From positions 1-64,000 of the forward strand of contig NZ_VDUZ01000023.1 of NCBI RefSeq assembly GCF_008039615.1: 64,000 bases of DNA. Direction: 5' to 3'. This document shows positions 1 to 64,000 of the stretch, in pieces (positions within the stretch are counted from its first letter, which is position 1; each line of letters begins with the position of its first letter). A program made the position numbers and the translations under genes. Under the pieces are notes generated by a model. The model worked only from the letters and a program-made list of their open reading frames with translations. It was not told where the DNA came from and made no database searches. Origin of the DNA: Vineibacter terrae (GTDB taxonomy: Bacteria; Pseudomonadota; Alphaproteobacteria; Reyranellales; Reyranellaceae).

Positions 1-2
1 GC

Positions 3-122
3 TGGACCGGCTACGACAGTGACAAGGGCTGCGGACCCATCACCATCCGCGACGGCCTCGAACGCTTCTACGCCATCGTCGATGGCTACTCTCTCGCAGC
101 GCAACATCTGTGCGCAAGTTAG
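3..122 (+). CDS. C-terminal fragment of an unidentified protein
   Basis: The third forward frame is open from the left edge to a TAG at 120-122 and encodes 39 residues, beginning WTGYDSDKG and ending QHLCAS. A terminator-like hairpin follows 37 bases later, as expected after a real gene. The upstream part lies outside the window and the fragment carries no family motif I recognise, so no function is assigned. A second frame is also open here but reads as low-complexity Ser/Ala/Thr sequence and is less protein-like. Confidence 0.55.
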   Translation, partial: WTGYDSDKGCGPITIRDGLERFYAIVDGYSLAAQHLCAS

Positions 123-494
123 CCCGCTTGCAGGAGAGGAGAACCCACAAAGAAAAAGAGCGGTGTCCGAAGACACCGCCCGAGTTTTAGGGAGGAAACG
201 CCCAAGACGGGCATATGACAAACACAGAGGCCGCACAGCGGCGTTTGTCACGAACCGAATATGGTGCACCTGCGAACAGGAATCAAGCTTCTTTTTCCCT
301 TTCGTTTTCAACAAGCTAAATGGTGGTTCACAGACGTCCTGGTGTTGCATTTTTGCAACGCAGCAGAAACCCGCATGCGGGTCATGCGGAGAATGCATCG
401 ATCGGGCTCTTGGACGCCGCGGGGCGAAACCGGCAACATCGTGCCGGATCAATCACTTGCGTCCGGACAGCCGGACGCGGCCAGGGAGGATAGC
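123..494. other. Intergenic region upstream of the first M81 peptidase gene
   Basis: No gene is supported in these 372 bases. It holds the hairpin at 160-187, a small stem-loop at 344-359 (GTTGCA-TTTT-TGCAAC) and a perfect 14-base palindrome at 369-382 (ACCCGCATGCGGGT). The last two are more A+T-rich than the surroundings and could be an operator or leader structure for the gene at 495. No convincing -35/-10 pair was seen. Confidence 0.5.
160..187 (+). terminator. Putative intrinsic terminator of the left-edge gene
   Basis: An 8-bp perfect stem (GCGGTGTC / GACACCGC) closed by a CGAA tetraloop is followed by CCGAGTTTTA. The stable stem, stable tetraloop and short T-run 37 bases after a stop codon fit a weak Rho-independent terminator. 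Confidence 0.55.
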
Positions 495-1997
495 ATGGCC
501 CGCCGCAAGATCGTCGTCGCGATGATGATGCACGAGACGAACACTTTTTCCCCGGTGCCGACCGCGATCGAGTCGTTCGGCCGCATGGGCGCCATGAGCG
601 GGCCGGCGGCGATCGCCGAGCTGATCGGCACCAACACCCAGGTCGGCGGCTTCATCGGCGTCGCCCAGGCGGCCGGCGCCGAGTTCACCTTGCCGATGGC
701 GGCCAGCGCCCATCCCTCGGGCCCGGTCCAGAAGGCGGCCTATGAGGAGATGTGCGACGCCATCGTCGGCGAGATCCGCAAGGGCTGCGATGCCGCCTTT
801 CTGGCGCTGCATGGCGCCATGGTGGCCGAGCATGTCGACGACGGCGAAGGCGAGCTTCTGCGCCGCGTGCGGGCGATCGCCCCCGACCTGCCGATCGCGG
901 TCGGGCTCGACTTCCACGCCCAGATGACGGCGGCGATGATCGACAACGCCACGGTCGTCACTGGCTACCGCACCTACCCGCATATCGACATGGGCCACAC
1001 CGCCGAGCGCGCCGGCCGCACCCTGATCCGGGCGCTCGACGGCGAGGTCGCGCCGAGGATGGTGTGGGGCTTCCGCCCGATGCTGACCAGCACGCTCTCG
1101 CATACGCCCTCGCGCCAGCCCATGAAGGACATCATGGACCGCGCCAATGCGGCCGAAGACTCCGGCCAGGTGCTGAACGCCTCGGTGTTCGGCGGCTTCC
1201 CGCAGGCCGACATCCCGCACCTCTCGTGCTCGGCGGTGATCGTCTGCGACCAGCGCACCGCCGAGGGCGAGATCCTGCTCAACCGGCTGCTGGACATGGC
1301 CTGGGAGCGGCGCGAGGCCTTCCTCTATACCGGCGAGGCGCTGTCGGCACAGGTCGCGCGCGCCAAGACGCTGGACGGCGGCCCGATCATCCTGGCCGAC
1401 CACGGCGACAATACCGCCTCGGGCGGCACGCAGGACGTGATGAGCGTCGTCGAGGAGGCGATGAGGCAGGGCCTGGAGGACGTCGCGGCCGGACCGATCT
1501 GGGACCCGGGCTGCGTGGCGCAGATGATCGCTTCAGGAATCGGCGCCACGGTCACGCTCGAGCTGGGCGGCAAGGTCGACATGCCGCAGCTCAACCTCAA
1601 GGGCAGGCCGCTGCGGGTGACGGGCACGGTGAAGTGCATCACCGACGGCGAGTTCGTCGTCACCGGCCCGATGGCGACCGGCACCAGGGTGCGCATGGGC
1701 CGCACTGCCGTGCTCGACACCGGCAAGATGCTAATCGTGGTGTCGGAGAAGCGCAGCGAGCCGTTCGACCTCGGCGTCTTCACCCACTGCGGCATCGACC
1801 CGCGGCGCAAGAAGTACGTGCTGATCAAGTCGCGGCAGCATTTCCGGGCCGGCTTCGAGCCCATCGCCAAGCATATCGTGATGTGCGACGGTGACGGCGT
1901 CACCAGCTCGGACCTCAAGCTGTTCGACTACAAGAACCGTCGCCAGCCGCTCTACCCGTTCGAGCCCGACCTGCAGCTCGGCCGCAACGAGGCATAG
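495..1997 (+). CDS. M81 family metallopeptidase (MlrC-like)
   Basis: This 500-aa protein belongs to peptidase family M81, whose prototype MlrC finishes microcystin breakdown by cleaving small linear peptides; most members have unknown substrates. Visible hallmarks are HETNTF (residues 13-18), LHGAMV (105-110), DFHAQMT with likely zinc ligands D139 and H141, YPH with H163, and a GDNTASGG loop (304-311) in the C-terminal half. No signal peptide is seen, so it is probably cytosolic. I chose the ATG at 495 because AGGGAGGA lies 5 bases upstream; the frame stays open to 261, but the extra 78 codons are not protein-like. A second, distantly related M81 gene lies at 6263-7726 and a D-aminoacylase lies between them, suggesting a role in using unusual peptides. 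Family assignment is firm; the substrate is unknown. Confidence 0.9.
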   Translation: MARRKIVVAMMMHETNTFSPVPTAIESFGRMGAMSGPAAIAELIGTNTQVGGFIGVAQAAGAEFTLPMAASAHPSGPVQKAAYEEMCDAIVGEIRKGCDAAFLALHGAMVAEHVDDGEGELLRRVRAIAPDLPIAVGLDFHAQMTAAMIDNATVVTGYRTYPHIDMGHTAERAGRTLIRALDGEVAPRMVWGFRPMLTSTLSHTPSRQPMKDIMDRANAAEDSGQVLNASVFGGFPQADIPHLSCSAVIVCDQRTAEGEILLNRLLDMAWERREAFLYTGEALSAQVARAKTLDGGPIILADHGDNTASGGTQDVMSVVEEAMRQGLEDVAAGPIWDPGCVAQMIASGIGATVTLELGGKVDMPQLNLKGRPLRVTGTVKCITDGEFVVTGPMATGTRVRMGRTAVLDTGKMLIVVSEKRSEPFDLGVFTHCGIDPRRKKYVLIKSRQHFRAGFEPIAKHIVMCDGDGVTSSDLKLFDYKNRRQPLYPFEPDLQLGRNEA

Positions 1998-2156
1998 TCA
2001 ACACCCCGTCTTTGGCTGTTTGGGATCCCTTGTTTGTATTGTAATCTGCATATCTGGTTTCGGTTGGGGGGCGACAATGAAGACGGCAAAATCGCCGAAG
2101 CGAACTGACAGGGGGTACCATCCGACACGATCGCGGCGCGGCTGAGGGCCGCCGCG

Positions 2157-3995
2157 ATGCGCATGTCGTCCGGAAGCACTGCCCGCGGTGCCGCGGGCGG
2201 AACCGCCGTGGCCGGCGGTCCCGAGCTCTTCCACTTCGTCATGATCAAGCCGACGCACTACGACGACGACGGCTATCCCATTCAGTGGCTGCGCTCGGCC
2301 ATCCCCGCCAACACGCTGGCGGCGATCCATGGCTTGGCGCTCGACTGCCAGAAGCGCCGGGTGCTGGGCCCCAACGTCGTGATGCGGCTCTCGGCGTTCG
2401 ATGAGACCAACATCCGGATCCGGCCGCACAAGATTGTCGCCGCCATCAGGCGGGCAGGCGGCCGCGCGCTGATTGGCCTCATCGGCGTGCAGTCGAACCA
2501 GTTCCCACGCGGGGTCGATCTTGCCCGGCAGTTCCTCGCGGAAGGCGTGCAGGTCGCCATCGGTGGCTTCCATGTGTCCGGCTGCCTCGCGATGCTACCC
2601 GAGCTGCCGCCGGAGATCCGGCAGGCCCAGGCGATGGGCATCTCGATCTTCGCCGGTGAATCGGAGGACGGCGGCCTCGAGGAAGTGCTGCGCGATGCCT
2701 ACGCCGGCACACTGAAGCCGCTCTATAGTCGCATGAAGGATCTGCCGGCGCTCGAGAGGCAGCCGGTGCCGATGCTGTGGCGCGACGCCGTGCGGCGCAC
2801 CGAGGGTCACCGCTCGAGCTTCGACCTGGGGCGCGGCTGTCCGTTCCAGTGCTCGTTCTGCACCATCATCAACGTGCAGGGTCGCAAGAGCCGCTTCCGC
2901 ACGGCCGACGATCTGGAGCTGATCATCCGCGACAACGCCAAGCAAGGCGTGCGCAAGTTCTTCATCACGGACGACAATTTCGCGCGCAACAAGGACTGGG
3001 AAGCGCTGTTCGACCGCCTCATCTGGCTGCGCGAAACCGAGGGCTTGAAGTTCAAGCTGGTGATCCAGGTTGACACACTCTGCCACAAGATTCCGGGCTT
3101 CATCGAGAAGGCCAGCCGCGCCGGCGTCAACCGCTGCTTCATCGGGCTGGAGAACATCAATCCCGACAACCTGATGGCGGCGAAGAAGCGCCAGAACAAG
3201 ATCACCGAGTATCGCTACATGCTGCAGATGTGGCGGCGCCACGGCGTGACGACCTATGCCGGCTACATCCTGGGCTTCCCCAACGACACGCGCGAGTCGA
3301 TCCTGCGCGACATCGAGATCATCAAGCGCGAGCTGCCCGTCGATCTGCTGGAGTTCTTCGTCCTGACGCCGCTGCCGGGCTCGGAGGACCATCGCAACCT
3401 GCTCAGCAGCGGGACCTGGATGGACCCCGATCTCAACAAGTACGACCTGAACCACCGCGTCACCCATCACGCGCAGATGTCGGATGTCGAGTGGGAGCAG
3501 GTCTACGAAGAGGCCTGGCACACCTACTACAGCCCGGAGCATTTCAAGACCGTGATCAGCCGCGCCGCGGCGCTGCCCGCGGGGCGGCCACGCGCCAAGA
3601 TGCGGCTGATGCTGTGGTTCTACATGATGCTCTGCATCGAGCGGGTGCATCCGCTGGAGGGTGGTGTGCTGCGGCGCAAGCACCGAGTCGATCGCCGTCC
3701 TGGCCTGCCGATCGAAAGTCCCTTCGTGTTCTATCCGAAATACTGGGCCGAGACGGTGCGCAAGGGGTTGCGCTACGCCGGGATGTTCTACGACGGCTAC
3801 CGCATCTATCGCAGCGTCGAGCGCAATCCGGCGAAGGGAGCCTACACGGACCTCGCCATCGCGCCGCCCAGCGCCGATGAGCTGGAGACGCTCGAGATGT
3901 TCAGCGTGACATCCGGCGGCAAGGCCGCCGTCGCCAAGAAGCAGCGCGACGACGACCAGCGCGCCAGGCTGACACGGCTGCAGGCGACGACGTAG
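2157..3995 (+). CDS. B12-binding-type radical SAM protein
   Basis: This 612-aa protein has the architecture of cobalamin-associated radical SAM enzymes: a Rossmann-like N-terminal domain (about 25-180), then a radical SAM core with the CxxxCxxC cluster motif GCPFQCSFC (C228, C232, C235), followed by a long C-terminal region (about 430-612). The classical cobalamin DxHxxG motif is not evident, so B12 binding is inferred from family resemblance only. IGLENI and LPGSEDH match the later core strands of this superfamily. The start at 2157 has only a weak GAGGG upstream; ATG 2163 is an alternative, and an in-frame stop at 2106-2108 limits any extension. It is co-directional with the flanking peptidase and deacylase genes but separated by about 150 bases on each side, so an operon is uncertain. 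The reaction is unknown. Confidence 0.85.
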   Translation: MRMSSGSTARGAAGGTAVAGGPELFHFVMIKPTHYDDDGYPIQWLRSAIPANTLAAIHGLALDCQKRRVLGPNVVMRLSAFDETNIRIRPHKIVAAIRRAGGRALIGLIGVQSNQFPRGVDLARQFLAEGVQVAIGGFHVSGCLAMLPELPPEIRQAQAMGISIFAGESEDGGLEEVLRDAYAGTLKPLYSRMKDLPALERQPVPMLWRDAVRRTEGHRSSFDLGRGCPFQCSFCTIINVQGRKSRFRTADDLELIIRDNAKQGVRKFFITDDNFARNKDWEALFDRLIWLRETEGLKFKLVIQVDTLCHKIPGFIEKASRAGVNRCFIGLENINPDNLMAAKKRQNKITEYRYMLQMWRRHGVTTYAGYILGFPNDTRESILRDIEIIKRELPVDLLEFFVLTPLPGSEDHRNLLSSGTWMDPDLNKYDLNHRVTHHAQMSDVEWEQVYEEAWHTYYSPEHFKTVISRAAALPAGRPRAKMRLMLWFYMMLCIERVHPLEGGVLRRKHRVDRRPGLPIESPFVFYPKYWAETVRKGLRYAGMFYDGYRIYRSVERNPAKGAYTDLAIAPPSADELETLEMFSVTSGGKAAVAKKQRDDDQRARLTRLQATT

Positions 3996-4146
3996 TCACC
4001 ATCGTCGCCGTCGGAAACACGCACGCCGCGATATCCGGCCGCCGCGCCGCGGCGTGGAGCACCCTGGGCGACTGATGCTCCCGCCTTGCATCCTGCCCGC
4101 GGTATGTGATCTCGTGCACCTCGTCACGTCAGCCAGGACTTCGGCC

Positions 4147-5604
4147 ATGCCCGCTTATGACCTGCTTCTCCGCAACGGCACGCTGCTGGACGGCAGCGGC
4201 GCCCCCCGTCGCGTCGCCGACGTGGCGATCAAGGACGACCGCATCGCCGCCATCGGCGCGGCCGGCAGCCTGCGCGGCGACAACGACATCGACGTCGCCG
4301 GCAAGGCGGTGGCGCCGGGCTTCATCGACGTGCACACGCATGACGACACGGCCCTGATCGAGAACCCGACCATGGCCATGAAGGCGAGCCAGGGCGTCAC
4401 CACGGTGGTGTGCGGCAATTGCGGCGCCAGCGCCGCGCCCTATGTGCGGCTGCAGAACACGCCGCATTTCCTGTCCCTGATCGTGAAGCAGGACGCCTTC
4501 CTGTCGCGCACCTTCGCGGAGTTCGCGGGCAAGGTCGAGGCGGCGAAGCCGGCGATCAACGGCGCCTTCCTGGTCGGCCATTCGACCCTGCGGCTGAGCG
4601 TGATGGGCAACGACCTGGAGCGCGCCGCGCGGCCCGACGAGGTGGCGACCATGCGCGGCATGCTCGACGGGGCGCTGGCCGACGGCGCCGTCGGCATGTC
4701 GAGCGGCCTCTTCTATCCACCGGCCATGCATGCCACCACCGACGAGGTGGCCGAGATCGCCAGGCCGCTGGGGACACACAAAGCCGTCTACACCGCCCAT
4801 ATGCGCGACGAGGGCAACGAGATCCTCAAGGCGATGGACGAGACCTTCGAGATCGGCCGCCGCGCCGGCGCCGCGATCGTGGTGTCGCACCACAAGTGCT
4901 CGAGCCGCCAGAACTTCGGCCGCATGCGCGAGACGCTGCCCAAGCTCGAGGCCGCCGCCAAGGACTGGCCGATCGCGTTCGACGTCTATCCCTACGTCGC
5001 CGGCTCGACCATCCTGCGCAAGGAGATGATCGACCGCGCCGAGAAGGTGCTGGTCACGTGGTCGGACGCGCTGCCGTCGGCCAGTGGCCGCGACCTGCGC
5101 GACGTCGCGCGCGACATGGGCTGCTCTGTCTACGAGGCCGCCGACCGCCTGCAGCCGGCCGGCGCGATCTACTTCCAGATGAGCGAGGACGACGTGCAGA
5201 AGGCGCTGTCGCATCCGATGGCGATGATCGGCAGCGACGGGCTGCCGCTCGACAAGCACCCGCATCCGCGCCTGTGGGGCACCTTCCCGCGCGTGCTGGG
5301 CCATTACAGCCGCGACCTGAAGCTGTTCCCGCTCGAGGATGCGGTGCGGCGCATGACGTCGATCTCGGCCAGGAATTTCGGCCTCTCCAAGCGCGGGCTG
5401 GTGCGCGAAGGCTACTATGCCGATCTCTGCGTGTTCGATCCCGCGACGGTGGCCGACACCGCCACGTTCGAGAACCCGATCGCGCCCGCGGCCGGCATCG
5501 AGATGACGATCTGCAACGGCGCGCCGGTGTGGCAGGCCGGCAAGGTCACCGATCGCCGGCCCGGCCGCGTGCTGCGGCTGCAGGAACTGCAGAAGGAGGC
5601 ATAG
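4147..5604 (+). CDS. N-acyl-D-amino-acid deacylase / D-aminoacylase-type amidohydrolase
   Basis: This 485-aa protein is a zinc amidohydrolase that would hydrolyse N-acyl-D-amino acids to the free D-amino acid and a carboxylate. Metal and catalytic signatures include DVHTHDD (61-67), GNCGAS with C92 (the family's bridging cysteine), AHMRDEG with H218, VSHHK with H248/H249, and IGSDGLP with D364. Length matches the family (about 480-500 aa). The start at 4147 gives the standard opening YDLLLRNGTLLDGSG; the frame is open to 4054, but those 31 codons are not conserved-looking. The stop codon is immediately followed by a REP hairpin. Two M81 peptidase genes nearby suggest a shared role in degrading peptides with D-residues, which is inference. 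Confidence 0.9.
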   Translation: MPAYDLLLRNGTLLDGSGAPRRVADVAIKDDRIAAIGAAGSLRGDNDIDVAGKAVAPGFIDVHTHDDTALIENPTMAMKASQGVTTVVCGNCGASAAPYVRLQNTPHFLSLIVKQDAFLSRTFAEFAGKVEAAKPAINGAFLVGHSTLRLSVMGNDLERAARPDEVATMRGMLDGALADGAVGMSSGLFYPPAMHATTDEVAEIARPLGTHKAVYTAHMRDEGNEILKAMDETFEIGRRAGAAIVVSHHKCSSRQNFGRMRETLPKLEAAAKDWPIAFDVYPYVAGSTILRKEMIDRAEKVLVTWSDALPSASGRDLRDVARDMGCSVYEAADRLQPAGAIYFQMSEDDVQKALSHPMAMIGSDGLPLDKHPHPRLWGTFPRVLGHYSRDLKLFPLEDAVRRMTSISARNFGLSKRGLVREGYYADLCVFDPATVADTATFENPIAPAAGIEMTICNGAPVWQAGKVTDRRPGRVLRLQELQKEA

Positions 5605-5630
5605 TGGGAGGGCCGGCTTCCAGCCGGCCC
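5605..5630. repeat. Left REP hairpin of the RAYT unit
   Basis: This 26-base element has head TGGGAGG and a hairpin GCCGGCTTCCAGCCGGC (7-bp stem). Its reverse complement recurs at 6234-6259 with 24 of 26 bases identical, so the pair frames the transposase gene. It begins at the base after the deacylase stop codon and may also act as a 3'-end mRNA structure. Confidence 0.8.
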
Positions 5631-5652
5631 CGGGCGGGCGATCAGGATCAGA

Positions 5653-6234
5653 ATGTCGACCGTGACGCATGATCAAGACAACTCGCGGACAGACAAAGGC
5701 TGGTATTCACGGGGATACCTTCCCCACTTCGACGGCACCGGCATAGTCCAGACCGTCGTGTTTCGACTGCACGACAGCGTGCCACTGCATTTGCGGCAGC
5801 AACCGACGCCGCGAGAAGTGGAGCGTGCTTTCGATGCCGTTCTGGACTCCGGCTTTGGCGCTTGCTGGCTGCAGGATCCCCAGATCGCCGACATCACCGA
5901 GCGCGCGCTGTTGCACTTCGATGGAGAACGCTGCAGGCTGATTGCGTGGTGCGTCACGCCGAACTATGTCCACGCGATGCTTGAAACATTGGCGGGCTAT
6001 TCCCTGCCCGCAGTCGTCCATTCCTGGAAATCGTTTACAGCGACAGTTGCAAACCGTTTGTTGGCACGCACGGGACCATTCTGGGCGCGGGAATTCTTCG
6101 ATCGCTACGTGCGCGATGATCGCCATTTCACCGCGGCTCGAAACTATATCGAAGACAACCCCGTAAAGGCTGGGTTGGCGACGCGACCGGGCGATTGGCG
6201 TTGGAGCAGCGCTCGTCATCGACTTCGCGAATGA
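5653..6234 (+). CDS. REP-associated tyrosine transposase (RAYT, Y1-type) with altered HUH motif
   Basis: This 193-aa protein is a Y1 single-strand transposase of the REP-associated class, which is thought to bind and cleave REP hairpins. It opens with the class hallmark WYSRGYLPHFD (17-27). The presumed catalytic tyrosine is Y165 in the NYIEDNPVKAGL block (164-175). The metal-binding HUH motif, normally NHVH, reads NYVH (residues 104-107): codon TAT replaces CAT, a single C-to-T difference that removes the first histidine. That may inactivate cleavage or leave a DNA-binding-only protein. The gene sits between inverted REP copies at 5605 and 6234, and its TGA overlaps the right copy by one base. 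AGGA precedes the ATG. Base use is less G+C-rich than the neighbours, consistent with a mobile origin. Confidence 0.88.
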   Translation: MSTVTHDQDNSRTDKGWYSRGYLPHFDGTGIVQTVVFRLHDSVPLHLRQQPTPREVERAFDAVLDSGFGACWLQDPQIADITERALLHFDGERCRLIAWCVTPNYVHAMLETLAGYSLPAVVHSWKSFTATVANRLLARTGPFWAREFFDRYVRDDRHFTAARNYIEDNPVKAGLATRPGDWRWSSARHRLRE

Positions 6235-6259
6235 GGCCGGCTGGAAGCCGGCGCTCCCA
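6234..6259. repeat. Right REP hairpin of the RAYT unit
   Basis: Inverted counterpart of the element at 5605-5630: hairpin GCCGGCTGGAAGCCGGC followed by GCTCCCA. It starts on the last base of the transposase stop codon and ends 3 bases from the stop of the convergent M81 gene, so it may also separate the two transcripts. Confidence 0.8.
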
Positions 6260-6262
6260 TCG

Positions 6263-7726
6263 TCACGCGAACGGATCGGCCATGAACGGCCACTGCGCGC
6301 GCGAGGCCTTGGCGTAGGGCATGTTGAGGAAATCGGGCGCCACGGCGCCGGGCACGGCGACGTAGAGGATCTCCGATGCCACCGGCGCGTATTCAGCATG
6401 GAAGTGCTGCATCGACTTCACCACCACCACCTTCAGCGAAGCCGGGTCGACACCGACATTGGTGAAGGCGTCGATGCTCTTGCACTGAGCCCGCAGCGTG
6501 TTGCACACGACCGCGATGCCATTGATGTCGAACGCGGCCATGTCGCCGACATAGACGTGGCTGCCGCCGAAGCCGTGCGTGCGCGCATCGCGCTTCAGGC
6601 CAATCACCCTGGCGCGCACGTCCAGCGCCGGCCCCGACATCGGCCCCAGCTTGCCGCCCAGACGCAGGTCGATCTCGGCGCCTTCGCCGATCTCGAAGCC
6701 CAGGCGCACGGCCATCGGATCCCAGAACATGGCGATGGCCGCATCCTTGATGCCGCGCGCCAGCATCGCCTGCAGGATGAAGGTGGAGTCGCTGGCAGCT
6801 CCGCCGCCGGCATTGTCCGAGACGTCGGCCAGCACCAGCGGCTTGGGCAGGTTGTGGCTGGCGGCACGCGCCATGGCCTGGTCGAGCGTGCTGTAGGCCG
6901 GCTGGGTCTGCTGCCGCAGCCCGAAGAACTCCATGCCCAGCTCGCGCGCCAGGCGGTCGGCCTTGGGCTTGTCGTTGTCGGTGATCACCAGCAGCTTGCT
7001 GCCCATGTCGGCCACGTCGGCCCAGGGGAAGCCGTGGATCACGGACACCGACAGCACGCCGTCCTTGCCCTGCAGCGCCGTGCACTTGTCGACGAAGCCG
7101 CGCATGGGCTGGCGCGTGGTGTGGAAGACGCCGATGGTGCGGCAGTCGAACCAGCCCATCACCGGCCGGGTCTTGCCGTCGAGCATGTCGGCGATCAGGT
7201 CGAAGACGTCGACGGCGCGCTCGGAGACGTCGACATGCGGATATTCCTTGAACAGGACGATGACGGAGGCGTTCTCCAGCTTCTGCCGGCCGACATTGGC
7301 ATGCAGGTCCAGCTCGACGCCGATTGGCACGTCGGGACCGACCACGCGCCGCACATGGGCCATCAGGTCGCCTTCGGCATCGTCATGGCCCTCGGCCACC
7401 ATGGCACCGTGCAGGCACAGCAGCACGGCATCGACCGGCAGCGCCGCCTTGAGGTCGGCGATGATCTCGTCGCGGAAATCCTCGTAGACCTTGCGCACGG
7501 TCTTGCCGGCCGGTTGCGCGAAGGCGCACAGGCTCTCGGCCACCTGCCAGCCGCGCGCCTGCGCCATGCGGCGCCACACCGCCAGCGGCGCGCCGAACAT
7601 CGGCGTCTTGTCGCCGTAGTCGCCCTTGCGGAAAAGACAGGTGTCCTGGAAGAGCTGCAGCCCGGTCGGCAAGGACGAGAAGGTGTTGGTTTCCGTGCCG
7701 AGCGTGGCGGTGAAGATCTTTTTCAT
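6263..7726 (-). CDS. Second M81 family metallopeptidase (MlrC-like)
   Basis: This 487-aa M81 peptidase has LGTETNTF at residues 9-16 (Thr where the other copy has His), LHGAMV (105-110), ELDLHAN with likely zinc ligands D140 and H142, EYPH with H164, and VSDNAGGG in the C-terminal half. It is clearly diverged from the copy at 495-1997 and is probably a different subfamily rather than a recent duplicate. No signal peptide is visible. It is convergent with the RAYT gene, and the REP hairpin separates their 3' ends. Substrate unknown; the nearby deacylase suggests small-peptide catabolism. Confidence 0.9.
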   Translation of the reverse strand: MKKIFTATLGTETNTFSSLPTGLQLFQDTCLFRKGDYGDKTPMFGAPLAVWRRMAQARGWQVAESLCAFAQPAGKTVRKVYEDFRDEIIADLKAALPVDAVLLCLHGAMVAEGHDDAEGDLMAHVRRVVGPDVPIGVELDLHANVGRQKLENASVIVLFKEYPHVDVSERAVDVFDLIADMLDGKTRPVMGWFDCRTIGVFHTTRQPMRGFVDKCTALQGKDGVLSVSVIHGFPWADVADMGSKLLVITDNDKPKADRLARELGMEFFGLRQQTQPAYSTLDQAMARAASHNLPKPLVLADVSDNAGGGAASDSTFILQAMLARGIKDAAIAMFWDPMAVRLGFEIGEGAEIDLRLGGKLGPMSGPALDVRARVIGLKRDARTHGFGGSHVYVGDMAAFDINGIAVVCNTLRAQCKSIDAFTNVGVDPASLKVVVVKSMQHFHAEYAPVASEILYVAVPGAVAPDFLNMPYAKASRAQWPFMADPFA

Positions 7727-7889
7727 CGGACAGCAGGCCCCCCTTGTTGGAGGCCCGACGCTACCCGCTCTTCACGCTGCCGGGAAAGACGCACGCACGG
7801 ACGCGCGGCGCAAACCGGTCATGCAGGCATAAAATCGCCGTCCCGGCGAAGGCGCAGGTCTGCCGCGCCCGGGACGGCGGCAAGGCCGC

Positions 7890-8156
7890 TCAGCGGCGGT
7901 CGATGATGGTGTAGTCGGCGTCGCTGACCCGCGTTCTCGTGGCAGGCACACGCACCGGTACAGTGCGGCGCGGGCGGGCCATGCCGCTGAACCAGTCCCG
8001 CGTCTTGTAGACCAGCACGCCGATCGCCACCGCAACCACCGCCGCGGCGACAATCGCCAGGCCGAACGCCAGCATTGCGATCACGCCGATGGCGACCACG
8101 AAGCCGCGCAGCCAGAGGGACAAGGGCAGACGAGACAAGGAGCGCAGAAAGGTCAT
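7890..8156 (-). CDS. Small membrane protein
   Basis: An 88-aa protein with a long hydrophobic stretch at residues 18-50 (one long or two short membrane segments), then a basic tail containing RPRRTVPVRVP. I chose the ATG at 8156, preceded by GGGGATT; the frame is open to 8228, but those 24 codons are not protein-like. It lies 82 bases downstream of the FHA-cyclase gene on the same strand and could be the last gene of that operon. No family recognised. Confidence 0.6.
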   Translation of the reverse strand: MTFLRSLSRLPLSLWLRGFVVAIGVIAMLAFGLAIVAAAVVAVAIGVLVYKTRDWFSGMARPRRTVPVRVPATRTRVSDADYTIIDRR

Positions 8157-8238
8157 TGTTGTAATCCCCGGAAGCCCGCCCATGCGCGCTTCCACGCAAT
8201 ATGTAGGGTGGCCAGGTGCCTTTGTCACCCCCTCCCAC

Positions 8239-9237
8239 CTAACCCCTTGAAACGACTACCTTAATCTCGCCCAGGCTGATGCGCGCGCCGTCGCGGAGGG
8301 GAATTGGCTGGTAGGGTGCAATGCGCTGCCCGTCGACCGCGGTGCCGTTGGTCGAGCCCAGGTCCTCGACCGTCAGCACGCCACCCGGGCCGGCCCTGAA
8401 GCGGGCATGTCGGCGCGAGATGCTGTCGTTGTCGATGGTGAGCTGGCAGTAGCGCTGCATGCGGCCGAACACCACACCCTCGTGCTGCTGCAGCAGGCCG
8501 CCGTCGAGGCGCATGTCCACGCGCGTGCCGGCACGGTCGGCGCCGACCAGGCGCCAGCCGACCGGCTCCGCCGATGACGGCGCATAGGAGATCGATGCCA
8601 GGGGCGCCGACACGGTCGGCGCGTGCGGCGCCCCGAGCGACGGCTGTGGCGCCGCCTGCGAGGGCGTCTCCATCGTGGCGGGGCGCTGCGGCGGCAGCGA
8701 TGTCGGCGCCTCGGCCCCCCGGTCGACGGCCATCACGCGATGCACCCGCACCGGCCGTGATATGTTCTTCACCTGCTGGTCGCCGAGATCGAAGAAGCCG
8801 AAGCCGATCTTGCCCTCGACCGCCTCGCGCACGCGCGCCGAGACGACGACGGTGCCCGGCTCGGCCAGCGCCTGGATGCGGGCCGCCACGTTCACCTCGT
8901 CGCCGAAGATGTTGTCGCCGTCGACGATCACCTCGCCGATGTTCAGGCCGATGCGCAGCAGGACGTGCCGCTGCGGCGGCCGGTCGGCGTTGCGCTGAGC
9001 CATGGCCACCTGCAGCTCCATCGCGCAGCGCACGGCGGCGACGGCGCTGGTGAACTCGACCAGCATGGCATCGCCGGCCGTGTTGACCAGGCGCCCAGTA
9101 TGGCGCCCCAGCGCCGGCAGCCAGACGTGGTCGAACAACGTCTTCAGCTCGCGGAAGGTCTGGGTCTCCGCCCCTTCCATGAGCCGGCTGTAGCCGACCA
9201 CATCGGCATGCAGGATGGCCGCCAGTCGCCGGTCCAT
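8239..9237 (-). CDS. Class III adenylate/guanylate cyclase fused to FHA domain
   Basis: A 332-aa two-domain protein. Residues 1-170 are a class III nucleotide cyclase catalytic domain: metal-binding D12 (HADVVGYS) and D56 (NTAGDAM), with transition-state residues N116 and R120 in NVAARIQ. A Pro/Ala-rich linker (175-225) leads to an FHA domain (about 228-330) with the phosphothreonine-binding hallmarks GR (258-259), SRRH (274-277) and GSTNGT (294-299). No membrane segment is seen, so it is probably cytosolic. It lies 7 bases after the transglutaminase-like gene and downstream of a Ser/Thr kinase gene, making the kinase or its substrates the obvious phospho-partner of the FHA domain. ATP versus GTP preference cannot be judged by eye. 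Both domain calls are firm. Confidence 0.92.
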   Translation of the reverse strand: MDRRLAAILHADVVGYSRLMEGAETQTFRELKTLFDHVWLPALGRHTGRLVNTAGDAMLVEFTSAVAAVRCAMELQVAMAQRNADRPPQRHVLLRIGLNIGEVIVDGDNIFGDEVNVAARIQALAEPGTVVVSARVREAVEGKIGFGFFDLGDQQVKNISRPVRVHRVMAVDRGAEAPTSLPPQRPATMETPSQAAPQPSLGAPHAPTVSAPLASISYAPSSAEPVGWRLVGADRAGTRVDMRLDGGLLQQHEGVVFGRMQRYCQLTIDNDSISRRHARFRAGPGGVLTVEDLGSTNGTAVDGQRIAPYQPIPLRDGARISLGEIKVVVSRG

Positions 9238-9244
9238 CGTGCTC

Positions 9245-10225
9245 CTACTCCTTCATCTCGAAAAAGGTGATCTCACCCGGCCGCTCGATATACCACGCCG
9301 TGCTGGGCGCGATCTGCCCCGGCGGCACGACCGCCGGACCGGTCGGCTCGAGCATCACCCATGGATGGCCGCCATGGGCGATCGTGACGTCGCCCTCCTG
9401 CGGCGGCAGGTCGACGGCCAGCGCCACGTGCTGCGGCAGGACGACGAACAGCAGGCGCCGCGCCGGCGTCAAGGTGCGCAGGATCGCCGCCAGCGCCACG
9501 GTCTTGCTGTCGCAATCGCCGCGGTTGAGCTTGAACATGGCCGGCGGTGGCGCGAACTCGATGCCGCCCGTGGTCAGCGGGCTGATCAGATCGTCGTAGG
9601 GGATCGCCTGCACGAAGCTCAGCGCCCGGGCCAGGCGGGCGCGCTCGTCGAGCCCGCCCGTCTGCGCCGACAACGCGCCTGCCACCGGCCGCAGAGCGGC
9701 CACATAGCGCAGCGCCGCCTCGGGATAGTCCATGTGGATGGCGTCGCCCACGGCGCGGCGCGCGTGCTTGCGCAGCCATTCCTGCCGGGCGGCCTCGATG
9801 ATGCCGTCCAGGCGCGCCTCGAAGGCTTCGCGCCGGGCGGTGCTGTCGGCCAGGACCACGAAGGAGACGCCGCCGCCGCGGGGGATGGTCTGCACGGTCA
9901 CGCCGGCGCGCCTGGCCTCCCGCTCCAGCGCTGCCTGGATGTGGCCGTAGAGGTTCGGCATCGAATAGTCGCGAAACAACGCCATCGCCGCGTCGATTGC
10001 GGCCGACGGCAGCGGGAACGACAGGCTGCGGGCCGCCCCGCCGGCATCCTTGAACGCGTAGGAGAACTGGACGTCGCTGCCGGCCGGCCGCCAGCTGAAG
10101 GCGCTCTGCTGCGCGCTGGCCGGCGACGCGCCGCACGCCAGCATGGCACCAAGCGCGGCTGCCGCCGCGACACGCCCGATCCGACCCCCACGCAAACCCG
10201 TCCCCATCAGCCGTGTCCATCTCAT
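9245..10225 (-). CDS. Transglutaminase-like cysteine protein, exported (copy B)
   Basis: A 326-aa protein with an N-terminal signal peptide (basic start, hydrophobic 17-31, cleavage likely after ASPASA at about 38). The C-terminal part has the Cys-His-acid arrangement of bacterial transglutaminase-like proteases: C238 in NRGDCDSK, H266 in PQHVALAV, E293 in WVMLEPT. It is a paralogue of the gene at 12366-13358, sharing QAIPYD, FAPPP, LNRGDCDSK and an aligned tail, and the two flank the kinase gene. The stop lies 7 bases before the FHA-cyclase start, so the two are almost certainly co-transcribed. Probable periplasmic thiol protease or amidase; the target is unknown. Confidence 0.75.
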   Translation of the reverse strand: MRWTRLMGTGLRGGRIGRVAAAAALGAMLACGASPASAQQSAFSWRPAGSDVQFSYAFKDAGGAARSLSFPLPSAAIDAAMALFRDYSMPNLYGHIQAALEREARRAGVTVQTIPRGGGVSFVVLADSTARREAFEARLDGIIEAARQEWLRKHARRAVGDAIHMDYPEAALRYVAALRPVAGALSAQTGGLDERARLARALSFVQAIPYDDLISPLTTGGIEFAPPPAMFKLNRGDCDSKTVALAAILRTLTPARRLLFVVLPQHVALAVDLPPQEGDVTIAHGGHPWVMLEPTGPAVVPPGQIAPSTAWYIERPGEITFFEMKE

Positions 10226-10289
10226 ACAAGCCCGGCGGCGGCGATGCCACCCCGCGCGCGCTCACAAGGCGATCGCGTATGGTCCTGTT

Positions 10290-10309
10290 GTCATCCCGAG
10301 TGGCGCTGC
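10290..10309. repeat. Half-copy of the GTCATCCCGAG dispersed repeat
   Basis: GTCATCCCGAGTGGCGCTGCG matches the left terminus of the dispersed palindromes elsewhere in the window, but no mirrored right half is present. It lies between the kinase stop and the downstream transglutaminase-like gene. Confidence 0.4.
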
Positions 10310-10332
10310 GCGCGGCCAGCAGAGACAGGAAC

Positions 10333-12270
10333 CTATTGGTGCCGCAGATTGAGGGTGCACTGGGGCCGGAAGGCATCGGGCCGGCCGCCGATGGTGCGCG
10401 CCGAGCCGGTGATGGCGATCGCATCACCTGCAGGACGGCCGCGCAGCGAGGCCATCCACTCGCGACCCTCCTGGCCGATCCAGGCCAGATCGGACACCGC
10501 CGAGCTGTCGCTGACCCGCAACGCGATCGTCATGCCCTGCACGGTCGCGCTGCCCTGCCCTGCCGCCACCCGCATCGTCACCGGTCCTTTCGGACCACCG
10601 GGAAAGCATTCCACCGTGCCGCTCCACGTGCCATCGACCCCGGCCGGGCGCGGCACCGGGGGAGGCGGCGTGGGCGGGATCGGCTCGGGAGGACGGCGGG
10701 CGGCCTCCTCCTGCCGCCGTCTCGCGTCGGCTTCGGCCTTGCGGCGGGCTTCATCCTCCTGCCGCCGCCGGGCATCAGCATCGGCCTTGTGCCGCGCGTC
10801 CTCAGCCGCCTGGCGGCGCGCCGCCTCCTCCTGCTGTCGCCGGGCATCGGCGTCGGCCTGGCGACGAGCCGCTTCGGCCGCCTGACGGCGGGCTTCCTCC
10901 TCCTGCTGGGCGCGGGCTTCGTCCTCGGCCTTCCGCCGTGCCGACTCGGCTTCCTGCTCGACCTGGGCCTGGTGCTTTGCCGCCGCCTCCTCCGCGGCGC
11001 GGCGCCGGGCTTCCGCCTCGGCTTGCTGGCGCGCCTGCTCGATGCGCTGGCGTTCCGCCTCGGCCTGGCGCTGCGCCTGCAGCTCGCGCTGCCGCGCCTC
11101 GGCCGCCAGGCGCTCGGCTTCGCGCGCCGCTTCCCGCTCCCGCACATCGCGCACGTAGAGGGTGCCACCGGCCACGCCGGCAACGACCAGCAATCCTACG
11201 ACCGCGGCCACGATCCATTTCCGGCTGCTCCCCGCCGGCCGGGCCGGCCTGGGCGGCTTGGCCGGCCTGGCCGACGCCGCGCGCGGGACATGAGTCTCGT
11301 CATCATGCGCCGCCCGCTCCGGCGGCGCATCGGCGCAGATCGGCGCGAACGCGGTCGGCCGCCGGCCGTCGAACACGGCCCGCCACGCCGCGATGGTGGC
11401 CGGGCGATCCTGTGCCCGCACCGCGAGGCCGGCATCGATGCCGGCCAGCAGCCCCGATGGATAGAGGCCGGCGGCAACGCGCGACGCCGGCTCCAGGCGA
11501 TCGCCCATCACCCGCTCCAGCGCGTTGGGCGGCATGCCGCCGGTGACGCACTGGTAGAGCGTGGTGGCCAAGGCATAGATGTCGGTGTAGGGCCCCTGGG
11601 CTGCCGACGTGAACTGCTCGACCGCGGCGTAGCCCGGCGTGTAGACCGCCGTCATCGCCTGCGTGCGGCCGGCGACCGCAGCCCGCGCGGCGCCGAAGTC
11701 GAGCAGGGTCGGGCGACCTTCGTCATCGAGCGTGATGTTCGACGGCTTGATGTCGCGATGCAGGATGCCGGTCTCGTGCACGCTCTGCAGGCCATCGAGC
11801 AGCGGCGGCAGGAGGCGCTCGATTATCTGCGGCGGCAGGCGGCCCTCACGCTTGAGGCGCGCCTCCAGCGTCTCGCCGCGCAACAGCTCCATCACCATGT
11901 AGGCGGTGCCGTTGGCCTCGAGGAAATCGTAGACGCGCACGATGGCGGGCGCGTTCTCGAACCGGGCCAGGGTCTGGGCCTCGGCCAGGAAGCGCTCTCG
12001 GCCCCAGCGGAAGTCGTCGGCCAGCCGGGTCGAGCGCGGCAGCACCTGGGTGCCGCCATGGCGCACGGCCAGCGCCACCGGCAGGTATTCCTTGATCGCC
12101 ACGGCGCGGTCGAGCTGGCGGTCATGCGCGCGGTAGGTGATGCCGAACGTCCCCTGTCCCAGGGTCTCGATCAGCTGGTAGCGCGCCAGCGGATAGCCGG
12201 CCGGCAGCGAGACGAGGTTGTCGCCGACGGCATCGCCTGAATGCACCGATCCGGTCCGCGTCTGGTCCAA
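10333..12270 (-). CDS. Membrane Ser/Thr protein kinase with coiled coil and extracytoplasmic C-terminal domain
   Basis: This 645-aa Hanks-type kinase has all core motifs: Gly loop GQGTFG (38-43), VAIK with K60, HRDIKPSN with D173 and N178, DFG with D191, and YAAVEQF in place of the usual APE. The kinase domain (about 30-300) is followed by a Pro/Ala-rich juxtamembrane segment, one membrane helix (352-373), a long Ala/Arg/Glu/Gln coiled coil (about 375-525), a proline hinge, and a compact C-terminal domain (about 540-645) starting DGTWSGTVECFPG. The topology puts the kinase inside and the coiled coil and terminal domain in the periplasm, as in sensor kinases. It sits between two transglutaminase-like genes and upstream of an FHA-cyclase, suggesting signal reception outside and phospho-dependent cyclase control inside (inference). 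Confidence 0.92.
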   Translation of the reverse strand: MDQTRTGSVHSGDAVGDNLVSLPAGYPLARYQLIETLGQGTFGITYRAHDRQLDRAVAIKEYLPVALAVRHGGTQVLPRSTRLADDFRWGRERFLAEAQTLARFENAPAIVRVYDFLEANGTAYMVMELLRGETLEARLKREGRLPPQIIERLLPPLLDGLQSVHETGILHRDIKPSNITLDDEGRPTLLDFGAARAAVAGRTQAMTAVYTPGYAAVEQFTSAAQGPYTDIYALATTLYQCVTGGMPPNALERVMGDRLEPASRVAAGLYPSGLLAGIDAGLAVRAQDRPATIAAWRAVFDGRRPTAFAPICADAPPERAAHDDETHVPRAASARPAKPPRPARPAGSSRKWIVAAVVGLLVVAGVAGGTLYVRDVREREAAREAERLAAEARQRELQAQRQAEAERQRIEQARQQAEAEARRRAAEEAAAKHQAQVEQEAESARRKAEDEARAQQEEEARRQAAEAARRQADADARRQQEEAARRQAAEDARHKADADARRRQEDEARRKAEADARRRQEEAARRPPEPIPPTPPPPVPRPAGVDGTWSGTVECFPGGPKGPVTMRVAAGQGSATVQGMTIALRVSDSSAVSDLAWIGQEGREWMASLRGRPAGDAIAITGSARTIGGRPDAFRPQCTLNLRHQ

Positions 12271-12365
12271 GAGGCGGCTCCCCTGCCGTCCAACGGCAGC
12301 CGCACGCTGCAGCCGGATTATGGCAAAATGAGTACCACCTCACAAGTAACGTTTTAGGAACCGAG

Positions 12366-13358
12366 TCACGCCCGCAGCGGCCACACCGAAAACTGCTGTC
12401 GGTCGAGGAACCTCGCCGTCTGCGGCGCCACTTGGCCCACCGGCGCCATGGCCGGGCCGGCCGCTTCGACGGCGATGAACACGCGACCATCGCGCCGCAC
12501 CCAGGCATCGCCCTCGCGCCAGGGCACGTCGACCGCCAGGATCGCATGCCCGGGCATGGTCGCCATGGCGCTGAGGCGGCCCGGCATCACCGCCCGCAGC
12601 ACACAAGCCAGCGCCACCGCCTTGCTGTCGCAGTCGCCCCGGTTGAGGTCGACCAGGGTCGGCGGCGGGGCGAAATCATAGCCACCGTTGCGCACGCGAT
12701 CGGTGAGCTCGTCGTAGGGGATGGCCTGGAAGAACGACAGGGCCAGCGCCAGCCGGGTGCGCTCGTCGGCATTGCCGGCGATCGCCAGCAGCGCCTGCGC
12801 CAGCGGCCACAGCGCCCGGACATAGCGGCGCGTGGCCGCCACGTAGTCGACCGAGATGGTGCTGCCATCGACGCGGCGCAGATAGGCGCTGGTGTAGCGC
12901 GCCCGTCCCTGCTCGATCGTGTCCTTGATCTGGCGGCCGGCCTCGCCCAGCAGAGGCGGCGGCCCGAGCAGGCGATAGGAGATACCCATCGTGTCGACCG
13001 CCATCGGGCGACGCTCGATCTGCAGCGTCACCTCGGTCCAGCCGGCGGCGGCCTGGCGCATGGCGGCTTCGAGATAGTCCCGCATGGCCTCGAGCGAGAA
13101 CTCGCGGAACAGGCGCGCGGCCTGATCGATCTCGGCCGCCGCCAGGGCAAAGCTGATGTCGCGCTCGCGCTGGTCGTGGTCGAGCCAGCGCACCCGGTAT
13201 TGCGTCTGCGCGCCGCGGCGGCGGCGCTCGAACGACAATTGCCGCGCCGCTGCCGGCAGCGGCGCGCCGGCCACGGCCAACGCGATGCCGCCCAGCAGCA
13301 CATCCCGTCGCCGAGGGCGGACGCCGCCGGGACCTGCCCCGGAAGACTGGGCCAGCAC
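12366..13358 (-). CDS. Transglutaminase-like cysteine protein, exported (copy A)
   Basis: A 330-aa paralogue of the gene at 9245-10225. The candidate triad is C243 (NRGDCDSK), H271 (PGHAILAV) and E298 (FIAVEAA). The N-terminus has PRRRDVLLGG followed by a hydrophobic stretch and AAARQ, resembling a twin-arginine-type export signal. The start is uncertain: the frame is open to 13478, but the extra codons translate a dispersed palindromic repeat (13371-13456), so I chose GTG 13358, the first start inside non-repeat sequence. It is the first gene of the kinase/cyclase operon, 95 bases from the kinase start. Probable periplasmic thiol hydrolase; function unknown. Confidence 0.7.
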   Translation of the reverse strand: MLAQSSGAGPGGVRPRRRDVLLGGIALAVAGAPLPAAARQLSFERRRRGAQTQYRVRWLDHDQRERDISFALAAAEIDQAARLFREFSLEAMRDYLEAAMRQAAAGWTEVTLQIERRPMAVDTMGISYRLLGPPPLLGEAGRQIKDTIEQGRARYTSAYLRRVDGSTISVDYVAATRRYVRALWPLAQALLAIAGNADERTRLALALSFFQAIPYDELTDRVRNGGYDFAPPPTLVDLNRGDCDSKAVALACVLRAVMPGRLSAMATMPGHAILAVDVPWREGDAWVRRDGRVFIAVEAAGPAMAPVGQVAPQTARFLDRQQFSVWPLRA

Positions 13359-13370
13359 GCATGGCCTGGC

Positions 13371-13456
13371 GTCATCCCGAGCGCAACGAGGGATCTCCTG
13401 CGGCAGGACGCACCGCGCGCCATTCGCGGGAGATCCCTCGCTGCGCTCAGAATGAC
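13371..13456. repeat. Dispersed palindromic repeat, GTCATCCCGAGCG family
   Basis: An 86-base imperfect palindrome with left end GTCATCCCGAGCGCAACGAG and right end CTCGCTGCGCTCAGAATGAC. It separates the crotonase gene from the downstream kinase operon. Related copies are at 24063, 50614, 53659, 55437 and 60264, with half-copies at 10290, 23971 and 33357. Confidence 0.85.
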
Positions 13457-13484
13457 GAGGGCGTCCCGGCGCGACCATCGGCGG

Positions 13485-14273
13485 TCAGCGCCCGCGGAAG
13501 ACCGGCTTGCGCTTGTCGTTCACGGCAGCGATGCCTTCGACCAGATCCTCGGACATGGCGCAGGTGCGGATGCGCTGGCGGATGATGTCCTCGTCGAAGA
13601 CGCTGCAGGCGATATCGTTGATCGATGCCTTCATGCCGGCCAGCGACAGCGGCGCCAGGCCGCTGGCGGTGGCGGCCAGCCCGTCGACCTTGGCCGCTAA
13701 CGCGGCGCGCTCGACCAGCCAGTCAAGATAGCCGATGCGGTGCAGCTCGTTGCCGTCGAACTCCTCGGCCAGCAGCAGGAAGCGCTTGGCGACGCCGGGG
13801 CCGAGCCGTTCGGTGAAGCGCCGCAGGCCGCTGGGATAGTAGTGCAGGCCCAGCCGGCCGGCCGGCAGGAAGGCGCGCATGCCGCGGATGCCGACACGGA
13901 AGTCACAGGCCAGCGCCAGGTCGGTGCCGCCGCCATAGACGCTGCCGTTGAGCGCGCCGATGGTGGGCACGCGGCTGGCCTCCAGGCGGTCGCACAAGAT
14001 CTCGAAGCTGTAGCGCCGGCCATCGCCGCCGCCATCGTCCGGCGACGCCGCGACGCCGGGCCGCAGCGATCCCAGGTCGAAGCCGGCGCAGAACGTCTTC
14101 TCACCGGCGCCGGTGACCACCAGCACGCGGAGATCCGTCGCCGCGTCGATCGTATCGAGATGGCCGATGAAGGCCTTGATATCGGCCGGCGCCAACCGGT
14201 TGTGAACCGCCGGGTTGTTGAGGGTGATGGTGGCCCGCGGGCCGTCGATGGTCAGCAGGATATGCTCGCTCAT
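13485..14273 (-). CDS. Enoyl-CoA hydratase/isomerase-fold protein without the hydratase glutamates
   Basis: A 262-aa crotonase-superfamily protein. The CoA/oxyanion signatures are present: CAGFDL (62-67) and NGSVYGGGTDLALACDFR (109-126). Aligning ACDFRVGIRGMRAFLPAG with the ACD-AGE-QPE block of true enoyl-CoA hydratases puts R130 and A138 where the two catalytic glutamates should be, so hydratase activity is unlikely. Another crotonase-type reaction (isomerase, hydrolase, decarboxylase) or a non-enzymatic role is possible. The gene is divergent from the acyl-CoA dehydrogenase at 14373 across a 99-base gap, suggesting a shared regulatory region and a linked fatty- or aromatic-acyl-CoA pathway. 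Confidence 0.85.
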   Translation of the reverse strand: MSEHILLTIDGPRATITLNNPAVHNRLAPADIKAFIGHLDTIDAATDLRVLVVTGAGEKTFCAGFDLGSLRPGVAASPDDGGGDGRRYSFEILCDRLEASRVPTIGALNGSVYGGGTDLALACDFRVGIRGMRAFLPAGRLGLHYYPSGLRRFTERLGPGVAKRFLLLAEEFDGNELHRIGYLDWLVERAALAAKVDGLAATASGLAPLSLAGMKASINDIACSVFDEDIIRQRIRTCAMSEDLVEGIAAVNDKRKPVFRGR

Positions 14274-14372
14274 GGCGGCATTTTAGCCCCCGCGCCGGCG
14301 CCGGGGAAACATTGATGGACCGGCCCGGCGCACATAAGGTGCGGATCGGACCATTCTGCCGAGACCCAGACC

Positions 14373-16163
<1,791 letters not shown>

Positions 16164-16242
16164 CCTCTTGAGCGCAAGCGTCGGCCTCCGCATAAGCGGG
16201 CGCAACGCCCCGCTCCGGGGTATGATACAGGTGGTCGCGCCC

Positions 16243-17493
16243 ATGAATGCCGCATCGACATCCGGCGTCATCGAGCTGCCCGAGGACAAGGCGCGTGCGT
16301 TCGTCGAGTCTTTCGACCTCACGCGCCTGACGCGGGACTTCCTCGATGATCCCTTCCCGCGCTACCATGCGCTGCGCCGCTTTGCGCCCGTCAAGCGCCT
16401 GCCCGACGGCAGCGTCTTCCTGAGCCGCTATGCCGATATCCAGCTCTGCTACCGCGACGCGCGCATGAGCTCGGACAAGAAGGTCGAGTTCGGACCCAAG
16501 TTCGGCGTCGGCACGCCGCTCTATCGCCACCACACCACCAGCCTGGTGTTCAACGATCCGCCGCTGCACACGCGCGTGCGCAGGCTGCTGGCCGCCGCCT
16601 TCACGCCGCGGGCGCTGAAGGCGCTGGAGCCGCGCGTCGCGGCCATCGTCGACCAGCTGCTGGACCAGGCGGCCGACGCGCGGCGGATGGACGTGATCGA
16701 GGATTTCGGCTTCGCCCTGCCGGTCGAGGTGATCTGCGACATGCTGGGCGTGCCGCGCGCCGAGCGCGGTCCGTTCCGACGCTATTCCCTGGCCATCCTG
16801 GGCGCGCTGGAGCCGGTGATCTCGGCCGAGAAGCAGCGGATCGGCGACGATGCCGTCGCAGAGTTCTCGGCCTATCTCGACGACCTGATCAGCGCGCGCC
16901 GCAAGCGGCCGGCCGACGACAACGACGTGCTGGGCACCTTGATCCACGGCGAGGTCGATGGCGAGCGCCTCACGCATGAGGAGCTGGTGCAGAACTGCAT
17001 CTTCCTGCTCAACGCCGGGCACGAGACCACCACCAACCTGATCGGCAACACGCTCGATGCGCTGCTGCGCTTTCCCGACCAGCTGGCACGCCTGCAGGCC
17101 GATCCGACATTGATCCGCAGCTGTGTCGAGGAAGGACTGCGCTTCGAAAGCTCCAACCAGCTGGGCAACCGCCGGCTGATGGCCGACGCCGAGATCGGCG
17201 GCGAGCGGCTGGCGGCCGGCACCTACATCCATATCGGCATCGGCGCCGCCAACCGCGATCCGGCCGAGTTCCCCGAGCCCGACCGCTTCGATGCGGGGCG
17301 CACGCCCAACCGCCATGTCGCCTTCGGCGCCGGCGTGCACATGTGCCTGGGCGCGACCCTGGCGCGCATGGAAGGCACCATCGCGCTCGACCGCTTCATC
17401 CGGCGCTTTCCGGCCTGTCGCCGCGACGGCGACTTCGTACGCGGCGGCCGCGCCCGCTTCAGGGGCTTCGCGAAATATCCCGTGGCATGGTGA
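16243..17493 (+). CDS. Cytochrome P450
   Basis: A 416-aa soluble bacterial P450 monooxygenase. Motifs are AGHETTTN in the I-helix (258-265), EEGLR with the ExxR pair (E297/R300), NRDP (337-340), and the heme loop FGAGVHMCLG with proximal C368. I chose ATG 16243 because AGGTGG lies 8 bases upstream; ATG 16222 and TTG 16168 in the same frame would add 7 or 25 residues. No membrane anchor. Co-directional with the acyl-CoA dehydrogenase and possibly in one transcript. No ferredoxin or reductase gene is adjacent, so redox partners are encoded elsewhere. Substrate unknown. Confidence 0.93.
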   Translation: MNAASTSGVIELPEDKARAFVESFDLTRLTRDFLDDPFPRYHALRRFAPVKRLPDGSVFLSRYADIQLCYRDARMSSDKKVEFGPKFGVGTPLYRHHTTSLVFNDPPLHTRVRRLLAAAFTPRALKALEPRVAAIVDQLLDQAADARRMDVIEDFGFALPVEVICDMLGVPRAERGPFRRYSLAILGALEPVISAEKQRIGDDAVAEFSAYLDDLISARRKRPADDNDVLGTLIHGEVDGERLTHEELVQNCIFLLNAGHETTTNLIGNTLDALLRFPDQLARLQADPTLIRSCVEEGLRFESSNQLGNRRLMADAEIGGERLAAGTYIHIGIGAANRDPAEFPEPDRFDAGRTPNRHVAFGAGVHMCLGATLARMEGTIALDRFIRRFPACRRDGDFVRGGRARFRGFAKYPVAW

Positions 17494-17494
17494 T

Positions 17495-17637
17495 CCCCTC
17501 TCCCGCTTGCGGGAGAGGGAGGGGCCCATCGCGCAGCGATGGGAGGGTGAGGGCCCCAAGGACTCGGCGCTGTGCGTGAACCCCTCACCCGCCGGTCGCT
17601 TGCGCGACCATCGACCTCTCCCGCTTGCGGGAGAGGT
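17495..17637. repeat. Composite palindromic repeat, CCTCTCCCGC-TTGCGGGAGAGG type
   Basis: Two copies of CTCTCCCGCTTGCGGGAGAG (17498-17517 and about 17617-17636) flank a third hairpin CCCATCGC-GCA-GCGATGGG (17525-17543) and facing GGTGAGGG/CCCTCACC blocks, so the whole 143 bases fold as a large imperfect palindrome. It fills the gap between the convergent P450 and glutathione reductase genes and probably stabilises or ends both mRNAs. No T-run follows a stem in either direction, so classical termination is unproven. Confidence 0.75.
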
Positions 17638-17645
17638 AAAAAAAC

Positions 17646-19028
17646 CTACTCCGCCGCTTCCGCGGCCGGCGCCGGGTCGGGCCGGCGTGTGCGCATGGTG
17701 ACGAACTCCTCGCCAGCCGTGGGATGGATGCCGACCGTGGCGTCGAAGATCGCCTTGGTGGCACCGGCCTTCACGGCGATGGCGATGCCCTGGATCAGCT
17801 CGGCGGCATCGTCGCCCGCCATGTGCACGCCGACCACGCGGTCGGATGCGGCATCGACCACCAGCTTCATGAAGGTGCGCTGCTCACGGCCGGACAGCGT
17901 GTACTTCATGGGCCGGAAGCGCGCCTCATAGATGTGCACCTGGCCGTGGACGCGCCGCGCCTGCTCCTCGCTGAGGCCGACGGTGGCGAGCTGCGGCTGC
18001 GAGAAGACGGCCGACGGCACGTCGTGGTGATCGGGCTTGCGCGGCCGGTTGCCGAATACCGTATCGGCGAAGCAATGCCCTTCCATGATGGCGACCGGCG
18101 TCAGGTTCAGGCGGTTGGTGACGTCGCCGATGGCATAGATGCTGGGCACGGTGGTGCGCGACCACTCGTCGACCGCCACCGCGCCGGCCTTGTCGAGATG
18201 GACCCCGACCTTGTCGAGGCCGAGACCTGAAATATTGGGATGGCGGCCGGTGGCGTACATCACCACATCGGCCTCCAGCACCGTGTCGTCGGCGAACGTG
18301 GCCGCGATCGCGCCGCCGCGCCGCTCCAGGCGAACGATCTGCGCACGGGTGCGGAAGGCGACGCCCTTGGCCTGCATGCCGTCCTGCACCGCCTGGCGGC
18401 AATCCTCGTCGAAGCCACGCAGCACCCGCTCGCGGCGCACCACCATCGTGACCTCGGCGCCCAGCCCGTTGAAGATGCCGGCGAACTCGACGGCAATGTA
18501 ACCGCCGCCGACAATAACCACACGCTTAGGTAGAGTTGGCAGATGGAAGGCATCGTCAGAGACGATCGCCAGGTCGGCGCCGGGGATATCCGGCCGCCAC
18601 GGCCGCGCGCCGGTCGCGAGCAGCACCTTGTCGGCGGTCACGATGCGCTCGCCGACCGCGACGGTGTGCGCATCCATCAGCCGCCCGCGCCCCACCACCA
18701 GCTCGACGCCGGCCCCCTTCAGCAGGTTCTTGTAGACACCGTTGAGCCGCATCACCTCCTTCTGCACGTTGTCGCGCAGGGTCGGCCAGTCGAAGCGCGG
18801 GTGCGGGATGGTCCAGCCATAGGCGGCGGCGTCCTCGACCTCCTCCGCGACATGCGAGCCGTAGACCAGCAGCTTCTTGGGCACACAGCCGCGGATGACG
18901 CAGGTGCCGCCCACGAGGTCGTCCTCGCAGATGCCGACGCGCGCGCCATGACCGGCGGCGATGCGGCTGGCCCGCACCCCGCCCGACCCGGCGCCGATGA
19001 CAAAGAGATCGTAATCGAAGCCCGCCAT
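17646..19028 (-). CDS. gor: Glutathione-disulfide reductase
   Basis: A 460-aa FAD/NADPH disulfide reductase that reduces GSSG to GSH in the cytosol. Seen: N-terminal FAD motif VIGAGSGGVRA, redox-active pair in GGTCVIRGC (C43/C48), NADPH-binding VIVGGGYIAVE, a second FAD motif YAIGDVT, and the C-terminal GIHPTAGEE with the catalytic His-Glu dyad. The CVIRGC spacing plus the GIHPTAGEE tail favour glutathione reductase over mercuric or dihydrolipoyl paralogues. The start at 19028 gives the standard opening FDYDLFVIG. Length is normal for the family. Confidence 0.95.
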   Translation of the reverse strand: MAGFDYDLFVIGAGSGGVRASRIAAGHGARVGICEDDLVGGTCVIRGCVPKKLLVYGSHVAEEVEDAAAYGWTIPHPRFDWPTLRDNVQKEVMRLNGVYKNLLKGAGVELVVGRGRLMDAHTVAVGERIVTADKVLLATGARPWRPDIPGADLAIVSDDAFHLPTLPKRVVIVGGGYIAVEFAGIFNGLGAEVTMVVRRERVLRGFDEDCRQAVQDGMQAKGVAFRTRAQIVRLERRGGAIAATFADDTVLEADVVMYATGRHPNISGLGLDKVGVHLDKAGAVAVDEWSRTTVPSIYAIGDVTNRLNLTPVAIMEGHCFADTVFGNRPRKPDHHDVPSAVFSQPQLATVGLSEEQARRVHGQVHIYEARFRPMKYTLSGREQRTFMKLVVDAASDRVVGVHMAGDDAAELIQGIAIAVKAGATKAIFDATVGIHPTAGEEFVTMRTRRPDPAPAAEAAE

Positions 19029-19215
19029 GGGGCACTCCTATAAGTTGCATAACACTGCCGCAATATCGCCAGATTCGCGGCCTCAAATGATCGCGTCCCT
19101 ACCTAACCATATCGGCATCGAAAGAAAAACGTGAAGCACAGAAGGGATGCCGAGCCGACAGTCCGCGTAACGCCAACAACACCCGGGCCAACCGTCCCGC
19201 TTGGAGGAATTCGTC

Positions 19216-19755
19216 ATGCACCGTTCCCGCCCGCTGATCGCTGTCCTGCTGGCCGCTGCCGCGCTGGCGGCCACGCCCGCCCTGGCGCAGAACCCGCCCC
19301 GCCCCGCCGGCACGCCGGACCGCGACGCCCAGCGGCGCGCCGCGTTCGATCGCCTGGACACCAACAAGGACGGCTACATCGACCGCGACGAATCGCACGC
19401 CGCACGCGCAACCGTCTTCGACCGCCTCGATGCCGACAAGGACGGGCGCCTCACGATCGATGAGCTGGTAAGCACCCGCCGCGGCCGTGGCCAGAGCCTG
19501 AAAAGCCAGGCTGGGGTCAATGCTCAGACCGACACGGCCGCACCTGTGACGGATGTCCGGCGGGCACGCGCCGAGCGTCAGCTGAAGCGGCTGGACACCG
19601 ACAAGGACGGCACCATCAGCCGCGCCGAATGGCTGGCGGTGGACGACAGGCGCTTCGATCGGTGCGACGCCGACAAGGACGGGAAGCTGGCCTTCGGCGA
19701 GTGCCGGGTCGCCCAGGCCACGCGCGGCGACCGCCGCGGCACGACAGTGCGATAG
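19216..19755 (+). CDS. Secreted EF-hand calcium-binding protein, four EF-hands
   Basis: A 179-aa protein with a clear signal peptide (HRSRPLIAVLLAAAALAATPALAQ, cleaved near residue 25). The mature part carries four canonical EF-hand loops: DTNKDGYIDRDE, DADKDGRLTIDE, DTDKDGTISRAE and DADKDGKLAFGE, in two pairs joined by a linker. ATG 19216 was chosen because GGAGG lies 8 bases upstream; an in-frame TTG at 19201 would put that Shine-Dalgarno inside the gene. Probably periplasmic calcium buffering or sensing. A second, eight-EF-hand protein is encoded at 32187. Confidence 0.88.
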   Translation: MHRSRPLIAVLLAAAALAATPALAQNPPRPAGTPDRDAQRRAAFDRLDTNKDGYIDRDESHAARATVFDRLDADKDGRLTIDELVSTRRGRGQSLKSQAGVNAQTDTAAPVTDVRRARAERQLKRLDTDKDGTISRAEWLAVDDRRFDRCDADKDGKLAFGECRVAQATRGDRRGTTVR

Positions 19756-19763
19756 GGGGATCG

Positions 19764-19795
19764 CCGGAGCGCGCCACTCCAGTGGCGCGCTCCGG
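19764..19795. repeat. Perfect 32-base palindrome, REP-like, between convergent genes
   Basis: Arms CCGGAGCGCGCCACT and AGTGGCGCGCTCCGG (15 bp, perfect) enclose only CC. It sits between the EF-hand stop and the stop of the last Liv binding-protein gene and could end both transcripts. The GGAGCGC head and TCCAG core resemble the REP hairpins flanking the RAYT gene. Confidence 0.8.
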
Positions 19796-19804
19796 GCGTG
19801 TGCT

Positions 19805-21028
19805 CTACTCGCTCTCGTTGGTCAGCACGTCACCGAACAGCTCCCAGGTCTCGCCCTTGAAGCGCTGCAGGCGCACCGACTGGATCGGATAGAAATCGGT
19901 GTCGCTGGTGTTGATCTTGATGCCCGGCAGCAGCAGCGGCACCTCCAGGCCATGCAGGCTGGCCGCCTGCTTCATGATATTGGCGCGGGTGAGATTGTCG
20001 CCGCAGCGCTTGAGCACCTCGCGCATGGTCGCCGACACGGCGTAGGCGTAGACATTGAAGGAGTCGGCCAGATTGGCGCCGGGGTTGTACTTGGCCATCC
20101 ACGCCTTCCACTGCACGAAGTCAGGCGCGGCTTCCCACTGCTTGTCGCTCGGATCCTTCAGATAGGCTGCCGTCATGATGCCCTGGCTGTTGTCATAGCC
20201 GGCGGGCTTCAGCACCGAAGTCACCGACGCCGAGATATTGGCGAGATAGAACGCCTCGGGCTTCCAGCCGAGCTCGCCGGCCTTGCGGATGGCCTGTGCC
20301 GCCGCCTTGGGCGCGGCGTCGTCGAAGAAGACGTTGGCGCCCGAATTCTTGAGCTGGATGATCTGCGAATCGACTGTCGGATCGGTGACCTCGTAGCTGA
20401 CCGAGGCAACGACGAGCTTCTCGTTCTCCTTGCCCAGACCCTTCATGAAGCCGGCGACATAGTCCTTACCGGAGTCGTCGTTCTGCCACAGGATCGCGAT
20501 CTTGGGATTCTTCACCGTCGCCAGGATATGCTTGGCGTAGATGCCGGCTTCGGTGGCGTAGTCCGGCTGCCAGCCCATGGTCCACGGGAAGTGCTTCGGG
20601 TCGCCCCATTTGGAGGCGCCGGTGGCGACGAAGAGCTGCGGCACCTTCTTGGCATTCAGGTATTTGTGAACGGCCGTGTTGGTGGGCGTGCCCAGCAGCT
20701 GGTAGATCGCCAGCACCTGGTCCTCCTCGACCAGCTTGCGCACCAGCTCGACCGTCTTGGGCGTCGAGTAGCCGTCGTCATAGGTCAGGAAGTTCACCTT
20801 GCGGCCGTTGATGCCGCCGGTGTCGTTCACCATCGCCCAGTAGGCCTTGATCGCCTGGCCGATCGCACCGTAGGCCGACAGCGGGCCGCTATAGGGATTG
20901 GTATGTCCGAGCTTGATCTCGGTATCGGAAACGCCGGGATCGTACTTCTTCTGGGCGCTCGCCGTTGCCGGCATCAGGGCCAGCGCTGAAGCGCCACCAA
21001 CCAACGTCCTGCGTGTGATGCTTGCCAA
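19805..21028 (-). CDS. Liv-type ABC transporter substrate-binding protein, paralogue 1
   Basis: A 407-aa periplasmic binding protein of the leucine/amide (type I fold, Peripla_BP_6) family. It starts SITRRTLVGGASALAL, a twin-arginine-like signal with cleavage near SAQ. Family signatures are HTNPYSGP, GGINGRKV, YDDGYSTPKTVE, FVATGASKWG, YEVTDPTVDSQ and the C-terminal FKGETWELFGDVL. It is the most diverged of six tandem copies (for example NDDSGKDY where the others have NDDYGKDY) and the last in transcription order, so its ligand may differ. A perfect palindrome follows its stop. No permease of its own is nearby; it presumably serves LivHMGF (28252-31770). Confidence 0.9.
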   Translation of the reverse strand: MASITRRTLVGGASALALMPATASAQKKYDPGVSDTEIKLGHTNPYSGPLSAYGAIGQAIKAYWAMVNDTGGINGRKVNFLTYDDGYSTPKTVELVRKLVEEDQVLAIYQLLGTPTNTAVHKYLNAKKVPQLFVATGASKWGDPKHFPWTMGWQPDYATEAGIYAKHILATVKNPKIAILWQNDDSGKDYVAGFMKGLGKENEKLVVASVSYEVTDPTVDSQIIQLKNSGANVFFDDAAPKAAAQAIRKAGELGWKPEAFYLANISASVTSVLKPAGYDNSQGIMTAAYLKDPSDKQWEAAPDFVQWKAWMAKYNPGANLADSFNVYAYAVSATMREVLKRCGDNLTRANIMKQAASLHGLEVPLLLPGIKINTSDTDFYPIQSVRLQRFKGETWELFGDVLTNESE

Positions 21029-21135
21029 AATCGTCCTCCCTCATGGGCCGCTGCCGGCGACCAGCTGAAGACTGGCACCGACACCCGCCGGCGACCAGCC
21101 GCCACTTCCGCTTGACGAACCTGTCGGACATGGCA

Positions 21136-21161
21136 ACGGCCGCCGGGTCTCCGGCGGCCGT
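21136..21161 (-). terminator. GC-rich hairpin after binding-protein paralogue 2
   Basis: An 11-bp perfect stem (ACGGCCGCCGG / CCGGCGGCCGT) with loop GTCT, 20 bases past the stop of the gene at 21181-22404. Near-identical hairpins follow paralogues 5 and 6, so it was probably duplicated with the gene. The following T-tract is poor. Confidence 0.6.
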
Positions 21162-21180
21162 CGGCCCGCAGGCATCTTGA

Positions 21181-22404
21181 TCAGGAGCTTTCGGCCGCCA
21201 GCACCTCGCCGAACAGCTCCCAGGTCTCGCCCTTGAAGCGCTGCAGACGCACCGCCTGGACCGGATAGAAGTCGGTGGGGCTGGTGCTGACCGTGATGCC
21301 GGGTAGCAGCAGCGGCACGTGGAGCTGCTGATGGCTGGCGGCTTGGCGCATCAGGTTCGCCCGGGTGAGCTCGTCGCCGCACTTCTTCAACGTCTCCTGC
21401 ATCGTGAACGACACCGCGTAGGCATAGACGTAATTCACGTCCTGGACGTTTCCACCGGGATTGTACTTGGCCATCCAGTCGCGCCAAGCCAGCATCTCGG
21501 GATCCTTGTCCCACTGATGATCCGTCGGGTCCCGAAGCCAGGCCGCGGTGATGACCCCTTGCACGTTCTCAAAGCCGGCCGGCTTCATCGTTGTCGACAC
21601 CTGGCCGGACACGTTGTTGAGGTACTGCTCCGGCCGCCATCCGATCTCGGCCGCCTTGCGCATCGCCTGGGCGGCGAACTTGGGGATGGAGATGTTGAAG
21701 AAGACGTTGGCGCCGGAGTCCTTGAGCTGGATGACCTGCGAATCGACAGTCGGATCGGTCACCTCGTAGGTCGCGTGCTTGACGATCCGGCCGACCTCCT
21801 TGCCCAGGCCTTCGCGGAAGCCCTCGTAGTAGTCCTTGCCGTAGTCGTCGTTCTGCATCAGCACGGCGACCTTTGGGTCGTTGACGTTGGCCAGGATGTG
21901 CTTGGCGTAGATCACGGCCTCGGTGTGGTAGTCGGGCTGGAAGCCCATCGTCCATGGATATTCCTTCGGCTGCCCCCATTTGGATGCGCCTGTCGCCACG
22001 AACAGGTGCGGCACCTTCTTGAGGTTCATGTACTTGTGGATCGCGGTGTTGGTCGGCGTGCCCAGCGTGTTGAAGGTGCACAGCACCTTCTCCTGCTCGA
22101 CCAGCTGGCGCACCACCTCGACCGTCTTCGGCGGGCTGTAGCCGTCGTCCAGCGAGATGAATTTGATCTTGCGGCCGTTGATGCCGCCCTGGTCGTTCAC
22201 CATCCGCCAATAGCCATCGATGGCGCGGCCGATCACGCCATAGGACGAGGCCGGGCCGCTATACGGGTTGGTGTGGCCGATCTTGATCTCGGTGTCGCTG
22301 GCACCCTCGTCATACTTGCCCTTCTGCGCGTGCACGGCGCCCGCCGCCAGCAGGGCAGCCGTCGCCGACGCTCCTCCTACGAAACCACGTCTCGTCGTGC
22401 TCAT
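21181..22404 (-). CDS. Liv-type ABC transporter substrate-binding protein, paralogue 2
   Basis: A 407-aa type I periplasmic binding protein with signal STTRRGFVGGASATAALLAAG (twin-arginine-like, cleavage near VHAQ). It shares the family blocks DTEIKIGHTNPYSG, GGINGRK, LDDGYSPPKTVEVVRQ, FNTLGTPTNTAIHKY and FVATGASKWG. Binding-cleft positions differ from the other copies (for example NNVSGQVSTTMKPAG against NNVSASVA). It has its own leader upstream (22405-22467) and a hairpin downstream (21136), suggesting expression apart from its neighbours. Ligand unknown; amino acids or small amides are typical. Confidence 0.9.
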   Translation of the reverse strand: MSTTRRGFVGGASATAALLAAGAVHAQKGKYDEGASDTEIKIGHTNPYSGPASSYGVIGRAIDGYWRMVNDQGGINGRKIKFISLDDGYSPPKTVEVVRQLVEQEKVLCTFNTLGTPTNTAIHKYMNLKKVPHLFVATGASKWGQPKEYPWTMGFQPDYHTEAVIYAKHILANVNDPKVAVLMQNDDYGKDYYEGFREGLGKEVGRIVKHATYEVTDPTVDSQVIQLKDSGANVFFNISIPKFAAQAMRKAAEIGWRPEQYLNNVSGQVSTTMKPAGFENVQGVITAAWLRDPTDHQWDKDPEMLAWRDWMAKYNPGGNVQDVNYVYAYAVSFTMQETLKKCGDELTRANLMRQAASHQQLHVPLLLPGITVSTSPTDFYPVQAVRLQRFKGETWELFGEVLAAESS

Positions 22405-22467
22405 GATGATCCTCCCGTTCGAGCCGGGACTGACGCCCGGTACCAGGGGAGGATGCTGCTATTCGGC
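22405..22467 (-). promoter_or_regulatory. Conserved leader upstream of binding-protein paralogue 2
   Basis: Read on the minus strand, this segment carries GCATCCTCC, then GTACCGGGC and TCCCGGC able to pair as a short hairpin, then the GGGAGGA ribosome-binding site directly before the ATG. The same order occurs upstream of paralogues 3, 4 and 5. It could be a promoter-proximal operator or an mRNA leader; no clear -35/-10 pair was found. Confidence 0.5.
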
Positions 22468-22534
22468 ATGGCCGGGAAGCGAAATTCCGTTACGCGATAT
22501 TCGAGTCGGCGTGCCGGCAGGCAGGTCCAAGTGA

Positions 22535-22564
22535 AACGACCGCCGGACGGTAGCGGCGGTCGTT
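22535..22564 (-). terminator. Hairpin after binding-protein paralogue 3
   Basis: An 11-bp perfect stem (AACGACCGCCG / CGGCGGTCGTT) with an 8-base loop, about 20 bases past the stop of the gene at 22587-23810. The minus-strand sequence after it is only moderately T-rich, so termination efficiency is uncertain. Confidence 0.6.
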
Positions 22565-22586
22565 CCGCTTTTTGAAGCCCTTAGGA

Positions 22587-23810
22587 TCAGGCGTTCTCGT
22601 GGGACATCACGTCACCGAACAGTTCCCAGCTTTCACCCTTGAACTTCGCCAGCCGCACCGACTGGATCGGATAGAAGTCCGTGGGGCTGGTGTTGACCAC
22701 GATGCCGGGCAGCAGCAGCGGCACCGCGAGCTTCTTGAGGTTGGCCGCCTGGCGCATCAGGTTCTCGCGCGTGAGGTCGTTGCCGCACTGCTCCAGGGTC
22801 TTCTGCATGGTGTAGCAGACGGCATAGGCGAGCACGTTGGCGGCGTCAGCCGTGCTGCCGCCGGGGTTGTATTTGGCCATCCACTCACGCCACACCTTCA
22901 TGTCCTCGTCCTTGTCGAACTGCTTGTCGGTGGGGTCCTTCAGGTAGAAGGCCGTGATGATGTCCTGGCTGTTCTCGAAGCCAGCCGGCTTCATCACGGA
23001 GGCCACCGAAACGGACACGTTGTTCAGATAGTGGGCCGGCTTCCAGCCGATCTCGGCCGACTTGCGTATGGCCTGGGCGGCGAATTTCGGCGTCGTGATG
23101 TTGAAGAAGGCGTTGGCGCCGGTATCCTTGAGCTGGATGACCTGTGAATCGACCGTCGGGTCGGTTACTTCATAGGTCACGTGCTTGACGATCCTGCCGA
23201 CGTCCTTGCCCAGACCGTCGCGCAACCCCTCGTAATAGTCCTTGCCATAGTCGTCGTTCTGCATCAGCACGGCGATCTTCGGGTCCTTGACGTTCGCCAG
23301 CATGTGCTTGGCGTAGATCACGCCTTCGGTGTGGTAGTCGGGCTGCCAGCCCATCGTCCACGGGAATTCCTTGGGCTTGCCCCACTTGGATGCGCCTGTG
23401 GCCACGAACAGGTGCGGTATCTTCTTGAGGTTCACGTATTTGTGGATCGCGGTGTTGGTCGGCGTGCCCAGCGTGTTGAACAGGCAGAGCACCTTGTCCT
23501 GCTCCACCATCTGGCGCACCACCTCGACCGTCTTGGGCGGGCTGTAGCCGTCATCCATCGTGATGAACCTGACCTTGCGGCCGTTGATGCCGCCCTTGTC
23601 GTTCACCATCTTCCAATAGGCTTCTTCCGACCGGCCGATGACACCATAAGCCGACGCCGGGCCGCTGTAGGGGTTGGTGTGCCCGATCTTGATTTCGGTG
23701 TCGCTGGCGCCCTCGTCGTACTTGCCCTTCGCATGCGCCACGCCGCCGGCCAGCAACGCCGTCGCCGCCGTGGCGCCACCGACAAACCCGCGCCTTGTCG
23801 TCGTCCTCAT
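22587..23810 (-). CDS. Liv-type ABC transporter substrate-binding protein, paralogue 3
   Basis: A 407-aa periplasmic binding protein of the Liv/amide family with signal RTTTRRGFVGGATAATALLAG and mature start near AHAKGKYDEG. It shares HTNPYSGP, GGINGRKVRF, MDDGYSPPKTVEVVRQ, FNTLGTPTNTAIHKY and FVATGASKWGKPKEF with paralogues 4-6. Relative to paralogue 2 it has MEDMKVWREWM and FKGESWELFGDVM near the C-terminus. An upstream leader (23811-23870) and downstream hairpin (22535) bracket it as an independent unit. Ligand unknown. Confidence 0.9.
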   Translation of the reverse strand: MRTTTRRGFVGGATAATALLAGGVAHAKGKYDEGASDTEIKIGHTNPYSGPASAYGVIGRSEEAYWKMVNDKGGINGRKVRFITMDDGYSPPKTVEVVRQMVEQDKVLCLFNTLGTPTNTAIHKYVNLKKIPHLFVATGASKWGKPKEFPWTMGWQPDYHTEGVIYAKHMLANVKDPKIAVLMQNDDYGKDYYEGLRDGLGKDVGRIVKHVTYEVTDPTVDSQVIQLKDTGANAFFNITTPKFAAQAIRKSAEIGWKPAHYLNNVSVSVASVMKPAGFENSQDIITAFYLKDPTDKQFDKDEDMKVWREWMAKYNPGGSTADAANVLAYAVCYTMQKTLEQCGNDLTRENLMRQAANLKKLAVPLLLPGIVVNTSPTDFYPIQSVRLAKFKGESWELFGDVMSHENA

Positions 23811-23870
23811 CGATTTTCCTCCCGTTCAAGCCGGGACTGCTGCCCGGTACGCCTGGAAGGATGCGTCGAT
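23811..23870 (-). promoter_or_regulatory. Conserved leader upstream of binding-protein paralogue 3
   Basis: On the minus strand: CGACGCATCCTTCC, then GTACCGGGCAGCAGTCCCGG (short hairpin), then GGGAGGAAAATCG directly before the ATG. It is nearly identical to the leader of paralogue 5 (26792-26858), which supports a conserved role or a recent duplication. Confidence 0.55.
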
Positions 23871-23970
23871 TCGGCGCGGACGGAAAGCCTTCTCTATGAT
23901 CTGCCGAACACCGCCATCCTCACGGGCAGGAGGCGCGCTTTTGCGATGAGGCGCCGGGCACATTGCCGGA

Positions 23971-23998
23971 AAATCCCTCACCCCGCTCCGGGATGACA
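23971..23998. repeat. Half-copy of the GTCATCCCGAGCG repeat
   Basis: ATCCCTCACCCCGCTCCGGG followed by ATGAC matches the right end of the dispersed palindromes, without a left half. It lies about 65 bases from a full copy in the same intergenic region (23811-24195), which is the longest gap of the binding-protein array and otherwise holds only the leader of paralogue 3. Confidence 0.5.
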
Positions 23999-24062
23999 GT
24001 CGTCGTCACCTTCTGGTGATCGCGGACGCCAGTGCCGGGAATCGCAGATCGCTGATACATCC

Positions 24063-24163
24063 GTCATCCCGAACGCCCCTTCGACAGGCTCAGGAGAGGG
24101 ATCTCCCGCGTCGGACGCACAGTGCGCCACTCGCAGGAGATCCCTCGCCACGCTCGGGATGAC
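24063..24163. repeat. Dispersed palindromic repeat, GTCATCCCGAACG family
   Basis: A 101-base imperfect palindrome, left end GTCATCCCGAACGCCCCTTC, right end CTCGCCACGCTCGGGATGAC. It lies just downstream of binding-protein paralogue 4, in the position where the other paralogues have an ACGGCCGCC hairpin, and may have replaced it. Confidence 0.85.
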
Positions 24164-24195
24164 AGTCGCGACTCATCTTCCACCGATAGGCGGTG

Positions 24196-25419
24196 CTAGG
24201 CGCTTTCGTGGGACATCACGTCGCCGAACAGCTCCCAGATCTCGCCGGCGAACCTGGCCAGGCGAACCGACTGGATCGGATAGAAGTCGGTCGCGCTGGT
24301 GTTGACGGTGATGCCTGGCAGCAGCAGCGGCACCGCGAGCTTCTTGAAGCCGGCGGCCTGCTTCATCAGGTTGGCGCGCGTGAGCTCGTTGCCGCACCGT
24401 TCCAGCGCCGTGTGAAGCGTGAAGCACACGGCATAGGCGTAGATGTTGCCGGCGTCCGCGGGATTGGCGGCCGGATTGTACTTGGCCATCCAGTCGCGCC
24501 ACGCCTTCATGTCGGCGTCGTTGTCCCACTGCTTGTCGGTGGCATCCTTGATGTAGGCCGCCGTGATGATGCCCTGGCTGTTCTCCAAGCCGGCCGGCTT
24601 CAGTACCGCCGCCACCGAGCCCGAGACGTTGTTCAGGTAATGATGGGGTTTCCAGCCGATATCGGCGGCCTTGCGGATCGCCTGGGCGGCGGCCTTGGGC
24701 GAGGCGATGTTGAAGAAGGTGTTGGCGCCGCTGTCCTTGAGCTGGATCACCTGTGAATCGACCGTCGGATCGGTCACCTCGAACGTCACATGGCGGACGA
24801 TCTTGTCGACGTCCTTGCCCAGGCCCTCACGGAAGCCGTCGTAGTAGTCCTTGCCGTAGTCGTCGTTCTGCATCAGCACCGCGATCTTCGCATCCTTGAT
24901 GTTGGCCAGCAGGTGCTTGGCGTAGATCACGGCCTCGGTGTGATAGTCGGGCTGCCAGCCCATCGTCCATGGGAACTCCTTGGGCTTGCCCCACTTGGAG
25001 GCGCCCGTGGCCACGAACAGCTGCGGCACCTTCTTGAGGTTCAGATATTTCTGGATCGCCGTATTGGTCGCCGTGCCCAGGGTGTTGAACAGGCAGAACA
25101 CCTTCTCCTGCTCCACCAGCTGGCGCACCACCTCGACGGTCTTCGGCGGGCTGTAGCCGTCATCCAAGGTGATGAACCGCACCTTGCGGCCGTTGATGCC
25201 GCCCTTGTCGTTCACCATCTTCCAGTAGGCTTCTTCCGCCCGGCCGATCGCGCCGTAGGCCGAGGCCGGACCGCTATAGGGATTGGTGTGCCCGATCTTG
25301 ATCTCCGTGTCGCTGGCACCCTCGTCGTACTTGCCCTTCTGCCCGTACGCGACGCCACCGGTGAGCAACGCCATCACCGCCGACGCACCACCAACAAAAC
25401 CACGCCGAGTTGTTCTCAT
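24196..25419 (-). CDS. Liv-type ABC transporter substrate-binding protein, paralogue 4
   Basis: A 407-aa periplasmic binding protein with signal RTTRRGFVGGASAVMALLTGG and cleavage near VAYGQ. It carries the shared blocks HTNPYSGP, GGINGRKVRF, LDDGYSPPKTVE, FVATGASKWGKPKEF and NDDYGKDYYDGF. Differences include ATNTAIQKYLNLKKVPQ (Gln and Leu where others have His and Met) and NVSGSVAAVLKPAGLEN in the cleft region. Its downstream region carries a dispersed repeat rather than the usual hairpin. Ligand unknown; presumably presented to LivHM. Confidence 0.9.
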   Translation of the reverse strand: MRTTRRGFVGGASAVMALLTGGVAYGQKGKYDEGASDTEIKIGHTNPYSGPASAYGAIGRAEEAYWKMVNDKGGINGRKVRFITLDDGYSPPKTVEVVRQLVEQEKVFCLFNTLGTATNTAIQKYLNLKKVPQLFVATGASKWGKPKEFPWTMGWQPDYHTEAVIYAKHLLANIKDAKIAVLMQNDDYGKDYYDGFREGLGKDVDKIVRHVTFEVTDPTVDSQVIQLKDSGANTFFNIASPKAAAQAIRKAADIGWKPHHYLNNVSGSVAAVLKPAGLENSQGIITAAYIKDATDKQWDNDADMKAWRDWMAKYNPAANPADAGNIYAYAVCFTLHTALERCGNELTRANLMKQAAGFKKLAVPLLLPGITVNTSATDFYPIQSVRLARFAGEIWELFGDVMSHESA

Positions 25420-25488
25420 CGCCTTTTCCTCCCAAGCAGCTCGGGCTTGTCGCCCGGTACAATTGAAAGGATGCGTCGTTTCTGCGGG
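25420..25488 (-). promoter_or_regulatory. Conserved leader upstream of binding-protein paralogue 4
   Basis: On the minus strand: AACGACGCATCC, TTGTACCGGGC, a short CGGGC/GCCCG hairpin and GGGAGGAAAAGGCG before the ATG. Same arrangement as the leaders of paralogues 2, 3 and 5, with a changed hairpin sequence that keeps pairing (CGGGC-GACAA-GCCCG), which argues for a structural role. Confidence 0.5.
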
Positions 25489-25513
25489 CTAGTGAAGCCT
25501 CTTGTCGAGCAAA

Positions 25514-25541
25514 ACGGCCGCCGGAGATTCCCGGCGGCCGT
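25514..25541 (-). terminator. Intrinsic terminator after binding-protein paralogue 5
   Basis: An 11-bp perfect stem (ACGGCCGCCGG / CCGGCGGCCGT) with a 6-base loop, followed on the minus strand by TTTTGCTC, about 26 bases past the stop of the gene at 25568-26791. It is the best terminator of the array. Confidence 0.7.
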
Positions 25542-25567
25542 CATGCAATCGATCACTGCCGGGCCGA

Positions 25568-26791
25568 TCAGGTGCTTTCGTTCGACATCACATCGCCGAA
25601 CAGCTGCCAGGTCTCACCCTTGAAGCGCTGCAGCCGAATCGACTGGATCGGATAGAAGTCGGTCGGGCTGGTGTTGACGGTGATCCCCGGCAGCAGCATC
25701 GGCACGACCAGCTTCTTGAGGCTGGCGGCCTGCTTCATCACGTTGGCGCGGGTCAGATCGTTGCCGCATTGCTCCAGCGTCTTGTGCATCGTGGCAGCGA
25801 CGGCGTAGCCGAACACCGCGAAGGCGTCTCCAAGGCTGGCGCTGGTGTTGTATTTCACCATCCACGCGCGCCATGCCTTCATGTCGTCGCTGTCGTCCCA
25901 CTGCTTGTCGGTGGGATCCTTGAGATACTGCGCCGTGATGATGTCCTGGCCGTTCTCGAAGCCGGCCGGCTTCATGACCACCGCCACCGATGCTGACACA
26001 TTGTTCAGATAGTGCGCCGGCTTCCAGCCGATCTCGGCGGCCTTGCGGATCGCCTGCGCGGCGAACTTCGGCGTCGTGATGTTGAAGAAGGCGTTGGCGC
26101 CGGAGTCCTTGAGCTGAATGATCTGCGAGTCGACCGTCGGATCGGTCACCTCGTAGGTCACATGCTTGACGATCTTGCCGACGTCCTTGCCCAGGCCCTC
26201 GCGGAAGCCCTCGTAGTAGTCCTTGCCGTAATCGTCGTTCTGCATCAGCACCGCGATCTTCGGGTCCTTGACGTTGGCCAGCAGGTGCTTGGCGAAGATC
26301 ACACCCTCGGTGTGGTAGTCGGGCTGCCAGCCCATCGTCCACGGGAACTCCTTGGGCTTGCCCCACTTCGAGGCCCCGGTCGCCAGGAACAGGTGCGGCA
26401 CCTTCTTGAGGTTCGCATATTTCTGAATGGCGGTGTTGGGCGCGGTGCCCAGGGTGTTGAAGAGGCAGAGCACCTTCTCCTGCTCGACGAGCTGGCGCAC
26501 CACCTCCACCGTCTTGGGTGGGCTGTAGCCGTCGTCCAGGGAGATGAATCTCACCTTGCGGCCGTTGATGCCGCCCTGGTCGTTGACCATCCTCCAGTAG
26601 GCGTCGATGGACTTGCCGATGATCCCGTACGACGACGCCGGGCCGCTGTACGGATTGGTGTTGCCGATCTTGATCTCAGTGTCGCTCGCGCCGTCGTCAT
26701 ACTTGCCCTTCTGGCCATATGCCACGCCCGCGGCGAGCAACGCCGTCGCCGCCGACGCACTACCAACAAAGCCACGCCTGGTCGTCCTCAT
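25568..26791 (-). CDS. Liv-type ABC transporter substrate-binding protein, paralogue 5
   Basis: A 407-aa periplasmic binding protein with signal RTTRRGFVGSASAATALLAAG and cleavage near VAYGQ. Shared blocks are NTNPYSGP, GGINGRKVRF, LDDGYSPPKTVE, SKWGKPKEF and NDDYGKDYYEGF. It has FLATGASKW where paralogues 1-4 have FVATGASKW, a feature shared with paralogue 6, so 5 and 6 look like sisters. I chose the ATG at 26791 because GGGAGGAATTCG sits directly before it; an in-frame ATG 18 bases upstream lies before that Shine-Dalgarno. This start gives the same 407-aa length as the other copies. Confidence 0.9.
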   Translation of the reverse strand: MRTTRRGFVGSASAATALLAAGVAYGQKGKYDDGASDTEIKIGNTNPYSGPASSYGIIGKSIDAYWRMVNDQGGINGRKVRFISLDDGYSPPKTVEVVRQLVEQEKVLCLFNTLGTAPNTAIQKYANLKKVPHLFLATGASKWGKPKEFPWTMGWQPDYHTEGVIFAKHLLANVKDPKIAVLMQNDDYGKDYYEGFREGLGKDVGKIVKHVTYEVTDPTVDSQIIQLKDSGANAFFNITTPKFAAQAIRKAAEIGWKPAHYLNNVSASVAVVMKPAGFENGQDIITAQYLKDPTDKQWDDSDDMKAWRAWMVKYNTSASLGDAFAVFGYAVAATMHKTLEQCGNDLTRANVMKQAASLKKLVVPMLLPGITVNTSPTDFYPIQSIRLQRFKGETWQLFGDVMSNEST

Positions 26792-26858
26792 CGAATTCCT
26801 CCCGATCATGCCGGGACTGCTGCCCGGTACAGCCGGAAGGATGCGTCGTTTTTGCGCG
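26792..26858 (-). promoter_or_regulatory. Conserved leader upstream of binding-protein paralogue 5
   Basis: On the minus strand: AACGACGCATCCTTCC, GTACCGGGCAGCAGTCCCGG, then GGGAGGAATTCG and the ATG. Almost the same as the leader of paralogue 3. Confidence 0.55.
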
Positions 26859-26883
26859 ACCGTGAAGCCCCCCGCTTAAGCAA

Positions 26884-26910
26884 ACGGCCGCCAGGAAACC
26901 CGGCGGCCGT
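26884..26910 (-). terminator. Intrinsic terminator after binding-protein paralogue 6
   Basis: Stem ACGGCCGCC / GGCGGCCGT with a 9-base loop, followed on the minus strand by TTGCTTAAG, about 27 bases past the stop of the gene at 26937-28160. Same sequence family as the hairpins after paralogues 2 and 5. Confidence 0.6.
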
Positions 26911-26936
26911 CAGAGCACCGACAAGTCGCGGAAAGA

Positions 26937-28160
26937 TCAGGCGCTCTCGTTCGACATGACGTCGCCGAACAACTCCCAGGTCTCGCCTTTGAAGCGCTGC
27001 AGCCGCATCGACTGGATCGGGTAGAAGTCGGTCGGGCTGGTATTGACGGTGATGCCGGGCAGCAGCAGCGGCACCACGAGCTTCTTGAGATTGGCGGCCT
27101 GCTTCATCAGGTTCGCCCGGGTCAGCTCGTTGCCGCACTGCTCCAGCGTCTTCTCGAGCGTGGCGGCAACGGCATAGCCGTAGACATTGAAGCCATCGCC
27201 CATGTTGGCGCCGGGATTGTACTTCGCCATCCACTCGCGCCACGCCTTCATGTCGTCCGCGCCATCCCACTGCTTGTCCGTAGGATCCTTCAGATAGGCG
27301 GCCGTGATGATGTCCTGGCCGTTGTCGTAGCCGGCCGGCTTCATGACCGCCGCCACCGAGGCCGACACGTTGTTCAGATAGTGTGCCGGCTTCCAGCCAA
27401 TATCGGCCGCCTTGCGGATCGCCTGCGCGGCGAACTTCGGCGTGGCGATGTTGAAGAAGGCGTTGGCGCCCGAATCCTTGAGCTGGATGATCTGCGAGTC
27501 GACCGTCGGATCGGTCACCTCGTAGGTCACGTGCTTGACGATCTTGCTGACGTCCTTGCCCAGGCCCTCACGGAAGCCCTCGTAGTAGTCCTTGCCGTAG
27601 TCGTCGTTCTGCATCAGCACCGCGATCTTCGCATCCTTGACATTGGCCAGGATGTGCTTGGCGAAGATGACGCCTTCGGTGTGGTAGTCGGGCTGCCAGC
27701 CCATCGTCCACGGGAACTCCTTGGGCTTGCCCCACTTCGAGGCCCCGGTCGCCAGGAACAGGTGCGGCACCTTCTTGAGATTCATGTACTTGTGGATCGC
27801 GGTGTTGGTCGGCGTGCCCAGCGTGTTGAACAGGCAAAGAACCTTTTCCTGCTCGACGAGCTGACGCGCCGCCTCGACGATCTTGGGCGGGCTGTAGGCG
27901 TCGTCCAGGGAGATGAACTTCACCTTGCGGCCGTTGATGCCACCCTTGTCGTTCACCATCTTGAAGTAGGCGTCGATCGCCTTGCCGATGACGCCGTAAG
28001 CCGACGCCGGCCCGCTATACGGCATGGTGTTGCCGATCTTGATCTCAGTGTCGCTCGCGCCGTCGTCGTACTTGCCCTTGCCTTGCGCATGGGCAGCCGC
28101 TCCCGCGAGCATCGTCGCCGACGACGCGCCGACGACGAAACCACGCCTTGTGACAGACAT
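26937..28160 (-). CDS. Liv-type ABC transporter substrate-binding protein, paralogue 6 (livM-proximal)
   Basis: A 407-aa periplasmic binding protein, the first of the six in transcription order and 91 bases after livM. The signal is SVTRRGFVVGASSATMLAG with cleavage near AHAQG. It has NTMPYSGP where most copies have HTNPYSGP, plus GGINGRKVKF, LDDAYSPPKIVE and FLATGASKWGKPKEF. Its upstream region lacks the leader seen before paralogues 2-5, so it is likely co-transcribed with livGFHM as the original cognate receptor. Branched-chain or other amino acids are the family's usual ligands. Confidence 0.9.
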   Translation of the reverse strand: MSVTRRGFVVGASSATMLAGAAAHAQGKGKYDDGASDTEIKIGNTMPYSGPASAYGVIGKAIDAYFKMVNDKGGINGRKVKFISLDDAYSPPKIVEAARQLVEQEKVLCLFNTLGTPTNTAIHKYMNLKKVPHLFLATGASKWGKPKEFPWTMGWQPDYHTEGVIFAKHILANVKDAKIAVLMQNDDYGKDYYEGFREGLGKDVSKIVKHVTYEVTDPTVDSQIIQLKDSGANAFFNIATPKFAAQAIRKAADIGWKPAHYLNNVSASVAAVMKPAGYDNGQDIITAAYLKDPTDKQWDGADDMKAWREWMAKYNPGANMGDGFNVYGYAVAATLEKTLEQCGNELTRANLMKQAANLKKLVVPLLLPGITVNTSPTDFYPIQSMRLQRFKGETWELFGDVMSNESA

Positions 28161-28251
28161 TACGCTTATTCTCCCTGGGGCAGCGCCGTTGGCGGCGCGC
28201 CGTTTTGGCGGTTGCAGAAACCTGGGCGAACCTCCCTCGCACCGCCGCGGA

Positions 28252-29313
28252 CTATCGCCGCAGTCGACGCCACGCCATCACCACGCCGCCGGCAATGCCG
28301 GTCGGCATGACGTACATCAGCACCAGCAGCAGGATGCCGTAGACCGAATAGGGCGACAGGTCATATGGCAGGCCGATATCGTTCTTGACGAAGTTCGACA
28401 GCGCCTGCGCCGAGTTCTGGACCAGCACGGTGAAGATGCCGCCGATGATCGAGCCGGGCAGCGACGCGACGCCGCCCACCACCAGGCCGATCAGCAGCGA
28501 GATCGACAGGAAGAAGCCGAAGCTGTCCGGCGCCACGAAGGCGATGGCGCTGGCCGACAGCGCCCCGGCGATGCCGGTGTAGGCGGCGCTGATGCCGAAC
28601 GTGACCGTCTTGTAGCGGGCCGTATCGATGCCCATCGTGCCGGCAGCCATGCTATGGTCGCGAATCGCCATCATGGCGCGCCCGCTGCGGCCGCGCAGCA
28701 GGTTCCATGCTGCCCAGAAAAGCAGCACAGTGACAATCAGGCAGTAGTAGTAGAGCCACTGGTCTTCGGTCAGCGGCAGGCCGAACGGCGCTTCCGGCTT
28801 GAGCAGCACGATCCCCTGCACGCCGCCGGTCAGGTCTTCAAGCCACCTGTATTTCAGCATCTGCGGCACTGCCAGCGCCAGTGCGAACGTCGCCAACGCG
28901 AGATAGTGGCCTTCCAGGCGCAGCGCCGGCAGGCCGAACAGGAATCCGACGACGAAGCAGACCACGGCCACGATCGGCAGCAGCGTCCAGTAGGGCAGGC
29001 TGAGCTTGTCCATCAGGATCGCAGCCGTATAGGCGCCGACAGCGTAGAAGGCGCCATGGCCCAGCGAGATCTGGCCGTTGAAGCCGGTCAGCAGATTGAG
29101 CCCGAGCACCGCGATGGCCGCGATCATCATGGTGCTCATCAGGAACAGGCGGTAGTCCGAGATGATGTCGGGCACGACCGACCGCAGCAGCGGCAAGGCC
29201 GCAGCCGCGGCGACGACGATCCAGACCCAGCGGCGGTCGGCGCCGGCGGCCGCCATCGGCGACGCCGGAACGGCGGGGGTGGTGGCAGTGTCGGCGGGAG
29301 TGGCGGTCGTCAT
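28252..29313 (-). CDS. livM: Branched-chain amino acid ABC transporter permease LivM
   Basis: A 353-aa inner-membrane permease of the LivM family with about ten hydrophobic segments. The signature GFNGQISLGHGAFYAVGAY lies around residues 78-96, and the EAA-like cytoplasmic loop RSGRAMMAIRDHSMAA follows LLRG near the middle. The N-terminal 30 residues are Ala/Pro/Thr-rich. It starts 3 bases after the livH stop, so translation is probably coupled. With LivH it would form the heterodimeric channel energised by LivG and LivF. Confidence 0.94.
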   Translation of the reverse strand: MTTATPADTATTPAVPASPMAAAGADRRWVWIVVAAAAALPLLRSVVPDIISDYRLFLMSTMMIAAIAVLGLNLLTGFNGQISLGHGAFYAVGAYTAAILMDKLSLPYWTLLPIVAVVCFVVGFLFGLPALRLEGHYLALATFALALAVPQMLKYRWLEDLTGGVQGIVLLKPEAPFGLPLTEDQWLYYYCLIVTVLLFWAAWNLLRGRSGRAMMAIRDHSMAAGTMGIDTARYKTVTFGISAAYTGIAGALSASAIAFVAPDSFGFFLSISLLIGLVVGGVASLPGSIIGGIFTVLVQNSAQALSNFVKNDIGLPYDLSPYSVYGILLLVLMYVMPTGIAGGVVMAWRRLRR

Positions 29314-29316
29314 GGC

Positions 29317-30222
29317 TCACACCCTCTTCACGACGACGCGGCCGAACAGGCCGCTGGGCTTCAGGGTGAGCACGGTGATGACGATGATCAGCGCCACCGT
29401 CAGCTTCTCGCCGTTGCCGATGATGTAGACGCCGAACCCCTTCTCGATGGCGTTGCCGAGATAGGCCACCAGGTTCTCGAGCACGCCGACCATGAAGCCG
29501 CCCAGCACGGCGCCGCCTGGGCTGGAGATGCCGCCCAGCAGGGCGCCGGCGAAGGCGTAGAGCAGGATGCCGGCCATCATGTTGGGGTCGAGATAGACGA
29601 TATGCGCCACCATCATCCCGGCGACGGCGCCGACCGCGGCGGCCAATCCCCAGCCCAGCGCCAGCATCCAGTCGACCCGCACGCCGGCGAGGCGGGCCGA
29701 GACGGGGTTCTGCGCCGCCGCACGCATCGCCAGGCCCAGGGGCGTGTATCGGAAGAAGACGAACAGCAGCGACAGGACGAGCAGCGTGACGACGACAACC
29801 CCGAGCTGATGGGCCCCGATCAGGCCGGAGAACCCGAACACCTCCTTGGGAAACGGCGTCGGATACTCCTTGATCAGGTAGCTCCACACCGTGCCTGCCA
29901 CGGAATTGCAGATGGCCAGCAGGCCGATGAAGACGACGATGATCGACAGCACCGGTGCCGTATGCAGCGGCCGCAGCACGATGCGCTCGATCAGCACGCC
30001 GGCCACGAAAGAGATCGCTACGGCGGCGAAGAATGCGATCCAGTAGTCCAGGCCCCACTGGATGAGCTGCCAGGAGATGTACGTGCTGAACATCGCCATC
30101 TCGCCCTGGGCGAAATTGATGTGGTCGGTCGACACGAAGATCATGACCAGGGCCAGCGCGACACAGGCGTAGATGGCGCCGTTGGCGAGGCCGGAGGCGA
30201 CCTGCTGGATAAGCTGTTCCAT
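29317..30222 (-). CDS. livH: Branched-chain amino acid ABC transporter permease LivH
   Basis: A 301-aa multi-spanning permease of the LivH family. Signatures are GLANGAIYACVALALVMIF (11-29), NFAQGEMAMFSTY, and the cytoplasmic loop GLAMRAAAQNPVSARLAGV used to contact the ATPases. It lies 11 bases after livF and 3 bases before livM, inside an unbroken livG-livF-livH-livM operon. It partners LivM in importing ligands delivered by the binding proteins encoded downstream. Confidence 0.94.
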   Translation of the reverse strand: MEQLIQQVASGLANGAIYACVALALVMIFVSTDHINFAQGEMAMFSTYISWQLIQWGLDYWIAFFAAVAISFVAGVLIERIVLRPLHTAPVLSIIVVFIGLLAICNSVAGTVWSYLIKEYPTPFPKEVFGFSGLIGAHQLGVVVVTLLVLSLLFVFFRYTPLGLAMRAAAQNPVSARLAGVRVDWMLALGWGLAAAVGAVAGMMVAHIVYLDPNMMAGILLYAFAGALLGGISSPGGAVLGGFMVGVLENLVAYLGNAIEKGFGVYIIGNGEKLTVALIIVITVLTLKPSGLFGRVVVKRV

Positions 30223-30233
30223 GGTGCCGCCCC

Positions 30234-30947
30234 TCAGTAGCCGAGATAGGATTTGCGGATGTTCTCGTCGTTCTTCACGACCGAGGATGGGCCGGCCATC
30301 ACCACGCGGCCGGTTTCGAGCACATAGGCGTGATCGGCCAGGTCGAGCGCGAGCGCGGCGTTCTGCTCGACCAGCAGCATGCTGACCTTCGATTCTTCGT
30401 TGATGCGCCGCAGGATGCGGAAGATCTCCTGGACGATCAGCGGCGCCAGGCCGAAGGACGGTTCGTCCAGCAGCATCAGCCGCGGCCGCAGCATCAGCGC
30501 CCGGCTGACCGCCAGCATCTGCTGCTCGCCGCCGGACAAGGTGCCGGCCTGCTGCTGGATGCGCTCGCGCAGGCGCGGGAAGTATTCGAACACCTGGTCG
30601 AGGTCGCGCTTGACCTCGGCGCTGCGCCCGCGCGTGTAAGCGGCGATGCGCAGGTTCTCCTCGACCGTGAGCGTGGTGAACGTGCCGCGGCCCTCGGGCA
30701 CGTGCGCCACACCCAGCCGCACGATCGACTCGGTGGCACGGCCGGTGATCGGCTGGCCGTCGAAGGCCACGCGGCCTTCGGTGCGCACCATGTTGCAGAT
30801 CGCCCGCAGCGTCGTGGTCTTGCCGGCGCCGTTGGCGCCCAGCAGCGTCGTGATTCCGCCCTGCTCCAGGGCGAAGGCGACATCATACAGCGCCTGGGTC
30901 TGGCCGTAGAAGGCCCTGAGCCCATTGACTTCGAGAAGAGCCACCAT
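30234..30947 (-). CDS. livF: Branched-chain amino acid ABC transporter ATP-binding protein LivF
   Basis: A 237-aa ABC ATPase. Walker A is GANGAGKTT (about 37-45), the signature is LSGGEQQML, and Walker B is LMLLDEPSFGLAP with the catalytic Glu. VAHVPEGRGTFTTLTVEENL is typical of LivF. It starts 1 base after the livG stop. In the LivF-LivG heterodimer this subunit supplies the canonical signature motif, which matters because LivG's is degenerate here. Confidence 0.95.
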   Translation of the reverse strand: MVALLEVNGLRAFYGQTQALYDVAFALEQGGITTLLGANGAGKTTTLRAICNMVRTEGRVAFDGQPITGRATESIVRLGVAHVPEGRGTFTTLTVEENLRIAAYTRGRSAEVKRDLDQVFEYFPRLRERIQQQAGTLSGGEQQMLAVSRALMLRPRLMLLDEPSFGLAPLIVQEIFRILRRINEESKVSMLLVEQNAALALDLADHAYVLETGRVVMAGPSSVVKNDENIRKSYLGY

Positions 30948-30948
30948 G

Positions 30949-31770
30949 CTACGACGAGGTCCCGAGATAGGCGCGGATCACTTCGGGATCGCGCTGGACT
31001 TCCGCCGGCGTGCCGTCGGCGATCTTGCGGCCGAAGTCGATGGCCACGACCTTGTCCGACACGCTCATCACAAGACTCATGTGGTGCTCGACGAGCAGCA
31101 CCGTGACGTGCTGCAGGTCCCGCACCCGCTTGATCTGGCCCTTCAGGACCTCGATCTCGTCGTGATTGAGGCCGGCCGCCGGCTCGTCGAGCAGCAGGAG
31201 CTTCGGGGCCGAGGCCAGCGCGCGCGCCAACTCCACCCGCTTGCGGATCGGGAACGGCAACGGCCCCGCCGGCATCGCCGCGTATGGCAACAGGTCCATG
31301 AACTCGAGCAGTTCCATCGCCCGCGCCGTGATCCGCGCCTCCTCGTTACGGACCGAAGGTAGGCGCAAAGCGTTCGCGAAGAAGCCGCTGGATCCCTTGC
31401 TGTGGTAGCCGACCTTGACGTTGTCGAGCACGCTCATGCGGTCGAACAGTGCCACGTTCTGGAACGTGCGCGCGATACCGATCACGGGGATGTCATGACG
31501 CGGCGCGTCGAGGATCGAGCGGCCCTCGAACAGGATATCGCCGTCATTAGGCACGTAGAGCCGGCTGAGGCAGTTGAACAGGGTCGTCTTGCCGGCGCCG
31601 TTGGGCCCGATCAGGCCGGCAATCTGGCCGGGAAAGACGTCGAAGGTGATGCCGTCAAGCGCGACGATGCCGCCGAACCGTACCGAGACACCACGCACAC
31701 TCAATTGCGGCTCAGCGCCGTGCGGTCGCGAGGACATACGGGCCGCGGCCGCTTCCATAGCGGTGGACAC
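30949..31770 (-). CDS. livG: Branched-chain amino acid ABC transporter ATP-binding protein LivG, degenerate signature motif
   Basis: A 273-aa ABC ATPase and first gene of the liv operon. Walker A GPNGAGKTT, IGIARTFQNVALF (Q-loop) and Walker B LLLLDEPAAGLNHDE are intact. The signature region reads LPFPIRKRVELARAL: the glycine normally in LSGGQ or LPFG-type motifs is replaced by proline. I chose GTG 31770, preceded by GGGAGGAGG 9 bases upstream; ATG 31758 is an alternative, and the frame is open to 31839 without a better site. The divergent EF-hand gene starts 416 bases away. Confidence 0.92.
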   Translation of the reverse strand: MSTAMEAAAARMSSRPHGAEPQLSVRGVSVRFGGIVALDGITFDVFPGQIAGLIGPNGAGKTTLFNCLSRLYVPNDGDILFEGRSILDAPRHDIPVIGIARTFQNVALFDRMSVLDNVKVGYHSKGSSGFFANALRLPSVRNEEARITARAMELLEFMDLLPYAAMPAGPLPFPIRKRVELARALASAPKLLLLDEPAAGLNHDEIEVLKGQIKRVRDLQHVTVLLVEHHMSLVMSVSDKVVAIDFGRKIADGTPAEVQRDPEVIRAYLGTSS

Positions 31771-32186
31771 CAGTCTCAACCTCCTCCCTGCAGAGCACAC
31801 GCCCAGCTTGCGGTTGTCTGACCGGCATCGCGCCACCAAACATGCCGCATTGCGGAAATACGTGTTCTCCCAAACAGTTGCGGGCTTGTGTACGCCCGTT
31901 CAGCGGCGCGCACCTTGGCCTATAAGCGGGCCGGATTCAATAGCCGGTGTCGTCGTCACCCGACATGGCGAAAATCGATGCATGCGCGCAGCGGCTCGAC
32001 ATTTCGACGGCGCTTGAGCTGCCACGCCGGCGGCCGGCATAGCGGCCGGATCACGCCGCCATTTGGCCGCAGTTCATGTTCATTGGGTTGACAGTCCGGC
32101 GGCCGCCAGTCGATATCGGGCGCCACGCCGTGGCATGCCGCGCCTGCCGTTCCCCCCTCGCCCGGCAGGTCTGTGGGGAGATCCCA
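31771..32186. other. Divergent intergenic region between livG and an EF-hand gene
   Basis: A 416-base gap with no supported gene. It holds the livG ribosome-binding site at one end, a candidate promoter for the rightward EF-hand gene (32088-32116) and presumably the liv operon promoter. The middle part (about 31850-31960) is more A+T-rich than the surrounding genes. No operator-like palindrome stood out. Confidence 0.5.
32088..32116 (+). promoter_or_regulatory. Candidate sigma-70-type promoter for the eight-EF-hand gene
   Basis: A perfect -35 TTGACA (32088-32093), a 17-base spacer, then CGATAT (32111-32116), which matches 5 of 6 bases of the alphaproteobacterial -10 form CTATAT. It lies about 70 bases upstream of the start codon at 32187. 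Confidence 0.45.
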
Positions 32187-33341
32187 ATGAACAAGATTCC
32201 AATGAACAAGATCATCACGATGGCTGTGATTGCGACCAGCCTCAGCAGCGCAGCCGCCCTGGCACAGCAGCCGCCCTCGCCACAACCCAAGCCCGGACCG
32301 TCCGCACCACCGCAGACCGCGCCGCAGCCGCCTGCCGGCGCGCCGCCGGCAGGCACGCCCCCAGCCGCGACGCCCCCGGGCGTGCCGTCGGCGCCGCCGC
32401 AGATCGACACCCCGCCGCCGCTGCCGGAGTGGTTCACGGAGATGGACGTCAACAAGGACGGCGCCGTGACCCGTGAGGAGTTCGTCACGGTGCGCATGAA
32501 GCTGTTCGACCAGCTCGATGCCAACAAGGACGGCTTCCTGAGCAAGGAAGAGTTCCTGAAGCTGGCGGAGCCGCCATTCTCGCAGGATACGCCCGGCGGA
32601 CCGCCGCTGGACCAGCGTCGCCGCTTCTACGAGGCGCAGTTCAACCAGATCGACACCAACCGCGACAGCAAGCTGTCGCGCGAGGAGGTGCAGGTCTTCG
32701 TCAACCTGAACTTCAACGAGTTCGACATCGACCGCGACAACCGTGTCACCGAGGCCGAGCTGCGGATGGTGATGCAGAACATCGAGGAACGGCGGCGACG
32801 GACGGAAGAGGAAGCCCGCCGGCGCGACGACGCGCGTCGACAAAGCCCGGAGATCGACCGCAACAACGACGGCTTGGTCGACCAGCAGGAGTTCCTGGAG
32901 TTCAACATCGCCGGCCTGATGCAGCTCGACGCCGACAAGGACGGCAAGATCAGCCTGCAGGAATATCTGGTGCTGGCCGGCCAGCCCAACGAGAACCCGC
33001 CGGGCCAGCCGAACTTCGAGCAGCGCAAGCAGATCCTGACGGCGCGCTTCCGTGAGATGGACGCCAACAAGGACGGCTTCCTGACCACGGCCGAGCTGAC
33101 GACGTTCCTCACCACCGTCTTCAAGCGCCTGGACCTCAACGGCGATCGCAAGATCAGCAAGCAGGAATTCGAGGTCCACCAGCGCGGGCCGCAGCAGCCG
33201 GCGCCGCCCCAGGGCGCCACCAAGCCCGGCCCTGCCCCGGCGCCCCGGCCAGGCCCTGCGCCGGCGCCCAAGCCGGCGCCGCCGGGCCCCGGCGGCCTGC
33301 CGCCCGGCGGCCTGCTGCCCGGCACCGGTCCGAGCCGCTAG
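32187..33341 (+). CDS. Secreted proline-rich EF-hand protein, eight EF-hands
   Basis: A 384-aa exported protein: signal peptide (NKIITMAVIATSLSSAAALAQ, cleavage near residue 27), a Pro/Ala-rich segment (about 30-75), then eight EF-hand loops including DVNKDGAVTREE, DANKDGFLSKEE, DTNRDSKLSREE, DIDRDNRVTEAE, DRNNDGLVDQQE, DADKDGKISLQE, DANKDGFLTTAE and DLNGDRKISKQE, and a second Pro/Gly-rich tail (about 335-384). The start at 32187 has GGGGAG 7 bases upstream. Loops 3, 4 and 8 lack the usual Gly at position 6, so their affinity may be lower. Flanking proline-rich arms suggest cell-wall or surface association. Partner unknown. Confidence 0.87.
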   Translation: MNKIPMNKIITMAVIATSLSSAAALAQQPPSPQPKPGPSAPPQTAPQPPAGAPPAGTPPAATPPGVPSAPPQIDTPPPLPEWFTEMDVNKDGAVTREEFVTVRMKLFDQLDANKDGFLSKEEFLKLAEPPFSQDTPGGPPLDQRRRFYEAQFNQIDTNRDSKLSREEVQVFVNLNFNEFDIDRDNRVTEAELRMVMQNIEERRRRTEEEARRRDDARRQSPEIDRNNDGLVDQQEFLEFNIAGLMQLDADKDGKISLQEYLVLAGQPNENPPGQPNFEQRKQILTARFREMDANKDGFLTTAELTTFLTTVFKRLDLNGDRKISKQEFEVHQRGPQQPAPPQGATKPGPAPAPRPGPAPAPKPAPPGPGGLPPGGLLPGTGPSR

Positions 33342-33356
33342 ACGCCGCGCAACTTC

Positions 33357-33398
33357 GCTGTCATCCGGGGCGCTCTTCGACAGGCTCGGGATGACAGC
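33357..33398. repeat. Short GTCATCC-type palindrome between convergent genes
   Basis: Arms GCTGTCATCC and GGGATGACAGC enclose CTTCGACAGGCT. This 42-base element carries the termini of the dispersed repeat family with the middle deleted, and lies between the EF-hand and glmS stop codons, where it could end both transcripts. Confidence 0.65.
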
Positions 33399-33420
33399 CC
33401 CGGTTTTCCAGGCTCACGCG

Positions 33421-35241
<1,821 letters not shown>

Positions 35242-35258
35242 GTCCTTGGCTCTCCTGC

Positions 35259-36662
35259 TCAGCGCCGCGGCGCCGTTGCCTGCATCTTCCAACCTTCGGC
35301 CTTGGCCGTCGCCGCCCGCGCCTTCATCTTGGCGCGCAGCGGCCGCGCGGCCGCCGGCTTGTCGACCTGGCGCGCGCGTCCGAACGACACCGCATCCGCC
35401 GCGACGTCGGCCGTGACCACGCTGCCGGCCGTCACGTTGGCGCCGCGCCCCACGCGCACCGGCGCCACCAGGGATGAATTGGAGCCGATGAAGGCATCGT
35501 CGCCCACCACCGTGCGCCATTTGCCGTAGCCGTCGTAGTTCACGAAGATCGTTCCGGCGCCGATGTTGACGCGCTCGCCGACCGTGCCGTCGCCGAGATA
35601 GGAGACATGGTTGGCCTTGGCGCCGTCGCCGAGCGCGGTGTTCTTCAGCTCGATGAAGTTGCCGACATGCACCTCGCGGCCGATGCGCGTGCCGCCGCGC
35701 ACACGGGCAAAGGGGCCGACCGTCGAGCGCGCGCCGATCACCGCCTCCTCGATATGGCAGAAGCCGTGGATGGTGACGCCGTCGCCCACCGTGACACCCG
35801 GTCCGAAGAGCGTGTTGGGACCGATGGTGACATCGCGGCCGAAGCGTGTGTCCGCCGCAAGCCAGACGCTCGCGGGATCAATCATGGTCACGCCGCCGTC
35901 CAGCGCCGCCCGGCGCAGGCGTGCCTGCATCGCTGCCTCGGCTTCCGCCAGGTCGGCCTTGGAGTTGACGCCGCGGAACTCGGCCTCGCTGCCCTCGACA
36001 ACGACACAGCGATGCCCGGCCCGCCGCGCCAGCCCGACCAGGTCGGTGAGATAGTACTCGCCCTTGGCATTGTCGTTGCGCAGCCCACGCAGCAGGCCGG
36101 CCAGGAGCGTGCCATCGATGGCCATGACACCCGAGTTCACGACGTCGATCCTGCGTTCCTCGGCTGACGCGTCCCTGCCCTCGACGATGCGCTCGAGATC
36201 GCCGGCTGCGTTGCGCACCAGCCGCCCGTAGGGTGTCGGATCGGCGGCCCGAAAGCCCAGCACGCCCAAGGCGATGCGGCGCTTTGGACGGCCTGGGGCC
36301 TTGCGCCGCGCCGCCAGCAGGCGACGCAAGGTCGCGGTGGTCAGCAGCGGTGAGTCGCCGAATGCGACCAGGACATCGCCGCCAAACCCCTTAAGCGCCG
36401 GCAGCGCCGCCTTCACGGCATGGCCGGTGCCCAGCGGCCGATCCTGGATCACACAGCGATGAGGCGCAGCCGCCTGCGCCACGTCGTCGCGGCCCGGTGG
36501 CCCGACGACGATGATCCGGTCAGGCCGCAGCGCCTCGGCCGCCGCCAGCACATGCCGCAGCATGGGGCAGCCGGCGACCGGATGCAGCACCTTGGGGAGC
36601 GTGGACTTCATGCGGGTGCCGGCGCCGGCAGCCAGCACGACGACGGCGAGGGGACGTGTCAT
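35259..36662 (-). CDS. glmU: Bifunctional GlcNAc-1-P uridyltransferase / GlcN-1-P acetyltransferase
   Basis: A 467-aa bifunctional enzyme completing UDP-GlcNAc synthesis. The N-terminal pyrophosphorylase domain has the nucleotide loop LAAGAGTRMKSTLPKVLH (10-27), GTGHAV, and GEYYLTD. The C-terminal half is a left-handed beta helix of hexapeptide repeats (about 265-430) with KNTALGDGAKANHVSYLGD and GAGTIFVNYDGY typical of the acetyltransferase active site. A basic Ala/Lys/Arg tail follows. It is the upstream partner of glmS in a two-gene operon. Confidence 0.96.
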   Translation of the reverse strand: MTRPLAVVVLAAGAGTRMKSTLPKVLHPVAGCPMLRHVLAAAEALRPDRIIVVGPPGRDDVAQAAAPHRCVIQDRPLGTGHAVKAALPALKGFGGDVLVAFGDSPLLTTATLRRLLAARRKAPGRPKRRIALGVLGFRAADPTPYGRLVRNAAGDLERIVEGRDASAEERRIDVVNSGVMAIDGTLLAGLLRGLRNDNAKGEYYLTDLVGLARRAGHRCVVVEGSEAEFRGVNSKADLAEAEAAMQARLRRAALDGGVTMIDPASVWLAADTRFGRDVTIGPNTLFGPGVTVGDGVTIHGFCHIEEAVIGARSTVGPFARVRGGTRIGREVHVGNFIELKNTALGDGAKANHVSYLGDGTVGERVNIGAGTIFVNYDGYGKWRTVVGDDAFIGSNSSLVAPVRVGRGANVTAGSVVTADVAADAVSFGRARQVDKPAAARPLRAKMKARAATAKAEGWKMQATAPRR

Positions 36663-36751
36663 AGATCACAGACTTCGTGGGCGAAACAGCCGGCCACACT
36701 ATGGCGTAAACCGCGGCCGCCGTCACCATCGCGCCGAGCCGGCGATGATGC

Positions 36752-37168
36752 TCAGGCCTCGATCGCTGCCGGTCCGCCGGGATCGCGCACACCGAGCAGC
36801 TTGAGTACCGCGGCAATATCGGCGCTGATATAGGGCTTGCCGAAGAAGCGCACCAGGGGGTCGCCTTTGAACTGCGCGCGCAGGGTTTCGTCCTCGTAGC
36901 CGGTCGCGATCACGATCGGCAGATCGGCGCGCGAGGCCCGCAGCTCGGCCGCGAGGATATCGCCTGCCCGATCGGGCAGGCCGACATCGAGGATCGCTGC
37001 GTCGACACGTCCCTGCAGCTGGCCCAGCCGCTCGAGCGCCTCCGTGGCGGAGCCCGTGGGCTCGACCCGGAAGCCGAGATCGGCGAGCGCATCGCACAAG
37101 ACCATCCGCACCAGGGCGTCGTCCTCGACGACCAGGATCGACGGCGCGGCAACGTCGCTATCCATCAT
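36752..37168 (-). CDS. Single-domain response regulator (CheY-like receiver)
   Basis: A 138-aa stand-alone receiver domain: acidic pocket E15/D16/D17 (VVEDDALV), phospho-acceptor D61 (AAILDVGLPD), T89 (IATGYED) and K111 (FFGKPYI). There is no output domain. The start is one of two adjacent ATGs at 37168/37165; the frame runs much further upstream, but that part is antisense to the HAD phosphatase gene and not protein-like. It is divergent from that gene across 87 bases. No histidine kinase is adjacent, so it is an orphan; receivers with this GYEDE core often partner hybrid kinases. Confidence 0.9.
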   Translation of the reverse strand: MMDSDVAAPSILVVEDDALVRMVLCDALADLGFRVEPTGSATEALERLGQLQGRVDAAILDVGLPDRAGDILAAELRASRADLPIVIATGYEDETLRAQFKGDPLVRFFGKPYISADIAAVLKLLGVRDPGGPAAIEA

Positions 37169-37255
37169 GGCCGCAAGTGTGGCAGCCGGCGATCCCCCTG
37201 CCAAGCGCGGCGGGACGCTTGCGCGGTTGCTGTCAATTGACGCATCTAGCCATCC

Positions 37256-37963
37256 ATGACTGTCGACATCGCCGATTTCCCTTTTCGCACCGTCATCTTC
37301 GACCTCGACGGCACCCTGATCGACAGCGCCGGCGACGTCGGCGCCGCCGTCAACCGCGTGCTCGCGGACCACGGCCTGGCACCGATCGATGCCGAGGCGC
37401 AGCGATCCCTGATGGGTGAAGGTGGACGCGTGCGCACGCGCAAGGCCTTTGCCCTGCGCGGCAAGGATCTCGACGAGGCCGAGCTCAGCGCCTGCGTCCG
37501 CGACTTCGTGCGCTACTACGCCGAGCACCCGATCGACAGCACCGTGCCCTACCCTGGCGTCATCGGCACCCTGAGGCGCTTGGCCGACGCCGGCGTGCGC
37601 ATGGCCGTCTGCACCAACAAGTATGAGGGCTCGGCGCGCGACGTGCTCGCCCGCCTCGGCCTGATGCCACCGATAGAGGATGCCGCCGGGGCCGATTCCT
37701 TCGACGTGCGCAAGCCGCACCCCGGCCACATCCTGAACCTCCTGGCACGGATGGGCGCGGCCCCCGGCGAGGCCCTGATGGTGGGCGATTCGATCCACGA
37801 CGTGAAAGCGGCCAAGGCCGCCGGCCTGCCGGTGATCGCCGTGTCATGGGGCTACACCCTCACGCCGGCCCGCGAGCTCGGCGCCGATGCCGTGATCGAC
37901 CGGTTCGACGACCTGCTCGCCGCCGCCGCGCAGCTGCCCCGGCCGCAGCCGCAACCCGGCTAA
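37256..37963 (+). CDS. HAD-superfamily phosphatase, phosphoglycolate phosphatase-like
   Basis: A 235-aa HAD hydrolase with motif I FDLDGTLIDS (nucleophile D16, acid D18), motif II VCTNK, motif III Lys in DVRKPHPG, and motif IV MVGDSIHDVKAA. The helical cap between motifs I and II matches subclass I (Gph/PGP). Most likely it dephosphorylates 2-phosphoglycolate or a related small phosphoester, but Gph and other cap-C1 phosphatases are hard to separate by eye. Its stop codon overlaps the stop codon of the convergent AI-2E transporter gene. Confidence 0.87.
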   Translation: MTVDIADFPFRTVIFDLDGTLIDSAGDVGAAVNRVLADHGLAPIDAEAQRSLMGEGGRVRTRKAFALRGKDLDEAELSACVRDFVRYYAEHPIDSTVPYPGVIGTLRRLADAGVRMAVCTNKYEGSARDVLARLGLMPPIEDAAGADSFDVRKPHPGHILNLLARMGAAPGEALMVGDSIHDVKAAKAAGLPVIAVSWGYTLTPARELGADAVIDRFDDLLAAAAQLPRPQPQPG

Positions 37964-39792
37964 GCCGCCTTCTCCCGGCGCTCGGCGGCGTTGGCGACGA
38001 GGTCGCAGACGTCGGACACGGTGCGGGCGATCGGATATGGCGGCGAGGCCGACCCACCCGCCGTCTGCCCGATCTCGGCCCCGAACGCCCCGATGACGAC
38101 CGGCACGTCGCGAACGCCGTGCAGGCGCAACCGGCGCAGGAGATGGTTGATGACGGTGGCCGAGCCCGGCAGCAGGACGCAGAAAGCGACGACGCTGGGC
38201 GCCGGCTCCTGCGCCGCCGCGACCGCCAGCTCGCGCAGCGCATGGACCCGAGCCGGAATGTTGCGGTGGATGAGCGCGGCGGCGGTCAGGACCGCGGCAG
38301 CACGGTCGAGGTCGCTGCGGCCGCCAATGCATAGCACCTGGGCATTGCTCGCCGGCGGCGACGCCACCGCCGCTTCCTCGCCGTCGCTCGAAGCCGTGTC
38401 CAGCTCCTCGCGTGCCGTGTCGACGATCTCCTCGATGCCCTCGGCGATCAGCGACTGCCGGTCGCTGTCCAGGGCACCGCGCCGGCGGTCGGTCTCGGCC
38501 AGCACCAGCAGCGGCAGGAGCACCTTGTCGAACAGCGCCGGCGAGCCGCTTTCGCGCGCGTATTCGACCGCGATCTCGATGGCGTCGAACGGCGAGTGCG
38601 CCAGCAGGCGATGATAGATCTGCGCCTCCACCGGCAGGGCCGGCTCGTCGGCCAACAGGATGTCCAGGAACGCCAGCTGCGGCACGTGGCGGCCGATCAC
38701 GACCAGGCAGACTGTGAGCGGCATGGCCAGCAGGAGCCCCACCGGCCCCCAGAGGGCGGCCCAGGTGATGGTCGATATCAGGACCGCCAGTGGCGATATG
38801 CCGGTGGAGCTGCCGTAGAGCAGCGGCTCGACGACCTGGCCCGCGACCACCTCGCACAGCACGATCAGGCCCAGGGTCATCAGCGGCAGCGTCCAGCCCG
38901 GCGACACCGCGAAGGCGACCAGGGTCGGGACCAATGCGCCGATCACGGCGCCGGCATAGGGCACGAACCGCAGCACGCCGCCCAGCAGGCCCCAGACCAA
39001 CGGGTTGGGCATCCCCATGAGCCACAGGCCGATCGCGATGGTGGTGCCGTAGCTGATATTGATCAGCACCTGCATCGCGAGGAAGCGGCTCAGGCGTGAC
39101 ACCGCATCGTTGATGGCCTCGGTGGTGCGGCTGATGTCGCCGCGGCTGATCAGGTGGATCAGGCGATCGCGCAGCGGCTCGCGCTCCAGCAGCATGAAGA
39201 CCACGAGCACGATGATCAGGCCCATCAGCAGCAGCGGCACCACGACCGGCAGCAGGAACGATGCCACGATGTCGAGCGCCGTGCCGTCCATGACAGCCGC
39301 TGCGGGCGCCGGCGGTGGCGGCGGTGCCGACGCACCGGGCGCGGCCGTGCCGGCGGCGCCCTGCGGCCGAGTCAGCTCGCCGATCAGCTCGCGCACGCCG
39401 CCCACGGCGTCGGCCAGCACGCCGCCACCGCCACGCAGCTCCTCGATCTTCTGATGCAGGTTGCTGCGATACTTGGGAAGGTTGGCCGCCAGGTCGGTGA
39501 GCTGCCAGGCCAGCAGGAAGGTGAGCCCGCCCACCACCAGGACGGCGACCAGCACCGAGAGCGCCACCGCCGCCTTCAGGCCCACGAACCGGCGCAGCAC
39601 GGACACCAGTGGCCCCAGCGCGAAGCTGATCAGCGCGGTAAGGGCCACCGGAATGAGCACATCGCGGCCGAAATAGAGGAAGCCGATCACGACCGCCGCC
39701 GCCAGCAGAGCCGCCGCGACCGACTGGATCGACGCGGCTGACCGCGTCGACTCGGCACTCGATGAGGAAAGGGGCTTTAGGACCGCTGGCAT
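37960..39792 (-). CDS. AI-2E family (PerM-like) transporter with C-terminal extension
   Basis: A 610-aa membrane protein of the AI-2E/PerM exporter family. About eight hydrophobic segments fall in residues 20-370, with family signatures LLGGVLRFVPYAGAVIGALVP and VVEPLLYGSSTGISPLAVLIS. A Pro/Ala-rich loop interrupts the N-terminal part. A further 240 residues after the membrane core (about 370-610) contain an Asp/Glu-rich stretch and a Rossmann-like segment (QVLCIGGRSDLDRAAAV ... VVIGAFGAEIG). I chose ATG 39792, with no clear Shine-Dalgarno; the frame is open to 39954. Transport substrate unknown; PerM members need not export AI-2. Confidence 0.88.
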   Translation of the reverse strand: MPAVLKPLSSSSAESTRSAASIQSVAAALLAAAVVIGFLYFGRDVLIPVALTALISFALGPLVSVLRRFVGLKAAVALSVLVAVLVVGGLTFLLAWQLTDLAANLPKYRSNLHQKIEELRGGGGVLADAVGGVRELIGELTRPQGAAGTAAPGASAPPPPPAPAAAVMDGTALDIVASFLLPVVVPLLLMGLIIVLVVFMLLEREPLRDRLIHLISRGDISRTTEAINDAVSRLSRFLAMQVLINISYGTTIAIGLWLMGMPNPLVWGLLGGVLRFVPYAGAVIGALVPTLVAFAVSPGWTLPLMTLGLIVLCEVVAGQVVEPLLYGSSTGISPLAVLISTITWAALWGPVGLLLAMPLTVCLVVIGRHVPQLAFLDILLADEPALPVEAQIYHRLLAHSPFDAIEIAVEYARESGSPALFDKVLLPLLVLAETDRRRGALDSDRQSLIAEGIEEIVDTAREELDTASSDGEEAAVASPPASNAQVLCIGGRSDLDRAAAVLTAAALIHRNIPARVHALRELAVAAAQEPAPSVVAFCVLLPGSATVINHLLRRLRLHGVRDVPVVIGAFGAEIGQTAGGSASPPYPIARTVSDVCDLVANAAERREKAA

Positions 39793-39926
39793 GAAGGCCT
39801 GTGAGACAGGGTGGACGCCCACCCGCCCAAGCCCAGTTCCGAATGAACGGCACTGCGGATGAAAGGTTCCTCGGCTTCCTTGACAGGCGGGGCGTCTACG
39901 CCATATACGGCGCCTCCAGGATCTAC

Positions 39927-40001
39927 GGGCGCTTAGCTCAGCGGGAGAGCACACCCTTCACACGGGTGGGGTCGTAGGTTCAATCCCTACAGCGCCCACC
40001 A
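39927..40001 (+). tRNA. tRNA-Val (anticodon CAC)
   Basis: Full cloverleaf: acceptor GGGCGCT/AGCGCCC, D stem GCTC/GAGC, anticodon stem CACCC/GGGTG with loop TTCACAC (anticodon CAC, reads GUG), variable loop GGGTC, T stem GTAGG/CCTAC with loop TTCAATC, discriminator A, and an encoded CCA at 39999-40001. Confidence 0.96.
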
Positions 40002-40085
40002 TTCCTCCTCGAAAGACGACCCGCGCGATCACGGCACGGAACAGCGCAGCAGCGCTGCTGTCCCTTGCCGCAGCCACGCTTGCCC

Positions 40086-43000
40086 TCAGAACCGGTAGGC
40101 GAGATTTCCCTTGATGCTGTGGTCCTGGGCATCACCAGAGACGACGCCGGCATAGACAGCACCGATGGTGAGAGATTTGCCGATCTCGAGATCGAAGCCG
40201 GCCTCGATAACCGCCGCGTCGCGCGCGATCGGCACACCCTCGACGCCGAACGAGGCGCCGCCGGCGAAGGCCAGCCGGGCAGCCGGCGTCACGTCACCGA
40301 AGGCGTGACGCCAGCCCAGCGTGCCGCGCACGGTGAGCGTCTTGCTGTCGTCGTTCCACACCTGCGCCGCAGCACGCACACCCAGGGTGGTGAACAGGTT
40401 GCTGTCACTGCCGCCGCGGGCGCGCAGGGCGGCAGGGCCACCGGCTTCGCCGAAGCGGTCGGTGTCGAGATGCACCCAGGCGAGGCTGGCAAAGGGCTCG
40501 ACTGCTGCATTGCCCAGCGCCAGCGCATAGCCGGCTTCGCCGAAGAGCTGCGTGGTGCGCGCATCGTAATCCGCCTTGGCGCTGTCGGCGAAGCCGGGGA
40601 AGGCGATGCCGCGGCTGGTGTCGATGCTGTGCCAGGTGTGGGCCGCGCCCAGGCGCAGGCCAAGCGCGCCGAACCGGGCGCCGCCATAGAGGGCCAAGTG
40701 ATAGCTATCGATCGAGGCATGTGACGCGCGGCCATCGACATCGAGCGTGGTGCGGCTGTAGCCGGTGGCGAGTCCGACCGTCCAGGTGCCATCGATCGTG
40801 GTGTCGGCACCGATGAAGAAGCCGCCCGTGGTGCGGTCCAGGCCCGCGGCGTTGCCATCGTCCCCGACATGGCCCCAGGCGCCGAAGGCCTGCGTCCAGG
40901 CGGTGATCGCGGTGCCGTCCTGCGGCCGCTGCGCCTGATCCGACATCTGCGCCAAGGCGGCGAACTGCGGCGCGGTGCCACCCGCACCGGTGCCGGCCTG
41001 GCGCGTGCGGCCGATGACAGCGGCGCGCAGATAGTGGCTTTCATCGATCAGCACGCTGCGCGTCGAGGCATGGATCTCGCCGGAGAGCGTATTGAAGGCC
41101 TGCCGGACGGCGGCGGTGTCGGGCAGGCTGGCGATGGCATCGTAGAGCGCATTGCCGACACCCAGGCTCTCGGCACCGCGGCCGGCCGCGCACTGGTTGC
41201 GCGCGGCGGCGACATCGCAGAAGGCGACGGCGTTGCGGGTGACGTCGAGGTAGACGTTGCTGGGATCGTAGGTGAGCGCGAGGTTGAGGAACGGCAGGTT
41301 CTGGGTGAAGCCGTCGAAGGCGCCGCTGACGCCGGCATCGGCGGTGAGGATGGTGTAGCGGCTGCCGATGGCATAGCTGCCGCCGGCCTTGACGACCGAG
41401 ACGGTGCCGCCGGTCAAGGTCGCGGTGCCTGTCGCGTGCAGCAGGTCGCTCTGGCCCCCCGGATTGATCTCGACTTCGTAGGTCGAGCCGGGCGCGAAGC
41501 CGATGTTGCCAGCGACGTTCAGCGTCCCGATGGAATTGCCCGGCGCCACGGTGCCGCCTGAGGCGACAATGCCGCCCACGCTGCCGGTGCCAGCCAAGGT
41601 GCCGCCGGTGACGCTGACGACTGAGCCAGCGATGCTGCCGTTGACCGCCAGCCGTCCGCTCTCGACGGCGGTCCCTCCGGTGTAGGTGCTGGTGCCGGTG
41701 AGGATGGTGGTGCCGCTGCCGATCTGGCGCACGCCGCCGCTGCCGGCGATCACGTTGTCAAACGTGGCGGCATCAGACCGGTTGAAGGCCAGCGTGCCGT
41801 GGTTGGCGATGGTGCCGGCGACGGAGCCCGTGGCGCCGCCATTGCCCAGCTGCAGCGTGCCGGCGTTGATGGTGGTGCCGCCGCCATAGGTATTGGCCGC
41901 GGTCAGCACCGTGGTGCCGGTGCCGTTCTGTTGCACCGCGCCGGTGCCGGAGATGGTGCCGGTAAGCACCAGCGTGTCGGAGTGGTTGATGCTGAGCGTG
42001 GCGTTGTTGACGACGTCGCCCGCGAGCGCGCCCGACGTGCCGCCGTTGCCCAGCTGCAGGACACCCGATGTGATCGTCGTGGGACCGGCGTAGGTGTTGT
42101 TGCCGATCAGGACCAGGGTGCCGGTGCCTGTCTTGGTAAGGCCGCCGGCGCCGCCGATGACGCCGCTCACGGCGAGGTCGGCATCGGTCCGCACGGTGCC
42201 GCCGGCGCTGTCCAGCGTGACGCTGCGTGCGGTGGCGAACGCGGCCGTGGTCTGCAGGGTGCCGCCGTTGAAGGTCAGCCCGCCGCTGGCGGCGCCGAGG
42301 TTGGCGTCGGCGGCGACGGCGAGCGTGCCGGCGTTGAGCACTGTGCCGCCGCCATAGGTGTTTAGAGCGGTCAAGGTCAGGGTGCCGGTGCCATTGTGCT
42401 CGACGGCACCGCTGCCGGAGATGACATTCGCGAATGTCACGGCATCGGAACGGTTGAAGGCGAAGATGCCGTTGTTGACGACGTCACCCACGATCGAGCC
42501 CGTCGTGCCGCCGTCGCCGAGCTGCAGGCGGCCGGCACTCACGACAGTGCCGCCGGTGTAGGTGTTGGTGGCGGTGAGCGCCGTGGTGCCGGTGCCGACC
42601 TGGCTCACCGAACCGCCGCCGCTGATGACGCCGGCATGGACCAGCGTATCGCTGCGGTTGAAGGCGAGCGTGCCGTCGTTGGCGACGTCGCCGATGATCG
42701 AGCCCGTGGTGCCGCCGTCGCCGATCTGCAGGGTGCCCGCCTGGATCTGCCACGGCGTGGCGACGGTACCATTGCCGGTCAGGATCCAGGTGCCGGTGCC
42801 GGTCTTCTCGAAGCGGTCGAAGTTCTGGTACTGCGGGCCGACCGCCGAGACATCGAACGTATCGGTGCCCGTGCCGCCCAGCCGCAGCGTGTCGTTGATC
42901 TCCACGGCGCTCGCGATCACGTTGCCGATGATGATCGACCCGGCCTGCAGCTCCAGGGTGCTCGTCCGTGCGGTCGACAATACGATGGCGTCGGTGCCAC

Positions 43001-43979
43001 CGCTGCCGGCGCGGATGGTGCCGCTGTTGGTCAGCGTGGCATTGATAACGAGTGCCGTGGTGGCGATCCCGGCGCCACCGGCGCCGCCCGCGATCGTGCC
43101 GCTGTTGGTCAGCGTGAGATTGATAACGTTCGCAGCGTTGGTGAGCCCGGCGGCACCGGTGCCGCCCTCGATCGTGCCGGTATTGATGATCGGCAGTGTG
43201 TTGATCCGCACCACGACGCCGGCGTTGCCCGTCATGACGCCGTTCAGGTCGGATCCCCCGCGGATCGTGCCATGATTGATCAGTGTGCTGCCGCTGCCGC
43301 CGAGGCCGCCGATATCGACGCCCGAACTGCTGATTGCGCCCTGGCTGTTGGCCCCTTGAATGAGGCCGTAGTTGGTCAGCGTGCCACTACTGGTGACCAG
43401 AACGCCGGGTCCTCTGGTCGTACCGACGGTAGCCGTCCCACCGCTGATCGTGCCGTAGTTCACCAGGTTCCCGCGGCTGGACAGAACGGCGCCAGGACCG
43501 GCATCCGTACCGTCACCGCCCCGGATCGTCCCATTGTTGATGACCGACGAGTCAAAGTTCACGCTAAGGCCCGCCTGGCCCGCGCCTATCCCGGCGTTGC
43601 TGGCGCCCGTGACCGTGCCCACGATCGTCACCGGGCCGCCGGCGCCCGCGAAGATGAGCGCGCCCACGCCCGGGAGTGTGCCCGAGATCGTGAAGCCCTG
43701 CGTGTCGATGGTTATGGGCTTCATAGGGGTCGGCAGCACCGTGGTCCCGGTCGCGAAACTCCCGGTCAGCGTGATCGTCGAGGCGGGGTCGGGGCTGGCG
43801 TTCGCCGCGGCGATGGCGTCGCGCAATTGCTGGTCGGTGCCGGCTGGGAAGTCCGCTGCCCATGCCGGCGGCGGCAGCCAGCAGGCGACGGCCAGAGCGG
43901 CGCATGAGACGCCCGATAGAAGTCTTCCCTTGCCGGTGATAGATGCGCTTACCAGACCACGCCCCAACCACGCACACAT
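40086..43979 (-). CDS. Autotransporter (type Va secretion) with PATR repeats
   Basis: A 1297-aa autotransporter. A signal peptide (basic start, hydrophobic core, PPPAWAAD cleavage near residue 42) is followed by a beta-helical passenger rich in Gly/Thr/Asn with NYGTISGG- and NSGTIAGG-type coils (about 120-370), then about seven autotransporter-associated repeats (NTYTGGTVVSAGRLQLGDGG type, about 395-780). A linker with LYDAIASLPDTAAVRQAF leads to the 12-strand barrel (about 1020-1297), which ends with the required terminal Phe (GNLAYRF). The passenger probably reaches the cell surface as an adhesin or matrix protein; no enzyme motif is visible. The gene lies 84 bases from the tRNA-Val gene, and its 5' flank is A+T-richer than average, hinting at acquisition. 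Confidence 0.92.
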   Translation of the reverse strand: MCAWLGRGLVSASITGKGRLLSGVSCAALAVACWLPPPAWAADFPAGTDQQLRDAIAAANASPDPASTITLTGSFATGTTVLPTPMKPITIDTQGFTISGTLPGVGALIFAGAGGPVTIVGTVTGASNAGIGAGQAGLSVNFDSSVINNGTIRGGDGTDAGPGAVLSSRGNLVNYGTISGGTATVGTTRGPGVLVTSSGTLTNYGLIQGANSQGAISSSGVDIGGLGGSGSTLINHGTIRGGSDLNGVMTGNAGVVVRINTLPIINTGTIEGGTGAAGLTNAANVINLTLTNSGTIAGGAGGAGIATTALVINATLTNSGTIRAGSGGTDAIVLSTARTSTLELQAGSIIIGNVIASAVEINDTLRLGGTGTDTFDVSAVGPQYQNFDRFEKTGTGTWILTGNGTVATPWQIQAGTLQIGDGGTTGSIIGDVANDGTLAFNRSDTLVHAGVISGGGSVSQVGTGTTALTATNTYTGGTVVSAGRLQLGDGGTTGSIVGDVVNNGIFAFNRSDAVTFANVISGSGAVEHNGTGTLTLTALNTYGGGTVLNAGTLAVAADANLGAASGGLTFNGGTLQTTAAFATARSVTLDSAGGTVRTDADLAVSGVIGGAGGLTKTGTGTLVLIGNNTYAGPTTITSGVLQLGNGGTSGALAGDVVNNATLSINHSDTLVLTGTISGTGAVQQNGTGTTVLTAANTYGGGTTINAGTLQLGNGGATGSVAGTIANHGTLAFNRSDAATFDNVIAGSGGVRQIGSGTTILTGTSTYTGGTAVESGRLAVNGSIAGSVVSVTGGTLAGTGSVGGIVASGGTVAPGNSIGTLNVAGNIGFAPGSTYEVEINPGGQSDLLHATGTATLTGGTVSVVKAGGSYAIGSRYTILTADAGVSGAFDGFTQNLPFLNLALTYDPSNVYLDVTRNAVAFCDVAAARNQCAAGRGAESLGVGNALYDAIASLPDTAAVRQAFNTLSGEIHASTRSVLIDESHYLRAAVIGRTRQAGTGAGGTAPQFAALAQMSDQAQRPQDGTAITAWTQAFGAWGHVGDDGNAAGLDRTTGGFFIGADTTIDGTWTVGLATGYSRTTLDVDGRASHASIDSYHLALYGGARFGALGLRLGAAHTWHSIDTSRGIAFPGFADSAKADYDARTTQLFGEAGYALALGNAAVEPFASLAWVHLDTDRFGEAGGPAALRARGGSDSNLFTTLGVRAAAQVWNDDSKTLTVRGTLGWRHAFGDVTPAARLAFAGGASFGVEGVPIARDAAVIEAGFDLEIGKSLTIGAVYAGVVSGDAQDHSIKGNLAYRF
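41640..42790 (-). repeat. Internal tandem repeats coding for the autotransporter passenger
   Basis: Within the autotransporter gene, DNA for the motif NTYxGGTxxxAGxLQLGxGG recurs about every 140-150 bases, with variable spacers GDVxNxGxxxFNRSD. Boundaries are approximate. Such repeats can recombine and change passenger length between strains. Confidence 0.7.
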
Positions 43980-44151
43980 GTTTTTCTACCGTATAAGACA
44001 TGAGCAATAAGTATCTGATATTCGTCAGACAACACTGATGCCGACAAGCGTGGGAAAGGCTCGCACGGCGACGTAACGCTCCACGGCGGACCAGATTGTC
44101 GATCCTTGCGCGGCGACTCCCGGCGCGTGTATTTCGCAGCCGGGATCGCCG

Positions 44152-45057
44152 TCAGGGGTTGCGGATGAGGGTCGAGACGCCGCGATGCCAGTCCTTCAAG
44201 GCGTCCGAAACGTTGTCGGTCGGCGGATGCTTGTGCCACTCGATCAGGAAGGCGTAGTCCTGGCCGGCGATGGTCCGCACCACATGCGCGCCGACCGGCA
44301 GGCCGTTCGGGTTCGCCGGCGACTTGACCGTGGCCAGGACCTTTTTCGCCTCGGCGCCGACCAGCACCGGGACGGCGCCGACAAGCCGGCGATATCCCTG
44401 CGGCGCGGGCACCGGCCGTCCGCGCGCCGGTTCCGGCCCGGTCGTGCCGGAGAGCAGCGACAATGCCGACTGCAGCACGGCTGTGGCGCCGCCCAGCCCG
44501 CCCGTCAGCGCTGCCGTCCACGACGTTCCTGTCGCCGCCGTCGCCTGCTCCATCGCGGCCTCGGCCTTTGCCTTGGCCTTCGCCTTGGCTTCAGGGGTGT
44601 TCTCCTGCTTGGTGGCGTGCTCGACCATCGCCCACAGCACTGCCACGCTCCTGGTGACCGGGTCGGCGTCCCACCAGGAAGACGTGTCGTTCTCGGCCGT
44701 CTTTGTCGGCTTGATCGAGACATGCATGTGGTGCGTATGCGGCTTCTCGCCGGTGTAGTCCCGCCAGACCCAGTCGGTGGCTTCGACCGTGCGGCGGTCG
44801 AAGATGATCTTCCGCACGCGCGCGTCTTGCCGGATCGAGAGCAAGGCCGCCAGCAGCAGGCAGTGCACGCCGTTGTTGGGATCGTGCGTCAGATCAAAGG
44901 CATGCACGATGCCGCTCGCATCCGGATTGTGATCCGACTGCCGGCGCGCGTGCTCGGCGTCGCCGATGATGCCATCCCCGCCCCGCTTTCGTTTCGGCCA
45001 CAGGGTGTTGGCTTCCGTCAATGCCGCTGCCACGGACGGGGCGGGACGCCAGGACAT
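44152..45057 (-). CDS. M15-like (D,D-carboxypeptidase/endolysin-type) peptidase
   Basis: A 301-aa protein whose first 120 residues resemble M15/VanY-like phage endolysin peptidases: SDHNPDASGIVHAFDL supplies an H43...D55 pair, and HTHHMHVS supplies a closing histidine (H110 or H112), together a likely zinc site. An Ala/Lys/Glu coiled segment (about 145-170), a hydrophobic Gly/Ala/Leu stretch (about 175-205) and a C-terminal domain of unknown type (215-301) follow. There is no signal peptide and no flanking phage gene. It may be a domesticated lysin that needs a holin-like route, or may cut peptidoglycan stems during lysis. Confident as a zinc peptidase fold, less so of role. Confidence 0.7.
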   Translation of the reverse strand: MSWRPAPSVAAALTEANTLWPKRKRGGDGIIGDAEHARRQSDHNPDASGIVHAFDLTHDPNNGVHCLLLAALLSIRQDARVRKIIFDRRTVEATDWVWRDYTGEKPHTHHMHVSIKPTKTAENDTSSWWDADPVTRSVAVLWAMVEHATKQENTPEAKAKAKAKAEAAMEQATAATGTSWTAALTGGLGGATAVLQSALSLLSGTTGPEPARGRPVPAPQGYRRLVGAVPVLVGAEAKKVLATVKSPANPNGLPVGAHVVRTIAGQDYAFLIEWHKHPPTDNVSDALKDWHRGVSTLIRNP

Positions 45058-45354
45058 GGTTTTCTCCTGATCCGTGTCTCATTTCACACCCAGTCTACGG
45101 AAGGTGACCTGCGATGGCGTCAACCCTAGGGTTGATGCGTTGGTTGATTCACGGATTGCACGGCTTGTCGCGAGACGCACCGCCCGTCGATCGGTATAGT
45201 CGTCGCGGGCCGATGCCGACGCCGGATGTGGGCAAGACAATTTGCGAAGCTCGAGCGGAACAGCGATCGCAAGAACGCCCTAGACGTTGAAGCAGATACG
45301 CTCCCCGCTGCCTCCGGCGTCGTCGCTGCGGATACCTTGAAGCGAGCCGGGGCC
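45058..45354. other. Intergenic region between M15-like and hypothetical genes
   Basis: A 297-base divergent gap. It has a local repeat of GGTTGATG(CGTTGGTTGATT) around 45132-45151 and an A+T-richer patch near 45060-45160 that could hold promoters. No gene is supported; open frames on both strands here are not protein-like. Confidence 0.4.
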
Positions 45355-45780
45355 ATGCACGAAGATCAGGCGGCGCACAGCGTGGAGGGGGATCGCCGGG
45401 CGAGCAGCCTGGACGGGATCTGGCGCATGGAATGGGGCCTCGTCGGATCCGACGATGGCGGCTTCGGCGGCATTCCGTTCGCCGTGCTGGTGCAGCGGCG
45501 GCGGGCCTGCGGCATCGATCGCCGCGGTGTGCTGCTCACCGCCGTGTTCGGACGGCAGACGGAGGACAGCGTCGAGGTGGCGGCCTGGTCCGACACGGCG
45601 GTCGTAGACGTCGATCATGTGCTGCGGCCGGCGGACGGGATCCATGTCCGCCAGGAACAGTCCTACCGCGGCAGGCTGGACGTCGTGCGCCAGAGCGGCC
45701 TGCTGCGCCTGGTCGGGACCATTTCGCACGGGGGCAAGGCCTTCAACGTGCGGCTGGAGCTGGTGGGAGCATTGCCGTAG
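45355..45780 (+). CDS. Hypothetical protein, beta-rich
   Basis: A 141-aa protein I do not recognise. The core starts LDGIWRMEWGLVG and continues with alternating hydrophobic strands (FAVLVQRR, GVLLTAVFG, VEVAAWSD), suggesting a small beta-barrel or lipocalin-like fold. The N-terminal 20 residues are charged. The start is uncertain: ATG 45355, ATG 45428 (inside the core) and an upstream ATG at 45226 share the frame. Its stop lies 10 bases before the glycosyltransferase gene at 45791, so it is probably co-transcribed with it. Confidence 0.5.
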   Translation: MHEDQAAHSVEGDRRASSLDGIWRMEWGLVGSDDGGFGGIPFAVLVQRRRACGIDRRGVLLTAVFGRQTEDSVEVAAWSDTAVVDVDHVLRPADGIHVRQEQSYRGRLDVVRQSGLLRLVGTISHGGKAFNVRLELVGALP

Positions 45781-45790
45781 ACCAGCGTCG

Positions 45791-46477
45791 ATGCTCACGA
45801 TCGTCATGCCCGTCCTCGACGAGGCCGCCACCGTCGTGGACGCCCTGCGGCGCCTGCAGGACCTGCGTGCCCGCGGCTGCGCGGTGATCGTCGTCGACGG
45901 CGGCAGCCACGACGCGACCGCGGACCTGGCGCGGCCGCTGGCGGACCGGGTGGCAGTGGCGCCGCGCGGCCGGGCGGTGCAGATGAACGCCGGCGCCGCC
46001 CTGGCGCAGGGCGATGCGCTGCTGTTCCTGCACGCCGACACGCTGCTGCCGCCGGACGCTGACCGCTGCATCGCAGACGCCTTGGCCGGCGGCGCCGATT
46101 GGGGGCGCTTCGACGTGCGCATCGACGGCGCGCATCCGATGCTGGCGGTCGTGGGCTGGTCGATGAACCTGCGGTCGCGCCTCACCGCCATCGCCACCGG
46201 CGACCAGGCGATGTTCGTGCGCCGCGACGTCTTCACCGCCGTTGGCGGCTTTCCGGACATCCCCCTGATGGAGGACATCGCGCTCTCGCGCACGCTCAAG
46301 CGGCGTGGCCGCCCCGCCTGCCTGCGCCCGCGGGTCACGACCTCCGGCCGGCGCTGGCAGAAGCATGGTGTCCTGCCCACCATCCTGCTGATGTGGCGGC
46401 TGCGCCTGGCCTATTTCCTGGGCGCCGATCCCGGTGAGCTCGCGGTGCGCTATGGCTATCGACCGGCCCGGCGCTGA
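45791..46477 (+). CDS. rSAM-associated glycosyltransferase, family 2 (TIGR04283-type)
   Basis: A 228-aa GT-A fold glycosyltransferase like the 'transferase 2, rSAM/selenodomain-associated' family found with ArsS in arsenosugar clusters. It opens LTIVMPVLDEAATV, with VVDGGSHDAT (donor-binding Asp), LFLHADTLLP (DxD-like metal site), GDQAMFVRRDVF and PLMEDIALSRTLKRRG (catalytic Glu-Asp). It overlaps the next gene by 26 bases, so translation is coupled. No membrane segment is obvious. Acceptor unknown; arsenosugar or another small metabolite is an inference from family context. Confidence 0.87.
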   Translation: MLTIVMPVLDEAATVVDALRRLQDLRARGCAVIVVDGGSHDATADLARPLADRVAVAPRGRAVQMNAGAALAQGDALLFLHADTLLPPDADRCIADALAGGADWGRFDVRIDGAHPMLAVVGWSMNLRSRLTAIATGDQAMFVRRDVFTAVGGFPDIPLMEDIALSRTLKRRGRPACLRPRVTTSGRRWQKHGVLPTILLMWRLRLAYFLGADPGELAVRYGYRPARR

Positions 46478-47087
46478 GGCCGTCGCCATCTTCGCGCGGG
46501 CGCCGGTGGCGGGCCAGTGCAAGACCCGCCTGATCCCGCTGCTGGGCGCCGACGGTGCTGCCGAGCTGCACCGGCGCATGATCGTGCGCACGGTCAGGAG
46601 CGCGCTCGCCGCCGGGATCGGACCGGTGGCGCTGTGGTGCACGCCCGGCACGGCGCATCCGCTGTTCGCCGCCCTGCACCGCGACCACGGGATCGTGCTG
46701 CATCCGCAGGCCGGCGATGGCCTGGGCGAGCGCATGCTGGCGGCCTTCCAGGCGCAGCCGGCCGGCCGGCCCCTGCTGCTGATCGGCACCGACTGCCCGG
46801 CCCTCACCCCGGCGCATCTGCGGGCCTGCGCCGACGCCCTGCTTGCGGGCGACGACGCCGTGTTCCTGCCCACCGAGGACGGCGGCTATTTCCTGGTCGG
46901 CCTGCGGGCGCCGCGGCCCGACCTGTTCACCGCCATGCCGTGGAGCACCGACCAGGTCATGCCGATGACGCGCCGGCGCCTGCATGATGCCGGGCTGCGC
47001 TGGCGCGAGCCCGCCATCCTCTGGGACGTCGACACGCCGGCCGACGTCGCGCGCCTGCGCCAGTCGGGGCTGATGGCGGTGCCGTAG
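46452..47087 (+). CDS. rSAM-associated nucleotidyl/glycosyltransferase, DUF2064 (TIGR04282-type)
   Basis: A 211-aa GT-A-like protein of the 'transferase 1, rSAM/selenodomain-associated' family. Motifs are VAIFARAPVAGQCKTRL (nucleotide-binding loop with Lys-Thr-Arg), LIGTDCPAL (metal site) and PTEDGGYFLVGL. It overlaps the preceding transferase gene, the usual arrangement for this pair. I chose ATG 46452; a GTG at 46434 is an alternative. The product probably activates or transfers a sugar or related group. Convergent with mtnP, with the two stops directly adjacent. Confidence 0.87.
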   Translation: MAIDRPGAEAVAIFARAPVAGQCKTRLIPLLGADGAAELHRRMIVRTVRSALAAGIGPVALWCTPGTAHPLFAALHRDHGIVLHPQAGDGLGERMLAAFQAQPAGRPLLLIGTDCPALTPAHLRACADALLAGDDAVFLPTEDGGYFLVGLRAPRPDLFTAMPWSTDQVMPMTRRRLHDAGLRWREPAILWDVDTPADVARLRQSGLMAVP

Positions 47088-47960
47088 CTATCCCAGCACC
47101 CGGCCGGCGACGGCGTCGAGCTTGCGCAGCAGCGCGGGATCGCGGGCTTCGGGGGCCGTGATGATGGCGTAGGTGAGCGCCGTGTCCGAGCCGATCGGAC
47201 AGGGCTCGTGCTCGGCCGGGAAGTCGGCGGCCAGCCGCGCCACCAGCCGCTTGGCGCTGTCAGCATTGGCGTGCATCACGGCCAGGATCTTGGCCACGTC
47301 GACGGTGCCGTGGTCCTCGTGCCAGGAATCGTAGTCGGTCACCATGGCCACCGAGGCGTAGCAAAGCTCGGCCTCGCGCGCGAGCTTGGCTTCCGGCATG
47401 TTGGTCATGCCGATCACGGCGCAGCCCCATTCGCGATACAGCCGGCTCTCGGCCAGGGTCGAGAACTGCGGCCCTTCCATCGCCAGGTAGGTGCCGCCGC
47501 GGTGCAGCGCGATGGCCTCGGCCCTGGCTGCCGCCTCGAGCCGGTCGAGCAGGCGTGGGCTGACCGGATCGCCGAAGGCGACATGCGCCACGCAGCCGGT
47601 GCCGAAGAAGCTCTTGGCCCGCGCCACGGTGCGGTCGATGTACTGGTCGACCAGCACGAACATGCCGGGCGCCAGGTCGGCGCGCAGCGAGCCGCAGGCC
47701 GACAGCGACACCACGTCGGTGACACCGGCGCGCTTGAGGGCGTCGATATTGGCACGGTAGTTGATCTCGCCCGGCGGGATGCGATGGCCCCGCCCATGGC
47801 GCGGCAGGAACACCATCGGCAGGTCGCCCAATGTGCCGAAGCAGAGCGCGTCGGACGGCTCGCCCCACGGCGACTCCACCTTCTGCCACCGCACCTCGCG
47901 CAGGCCCGGCAGATCGTAGATCCCCGACCCGCCGATCACGCCCAGAACCGCCTTCACCAT
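47088..47960 (-). CDS. mtnP: S-methyl-5'-thioadenosine phosphorylase
   Basis: A 290-aa purine-nucleoside phosphorylase-family enzyme splitting 5'-methylthioadenosine (and possibly 5'-deoxyadenosine) into adenine and a ribose-1-phosphate derivative. Seen: GGSGIYDLPGL at the N-terminus, PRHGRGHRIPP (phosphate site), SACGSLR, MEGPQFSTLAES, and TDYDSWHE, whose Asp residues select adenine over hypoxanthine. The start at 47960 follows a short leader, and a radical SAM gene diverges 72 bases away. Radical SAM reactions release 5'-deoxyadenosine, so the pairing may be metabolic rather than accidental. Confidence 0.94.
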   Translation of the reverse strand: MVKAVLGVIGGSGIYDLPGLREVRWQKVESPWGEPSDALCFGTLGDLPMVFLPRHGRGHRIPPGEINYRANIDALKRAGVTDVVSLSACGSLRADLAPGMFVLVDQYIDRTVARAKSFFGTGCVAHVAFGDPVSPRLLDRLEAAARAEAIALHRGGTYLAMEGPQFSTLAESRLYREWGCAVIGMTNMPEAKLAREAELCYASVAMVTDYDSWHEDHGTVDVAKILAVMHANADSAKRLVARLAADFPAEHEPCPIGSDTALTYAIITAPEARDPALLRKLDAVAGRVLG

Positions 47961-48032
47961 CGCTGCGCTCTCCTCTTCACCACTCTCGAATTCTTGATGC
48001 GCCGGCATGGGCCGGCCCTGTAGGCTGCCGCC

Positions 48033-48980
48033 ATGAATGCGCTCGCACCACGCCTCGACCCGGCCAAGTTCCGCGATCCCTGGACGACCGCCAAGGGCGA
48101 GCAGCGCGCCGAGGTCGCGCTGCAGTCGCTGGACACCTTGTGGTTCAACACCGGCACGCTCTGCAATCTCACCTGTCGCAACTGCTACATCGAATCCTCG
48201 CCCCGCAACGACCGGCTGGCCTATCTGACGGCCGCCGAGGTGGCGGAATACCTCGACGAGATCCAGCGCGACAATCTCGGCACCCGCCTGATCGGCTTCA
48301 CCGGCGGCGAGCCGTTCATGAACCCCGAGCTGCCGGCGATGCTGGCGGACGTGCTGGAGCGCGGCTTCGAGGCGATGGTGCTGACCAACGCCATGAAGCC
48401 GATGCACAAGATGAAGCCGGCGCTGCTGGCGCTGCGCGCGCGCCACGGCGAACGGCTCACGATCCGCGTCTCGCTGGATCACTACGGCATGGCCCTGCAC
48501 GAGGCCGAGCGCGGGGCGCGCACGTGGCAGCCGACCCTGGATGGGCTGGTGTGGCTGGCGCGCAACGGCTTTGCCGTGCACGTGGCCGGGCGGCGCTTCT
48601 CCGGCGAGCCGGAGGACGCCCTGCGCGACGGCTATGCGCGCCTGTTCGCCGACAATGGCGTGCCGATCGACGCCCATGATCCGGTGACCCTGGTGCTGTT
48701 TCCCGAAATGGATGCCACGGTCGACGTGCCCGAGATCACGGTCGCGTGCTGGGGCATCCTCAACAAATCGCCCGACAGCGTCATGTGCGCCTCCTCGCGC
48801 ATGGTGATCAAGCGCAAGGCCCAGGCGCACCCGGCGGTCGTGGCCTGCACCCTGCTGCCCTACGACGCCCAGTTCGAGCTCGGCCGCACGCTGGCCGACG
48901 CCAGCGGCGCGGTGCGCCTGAACCACCCCCATTGCGCCAAGTTCTGCGTCCTGGGTGGCGCCGCCTGCAGCCGGAGCTAA
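48033..48980 (+). CDS. Radical SAM protein with cysteine-rich C-terminus
   Basis: A 315-aa radical SAM enzyme. The cluster motif is CNLTCRNC (C44, C48, C51) followed by YIESSPRNDRLAYL, then GFTGGEPFMNPEL (GGE, SAM binding) and RVSLDHYG. The last 85 residues hold six cysteines (ACW, MCA, ACT, HCAKFC, ACS), enough for an auxiliary iron-sulfur cluster, as in SPASM/twitch enzymes. It is shorter than B12-type radical SAM proteins and has no extra domain. Divergent from mtnP and 9 bases before an acetyltransferase gene. It may be related to the nearby rSAM-associated transferases, but it is not an obvious ArsS (CxxxCxxCH is absent). Reaction unknown. Confidence 0.88.
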   Translation: MNALAPRLDPAKFRDPWTTAKGEQRAEVALQSLDTLWFNTGTLCNLTCRNCYIESSPRNDRLAYLTAAEVAEYLDEIQRDNLGTRLIGFTGGEPFMNPELPAMLADVLERGFEAMVLTNAMKPMHKMKPALLALRARHGERLTIRVSLDHYGMALHEAERGARTWQPTLDGLVWLARNGFAVHVAGRRFSGEPEDALRDGYARLFADNGVPIDAHDPVTLVLFPEMDATVDVPEITVACWGILNKSPDSVMCASSRMVIKRKAQAHPAVVACTLLPYDAQFELGRTLADASGAVRLNHPHCAKFCVLGGAACSRS

Positions 48981-48989
48981 ATAAAGGCC

Positions 48990-49262
48990 ATGACCACCGT
49001 GCACGACAACAAGGCGCAGGGGCGCTACGAGCTGACGGCAGGCGACGCGCTCGCCGTCGCCTACTACCACCCGCAGGACGGCTGCCTGGTGTTCACGCAC
49101 ACCGAGGTGCCGCGGGCGCTGCGCGGCCAGGGCATCGCCTCGCGGCTCATCGAAGGCGCGCTGGACGATGCCCGCGCCCAGGGCCGCTGCGTGGTGCCGG
49201 CCTGCTCCTTCGTCGCCGACTTCATCGACCGCCACCCCCAGTATCGCGACCTGCTGCGATAG
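48990..49262 (+). CDS. GNAT-type N-acetyltransferase, small (YjdJ-like)
   Basis: A 90-aa protein of the short GCN5-related acetyltransferase group. It has the strand-loop VFTHTEVP, the CoA-binding RGQGIASRLIEGAL (about 45-58) and VVPACSFVADFIDRHP near the C-terminus. The start is 9 bases after the radical SAM stop, so it is likely co-transcribed. Substrate unknown. Confidence 0.87.
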   Translation: MTTVHDNKAQGRYELTAGDALAVAYYHPQDGCLVFTHTEVPRALRGQGIASRLIEGALDDARAQGRCVVPACSFVADFIDRHPQYRDLLR

Positions 49263-49368
49263 TCGCATCGCTGCGCAAGAAAAACCCGGCAACCAAAGCC
49301 TTCCGGCCGGCGTTGTGTCCACATCATGGCGGGCCGGTGACGGCCCAATGGCGATTCTGGAGCAGGAA

Positions 49369-49539
49369 ATGGCCGACGACCCGATCGCGCGCTTCCCGCA
49401 TCGCGAGGTGCCCGAAACCGCTTATCATACGGATGTGGATGACTTCGATGACTTCGACGACTTCGTCGACCCGGACGATGGCGAGGATTGCCGGGCCGGC
49501 CTGCTGGACCTCGACCGGCCCGAAGACGACGACATGTAG
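49369..49539 (+). CDS. Small acidic protein
   Basis: A 56-aa protein with ARFPHREVPETAYHT then DVDDFDDFDDFVDPDDGEDC and an acidic end RPEDDDM. GGAGCAGGAA directly precedes ATG 49369; ATG 49348 in frame would add 7 residues. The Asp/Phe repeats give a very low isoelectric point. No family recognised. A 57-base REP pair follows its stop by 5 bases. Confidence 0.5.
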   Translation: MADDPIARFPHREVPETAYHTDVDDFDDFDDFVDPDDGEDCRAGLLDLDRPEDDDM

Positions 49540-49544
49540 CCCGG

Positions 49545-49601
49545 GGAGCGCGGGCGTATCGCCCGCATCATGATCATGAGCGGGCCGGAGGCCCGCGCTC
49601 C
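49545..49601. repeat. REPIN: two inverted REP hairpins
   Basis: Two REP units, GGAGCGCGGGC-GTATC-GCCCGC (49545-49566) and the inverted GCGGGC-CGGAG-GCCCGCGCTCC (49580-49601), face each other around ATCATGATCATGA. The arms agree except in the loop. The GGAGCGC head is like that of the REPs beside the RAYT gene. It sits between convergent genes. Confidence 0.75.
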
Positions 49602-49609
49602 GAGGACGC

Positions 49610-50584
49610 TCAGGCCAGGACCTCCCTGTTGACGACGTTGTCCGGGTTGGGCTTGCCGTCGAAGACATCGAGCACGTTCTGCACCGTCGCCGCGGCCATG
49701 CGCGCCAGGGCCTCGGCGGTGACGCCGGCCATGTGCGGCGCGAAGATGATGTTGGGCAGCGCGCACAGCTTGTGCGCTTCCGCCGGCGGCTCCTTGTCGA
49801 GCACGTCGAGGCCGGCGGCCCGGATGGTGCCGCCCTTCAGCGCGTCGTAGAGCGCATCCTCGTTGATGATGCCGCCGCGGGCGGTGTTCACGATGTAGGC
49901 CGTGCGCTTCATCGCCGCCAGCTCGCCGCGCCCGATCAGGTCGACAGTCTCGGCGTTCTTGGGGCAGTGCACGGTCACGAAGTCGGCACGCGCCAGGCCG
50001 TCCTTGAGGTTGGCCACCGGCTCGCAGCCCGAGCCGCGGATCACGGCCGGCGGCACATAGGGATCGTAGACCAGCACCTCCATGTCCATGGCCAGGCAGC
50101 GCTTGGCGGTGCGCGAGCCGATGCGCCCGAAGCCGATGATCAGCAGGGTCTTCTGGAACAGGTCCACCGGCAGCTCGCCGAAGCGGTCGCCCCAGCGGTT
50201 CTCGCGCACCATGCGGTCGTAGTCGGCGCCGCGCTTGGCCAGGCTCATCATCAGGAAGATCGCATGCTCGGCCACCGACACCGAGTTGGCGATGCCCGTG
50301 ACCATCAGCGGGATCTTGCGCCGCGTCAGCGCCGGCACGTCGACGGTGTCGTAGCCGACGCCGATGCGGGCCGCCACCTTCAGCTCGGGCGCCGCTTCGC
50401 ATTCGGCCTCGCCGAACGGCGTCAGCCCCAGGGTCACGCCATGCGCGTCCTTCAGCGCGGCATGGAACGCCTCGGTCGAGAACTTCCCGAGCACGACCGC
50501 CTCGACATCGGGCCGGACCTTCAGCAGCGCCATGCCCGCCGCCGGCACCGGCGTCGGCATCACGATCTTCCACTTGTTCTGCAT
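49610..50584 (-). CDS. D-2-hydroxyacid dehydrogenase (NAD-dependent, PGDH-like)
   Basis: A 324-aa D-isomer specific 2-hydroxyacid dehydrogenase. The NAD-binding domain has GFGRIGSRTAKR (about 151-162); the catalytic trio is R in NTARGGI, E in DVLDKEP and H in FAPHMAG. The length and the RIGVGYDTVD block match phosphoglycerate/glyoxylate/hydroxypyruvate reductase-type enzymes without an ACT domain. The substrate cannot be assigned. It is downstream of the CoxL-like gene on the same strand, with a dispersed palindrome between them. Confidence 0.9.
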   Translation of the reverse strand: MQNKWKIVMPTPVPAAGMALLKVRPDVEAVVLGKFSTEAFHAALKDAHGVTLGLTPFGEAECEAAPELKVAARIGVGYDTVDVPALTRRKIPLMVTGIANSVSVAEHAIFLMMSLAKRGADYDRMVRENRWGDRFGELPVDLFQKTLLIIGFGRIGSRTAKRCLAMDMEVLVYDPYVPPAVIRGSGCEPVANLKDGLARADFVTVHCPKNAETVDLIGRGELAAMKRTAYIVNTARGGIINEDALYDALKGGTIRAAGLDVLDKEPPAEAHKLCALPNIIFAPHMAGVTAEALARMAAATVQNVLDVFDGKPNPDNVVNREVLA

Positions 50585-50613
50585 TATCGTTCCTTCTGCT
50601 TCGGCGCGTGCCC

Positions 50614-50692
50614 GTCATCCCGAGCGCAGCAAGGGATCTCCCGCGAACGGAGCCTCGATCCTCGGGAGATCCCTCGCTGCGCTCGGGATGAC
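50614..50692. repeat. Dispersed palindromic repeat, GTCATCCCGAGCG family
   Basis: A 79-base palindrome with ends GTCATCCCGAGCGCAGCAAG and CTCGCTGCGCTCGGGATGAC and a short loop. It lies between the co-directional CoxL-like and hydroxyacid dehydrogenase genes. Confidence 0.88.
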
Positions 50693-50707
50693 GGGTTGGA
50701 CAGCGCG

Positions 50708-53059
50708 CTACTCCGCGGCGACCTTGTTGCCGGCGCGGGCGGCCTGGATGGCGCGCCAGATCGAATGCGCCGTGGCCGGCATGTCGACATGGGTGATGCC
50801 GGTCTGGGGATGGAGCGCATCGACGATGGCGTTGATCACCGCCGGCGGCGCGCCGATGGCGCCCGCCTCGCCGGCGCCCTTCACGCCCAGCGGGTTGGTG
50901 GTGCAGGGCGAGTTGTGCAGGTCGAAATGCACGTGCGGCACGACATCGGCCCGCGGCATGGCATAGTCCATGAACGAGCCCGACAGCAGCTGGCCGGTGT
51001 CGTTGTCGTAGACGGTGTGCTCGGTCAGCGCCTGGCCGACGCCCTGGCCGATGCCGCCATGCACCTGCCCCATCAGCAGCAGCGGGTTCATCACGGCGCC
51101 GAAATCGTCGACCACCGTGTAGCGGTGGATGGTCACGGTGCCGGTGTCGGGATCGACCTCCAGCTCGCAGATATGGCAGCCGTTGGGGAACGTCGCGTGC
51201 GTGCCCTCGCGGGTGAACGAGTCGTCGAGGCCCGGCGTCTCGTCGGCCGGCAGGTTCTTGGCGTCGCGCGCCGCCTTGGCCGTCTCGAACAGCGACAGCC
51301 GCCGGTCGGTGCCGACGATGGCGAAGCTGCCGTCCTTGTACTCGATGTCGCCGGCCGAGGCCTCCAGCACCGTGGCCGCCACCAGCTTGCCCTTGGCGAT
51401 GATCTTGTCGGAGACGCCGAGCATGGCGGCGCCGCCCACCGGCGAGGCGCGCGAGCCGCCGGTCATGCCGTCGGGCACCACGTCGCTGTCGCCTTGCACG
51501 ATGCGGATGCGCTCGGCATCGACGCCCAGCCTGTCGGACAGGATCTGGGTGTAGAGGGTCTCGTGGCCCTGGCCGTTTGTCTGGTTGCCGATATAGGCGG
51601 TGAGCGTCTCGTCGTCGTTGAACTTGATCACGGCCGTGTCGGGCGTGCCGCCGCCGCACTTCTCGACATAGGTGGCGAGCCCGATGCCGCGCCACTTGCC
51701 GCGCTTGGCCGAGTCGGCGCGCCGCGCCGCGAAGCCCTGCCAGTCGGCCTTCTCCATGGACTTGCGCATGACGGCTTCGAACTTGCCCGAGTCCATCACG
51801 TCGCCCAGGGCCGTGGTCCACGGGATCTGGTCGGGGCGGACCAGGTTGCGGGCCCGGATCTCGTCGGGCGTGAGCCCGGTCTCGCGCGCGATGTGATCGA
51901 CGAAGCGCTCCAGCAGATAGGCCGCCTCCGGCCGGCCGGCGCCGCGATAGGCGTCGGTGGGCACGGTGTTGGTCATGATGCCCTTGACGTTCACGTAGAT
52001 CGCCGGCGTCTGGTAGAGGCCGGCCAGCATGCCGGTGCCGGCCATGGTCGGGATGAACGTGCTGAAGTGCGACAGGTAGGCGCCCAGCGCCGCGTAGGTG
52101 GTGACGCGCAGGCCCAGGAAGCGGCAATCCTTGTCCAGCGCCATCTCGGCGAACGAGACATGGTCGCGGCCCTGCACGTCCGACAGGAAGGCTTCCTGGC
52201 GGTCGGGGATCCACTTCACGGTGCGCTTCAGTAGCCGCGAGGCCCAGACCACCATCGGGTACTCGGGATGGACGAAGATCTTCATGCCGAAGCCGCCGCC
52301 GACATCGCCGGTGCGCACCCGCAGCTTGTCCTGGCCGATCTTCAGCACCATGTCGGCGACATAGGGCCTGATGACGCTGACGCCCTGGGACGACAGCCAC
52401 AGCGTCGAGCGGTCGCCGGCGGCCTCGTAGGTGGCGATGGCGCCGCGCGGCTCCATCGAGTTCACCACCAGGCGGTTGTTGACCAGGCGCAGCTTCACCA
52501 CGCGATCGGCCTTGGCGAAGGCGGCATCGGTGCCGGCGCGGTTGCCCATCTCCCAGTCGAAGCACTCGTTGCCCTTGATCTCGTCCCAGATCTGCGGCGC
52601 CCCCTTCTCCGCGGCGCCGAACGTGTCGACCACGGCCGGCAGCGGGTCGTAGTCGACCTCGATCAGCTCGGCGGCGTCCTTGGCCTGCTCCAGGGTCTCG
52701 GCCACGACCAGGGCCACCGGGTCGCCGACATGGCGCACGCGGCCCTGGGCCAGAATCGGGCGCCTGGTGTCGCCGCGCATGGAGCCGTCGCGGTTCTGCA
52801 GCGGCACCAGGCAGGGCAGGTCGCCGAAGCCGGCGGCCTTGACGTCATCGCCGGTCAGCACGACCAGCACGCCGGGCGCCGCCTTGGCCGCCGCGGTATC
52901 GATCTTGCGGATCGCGGCATGGGCATGCGGCGAGCGCAGGACGTAGGCACGCGCCGCCGGCGCATCGAGCCTGGTGTCGTCGGTATAGCGGCCGCCGCCG
53001 GTCAGCAGACGCGGATCCTCAACGCGTGTCGTCGACTGGCCGATGCCGAACTTGGTCAT
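50708..53059 (-). CDS. Molybdopterin-binding large subunit, form-II CoxL / xanthine dehydrogenase family
   Basis: A 783-aa molybdenum hydroxylase large subunit. It opens with FGIGQSTTRVEDPRLLTGGGRYTDD and contains GGFGMK, the AYRGAGR active-site loop (370-376) that marks form-II (putative) CO dehydrogenases rather than AYxCSFR of true form-I enzymes, GGSRAS, and the GAGEAGAIG loop with the catalytic Glu. The true substrate is probably an aldehyde, purine or other heterocycle rather than CO. No small [2Fe-2S] or FAD subunit is adjacent, so partners must lie elsewhere. Ends with a gene-free stretch on its 5' side. Confidence 0.92.
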   Translation of the reverse strand: MTKFGIGQSTTRVEDPRLLTGGGRYTDDTRLDAPAARAYVLRSPHAHAAIRKIDTAAAKAAPGVLVVLTGDDVKAAGFGDLPCLVPLQNRDGSMRGDTRRPILAQGRVRHVGDPVALVVAETLEQAKDAAELIEVDYDPLPAVVDTFGAAEKGAPQIWDEIKGNECFDWEMGNRAGTDAAFAKADRVVKLRLVNNRLVVNSMEPRGAIATYEAAGDRSTLWLSSQGVSVIRPYVADMVLKIGQDKLRVRTGDVGGGFGMKIFVHPEYPMVVWASRLLKRTVKWIPDRQEAFLSDVQGRDHVSFAEMALDKDCRFLGLRVTTYAALGAYLSHFSTFIPTMAGTGMLAGLYQTPAIYVNVKGIMTNTVPTDAYRGAGRPEAAYLLERFVDHIARETGLTPDEIRARNLVRPDQIPWTTALGDVMDSGKFEAVMRKSMEKADWQGFAARRADSAKRGKWRGIGLATYVEKCGGGTPDTAVIKFNDDETLTAYIGNQTNGQGHETLYTQILSDRLGVDAERIRIVQGDSDVVPDGMTGGSRASPVGGAAMLGVSDKIIAKGKLVAATVLEASAGDIEYKDGSFAIVGTDRRLSLFETAKAARDAKNLPADETPGLDDSFTREGTHATFPNGCHICELEVDPDTGTVTIHRYTVVDDFGAVMNPLLLMGQVHGGIGQGVGQALTEHTVYDNDTGQLLSGSFMDYAMPRADVVPHVHFDLHNSPCTTNPLGVKGAGEAGAIGAPPAVINAIVDALHPQTGITHVDMPATAHSIWRAIQAARAGNKVAAE

Positions 53060-53922
53060 GACAGACTCCTGCCCAACAGGGTGATGGCGTATGGCGACGC
53101 AAGCTTAGAGGCGGCAGCGCCGGTTGCAAAGCGGCTCGACGCGCCCGTCCCTGTCCCGAGTTTCGCGGTGAAAATCGGAGACATGCGCGCGACCCGCCTG
53201 CGCGATTGGCGCCGTCGGCGCGATGATGGATTTGGGAACAATGACAAGGGCTTGCCGCCACCGTGGTCGCCGCTGCGCCGGCAGCGCGAAGCAGCGCGAA
53301 GCAGGCTCGATGGCGCCGAGTCCCGCGGGCACGGGCCGCTGTCTGCATTTTCGCGCCGGGAAATCGGGGACAGGCGCCACGCCCGATGCAACGGTCCGCG
53401 CGGCGGCAAGGGCGGTGACAACACCTTCACGTGTCGGCCTCGGGTATGATGGGGGGAAGCGATGGTGCTGCCTGCCGCGGCAGCCGGCGCAGCGCCCAGC
53501 ATGCGGCGCTGATGATTGACATGCTGATTATATCACGCTGGCCGATGGGGCGATACCGGAACGAAAGCAAACATTTTCGACTGCCCTGCCCTCTCGACGA
53601 TCCGCAGGGGAACAACGGAAGGCGCGGCACTGCAGCTTGCGCTCTGAAGATCAGCGCTGTCATCCCGAGCGCAGCGAGGGATCTCCTGCAAAAGACGCAC
53701 GGTGCGCCATTCGCGGGAGAGCACCGCGCGCAAAAGGAACCGAGGCGCCGCCCGAATGCGATGAGACGCCGGCTGCTGCGCTGCTGGCGTGACTGCGACT
53801 CCACATTCAAGAGCACGACGCGCCGTGGTCAAGGACATCGGCGCGGCAGTTCGCACGTTGAAGACTGCTCGCAGCAACATACATCCATAAATCAGGAGCT
53901 GATGAAGAGAGGAGAAGCATCC
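53060..53922. other. Long intergenic region between CoxL-like and catalase genes
   Basis: A 863-base divergent gap. It contains a truncated dispersed repeat (53659-53720) and no ORF that looks like protein; open frames read as Arg/Ala/Pro-rich or cross the repeat. TTGACA occurs at 53516-53521 within a locally A+T-rich patch (53505-53575) but has no -10 at proper spacing. The catalase promoter presumably lies in the last 200 bases. Possibly decayed sequence. Confidence 0.45.
53659..53720. repeat. Truncated dispersed repeat, GTCATCCCGAGCG family
   Basis: The left half GTCATCCCGAGCGCAGCGAG continues through ACGCACGGTGCGCCATTCGCGGGAGA but breaks where the mirrored right terminus should follow. 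The internal ACGCACGGTGCGCCATTCGC segment also occurs in the copies at 13371 and 24063, tying them to one subfamily. Confidence 0.7.
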
Positions 53923-55404
53923 GTGGCCAGGTCGGACAACAAGCAAGGCACGAAGTCCACGACGGGTGCCGGCGCGCCGGCACCCAGCGACCGCAACTCG
54001 CTGACGATCGGCCCCAACGGGCCCATCCTGCTTCACGATGTGCACTTTCTCGAGCAGATGGCGCATTTCAACCGTGAGAAGGTGCCCGAGCGCCAGCCGC
54101 ACGCCAAAGGCGCGGGGGCGTTCGGCATCCTCGAAACCACCGAGGATGTCTCAGCCTACACCAGGGCGAGGCTGTTCCAGAAGGGCGTGGCCACCGAGAT
54201 GCTGGCGCGCTTCTCCACCGTGGCCGGCGAGGCGGGCAGCCCCGACACCTGGCGCGACGTGCGCGGCTTCTCGCTCAAATTCTACACCGATGAAGGCAAT
54301 TACGATCTGGTCGGCAACAACACGCCGGTCTTCTTCGTGCGTGATCCGATGAAGTTCCCGCACTTCATCCGCAGCCAGAAGCGGCTTCCCGATTCGGGCC
54401 TTCGTGACAATCACATGCAGTGGGATTTCTGGACCAGCAATCCCGAAACCGCGCATCAGGTCACCTATCTGATGGGCGAGCGCGGCCTGCCGCGCTCCTG
54501 GCGCCACATGAACGGCTACGGCTCGCATACCTATATGTGGATCAATGCCGGCGGCGAGAAATTCTGGGTGAAGTACCATTTCCACACGAATCAGGGCATG
54601 GCGTTCTTCACCAACGCCGAAGCCGCGGAGATGGCGGGCAAGGATGCTGACTTCCATCGCCGCGACCTGTTCGAGGCGATCGCGCGCAGCGAGCATCCGA
54701 GCTGGACACTGTCGGTTCAGGTCATGCCCTACGACGACGCCAAGACCTACCGGTTCAACCCGTTCGACCTGACCAAGACATGGCCGCACAACGACTACCC
54801 GTTGATCAAGGTCGGCACGATGAGGCTCAACCGCAATCCCGAGAACTTCTTTGCGCAGATCGAGCAGGCGGCCTTCTCGCCGGGCAACACGGTGCCGGGT
54901 ATCGGCCTGTCGCCGGACAAGATGCTGCTCGGGCGCGCGTTCGCCTACAACGACGCGCAGCGCAACCGCATCGGCACCAACTTCCACCAGCTTCCGGTGA
55001 ACCGCCCCAAGGTGCCGGTCAACACCTACATGTTCGACGGCCTCATGACCTACGAGCACAGCGGCAGCGCGCCGGTATACGCGCCCAACAGCGGGGGGCG
55101 GAACTGGGCGGACGAGACCGGGCCGGTGCCTGACGGTTGGGAAGCCGACGGCGAAATGGTGCGCAGCGCGTATACGCCGCGCTCCAACGACGACGATTTC
55201 ACCCAGCCGGGCATTCTGGTGCGTGATGTCTTCAACGACGAGCAGCGGACGAAGCTGGTCGATCAGGTCGCCGGCAGCCTTTTGGGTGGCGTCCGCGAGC
55301 CGGTCTTGAGCAACGCGTTCGCCTACTGGACGAGCATCGACGCCGATGTCGGTCGCCGCATCAAGGAGAAGGTCCGCGCCGGCGCGGCATCCAAGCCTGC
55401 GTAG
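53923..55404 (+). CDS. Heme catalase, clade 3-type
   Basis: A 493-aa monofunctional heme catalase (2 H2O2 to O2 and water). Catalytic H60 lies in [12 protein letters not shown], the distal Asn in [12 protein letters not shown] (about 132-133), and the proximal heme Tyr is Y342 in [12 protein letters not shown]. The length fits small-subunit clade 3 enzymes. I chose GTG 53923 (VARSDNKQ) because AGAGGAG lies 8 bases upstream; ATG 53902 is possible but has poorly spaced SD. The frame runs open to 53431, across the repeat, and is not coding there. Cytosolic, no signal peptide. Confidence 0.95.
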
Positions 55405-55436
55405 TACCGGCTATCGGTAGAAGGTGAGTCGTGACT

Positions 55437-55553
55437 GTCATCCCGAGCGCCCCTTCGACAGGCTCAGGAGAGGGATCTCTTGCGAAGTGCCCACCGTGCG
55501 TCCCGCTCGGGAGATCCCTCTCCTGAGCCTGTCGAAGGGGCGCTCGGGATGAC
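55437..55553. repeat. Dispersed palindromic repeat with perfect 43-bp arms
   Basis: A 117-base element: perfect 43-bp inverted arms starting GTCATCCCGAGCGCCCCTTC and including CGACAGGCTCAGG, with a 31-base loop. The perfect symmetry suggests recent insertion or active conversion. It lies between convergent catalase and Asp-box protein genes. Confidence 0.92.
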
Positions 55554-55621
55554 GGATGTATCAGCGACCTGCGATTCCCAGCACCAGGCCATGGGCGACC
55601 GCTAAGCCCTTTGCCGCGCGC

Positions 55622-58555
55622 TCACACGCGCGCCGCCAACGCCAGCAGAAACTCCCAATGCCGGCGCTGCAGCGTCCTGGCATTGCCCAGGCCGTTCGCC
55701 AGGGCGTCAAACAGCGCGGTCAACTGCTTGTCCTTGAGGGAAACGGTCGCCTCCTTCAGGGCCGCCAGGCTACGCTTCATCAGTGCAGGGTACTCGCTGG
55801 CCGTCACCGCGCGCGCCGCGAAGTCATCGACGAACCTCACCGACTGCCTGACCAGGGCGTTCGCCGATTTCAGCCGGGACAGCCTCCTGCCGCTGAACAG
55901 CGCTGCCTGCCAGCGCAGGTTCTGGCAGATATCCGCCAGATCGCCTTCGTTCTTGTCCGCAGTCGTGAGGAGCGAGTCGATGCTCTCCACCAGCGCGCCC
56001 GCATGCGACTGAGCCAAGGGAACATCCTTGTCCGACAAGGCGGCTGCCAACGACCTGCCGCTCGCTGCGATACCCAGAGTGTCCTTTCCACCCACGCGCT
56101 CCAGCAATCCGGGCAGCCATCGCAGCAGCATATCCGCCGCCCCGGCGATCACCTCGAGGAACGCCCTGCCGGAAATCCGCCCGTCCAGGAGCGACCGCAC
56201 GCGCTTCGCGACGGGCCCGGCATCAGCAATGCCGAACGCCTCGAGCCGCGTGAGCACCGACAGAAGACGCCCGAGGATATACTTTGAAACCTCGTCCTCG
56301 GACTGCAGCCGCGCCGCGACGGCGAAGCCATTGACCGCGAGGCTGCCGACCATCTCGTTGAACACGACGACGGTGTCCCCGGCATCATCGCCTGCCCGCA
56401 GGGTCACCCGAACCCAGCGGTGCTCGCCCGGGCTCATATCGGGCACGACCAGGCGCCCGGATTCGCCCAGGCTCTGCTCGCGCCCGCCCGCCAGCATCAC
56501 CCGGTCCTGCCTGCCCCGCTTCGACGGGCCCAGGCGCGCCCACTCCAGCACGATGTCGCGCCGGATCGTTGCGCCGTTGTGTATCAATCCGTAACGCGTG
56601 AACCACCCGCTCGCCGTCGTCGGGCCCAGCCCCATGTTGCGCTGCGCCTTGTTGTTGTCATTGACGACCAGAAGATCCGTTGTCGGCCACCCCGGCGCGC
56701 GCCCAAGGAGGCCCGGCGCGACGACAGGATCCTGCGCCGTCGAGATCTCGACTGCCAGGCACAGGTGCGACGAGCTGATCGCGTCGAGATGCCACGGATA
56801 GCCCGCCGCCATCGTCAAGACGCTGTCGGCCGCGGTGAAATTGACGACGGCATCGGGCGCTGTGCCGGCATCGACGTAGTTGCTGCCCGTGCCGAACGGC
56901 GAGACCAGGAAGTGCGCCGTGACCGCCTGGGCGCTGCCGGTGCCGCGGCGGCGGATCCGGGCAAACGCGAAGTTGTCACCGAAGGCCCCCGGCCCGTTGC
57001 GCGGCGCCTCGTTCACCGGACGATTGTTGCCGTCGAAGGCGCCCGGAGCATCGGTCAGGCGTGTCCAGACATCACTGCGCGTGTAGAACTGCGGCTCGGT
57101 CGACGGCTCGACACCACGGTCGAACGCCGTGGCGCTGTCGGTCCAGTCGGCGACATAGAAATCCTGATCAGAAGGCATCTCGGTGAGACAGAAGAAGAAG
57201 GGGTCGATCGACACGCCAACCGGCGTGACGCCATCGGCAGCCAGCAGCGTGTGCGTCCCGAAGTTCGCGTTGCGCAAGTAGGTCACGCCGATCGGGAAGT
57301 TCGCGAGATCCGGCGTGTTGTTGGCCGAGAAGATGCCGTAGAAGTCCTTGCCCGGCGATTTCATGTCCATGTAGTCGCCCAGGTAGGGAAAGAACACGCG
57401 CGCGGGGGCATTGGCCGGCACCGTCGCCAGGACGGTGGACGTGATCGTGACGAACGCGTCGTCGCTGCGATCGACCTGTGTCACCCAGCGCTGGTTGGGC
57501 GCGACGCCGACAAGCTGCTGGTACAGGAAAGCCACGCGACCACGGCTGTTCACCGCGACAACCGGCGCCTTGGCGTCCGCTACGGTCCGCAGATCGGCCG
57601 ACCATGTCTGGCCGCGGTCCGTCGAACGACGCACATGCAGCGTCAGATTGACCGTGCCCGGCGGGCGATCGCCCCACGCCAGCCACACGATGCTGCTGTT
57701 CCGTGGATCGACGGCGATCGACAGGTCGCTCGCCACCAGCCGCTCCAGCGCCATTGTCTGGAAATTCTCGAACGGCACGTTGACCGCGGTCACCACGCGC
57801 TGGCCCGCCAAGCCGTCCACAGCATCGAGCAAGTTGACGAATTGCGCCGGCCCTGCCGCCCAGTTGTCGTCGCGCGCGACGACGATATCGGAGTTGCCGC
57901 CGGCGCGGCGGCCGATATAGGCCGCGTACACGGTGCCATCTATGTGGACCGAAGGGCGTATCGGGGGAAGGTCCTGCCCGCCGGTGGCTCGCGGCTCGAT
58001 GCGCCGCGCGACGAAGTTCGATGGCGGCGGCGGCACCGCGGCGGCGCCATCGAGGGACACGTCGACGGTAGCGGTGCGGCCCGCCGCGCCGTTGAAGTCG
58101 TTGTTGCCGACGAACACGCGGTCCTGTCCGGTGCCGGCACCGCGGAACACCCTGGCCGCTTCGACATAGGGCTGGTCGACACCGCTGCCGGTGCGGTCCA
58201 CCAGCACGTCCATGACGGTCGGCACGGTGAAGCTGGTGGTGCGCAGGATGTTCAGCCGCAAGCCGCCGGGCCGGCGCAGGATGCCCGAGTACAGCCGGCC
58301 CTGATGACCAAAGGCGAGCGTGATGTCGCCGGTTGCCGCGCCGGCCGTGCTCGGCACGATATTGTTCAAGGTCCAGGTCAGGCCTGCATCGACCGAGACG
58401 AAGACCGGCGCATTGGCACCGCCCAGCGGATCAGGTGTGAATGCCGACCCAGCCACGCGTGCCGGGTCGGCCGGATCGATCGCCAGGTTGGGTTCGCTGT
58501 CCTGGTTCATCTCGCCGCTGAACACATTGGGGATCATGTTGACGACGTACGTCAT
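55622..58555 (-). CDS. Large Asp-box (BNR/sialidase-like) protein with helical C-terminus, unknown function
   Basis: A 977-aa protein. The N-terminal 500 residues look like a beta-propeller with at least two Asp boxes (SVDAGLTW at 54-61; STDRGQTW near 310) and repeated DLSIAVDP/NLAIDP strands, as in sialidase/BNR and Vps10-like propellers. No Arg triad or other sialidase catalytic set was recognised. Residues about 500-700 form another beta-rich segment, and the last 250 are helical, with Leu-rich ALKEATVSLKDKQLTAL-type sequence. No signal peptide or membrane segment is present, so secretion, if any, is non-classical. It lies upstream of nothing on its strand, and two small genes sit just 5' of it. 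Function unknown. Confidence 0.65.
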   Translation of the reverse strand: MTYVVNMIPNVFSGEMNQDSEPNLAIDPADPARVAGSAFTPDPLGGANAPVFVSVDAGLTWTLNNIVPSTAGAATGDITLAFGHQGRLYSGILRRPGGLRLNILRTTSFTVPTVMDVLVDRTGSGVDQPYVEAARVFRGAGTGQDRVFVGNNDFNGAAGRTATVDVSLDGAAAVPPPPSNFVARRIEPRATGGQDLPPIRPSVHIDGTVYAAYIGRRAGGNSDIVVARDDNWAAGPAQFVNLLDAVDGLAGQRVVTAVNVPFENFQTMALERLVASDLSIAVDPRNSSIVWLAWGDRPPGTVNLTLHVRRSTDRGQTWSADLRTVADAKAPVVAVNSRGRVAFLYQQLVGVAPNQRWVTQVDRSDDAFVTITSTVLATVPANAPARVFFPYLGDYMDMKSPGKDFYGIFSANNTPDLANFPIGVTYLRNANFGTHTLLAADGVTPVGVSIDPFFFCLTEMPSDQDFYVADWTDSATAFDRGVEPSTEPQFYTRSDVWTRLTDAPGAFDGNNRPVNEAPRNGPGAFGDNFAFARIRRRGTGSAQAVTAHFLVSPFGTGSNYVDAGTAPDAVVNFTAADSVLTMAAGYPWHLDAISSSHLCLAVEISTAQDPVVAPGLLGRAPGWPTTDLLVVNDNNKAQRNMGLGPTTASGWFTRYGLIHNGATIRRDIVLEWARLGPSKRGRQDRVMLAGGREQSLGESGRLVVPDMSPGEHRWVRVTLRAGDDAGDTVVVFNEMVGSLAVNGFAVAARLQSEDEVSKYILGRLLSVLTRLEAFGIADAGPVAKRVRSLLDGRISGRAFLEVIAGAADMLLRWLPGLLERVGGKDTLGIAASGRSLAAALSDKDVPLAQSHAGALVESIDSLLTTADKNEGDLADICQNLRWQAALFSGRRLSRLKSANALVRQSVRFVDDFAARAVTASEYPALMKRSLAALKEATVSLKDKQLTALFDALANGLGNARTLQRRHWEFLLALAARV

Positions 58556-58614
58556 GGCTTCCCCCCTTCAATGAAGCGCAGGCCCCCGCCCCGCGGCAAT
58601 CGTGGACAGGCGCA

Positions 58615-59337
58615 TCACAGCAACGAGGCGACGAGCTGCGCGCGATCCACGCTCTGGACATCGAACTCGTCCATCACCACGTTGGAGCGCTTGTCCGGTG
58701 CGCCGGGCGCACCTTTACGCAACAACAAGACAGCCCGCTGCCCGACTGCCAGCTTGGGCGCGCGGTACCACATCACGTCCTGGCTGTTGGCGAACATCAC
58801 CTTGACCGTCTTCGGTGTCGTGCCCTTGATGACCTGATCGACCACCACCGTCGCCGTCGCCCAGTGCGGGTCGTGCTCGCTCTCCCGTGGCTTGGCCGCC
58901 GCCGCGGCCGCCTCCATGATGCCGGTGACGCGGCCGACAACGACGCTCGAGGCCTCCGCCGCACGCGCCTTGAGGCTGGCCCGCAGAGCGCTGGCCTGAT
59001 CGCGCGCCTTGGCGCTGTCGGCGCTGGCGCCGGACAGTCGCCGTGCCGATGCCGGTTGCGGCGTGACCGCCTTGCGCTTGCCGGTTTCCTGGACCGCCAG
59101 GCTGGTGCCATAGAGCAGCCCTCGCGCGGAAAACTCGGCTTTCTCGCCCATCGCGGCGGGCTGGCGGAGCTGGACCGTGATCTCGCGGCCAACAATGGCG
59201 CGCATCGCATCGGGCGCCCGCACAACCGCGTCGACCCGAACGACCGCCGTGCGATCGCCGGCTTCAAGCAGCGCCTCGGTCGATTTGCCGAGCGCAATGA
59301 CGGTGCCATGGAATACGAACGGAGCCTGGGAAGCCAT
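58615..59337 (-). CDS. Hypothetical protein
   Basis: A 240-aa protein I do not recognise. The N-terminal half has a VFHGTVIALGK...VVRVDAVVRAP beta pattern; the centre (about 95-150) is Ala/Lys/Arg-rich and probably helical; the second half repeats a similar beta pattern, VVVGRVTGIMEA ... TATVVVDQVIKGT. The two halves may be a duplicated OB-like or barrel fold. ATG 59337 was chosen with GGGGGCG upstream. The stop lies 59 bases before the 977-aa Asp-box gene on the same strand, so co-transcription and a partner role are likely. Confidence 0.6.
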   Translation of the reverse strand: MASQAPFVFHGTVIALGKSTEALLEAGDRTAVVRVDAVVRAPDAMRAIVGREITVQLRQPAAMGEKAEFSARGLLYGTSLAVQETGKRKAVTPQPASARRLSGASADSAKARDQASALRASLKARAAEASSVVVGRVTGIMEAAAAAAKPRESEHDPHWATATVVVDQVIKGTTPKTVKVMFANSQDVMWYRAPKLAVGQRAVLLLRKGAPGAPDKRSNVVMDEFDVQSVDRAQLVASLL

Positions 59338-59435
59338 GTGTCGCCCCCTTCGCAGACGTAGAGCTGCCACGAGTGTATCCCGCTTCGGCGCCAGCCTCGC
59401 ATATCAGCGCGAGGCATGGGCTTCGAAAACGTGAA

Positions 59436-59624
59436 CTACCGACGTGCCGCCAGCTTTGTGATAATGAAATCCAGCGCGGCCCAGGTGACGAGGAACGCCA
59501 CGCACTCAAGCGTGAAGCTGTGGAATTTATAGAAGACCTCGGCAACCACCAGCGCACCGACGAGGCTCGGCAGCTGGATTGCGGTCAGTTGTCGTGTCGA
59601 TAGGGATTTTATGAGCGTGTACAT
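59436..59624 (-). CDS. Small membrane protein
   Basis: A 62-aa protein with two hydrophobic segments (about residues 17-33 and 40-55) and basic ends (KLAARR). GGGGGGAG lies 8 bases before the ATG, so it is probably translated. Same strand as the downstream 240-aa and 977-aa genes, 98 bases away. No family recognised. Confidence 0.55.
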   Translation of the reverse strand: MYTLIKSLSTRQLTAIQLPSLVGALVVAEVFYKFHSFTLECVAFLVTWAALDFIITKLAARR

Positions 59625-60089
59625 CGAGCCACTCCCCCCAATGAATGGAACGGCATCCTACGCTGGCACGCTGCATACGAATGTACACCAATTCCTGCAA
59701 AACCTGCAATGGAATCCCGGATAATTCGTTCGCAGGGTATGCTCCACCTCGATCTGTCCGGCGAGACAAACAGCGACACCCAGCAAGCGTTTCAGACGGC
59801 GCTCCGCCGGGTCTTTGACGTCGCGCATCGCGATGGCAGCTTGCCACCGCCTTGGACGCCCCCTGCTGCCGCAGGGCTATCGCATATGGCACTATCGGCC
59901 GAACCGTCAGAAGACGAACCACAGAGGCACAGCGCAGCCTTTGGCCGCAACCAAATGCGGGGAAAGCGCTTCATGGTGAGCCTGTCGAACCATGAAGCGG
60001 CGCACCACTGCCCGTGCGACGCCTTCATGGTTCGACTCGGTGAATGCTTCGCATTCACCTGTGCTCACCATGAAGGCTACAAAAATCAT

Positions 60090-60243
60090 CGCGGCTTGCG
60101 AAGATTCTTGAGGTCAGTAGCACAGAGACACAGAAATCATGCAGAGGAAGACGCCACCGCGCGCCGAAGGCGCGCAGCCCTTCGTTCTCTGTGTTGCCTC
60201 TGTGCCTCTGTACTACTGACCTCAAGAATCTTCGCGAGCCGCG
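60090..60243. repeat. Inner 44-bp inverted repeat
   Basis: Arms 60090-60133 and 60200-60243, sharing AGATTCTTGAGGTCAGTAG, differ at three positions. The loop is about 66 bases and includes GCGCGCCGAAGGCGCGC, itself a hairpin. Confidence 0.8.
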
Positions 60244-60260
60244 GCGATTTGGATCTGCTC

Positions 60261-60399
60261 GCTGTCATCCTGAGCGAAGCGAAGGATCTTTTGAGCGGTG
60301 CTGTCGCACGGGAACGATGGCGGCGTACGGCGTCTCGACGGCGCACGCCCGTGCGAAGCGACGGTCTAACAGATCCTTCGCTTCGCTCAGGATGACAGC
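60261..60399. repeat. Dispersed palindrome, GTCATCCTGAGCGAAGCGAAGG variant
   Basis: Perfect 29-bp arms (60261-60289 and 60371-60399) of the GCTGTCATCCTGAGCGAAGC type with an 81-base loop. Shares GTCATCC-TGAGCG with the other copies but carries GAAGCGAAGGATC in place of CAGCGAGGGATC, so it is a distinct subfamily. Confidence 0.85.
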
Positions 60400-60803
60400 G
60401 AGCGCGTGGCGGGCCCCTGTCCTTGGTTGCGGCCAAAGGCTGCGCTGTGTCTCTGTGGTTAGCTTTCATGGTGCCATATGCGGTCGCCCTACCTGCTGCC
60501 GCCGTCGCTCTCAATGCAGGCGGAGCCGTCGTCGGGTCTTCGACGTCACGGATCGGCCGCGTTTGAACGGCCATCGTTCCGGGTTGGATTGTTCCGTTCG
60601 GGTTGTCAGAGCGCACCGGGGTCGCCCTCTATTCACCCGATCAGCACCGGCACAACAGCGACCTTCAGCTTGTCCAGCCGCCTTGAAGAGCGCCGGCGCC
60701 GGGTGCCGATCGCGCTCGATGTGCATACGGACCTTGTGCGCAGGGGAAGACACTTCTTCGGCGGCCTGCTACTAATCGGTCGATCATCTCGACGGAGGGT
60801 GTC

Positions 60804-61094
60804 ATGTACGCCGCAATTCGTCAGGCGAAGGCAAAGGCCGGTATGGCCGATCAGCTTGCCAGCCGGATCAAGGACGTAATTCCGATCATCAGCAGCGTCG
60901 AGGGCTTCATGGGATACTACGTGGTATACGCATCAGACGACACGCTGACCGCGATCAGCGTCTTCAACAACGTCGCCAGCGCCGAAGAATCGAACAGGCT
61001 GGCACTGGCCTGGATAGAAGAGAATCTTGGACCGCTGCTCGTCGGGCCTGCCACCGCGACGGCCGGGCCGGTGATCGTCCATTCCTTACCCTAA
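60804..61094 (+). CDS. Antibiotic biosynthesis monooxygenase (ABM)-like domain protein
   Basis: A 96-aa protein with the ABM fold: YAAIRQAKAKAGMADQLASRI opens the first strand and helix, then FMGYYVVYASDDTLTAISVFNN. CGGAGGG lies 6 bases upstream. Family members include cofactor-free monooxygenases and stress-related dimers; no catalytic residues can be named. It stands alone, with no operon partners. Confidence 0.8.
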   Translation: MYAAIRQAKAKAGMADQLASRIKDVIPIISSVEGFMGYYVVYASDDTLTAISVFNNVASAEESNRLALAWIEENLGPLLVGPATATAGPVIVHSLP

Positions 61095-61391
61095 CGCCAA
61101 CTATCAACGCCAACTATCGCGGGAAGGGTGAGTCAGCGAGAGGCCTTCTGGGAAAGCGCACAAGGCGGACTTTTGCCAGGTTTCCACCTCGTGCCGGAAG
61201 TTCCCTTTGTGCGGATCCGCTTTGCCGGGATGAACTGACCGGAGTTCTTCCGAAACCAAGGCGGCGCGGCCCGATGCGCCGGCAATCATGATCGCGGCCT
61301 ATGGTGAATGGATTGCCCGCCCTGGTGCTCCTTCGCCATCCGTCCTTGAGCGGGCACCAAATGCGTTGATGTCGCGATCTTTGCTTCGTAG
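61095..61391. other. Intergenic region
   Basis: A 297-base gap between the convergent ABM-like and zinc-ribbon genes. Frames here are Arg/Ser-rich and not protein-like. It includes a direct 12-base repeat (CGCCAACTATC) at 61096-61117; no clear terminator was seen. Confidence 0.4.
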
Positions 61392-61616
61392 TCACGGAGC
61401 CTTCCAAGGTTTGTTGGCCGGACCAACTGGCGCACCCATCCGCATGTAGCACTGCGAACAGGCGAAATGTCCGTTGTTGACGTTGTAGGTGCTCTCGAAT
61501 TCCTTGACGTATCTCGCGGGCGATATTCTTCTGAGCAACGCCTCTTCAACGTACTCTTCGATTTCTTCGGGCGACTTGCCACACCCGATACAAACCGGCT
61601 TGTTTAGGTCTGCCAT
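61392..61616 (-). CDS. Small CxxC zinc-ribbon-like protein
   Basis: A 74-aa protein with two CxxC knuckles (CIGC at about 9-12 and CSQC at about 55-58) around an acidic helix SPEEIEEYVEEALLRRISP, a likely zinc ribbon. ATG 61616 was chosen; the frame is open to 61694. Function unknown; a nucleic-acid or protein adaptor is possible. Confidence 0.6.
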   Translation of the reverse strand: MADLNKPVCIGCGKSPEEIEEYVEEALLRRISPARYVKEFESTYNVNNGHFACSQCYMRMGAPVGPANKPWKAP

Positions 61617-62158
61617 GTTCCAACCACAGTGCCGTGGGGATGCAGGACAAATGACGGATGAGCCGGCCCCGTGAAGACCACGGCGGTCAATCATCCGTCA
61701 GCGATGTTTCCTTGGTCCTACGCCACGCTCATGTCGAAACCGTTACGGTGGTAGTTCACTCAGCAGCGGAGCGCAACGGCAAAGGCTTGGTCGAAAATCG
61801 GGCGCTATGCGGCGTCAGGCCAGCCCTGCCTGTTTCAGCGGTATATGGCGCCACTTCCCCGGCCCATCGGGCTGCGGGGAGCGGGAATGCAACGAACACC
61901 ATCTCACCCACCGGCGACTGAGGTCCGCTTCTGACCCGAAGCCGACATGCTCCGAGCATCCGTCAACGGCGAAGCTGGGGAATGGCGGCCGGCGGACGGT
62001 CATCGAAGAGATGAGGATGGCCGTACGGGCGGGCCGCGCCCTCCCGGCGCGCCAGTGCTCAGGGAGGGCGCGAAAGTTCGGCTTTCGGATAGGCAAGGGT
62101 CGCGTCTGGTGCAACGATGGGCCTGCCAGGCGCCAGCGAGGTGCGGGGGGGATAAGTC
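61617..62158. other. Intergenic region before the patatin-like lipoprotein gene
   Basis: A 542-base divergent gap. Open frames here are Arg/Pro/Ala-rich without protein character. A strong hairpin lies at 62035-62072, and CCGCTTCTGACCCGAAGC near 61926 is itself a small imperfect palindrome. The final 15 bases hold the GGGGGG ribosome-binding site. Confidence 0.4.
62035..62072. other. Hairpin upstream of the lipoprotein gene
   Basis: Perfect 11-bp stem CGCGCCCTCCC / GGGAGGGCGCG with a 16-base loop, about 90 bases before the start codon at 62159. Its role is unknown: it could be a leader structure or a REP-like unit. Confidence 0.5.
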
Positions 62159-63370
62159 ATGCTCAGACGCAGAGCGGTTTCACGCATGGCGCTCTCGTGC
62201 GCCGTCGTCGGGCTGGCGGGGTGCTCGATACCCGAGCGCGAGCCGGCCGTGCCGCTGGCCGACACGGAACGCGCCATGCCGTTCGGCATCGCCAATGCTC
62301 GGTACTTCGCCGACGGCGAGGTCAAGGAGATGGAGGTCGAAGGCCGCCGCGCGATCGAGCGCGAGGTCGCAGCGCGGCGCGCAGCGGGCCAGCCGCTGAG
62401 CCCGCTGCCGCCTGTGAATTACCTGGCCGTATCGGGCGGCGGTGACGACGGCGCGTTCGGCGCTGGCCTGCTGGCGGGTTGGAGCGAAAGCGGCACGCGG
62501 CCGGAGTTCAAGCTGGTCACCGGCGTGAGCACGGGCGCGCTGATCGCGCCGTTCGCGTTCCTGGGGTCCTCCTACGACGCGTCGTTGCGCGAGTGCTACA
62601 CGTCGATGAAGGCCGAGAACGTCTTCAAGAAGCGGGGACTGACGGCCGCCATGTTCGACGACGCGATGGCCGACACCTCGCCGCTCGCCGAGGTGATCGC
62701 CCGTTATGCCAACGAGGCCATGCTGGAGGCCATCGCCCGCGAGTACGGCAAGGGCCGCATCCTGCTGATCGGAACGACCAATCTCGACGCGCAGCGGCCG
62801 GTGATCTGGAACATCGGCGCCATCGCGTCCAGCGGCAACCCGCGCGCGCTCGAGCTGTTCCGTAAGATACTGCGCGCGTCGGCGGCCGTGCCGGGCGCCT
62901 TCCAGCCCGTGCTATTCGACGTCGAGCTCGACGGACGCAAATACCAGGAGATGCACGTCGACGGCGGCGCCATCGCCCAGCTCTTCCTGTATCCGGCGTC
63001 GATCAACGTCGGCACCGCCGGGCCGCGGCGCGTGCGGCGGGCGTTCGTCATCAGGAACGCCCGGCTCGATCCGAACTATGCCGCCACCGAGCGGCGGACG
63101 ATCAACATCGCCGGGCGGGCCGTCAGCACCATGCTGACCTCGAGCGGGCGCAACGACGTGCTGCGGACCTACTTCATCAGCAAGCGCGACGGCGTCGACT
63201 ATAACCTCGCCTTCATCGGGTCCGACTTCAACACGCCGGGGTCCGGCGAATTCAGCCCGACATACATGGCGGCGCTGTACGACTATGGCTATCAGCATGC
63301 CCGGCAGGGATATCGCTGGCACAAGGCACCGCCGGGACTGGAGACGCCGGCTGCCGCGGTCAAGCCATGA
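62159..63370 (+). CDS. Patatin-like phospholipase, lipoprotein
   Basis: A 403-aa protein with a lipoprotein signal (lipobox LAGC, lipidated C22), so it is anchored in the outer or inner membrane. The patatin fold is shown by the oxyanion loop SGGGDDGAFGAG (92-103; GGGxxG with Asp insertion), nucleophile S124 in GVSTG, and catalytic D268 in VDGG. A Ser-Asp dyad of this kind hydrolyses phospholipid or other acyl esters. GGGGGG lies 8 bases upstream of the ATG. It stands alone; no secretion partner is next to it. Confidence 0.9.
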   Translation: MLRRRAVSRMALSCAVVGLAGCSIPEREPAVPLADTERAMPFGIANARYFADGEVKEMEVEGRRAIEREVAARRAAGQPLSPLPPVNYLAVSGGGDDGAFGAGLLAGWSESGTRPEFKLVTGVSTGALIAPFAFLGSSYDASLRECYTSMKAENVFKKRGLTAAMFDDAMADTSPLAEVIARYANEAMLEAIAREYGKGRILLIGTTNLDAQRPVIWNIGAIASSGNPRALELFRKILRASAAVPGAFQPVLFDVELDGRKYQEMHVDGGAIAQLFLYPASINVGTAGPRRVRRAFVIRNARLDPNYAATERRTINIAGRAVSTMLTSSGRNDVLRTYFISKRDGVDYNLAFIGSDFNTPGSGEFSPTYMAALYDYGYQHARQGYRWHKAPPGLETPAAAVKP

Positions 63371-63539
63371 GCAGTCGAACGGCAGAACGCGGGATGCGCC
63401 GTCAACCTTGAGCCTGGCGGCTCGATCAACCGGAACCGGATCTGCTTTCTCCATGCTTCGTCGGTGGTGCGCGACGCGGACGCACCAACCGCGCCTGCCG
63501 CATCGGCCGGGTCCGCGACAACCGAGACGGTGCGCAGGG

Positions 63540-64000
63540 TCACGCGCCCGGCTTCTGCCATTCCATGATGTGGAAGTACGGCACGCGGCGGTGCAGCGCC
63601 GCGCGCTGCGGATCGCCGCCCGCCGGCGCCGGCTCGGCGAAGTGGCGCAGCAGCAGACCCTGCCCGAGCAGCAGGGTCATGTAGGTGCTGAGCGGACGAT
63701 GCCAGTTGCGGATGCGGATGCCCTTCCAATGCACCCACGCGGCGCGCTCTTCCAGATAGTGGTCGATATGGAAGCGCAGCTCGCCATACGCGTCGCGGGT
63801 CCAGCCGTCGGGCGGGCCTGCCGTGCTGAAGCTGTTGAGGTTGGCGATCAGCAGCGTGCCGCCGGGCCGCAGCGCCGCAGCCATGCCGGCAATGGCCGTC
63901 CGCAGATCGGGGATGTCGATCAGCGTCAGGTAGCTCACGACCAGGTCGAACGATCCTTCCGGCACGCCCAGCGCCTCGGCGCGGCCGATGCGGTAGTCGC
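63540..64000 (-). CDS. Class I SAM-dependent methyltransferase (truncated by the window edge)
   Basis: The frame is open to the right edge (start outside the window) and encodes the C-terminal 152 residues: GRAEALG then FDLVVSYLTLIDIPDL (motif IV of class I methyltransferases) and LRPGGTLLIANLNS (motif V/VI). No substrate can be assigned. The gap to the patatin-like gene (63371-63539) holds nothing recognisable. Confidence 0.82.
   Translation of the reverse strand, partial: DYRIGRAEALGVPEGSFDLVVSYLTLIDIPDLRTAIAGMAAALRPGGTLLIANLNSFSTAGPPDGWTRDAYGELRFHIDHYLEERAAWVHWKGIRIRNWHRPLSTYMTLLLGQGLLLRHFAEPAPAGGDPQRAALHRRVPYFHIMEWQKPGA

Follow-up and report, generated by a model that had tools for sequence, protein, structure and literature searches.

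A family-specific gene cluster of Vineibacter terrae combining an FHA-fused class III cyclase, a membrane Ser/Thr kinase and exported transglutaminase-fold proteins

The membrane kinase PknB pairs with FHA proteins, the kinase of the type VI secretion pathway is PpkA, and in the cyclase Rv1900c (LipJ) an Asn stands in for the purine-site Lys. Rv1900c has been described as atypical at a catalytic Asn (PMC4886424), and Ma1120 of M. avium is reported to keep Lys101 and Asp157 (PMC4215837). In M. tuberculosis, FHA and kinase genes are described as clustering, and the same source calls the nucleotide specificity of the cyclase part of Myxococcus Pkn2 unclear (PMC1262709). A type VI secretion threonine phosphorylation pathway that works with an Fha protein has been described in proteobacteria (PMC5995506). 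Among exported proteins of the transglutaminase fold, LapG is reported to be under c-di-GMP control via LapD, and HvyA under cell-cycle control (PMC4359373, PMC4241560). We did not find a kinase with an FHA-fused cyclase described in the literature searched (titles and abstract openings, few subscription journals). Here, we analyze such a locus in a 64,000-nucleotide stretch of the genome of Vineibacter terrae, an alphaproteobacterial relative of Reyranella (GCF_008039615.1, contig NZ_VDUZ01000023.1, positions 1 to 64,000; hereafter, the window).

Layout and conservation of the cluster

On the minus strand of the window, five genes encode an exported protein A, a Ser/Thr kinase, a second exported protein B, a cyclase-FHA protein and a small membrane protein. 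A preliminary description had presented them as a compact module, and our analysis agrees: every gene lies where it had been placed, and the domain matches are far beyond chance. The small membrane protein (7890..8228, minus strand, probable ATG start at 8156), which shares 71% identity over 92 aa with its counterpart in the nearest relative, sits just beyond the interval 8239-13358. An enoyl-CoA hydratase/isomerase-family gene (13485..14273, minus strand; Pfam ECH_1, E 2.3e-25), overlooked in the first reading, is the upstream member of the same conserved gene order, and a REP-like palindrome (13370..13457; inverted repeat with 33 nt arms, 88% complementary) lies between this gene and A.

Our locus survey comprised 70 cyclase-bearing loci from 72 genomes. 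Genomes G001, G032 and G035 stand outside the locus-level set, with no FHA-cyclase-like place among the matches listed; G003, G029 and G036 may represent other cyclases or cut loci, because the cyclase profile alone matched. The steadiest neighbour of the cyclase is the hydratase gene (65/70 loci), followed by the kinase (55/70), the small membrane protein (53/70, by profile matches), the PEP-mutase (48/70) and the exported protein (24/70), and the exact window set is confined to the window's genus (4 genomes). When found as neighbouring matches, cyclase and kinase lie on the same strand in all 51 pairs, with a median gap of 30 bases between the matched parts; the same holds for all 23 pairs of exported protein and cyclase (median gap 14). 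Moreover, exported-protein matches fall within the cluster in each of the 26 genomes that possess them (75 genomes searched), including genome G040, in which the gene is placed after the kinase and glycine-zipper genes, and genus g1, in which such genes flank the kinase on both sides; for G020, G031 and one copy in G074, the contig carries the hydratase side of the cluster only. Within the window's family, the neighbourhood is indeed conserved, on one strand.

The preliminary description had, in addition, proposed looking for co-occurrence across the alphaproteobacteria, and in the samples searched this was seen in one family only. Of 380 genomes of the class that belong to other families, 19 encode relatives of A and B at E <= 1e-8, and 20 regions (3.6 to 15 kb) from 17 of these 19 genomes contained no such cyclase or kinase; the G106 and G132 regions were left out because the matches lie on contig fragments. 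Additionally, no full-length FHA-cyclase was found outside the family at E <= 1e-60 in 380 genomes, among the best six candidates of each. With no such cluster seen outside the family in the genomes sampled, we rejected a system spread across the alphaproteobacteria. Since metabolic genes join the same order, a shared gene order is not by itself proof of a shared pathway.

The FHA-cyclase and the membrane kinase

The cyclase-FHA gene (8239..9237, minus strand) encodes a class III nucleotide cyclase with a C-terminal FHA domain, both matched above the curated Pfam cut-offs (Guanylate_cyc, E 2.8e-13, 50.3 bits against 21.9; FHA, E 7.8e-19, 68.3 bits against 20.7). Pfam and the family alignment, which covers 39 of the 70 cyclase loci (loci fetched later being left out), place the FHA domain with its motifs GR, SRRH and NGT at 8269..8475 (minus strand); the G, R, S, R, H, N and G residues are kept in 39/39 aligned orthologues and the last Thr in 36/39. 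The residues needed for phosphothreonine binding are intact, and the domain is predicted from them to bind this residue. The cyclase domain (8767..9219, minus strand), delimited by alignment to Ma1120 and 3mr7 and by the family alignment, keeps the metal Asp12 and Asp56 as well as Asn116 and Arg120. These metal Asp and transition-state Asn/Arg residues are present in 38/38 intact FHA-cyclases aligned, a set from which the G019 cyclase (broken frame) was excluded; in this alignment and that of the kinases, the doubled window row was counted once.

The purine-site residues of the window cyclase are Asn52 and Asn109. Across the 38 intact FHA-cyclases, the ATP-selecting Lys is missing from all, with Gly or Asn instead, the Asp site of the ATP-specifying pair is Asn in 35 and Asp in 3, and the guanylate-cyclase Glu is found at the Lys site in none. 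The Lys/Asp pair is kept in 27/31 distinct unfused cyclases, and Lys and Asp are kept in 6/8 unfused family paralogues checked (L077/L156 and L073/L157 each represent one protein in the unfused-cyclase counts 8/8 and 27/31). The window's genome contains at least 24 class III cyclase matches, and a Pycsar cyclase model matches the window cyclase weakly (E 5.5e-6). Given that the ATP- and GTP-specifying pairs are both missing, the cAMP or cGMP output proposed earlier is doubtful; with the catalytic residues kept and Lys/Asp lost, the product or substrate range is probably unlike that of a standard adenylate cyclase.

The kinase gene (10333..12270, minus strand) encodes a Hanks-type enzyme (Pfam Pkinase, E 7.5e-36; 124.3 bits against a curated cut-off of 31.7), whose catalytic domain spans residues 31-247 in the Pfam match range (11530..12180, minus strand) and whose catalytic Lys, HRD, Asn and DFG are intact in 38/38 distinct aligned kinases, the window's included. 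The plan attributed to this protein was recovered: the catalytic domain is followed by one hydrophobic helix, an Ala/Glu/Arg-rich stretch (by eye) and a C-terminal all-beta domain. The helix, a probable membrane helix at about residues 352-373 (11152..11217, minus strand), was read by eye from the translation, as were the basic residues flanking it on the N-terminal side. The C-terminal domain (10336..10677, minus strand; AlphaFold2 mean pLDDT 88.5), presumably periplasmic, is modelled with eight predicted beta strands and shows 14 invariant columns in 10 sequences, with two invariant Cys. Structure comparison found no convincing counterpart for it: the best Foldseek match had E 0.024, and the best VIA match, within a group of small barrels, reached Z 8.3 with 101 aligned and an rmsd of 3.8. 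A by-eye likeness of the C-terminus of the cyclase-adjacent kinase of genus g4 to a nuclease was rejected (Pfam SNase, E 0.16 in one of two sequences and no match in the other). A reading as a defence system was set aside: many PADLOC kinase models match the window kinase, but we took these as generic kinase matches, and the Pycsar match of the cyclase is weak.

The exported transglutaminase-fold proteins

Protein A (12366..13358, minus strand) has a GTG start and a twin-arginine-like signal sequence (by eye); protein B (9245..10225, minus strand) carries Cys238-His266-Glu293. Both look exported and, in keeping with the preliminary description, have a common invariant Cys-His-Glu set: the three residues are invariant in 23/23 aligned A/B-type sequences, both window proteins included, and a separate alignment shows Cys238, His266 and Glu293 as an ordered, invariant putative triad in 15/15. 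The alignment of 23 left out G064 (broken frame) and also G008, G020, G031, G039, G043 and G056 (6 of 30 matches). A and B are 41% identical and are old duplicates, of which one or neither is kept in other genera; the single copies found in genera g4 and g5 fall together with A, and those in genus g3 with B.

As modelled by AlphaFold2 with a mean pLDDT of 86.5, B resembles transglutaminase-fold proteins, with Z about 7 to 9.4 for chains of LapG, TglA, transglutaminase 3 and PNGase, the best structural matches being LapG chains (Z 8.6-9.4). The best Foldseek match for this model had E 7e-3 at probability 1.00, with no match below E 0.001. Neither A nor B had a Pfam match up to E 1, Transglut_core included; this profile was found at E 0.069, under the cut-off, in 1/15 family members and reached 22.1 bits against a cut-off of 23 in a relative from another family. 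A search with the B sequence against solved structures found nothing, and the A/B profile gave chance matches only. A and B are members of a transglutaminase-fold family of exported proteins, and those members that were scanned stay below the Pfam cut-offs. We rejected their assignment to classical BTLCP/LapG proteins, since profile, motif and third residue differ although the fold is similar; genome-wide, PF06035 had no match at E <= 0.001.

It had been suggested that A and B might process a ligand or the kinase ectodomain; the distribution of the genes does not tie them to the kinase. Of the 53 fully spanned loci, 10 lack the kinase and 32 lack the exported protein, hence neither is needed for retention of the cyclase. 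The exported protein is retained in 8/10 of the kinase-less loci and is absent from 30/43 of those with a kinase, so it follows the cyclase cluster and not the kinase. A plain table, which ignores ancestry, gives a negative association of the two (Fisher p 0.009); an ancestry-aware test, with only 5 well-supported independent pairs, gives no association either way. On the best cyclase tree, exported-protein presence changes 7 times, with 5 changes forced by well-supported branches. We searched 11 genomes that have no kinase in the cluster; related kinases are encoded elsewhere at E <= 1e-30 in 10 of them, whereas G039 has none at this threshold.

Interpretation and comparison with known systems

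We give about even chances to the reading that the cluster is a family-specific signalling operon centred on an FHA-fused cyclase that is gated by phosphothreonine and differs in substrate choice. On this reading, a receptor kinase is usually encoded nearby, and the exported protein is a cysteine enzyme of the periplasm with a fold like that of LapG. A kinase, local or encoded elsewhere, would autophosphorylate once its periplasmic domain has bound a signal; the FHA domain would then dock the cyclase onto the phosphothreonine, changing cyclase activity. Without the adenine-reading Lys/Asp pair, the product or substrate range of the cyclase would probably not be that of the standard enzyme. A and B may be periplasmic cysteine enzymes (protease or transamidase) with a transglutaminase/LapG-like fold, acting on an envelope partner in the same pathway and not specifically on the kinase ectodomain.

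Possibly, the cyclase is instead a pseudo-enzyme, i.e., a nucleotide-binding FHA adaptor similar to GarA/OdhI in which catalysis is lost and whose targets are metabolic enzymes, perhaps the adjoining enoyl-CoA hydratase and PEP-mutase-family proteins. The altered Lys site (Gly or Asn in 38/38) and Asp site (Asn in 35/38) would fit this, as would the hydratase gene being the steadiest neighbour (65/70) and the presence of the PEP-mutase in 48/70 loci. However, all 38 retain the metal Asp pair and the transition-state Asn and Arg, which is unexpected once catalysis is lost, and mutants of Ma1120 at the two purine-site positions are reported to retain measurable activity (PMC4215837). We regard a pseudo-enzyme as unlikely. 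Alternatively, the true unit might consist of the cyclase and the exported enzyme, with or without the small membrane protein, the local kinase being a common but dispensable lodger and the FHA domain serving kinases encoded elsewhere. Retention of the exported protein in 8/10 kinase-less loci and the other kinases of this type in 10/11 searched genomes point in this direction, but 32/53 loci lack the exported protein, its presence changes 7 times on the cyclase tree (5 forced), and the cyclase has the kinase beside it more often (55/70 loci, against 24/70 for the exported protein). We consider a cyclase-exported enzyme unit quite improbable. We give equally low credence to plain neighbourhood conservation, that is, unrelated genes held together by slow rearrangement in one family. 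It would account for the metabolic genes in the order, for single members being missing and for the failure to find the cluster outside the family in sampled genomes; yet the order shifts, the exported-protein gene preceding the kinase, following it or flanking it on either side, without any loss of linkage or strand, and the cluster exported proteins diverge to as low as 34% identity with B.

Returning to the phosphothreonine-gated cyclase, we consider it rather unlikely that FHA-cyclases with a rebuilt base pocket make a cyclic nucleotide that is not cAMP, or more than one, so that a Ser/Thr kinase would feed a non-standard messenger under tuning by a periplasmic, non-BTLCP enzyme of LapG-like fold. 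If the wiring of kinase, FHA domain and cyclase is right, a single FHA domain would connect Ser/Thr phosphorylation with cyclic nucleotides, two bacterial signalling modes that are mostly investigated separately. Moreover, the Lys-less FHA-cyclases, whose genomes also encode further class III cyclases, offer a natural series for studying product range.

With LapG and HvyA (BTLCP, PF06035), A and B share a signal sequence and, judging from the model of B, the transglutaminase fold. A profile comparison puts the Cys and His motifs in register but is not significant; the BTLCP motif GDCEDY corresponds to GDCDSK in A/B, and the Asp that is invariant together with Cys and His in 11 BTLCP sequences is replaced by Glu. 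Among the closest characterised cyclase domains are those of Rv1900c and Ma1120; unlike in Ma1120, both purine-site residues are replaced here and an FHA domain is attached. The type VI pathway likewise combines threonine phosphorylation with an FHA protein, whereas the FHA protein here carries a cyclase, and no secretion genes were found among the cluster genes scanned. Mycobacterial PknB with GarA and FhaB, and corynebacterial OdhI, likewise represent a Hanks-type membrane kinase with an FHA protein, and the solved-structure matches of the FHA domain include GarA, OdhI and TB39.8; here, by contrast, the FHA protein is at the same time a nucleotide cyclase, and the kinase, at 146 bits, falls well short of the PASTA-kinase cut-off of 450. 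Myxococcus Pkn2 and the TOMM kinase/cyclase fusions, the latter with weak model matches here, also couple a Ser/Thr kinase with a class III cyclase. They do so, however, within single polypeptides, whereas in this cluster the two activities reside in two proteins and their coupling would run via phosphothreonine.

Gene order and distribution of the cluster

The genes named in the preliminary description were found where it had placed them, and its gene list was right. Read in the direction of transcription, the minus-strand cluster runs from an enoyl-CoA hydratase-family gene (13485-14273) through the genes for exported protein A (12366-13358), the membrane Ser/Thr kinase (10333-12270), exported protein B (9245-10225) and the cyclase-FHA protein (8239-9237) to that for a small membrane protein (7890-8228). 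These are separated by 126, 95, 107, 7 and 10 bases; the genome is 8.76 Mb. The 126-base gap between the hydratase gene and protein A holds a REP-like palindrome (13370-13457), and further ones lie at 24138-24164, 50613-50693, 53658-53684 and 60263-60397; one 27-base pattern, allowing up to 3 mismatches, matched eight times in the window (mean 0 in shuffles). A Y1-transposase-family gene lies at 5653-6234, and genes of this kind are linked with REP elements.

The cluster region was fetched from 72 of the 75 family genomes, window included (73 loci), and layouts were assigned with profiles built from proteins of the fetched loci. Among the 70 cyclase-bearing loci, the neighbours were the hydratase (65), kinase (55), small protein (53), PEP-mutase gene (48), glycine-zipper gene (44) and exported protein (24), these counts being lower bounds because some loci end at contig ends; in three genomes (G003, G029, G036) the cyclase was the sole profile match. 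Every counted pair of neighbouring matches shared a strand. The window's layout is that of its genus, g1 (four genomes, one of them, G074, with the cluster split across two contigs and the kinase in pieces). Genus g3 has hydratase, exported protein, cyclase and small protein, with the kinase absent. The commonest g4 layout is hydratase, optional exported protein, cyclase, kinase, glycine-zipper protein, optional second kinase, PEP-mutase-family protein and small protein, and the single g5 genome is similar. Of the 75 family genomes, 26 encode B-type proteins. Reyranella sp. CPCC 100927, the sole named relative identified, has a protein 75% identical to B over residues 43-326. The co-occurrence that the preliminary description proposed to seek across alphaproteobacteria is kept in the family, but was not seen elsewhere in the genomes sampled: A/B relatives occur in 19 of 380 class genomes outside it, and the 20 regions retrieved from 17 of these 19 all lacked a cyclase or kinase of the cluster type. 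Nor was a full-length FHA-cyclase seen in the 380 genomes among the best six candidates scored per genome.

Exported proteins and kinase

A and B are 41% identical. When relatives in other families serve as the root, the tree joins A to the copies of g4 and g5 (support 99/94) and B to those of g3 (97/94); therefore, the A/B duplication predates these genera, which have since kept both, one or no copies. All 23 aligned A/B-type sequences share the Cys of GDCDSK, the His of P-x-H and the Glu of LE-x-x-GP. The predicted model of B (pLDDT 86.5, pTM 0.83) best matched LapG chains (Z 9.4, rmsd 4.0, 141 aligned; Z 9.0, rmsd 4.0, 138 aligned), followed by other transglutaminase-fold proteins (Z about 7 to 8); Foldseek matches were weak (best E 7e-3). 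We rejected an assignment of A and B to the LapG-type transglutaminase-like cysteine proteases (BTLCP): Cys and His were in register in a profile comparison that was not significant, the A/B type carries Glu at a position that is Asp in all 11 BTLCP sequences compared, and the window's genome contains no PF06035 match. Hence, we name A and B transglutaminase/LapG-like in predicted fold, but not BTLCPs.

Catalytic residues were intact in all 38 distinct kinases aligned, drawn from the first 41 loci. The C-terminal domain of the window kinase has eight predicted strands and two invariant Cys; structure searches with its model found no clear match. Its relatives occur in g1, in g5 and in some g4 kinases, chiefly the second one of a locus. 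The cyclase-adjacent g4 kinase usually bears a different end domain, and therefore the sensor part was exchanged while the position was kept. One second kinase of a g4 locus (L048:6042-8162) carries a PG_binding_1 domain (E 6.3e-10), which may point to a cell-wall ligand for some cluster kinases. The window's own genome has a second signalling-rich region (L208 and L209; contig C4, 88-120 kb). Of its four kinase matches three are strong and one is weaker, and its class III cyclase retains Lys/Asp and showed no FHA domain; two cluster-type kinases lie in tandem on contig C21 (L210, 68-80 kb).

Purine-site residues of the cyclase

Asn52 and Asn109 of the window cyclase align with Lys and Asp of 3mr7 and of the M. 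avium cyclase Ma1120, whose Lys101 and Asp157, according to PMC4215837, are believed to touch N1 of adenine and its 6-amino group; exchange of these residues lowered adenylyl cyclase activity but did not abolish it. Across 38 intact FHA-cyclase orthologues, Gly (32) or Asn (6) occupies the Lys site. The Asp site carries Asn in 35, and the 3 sequences with Asp there all belong to g3. None of the 38 has lost either metal Asp, Asn116 or Arg120. Scoring of 41 cyclase domains from fetched loci served as a control (two proteins present twice; 8 FHA-bearing and 31 unfused distinct). Both residues were absent in 8 of 8 FHA-bearing cyclases (9/9 undeduplicated), all from the window's family and including the window's, and both were kept in 27 of 31 unfused ones (28/32 undeduplicated; 6/8 in the family, 21/23 elsewhere), in a set picked by high similarity rather than at random and leaving out the g3 cluster cyclases, which keep the Asp. 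A further FHA-linked cyclase outside the cluster (g3; L080:1011-1511) has Asn at both positions, and two unfused cyclases of the window's own genome (L074, L075) retain the Asp but have Gly or Ser in place of the Lys.

Linkage of kinase and exported protein

Judging from the named families, the kinase would probably be activated in the membrane, the FHA domain would then dock and cyclase output would change; this sequence of events makes use of the features that are conserved. The strongest evidence for joint working is that linkage persists although gene order changes. The strongest evidence against the full circuit of the preliminary description is that the presence of the kinase and that of the exported protein vary separately: of 53 loci spanned in full, from the hydratase to either PEP-mutase or the small protein, 13 had both, 8 the exported protein only, 30 the kinase only and 2 neither. 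The plain table gives a negative association (Fisher p 0.009). The cyclase tree implies seven presence changes of the exported protein and five of the kinase, but five independent pairs on its well-supported branches showed neither a positive nor a negative association. Other cluster-type kinases (E <= 1e-30) were present in 10 of 11 genomes lacking a local kinase, namely those of 10 fully spanned loci and G002, whose locus has neither a kinase nor a small-protein match. The eleventh, G039, has no such kinase elsewhere in its genome at this threshold, which speaks against an essential kinase in G039.

The cyclase's lack of the base-selecting pair, which the preliminary description does not mention, most merits follow-up. 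The cluster itself is genuine and old, is confined to the family within the sampling, and is a variation on known kinase-FHA and kinase-cyclase signalling.
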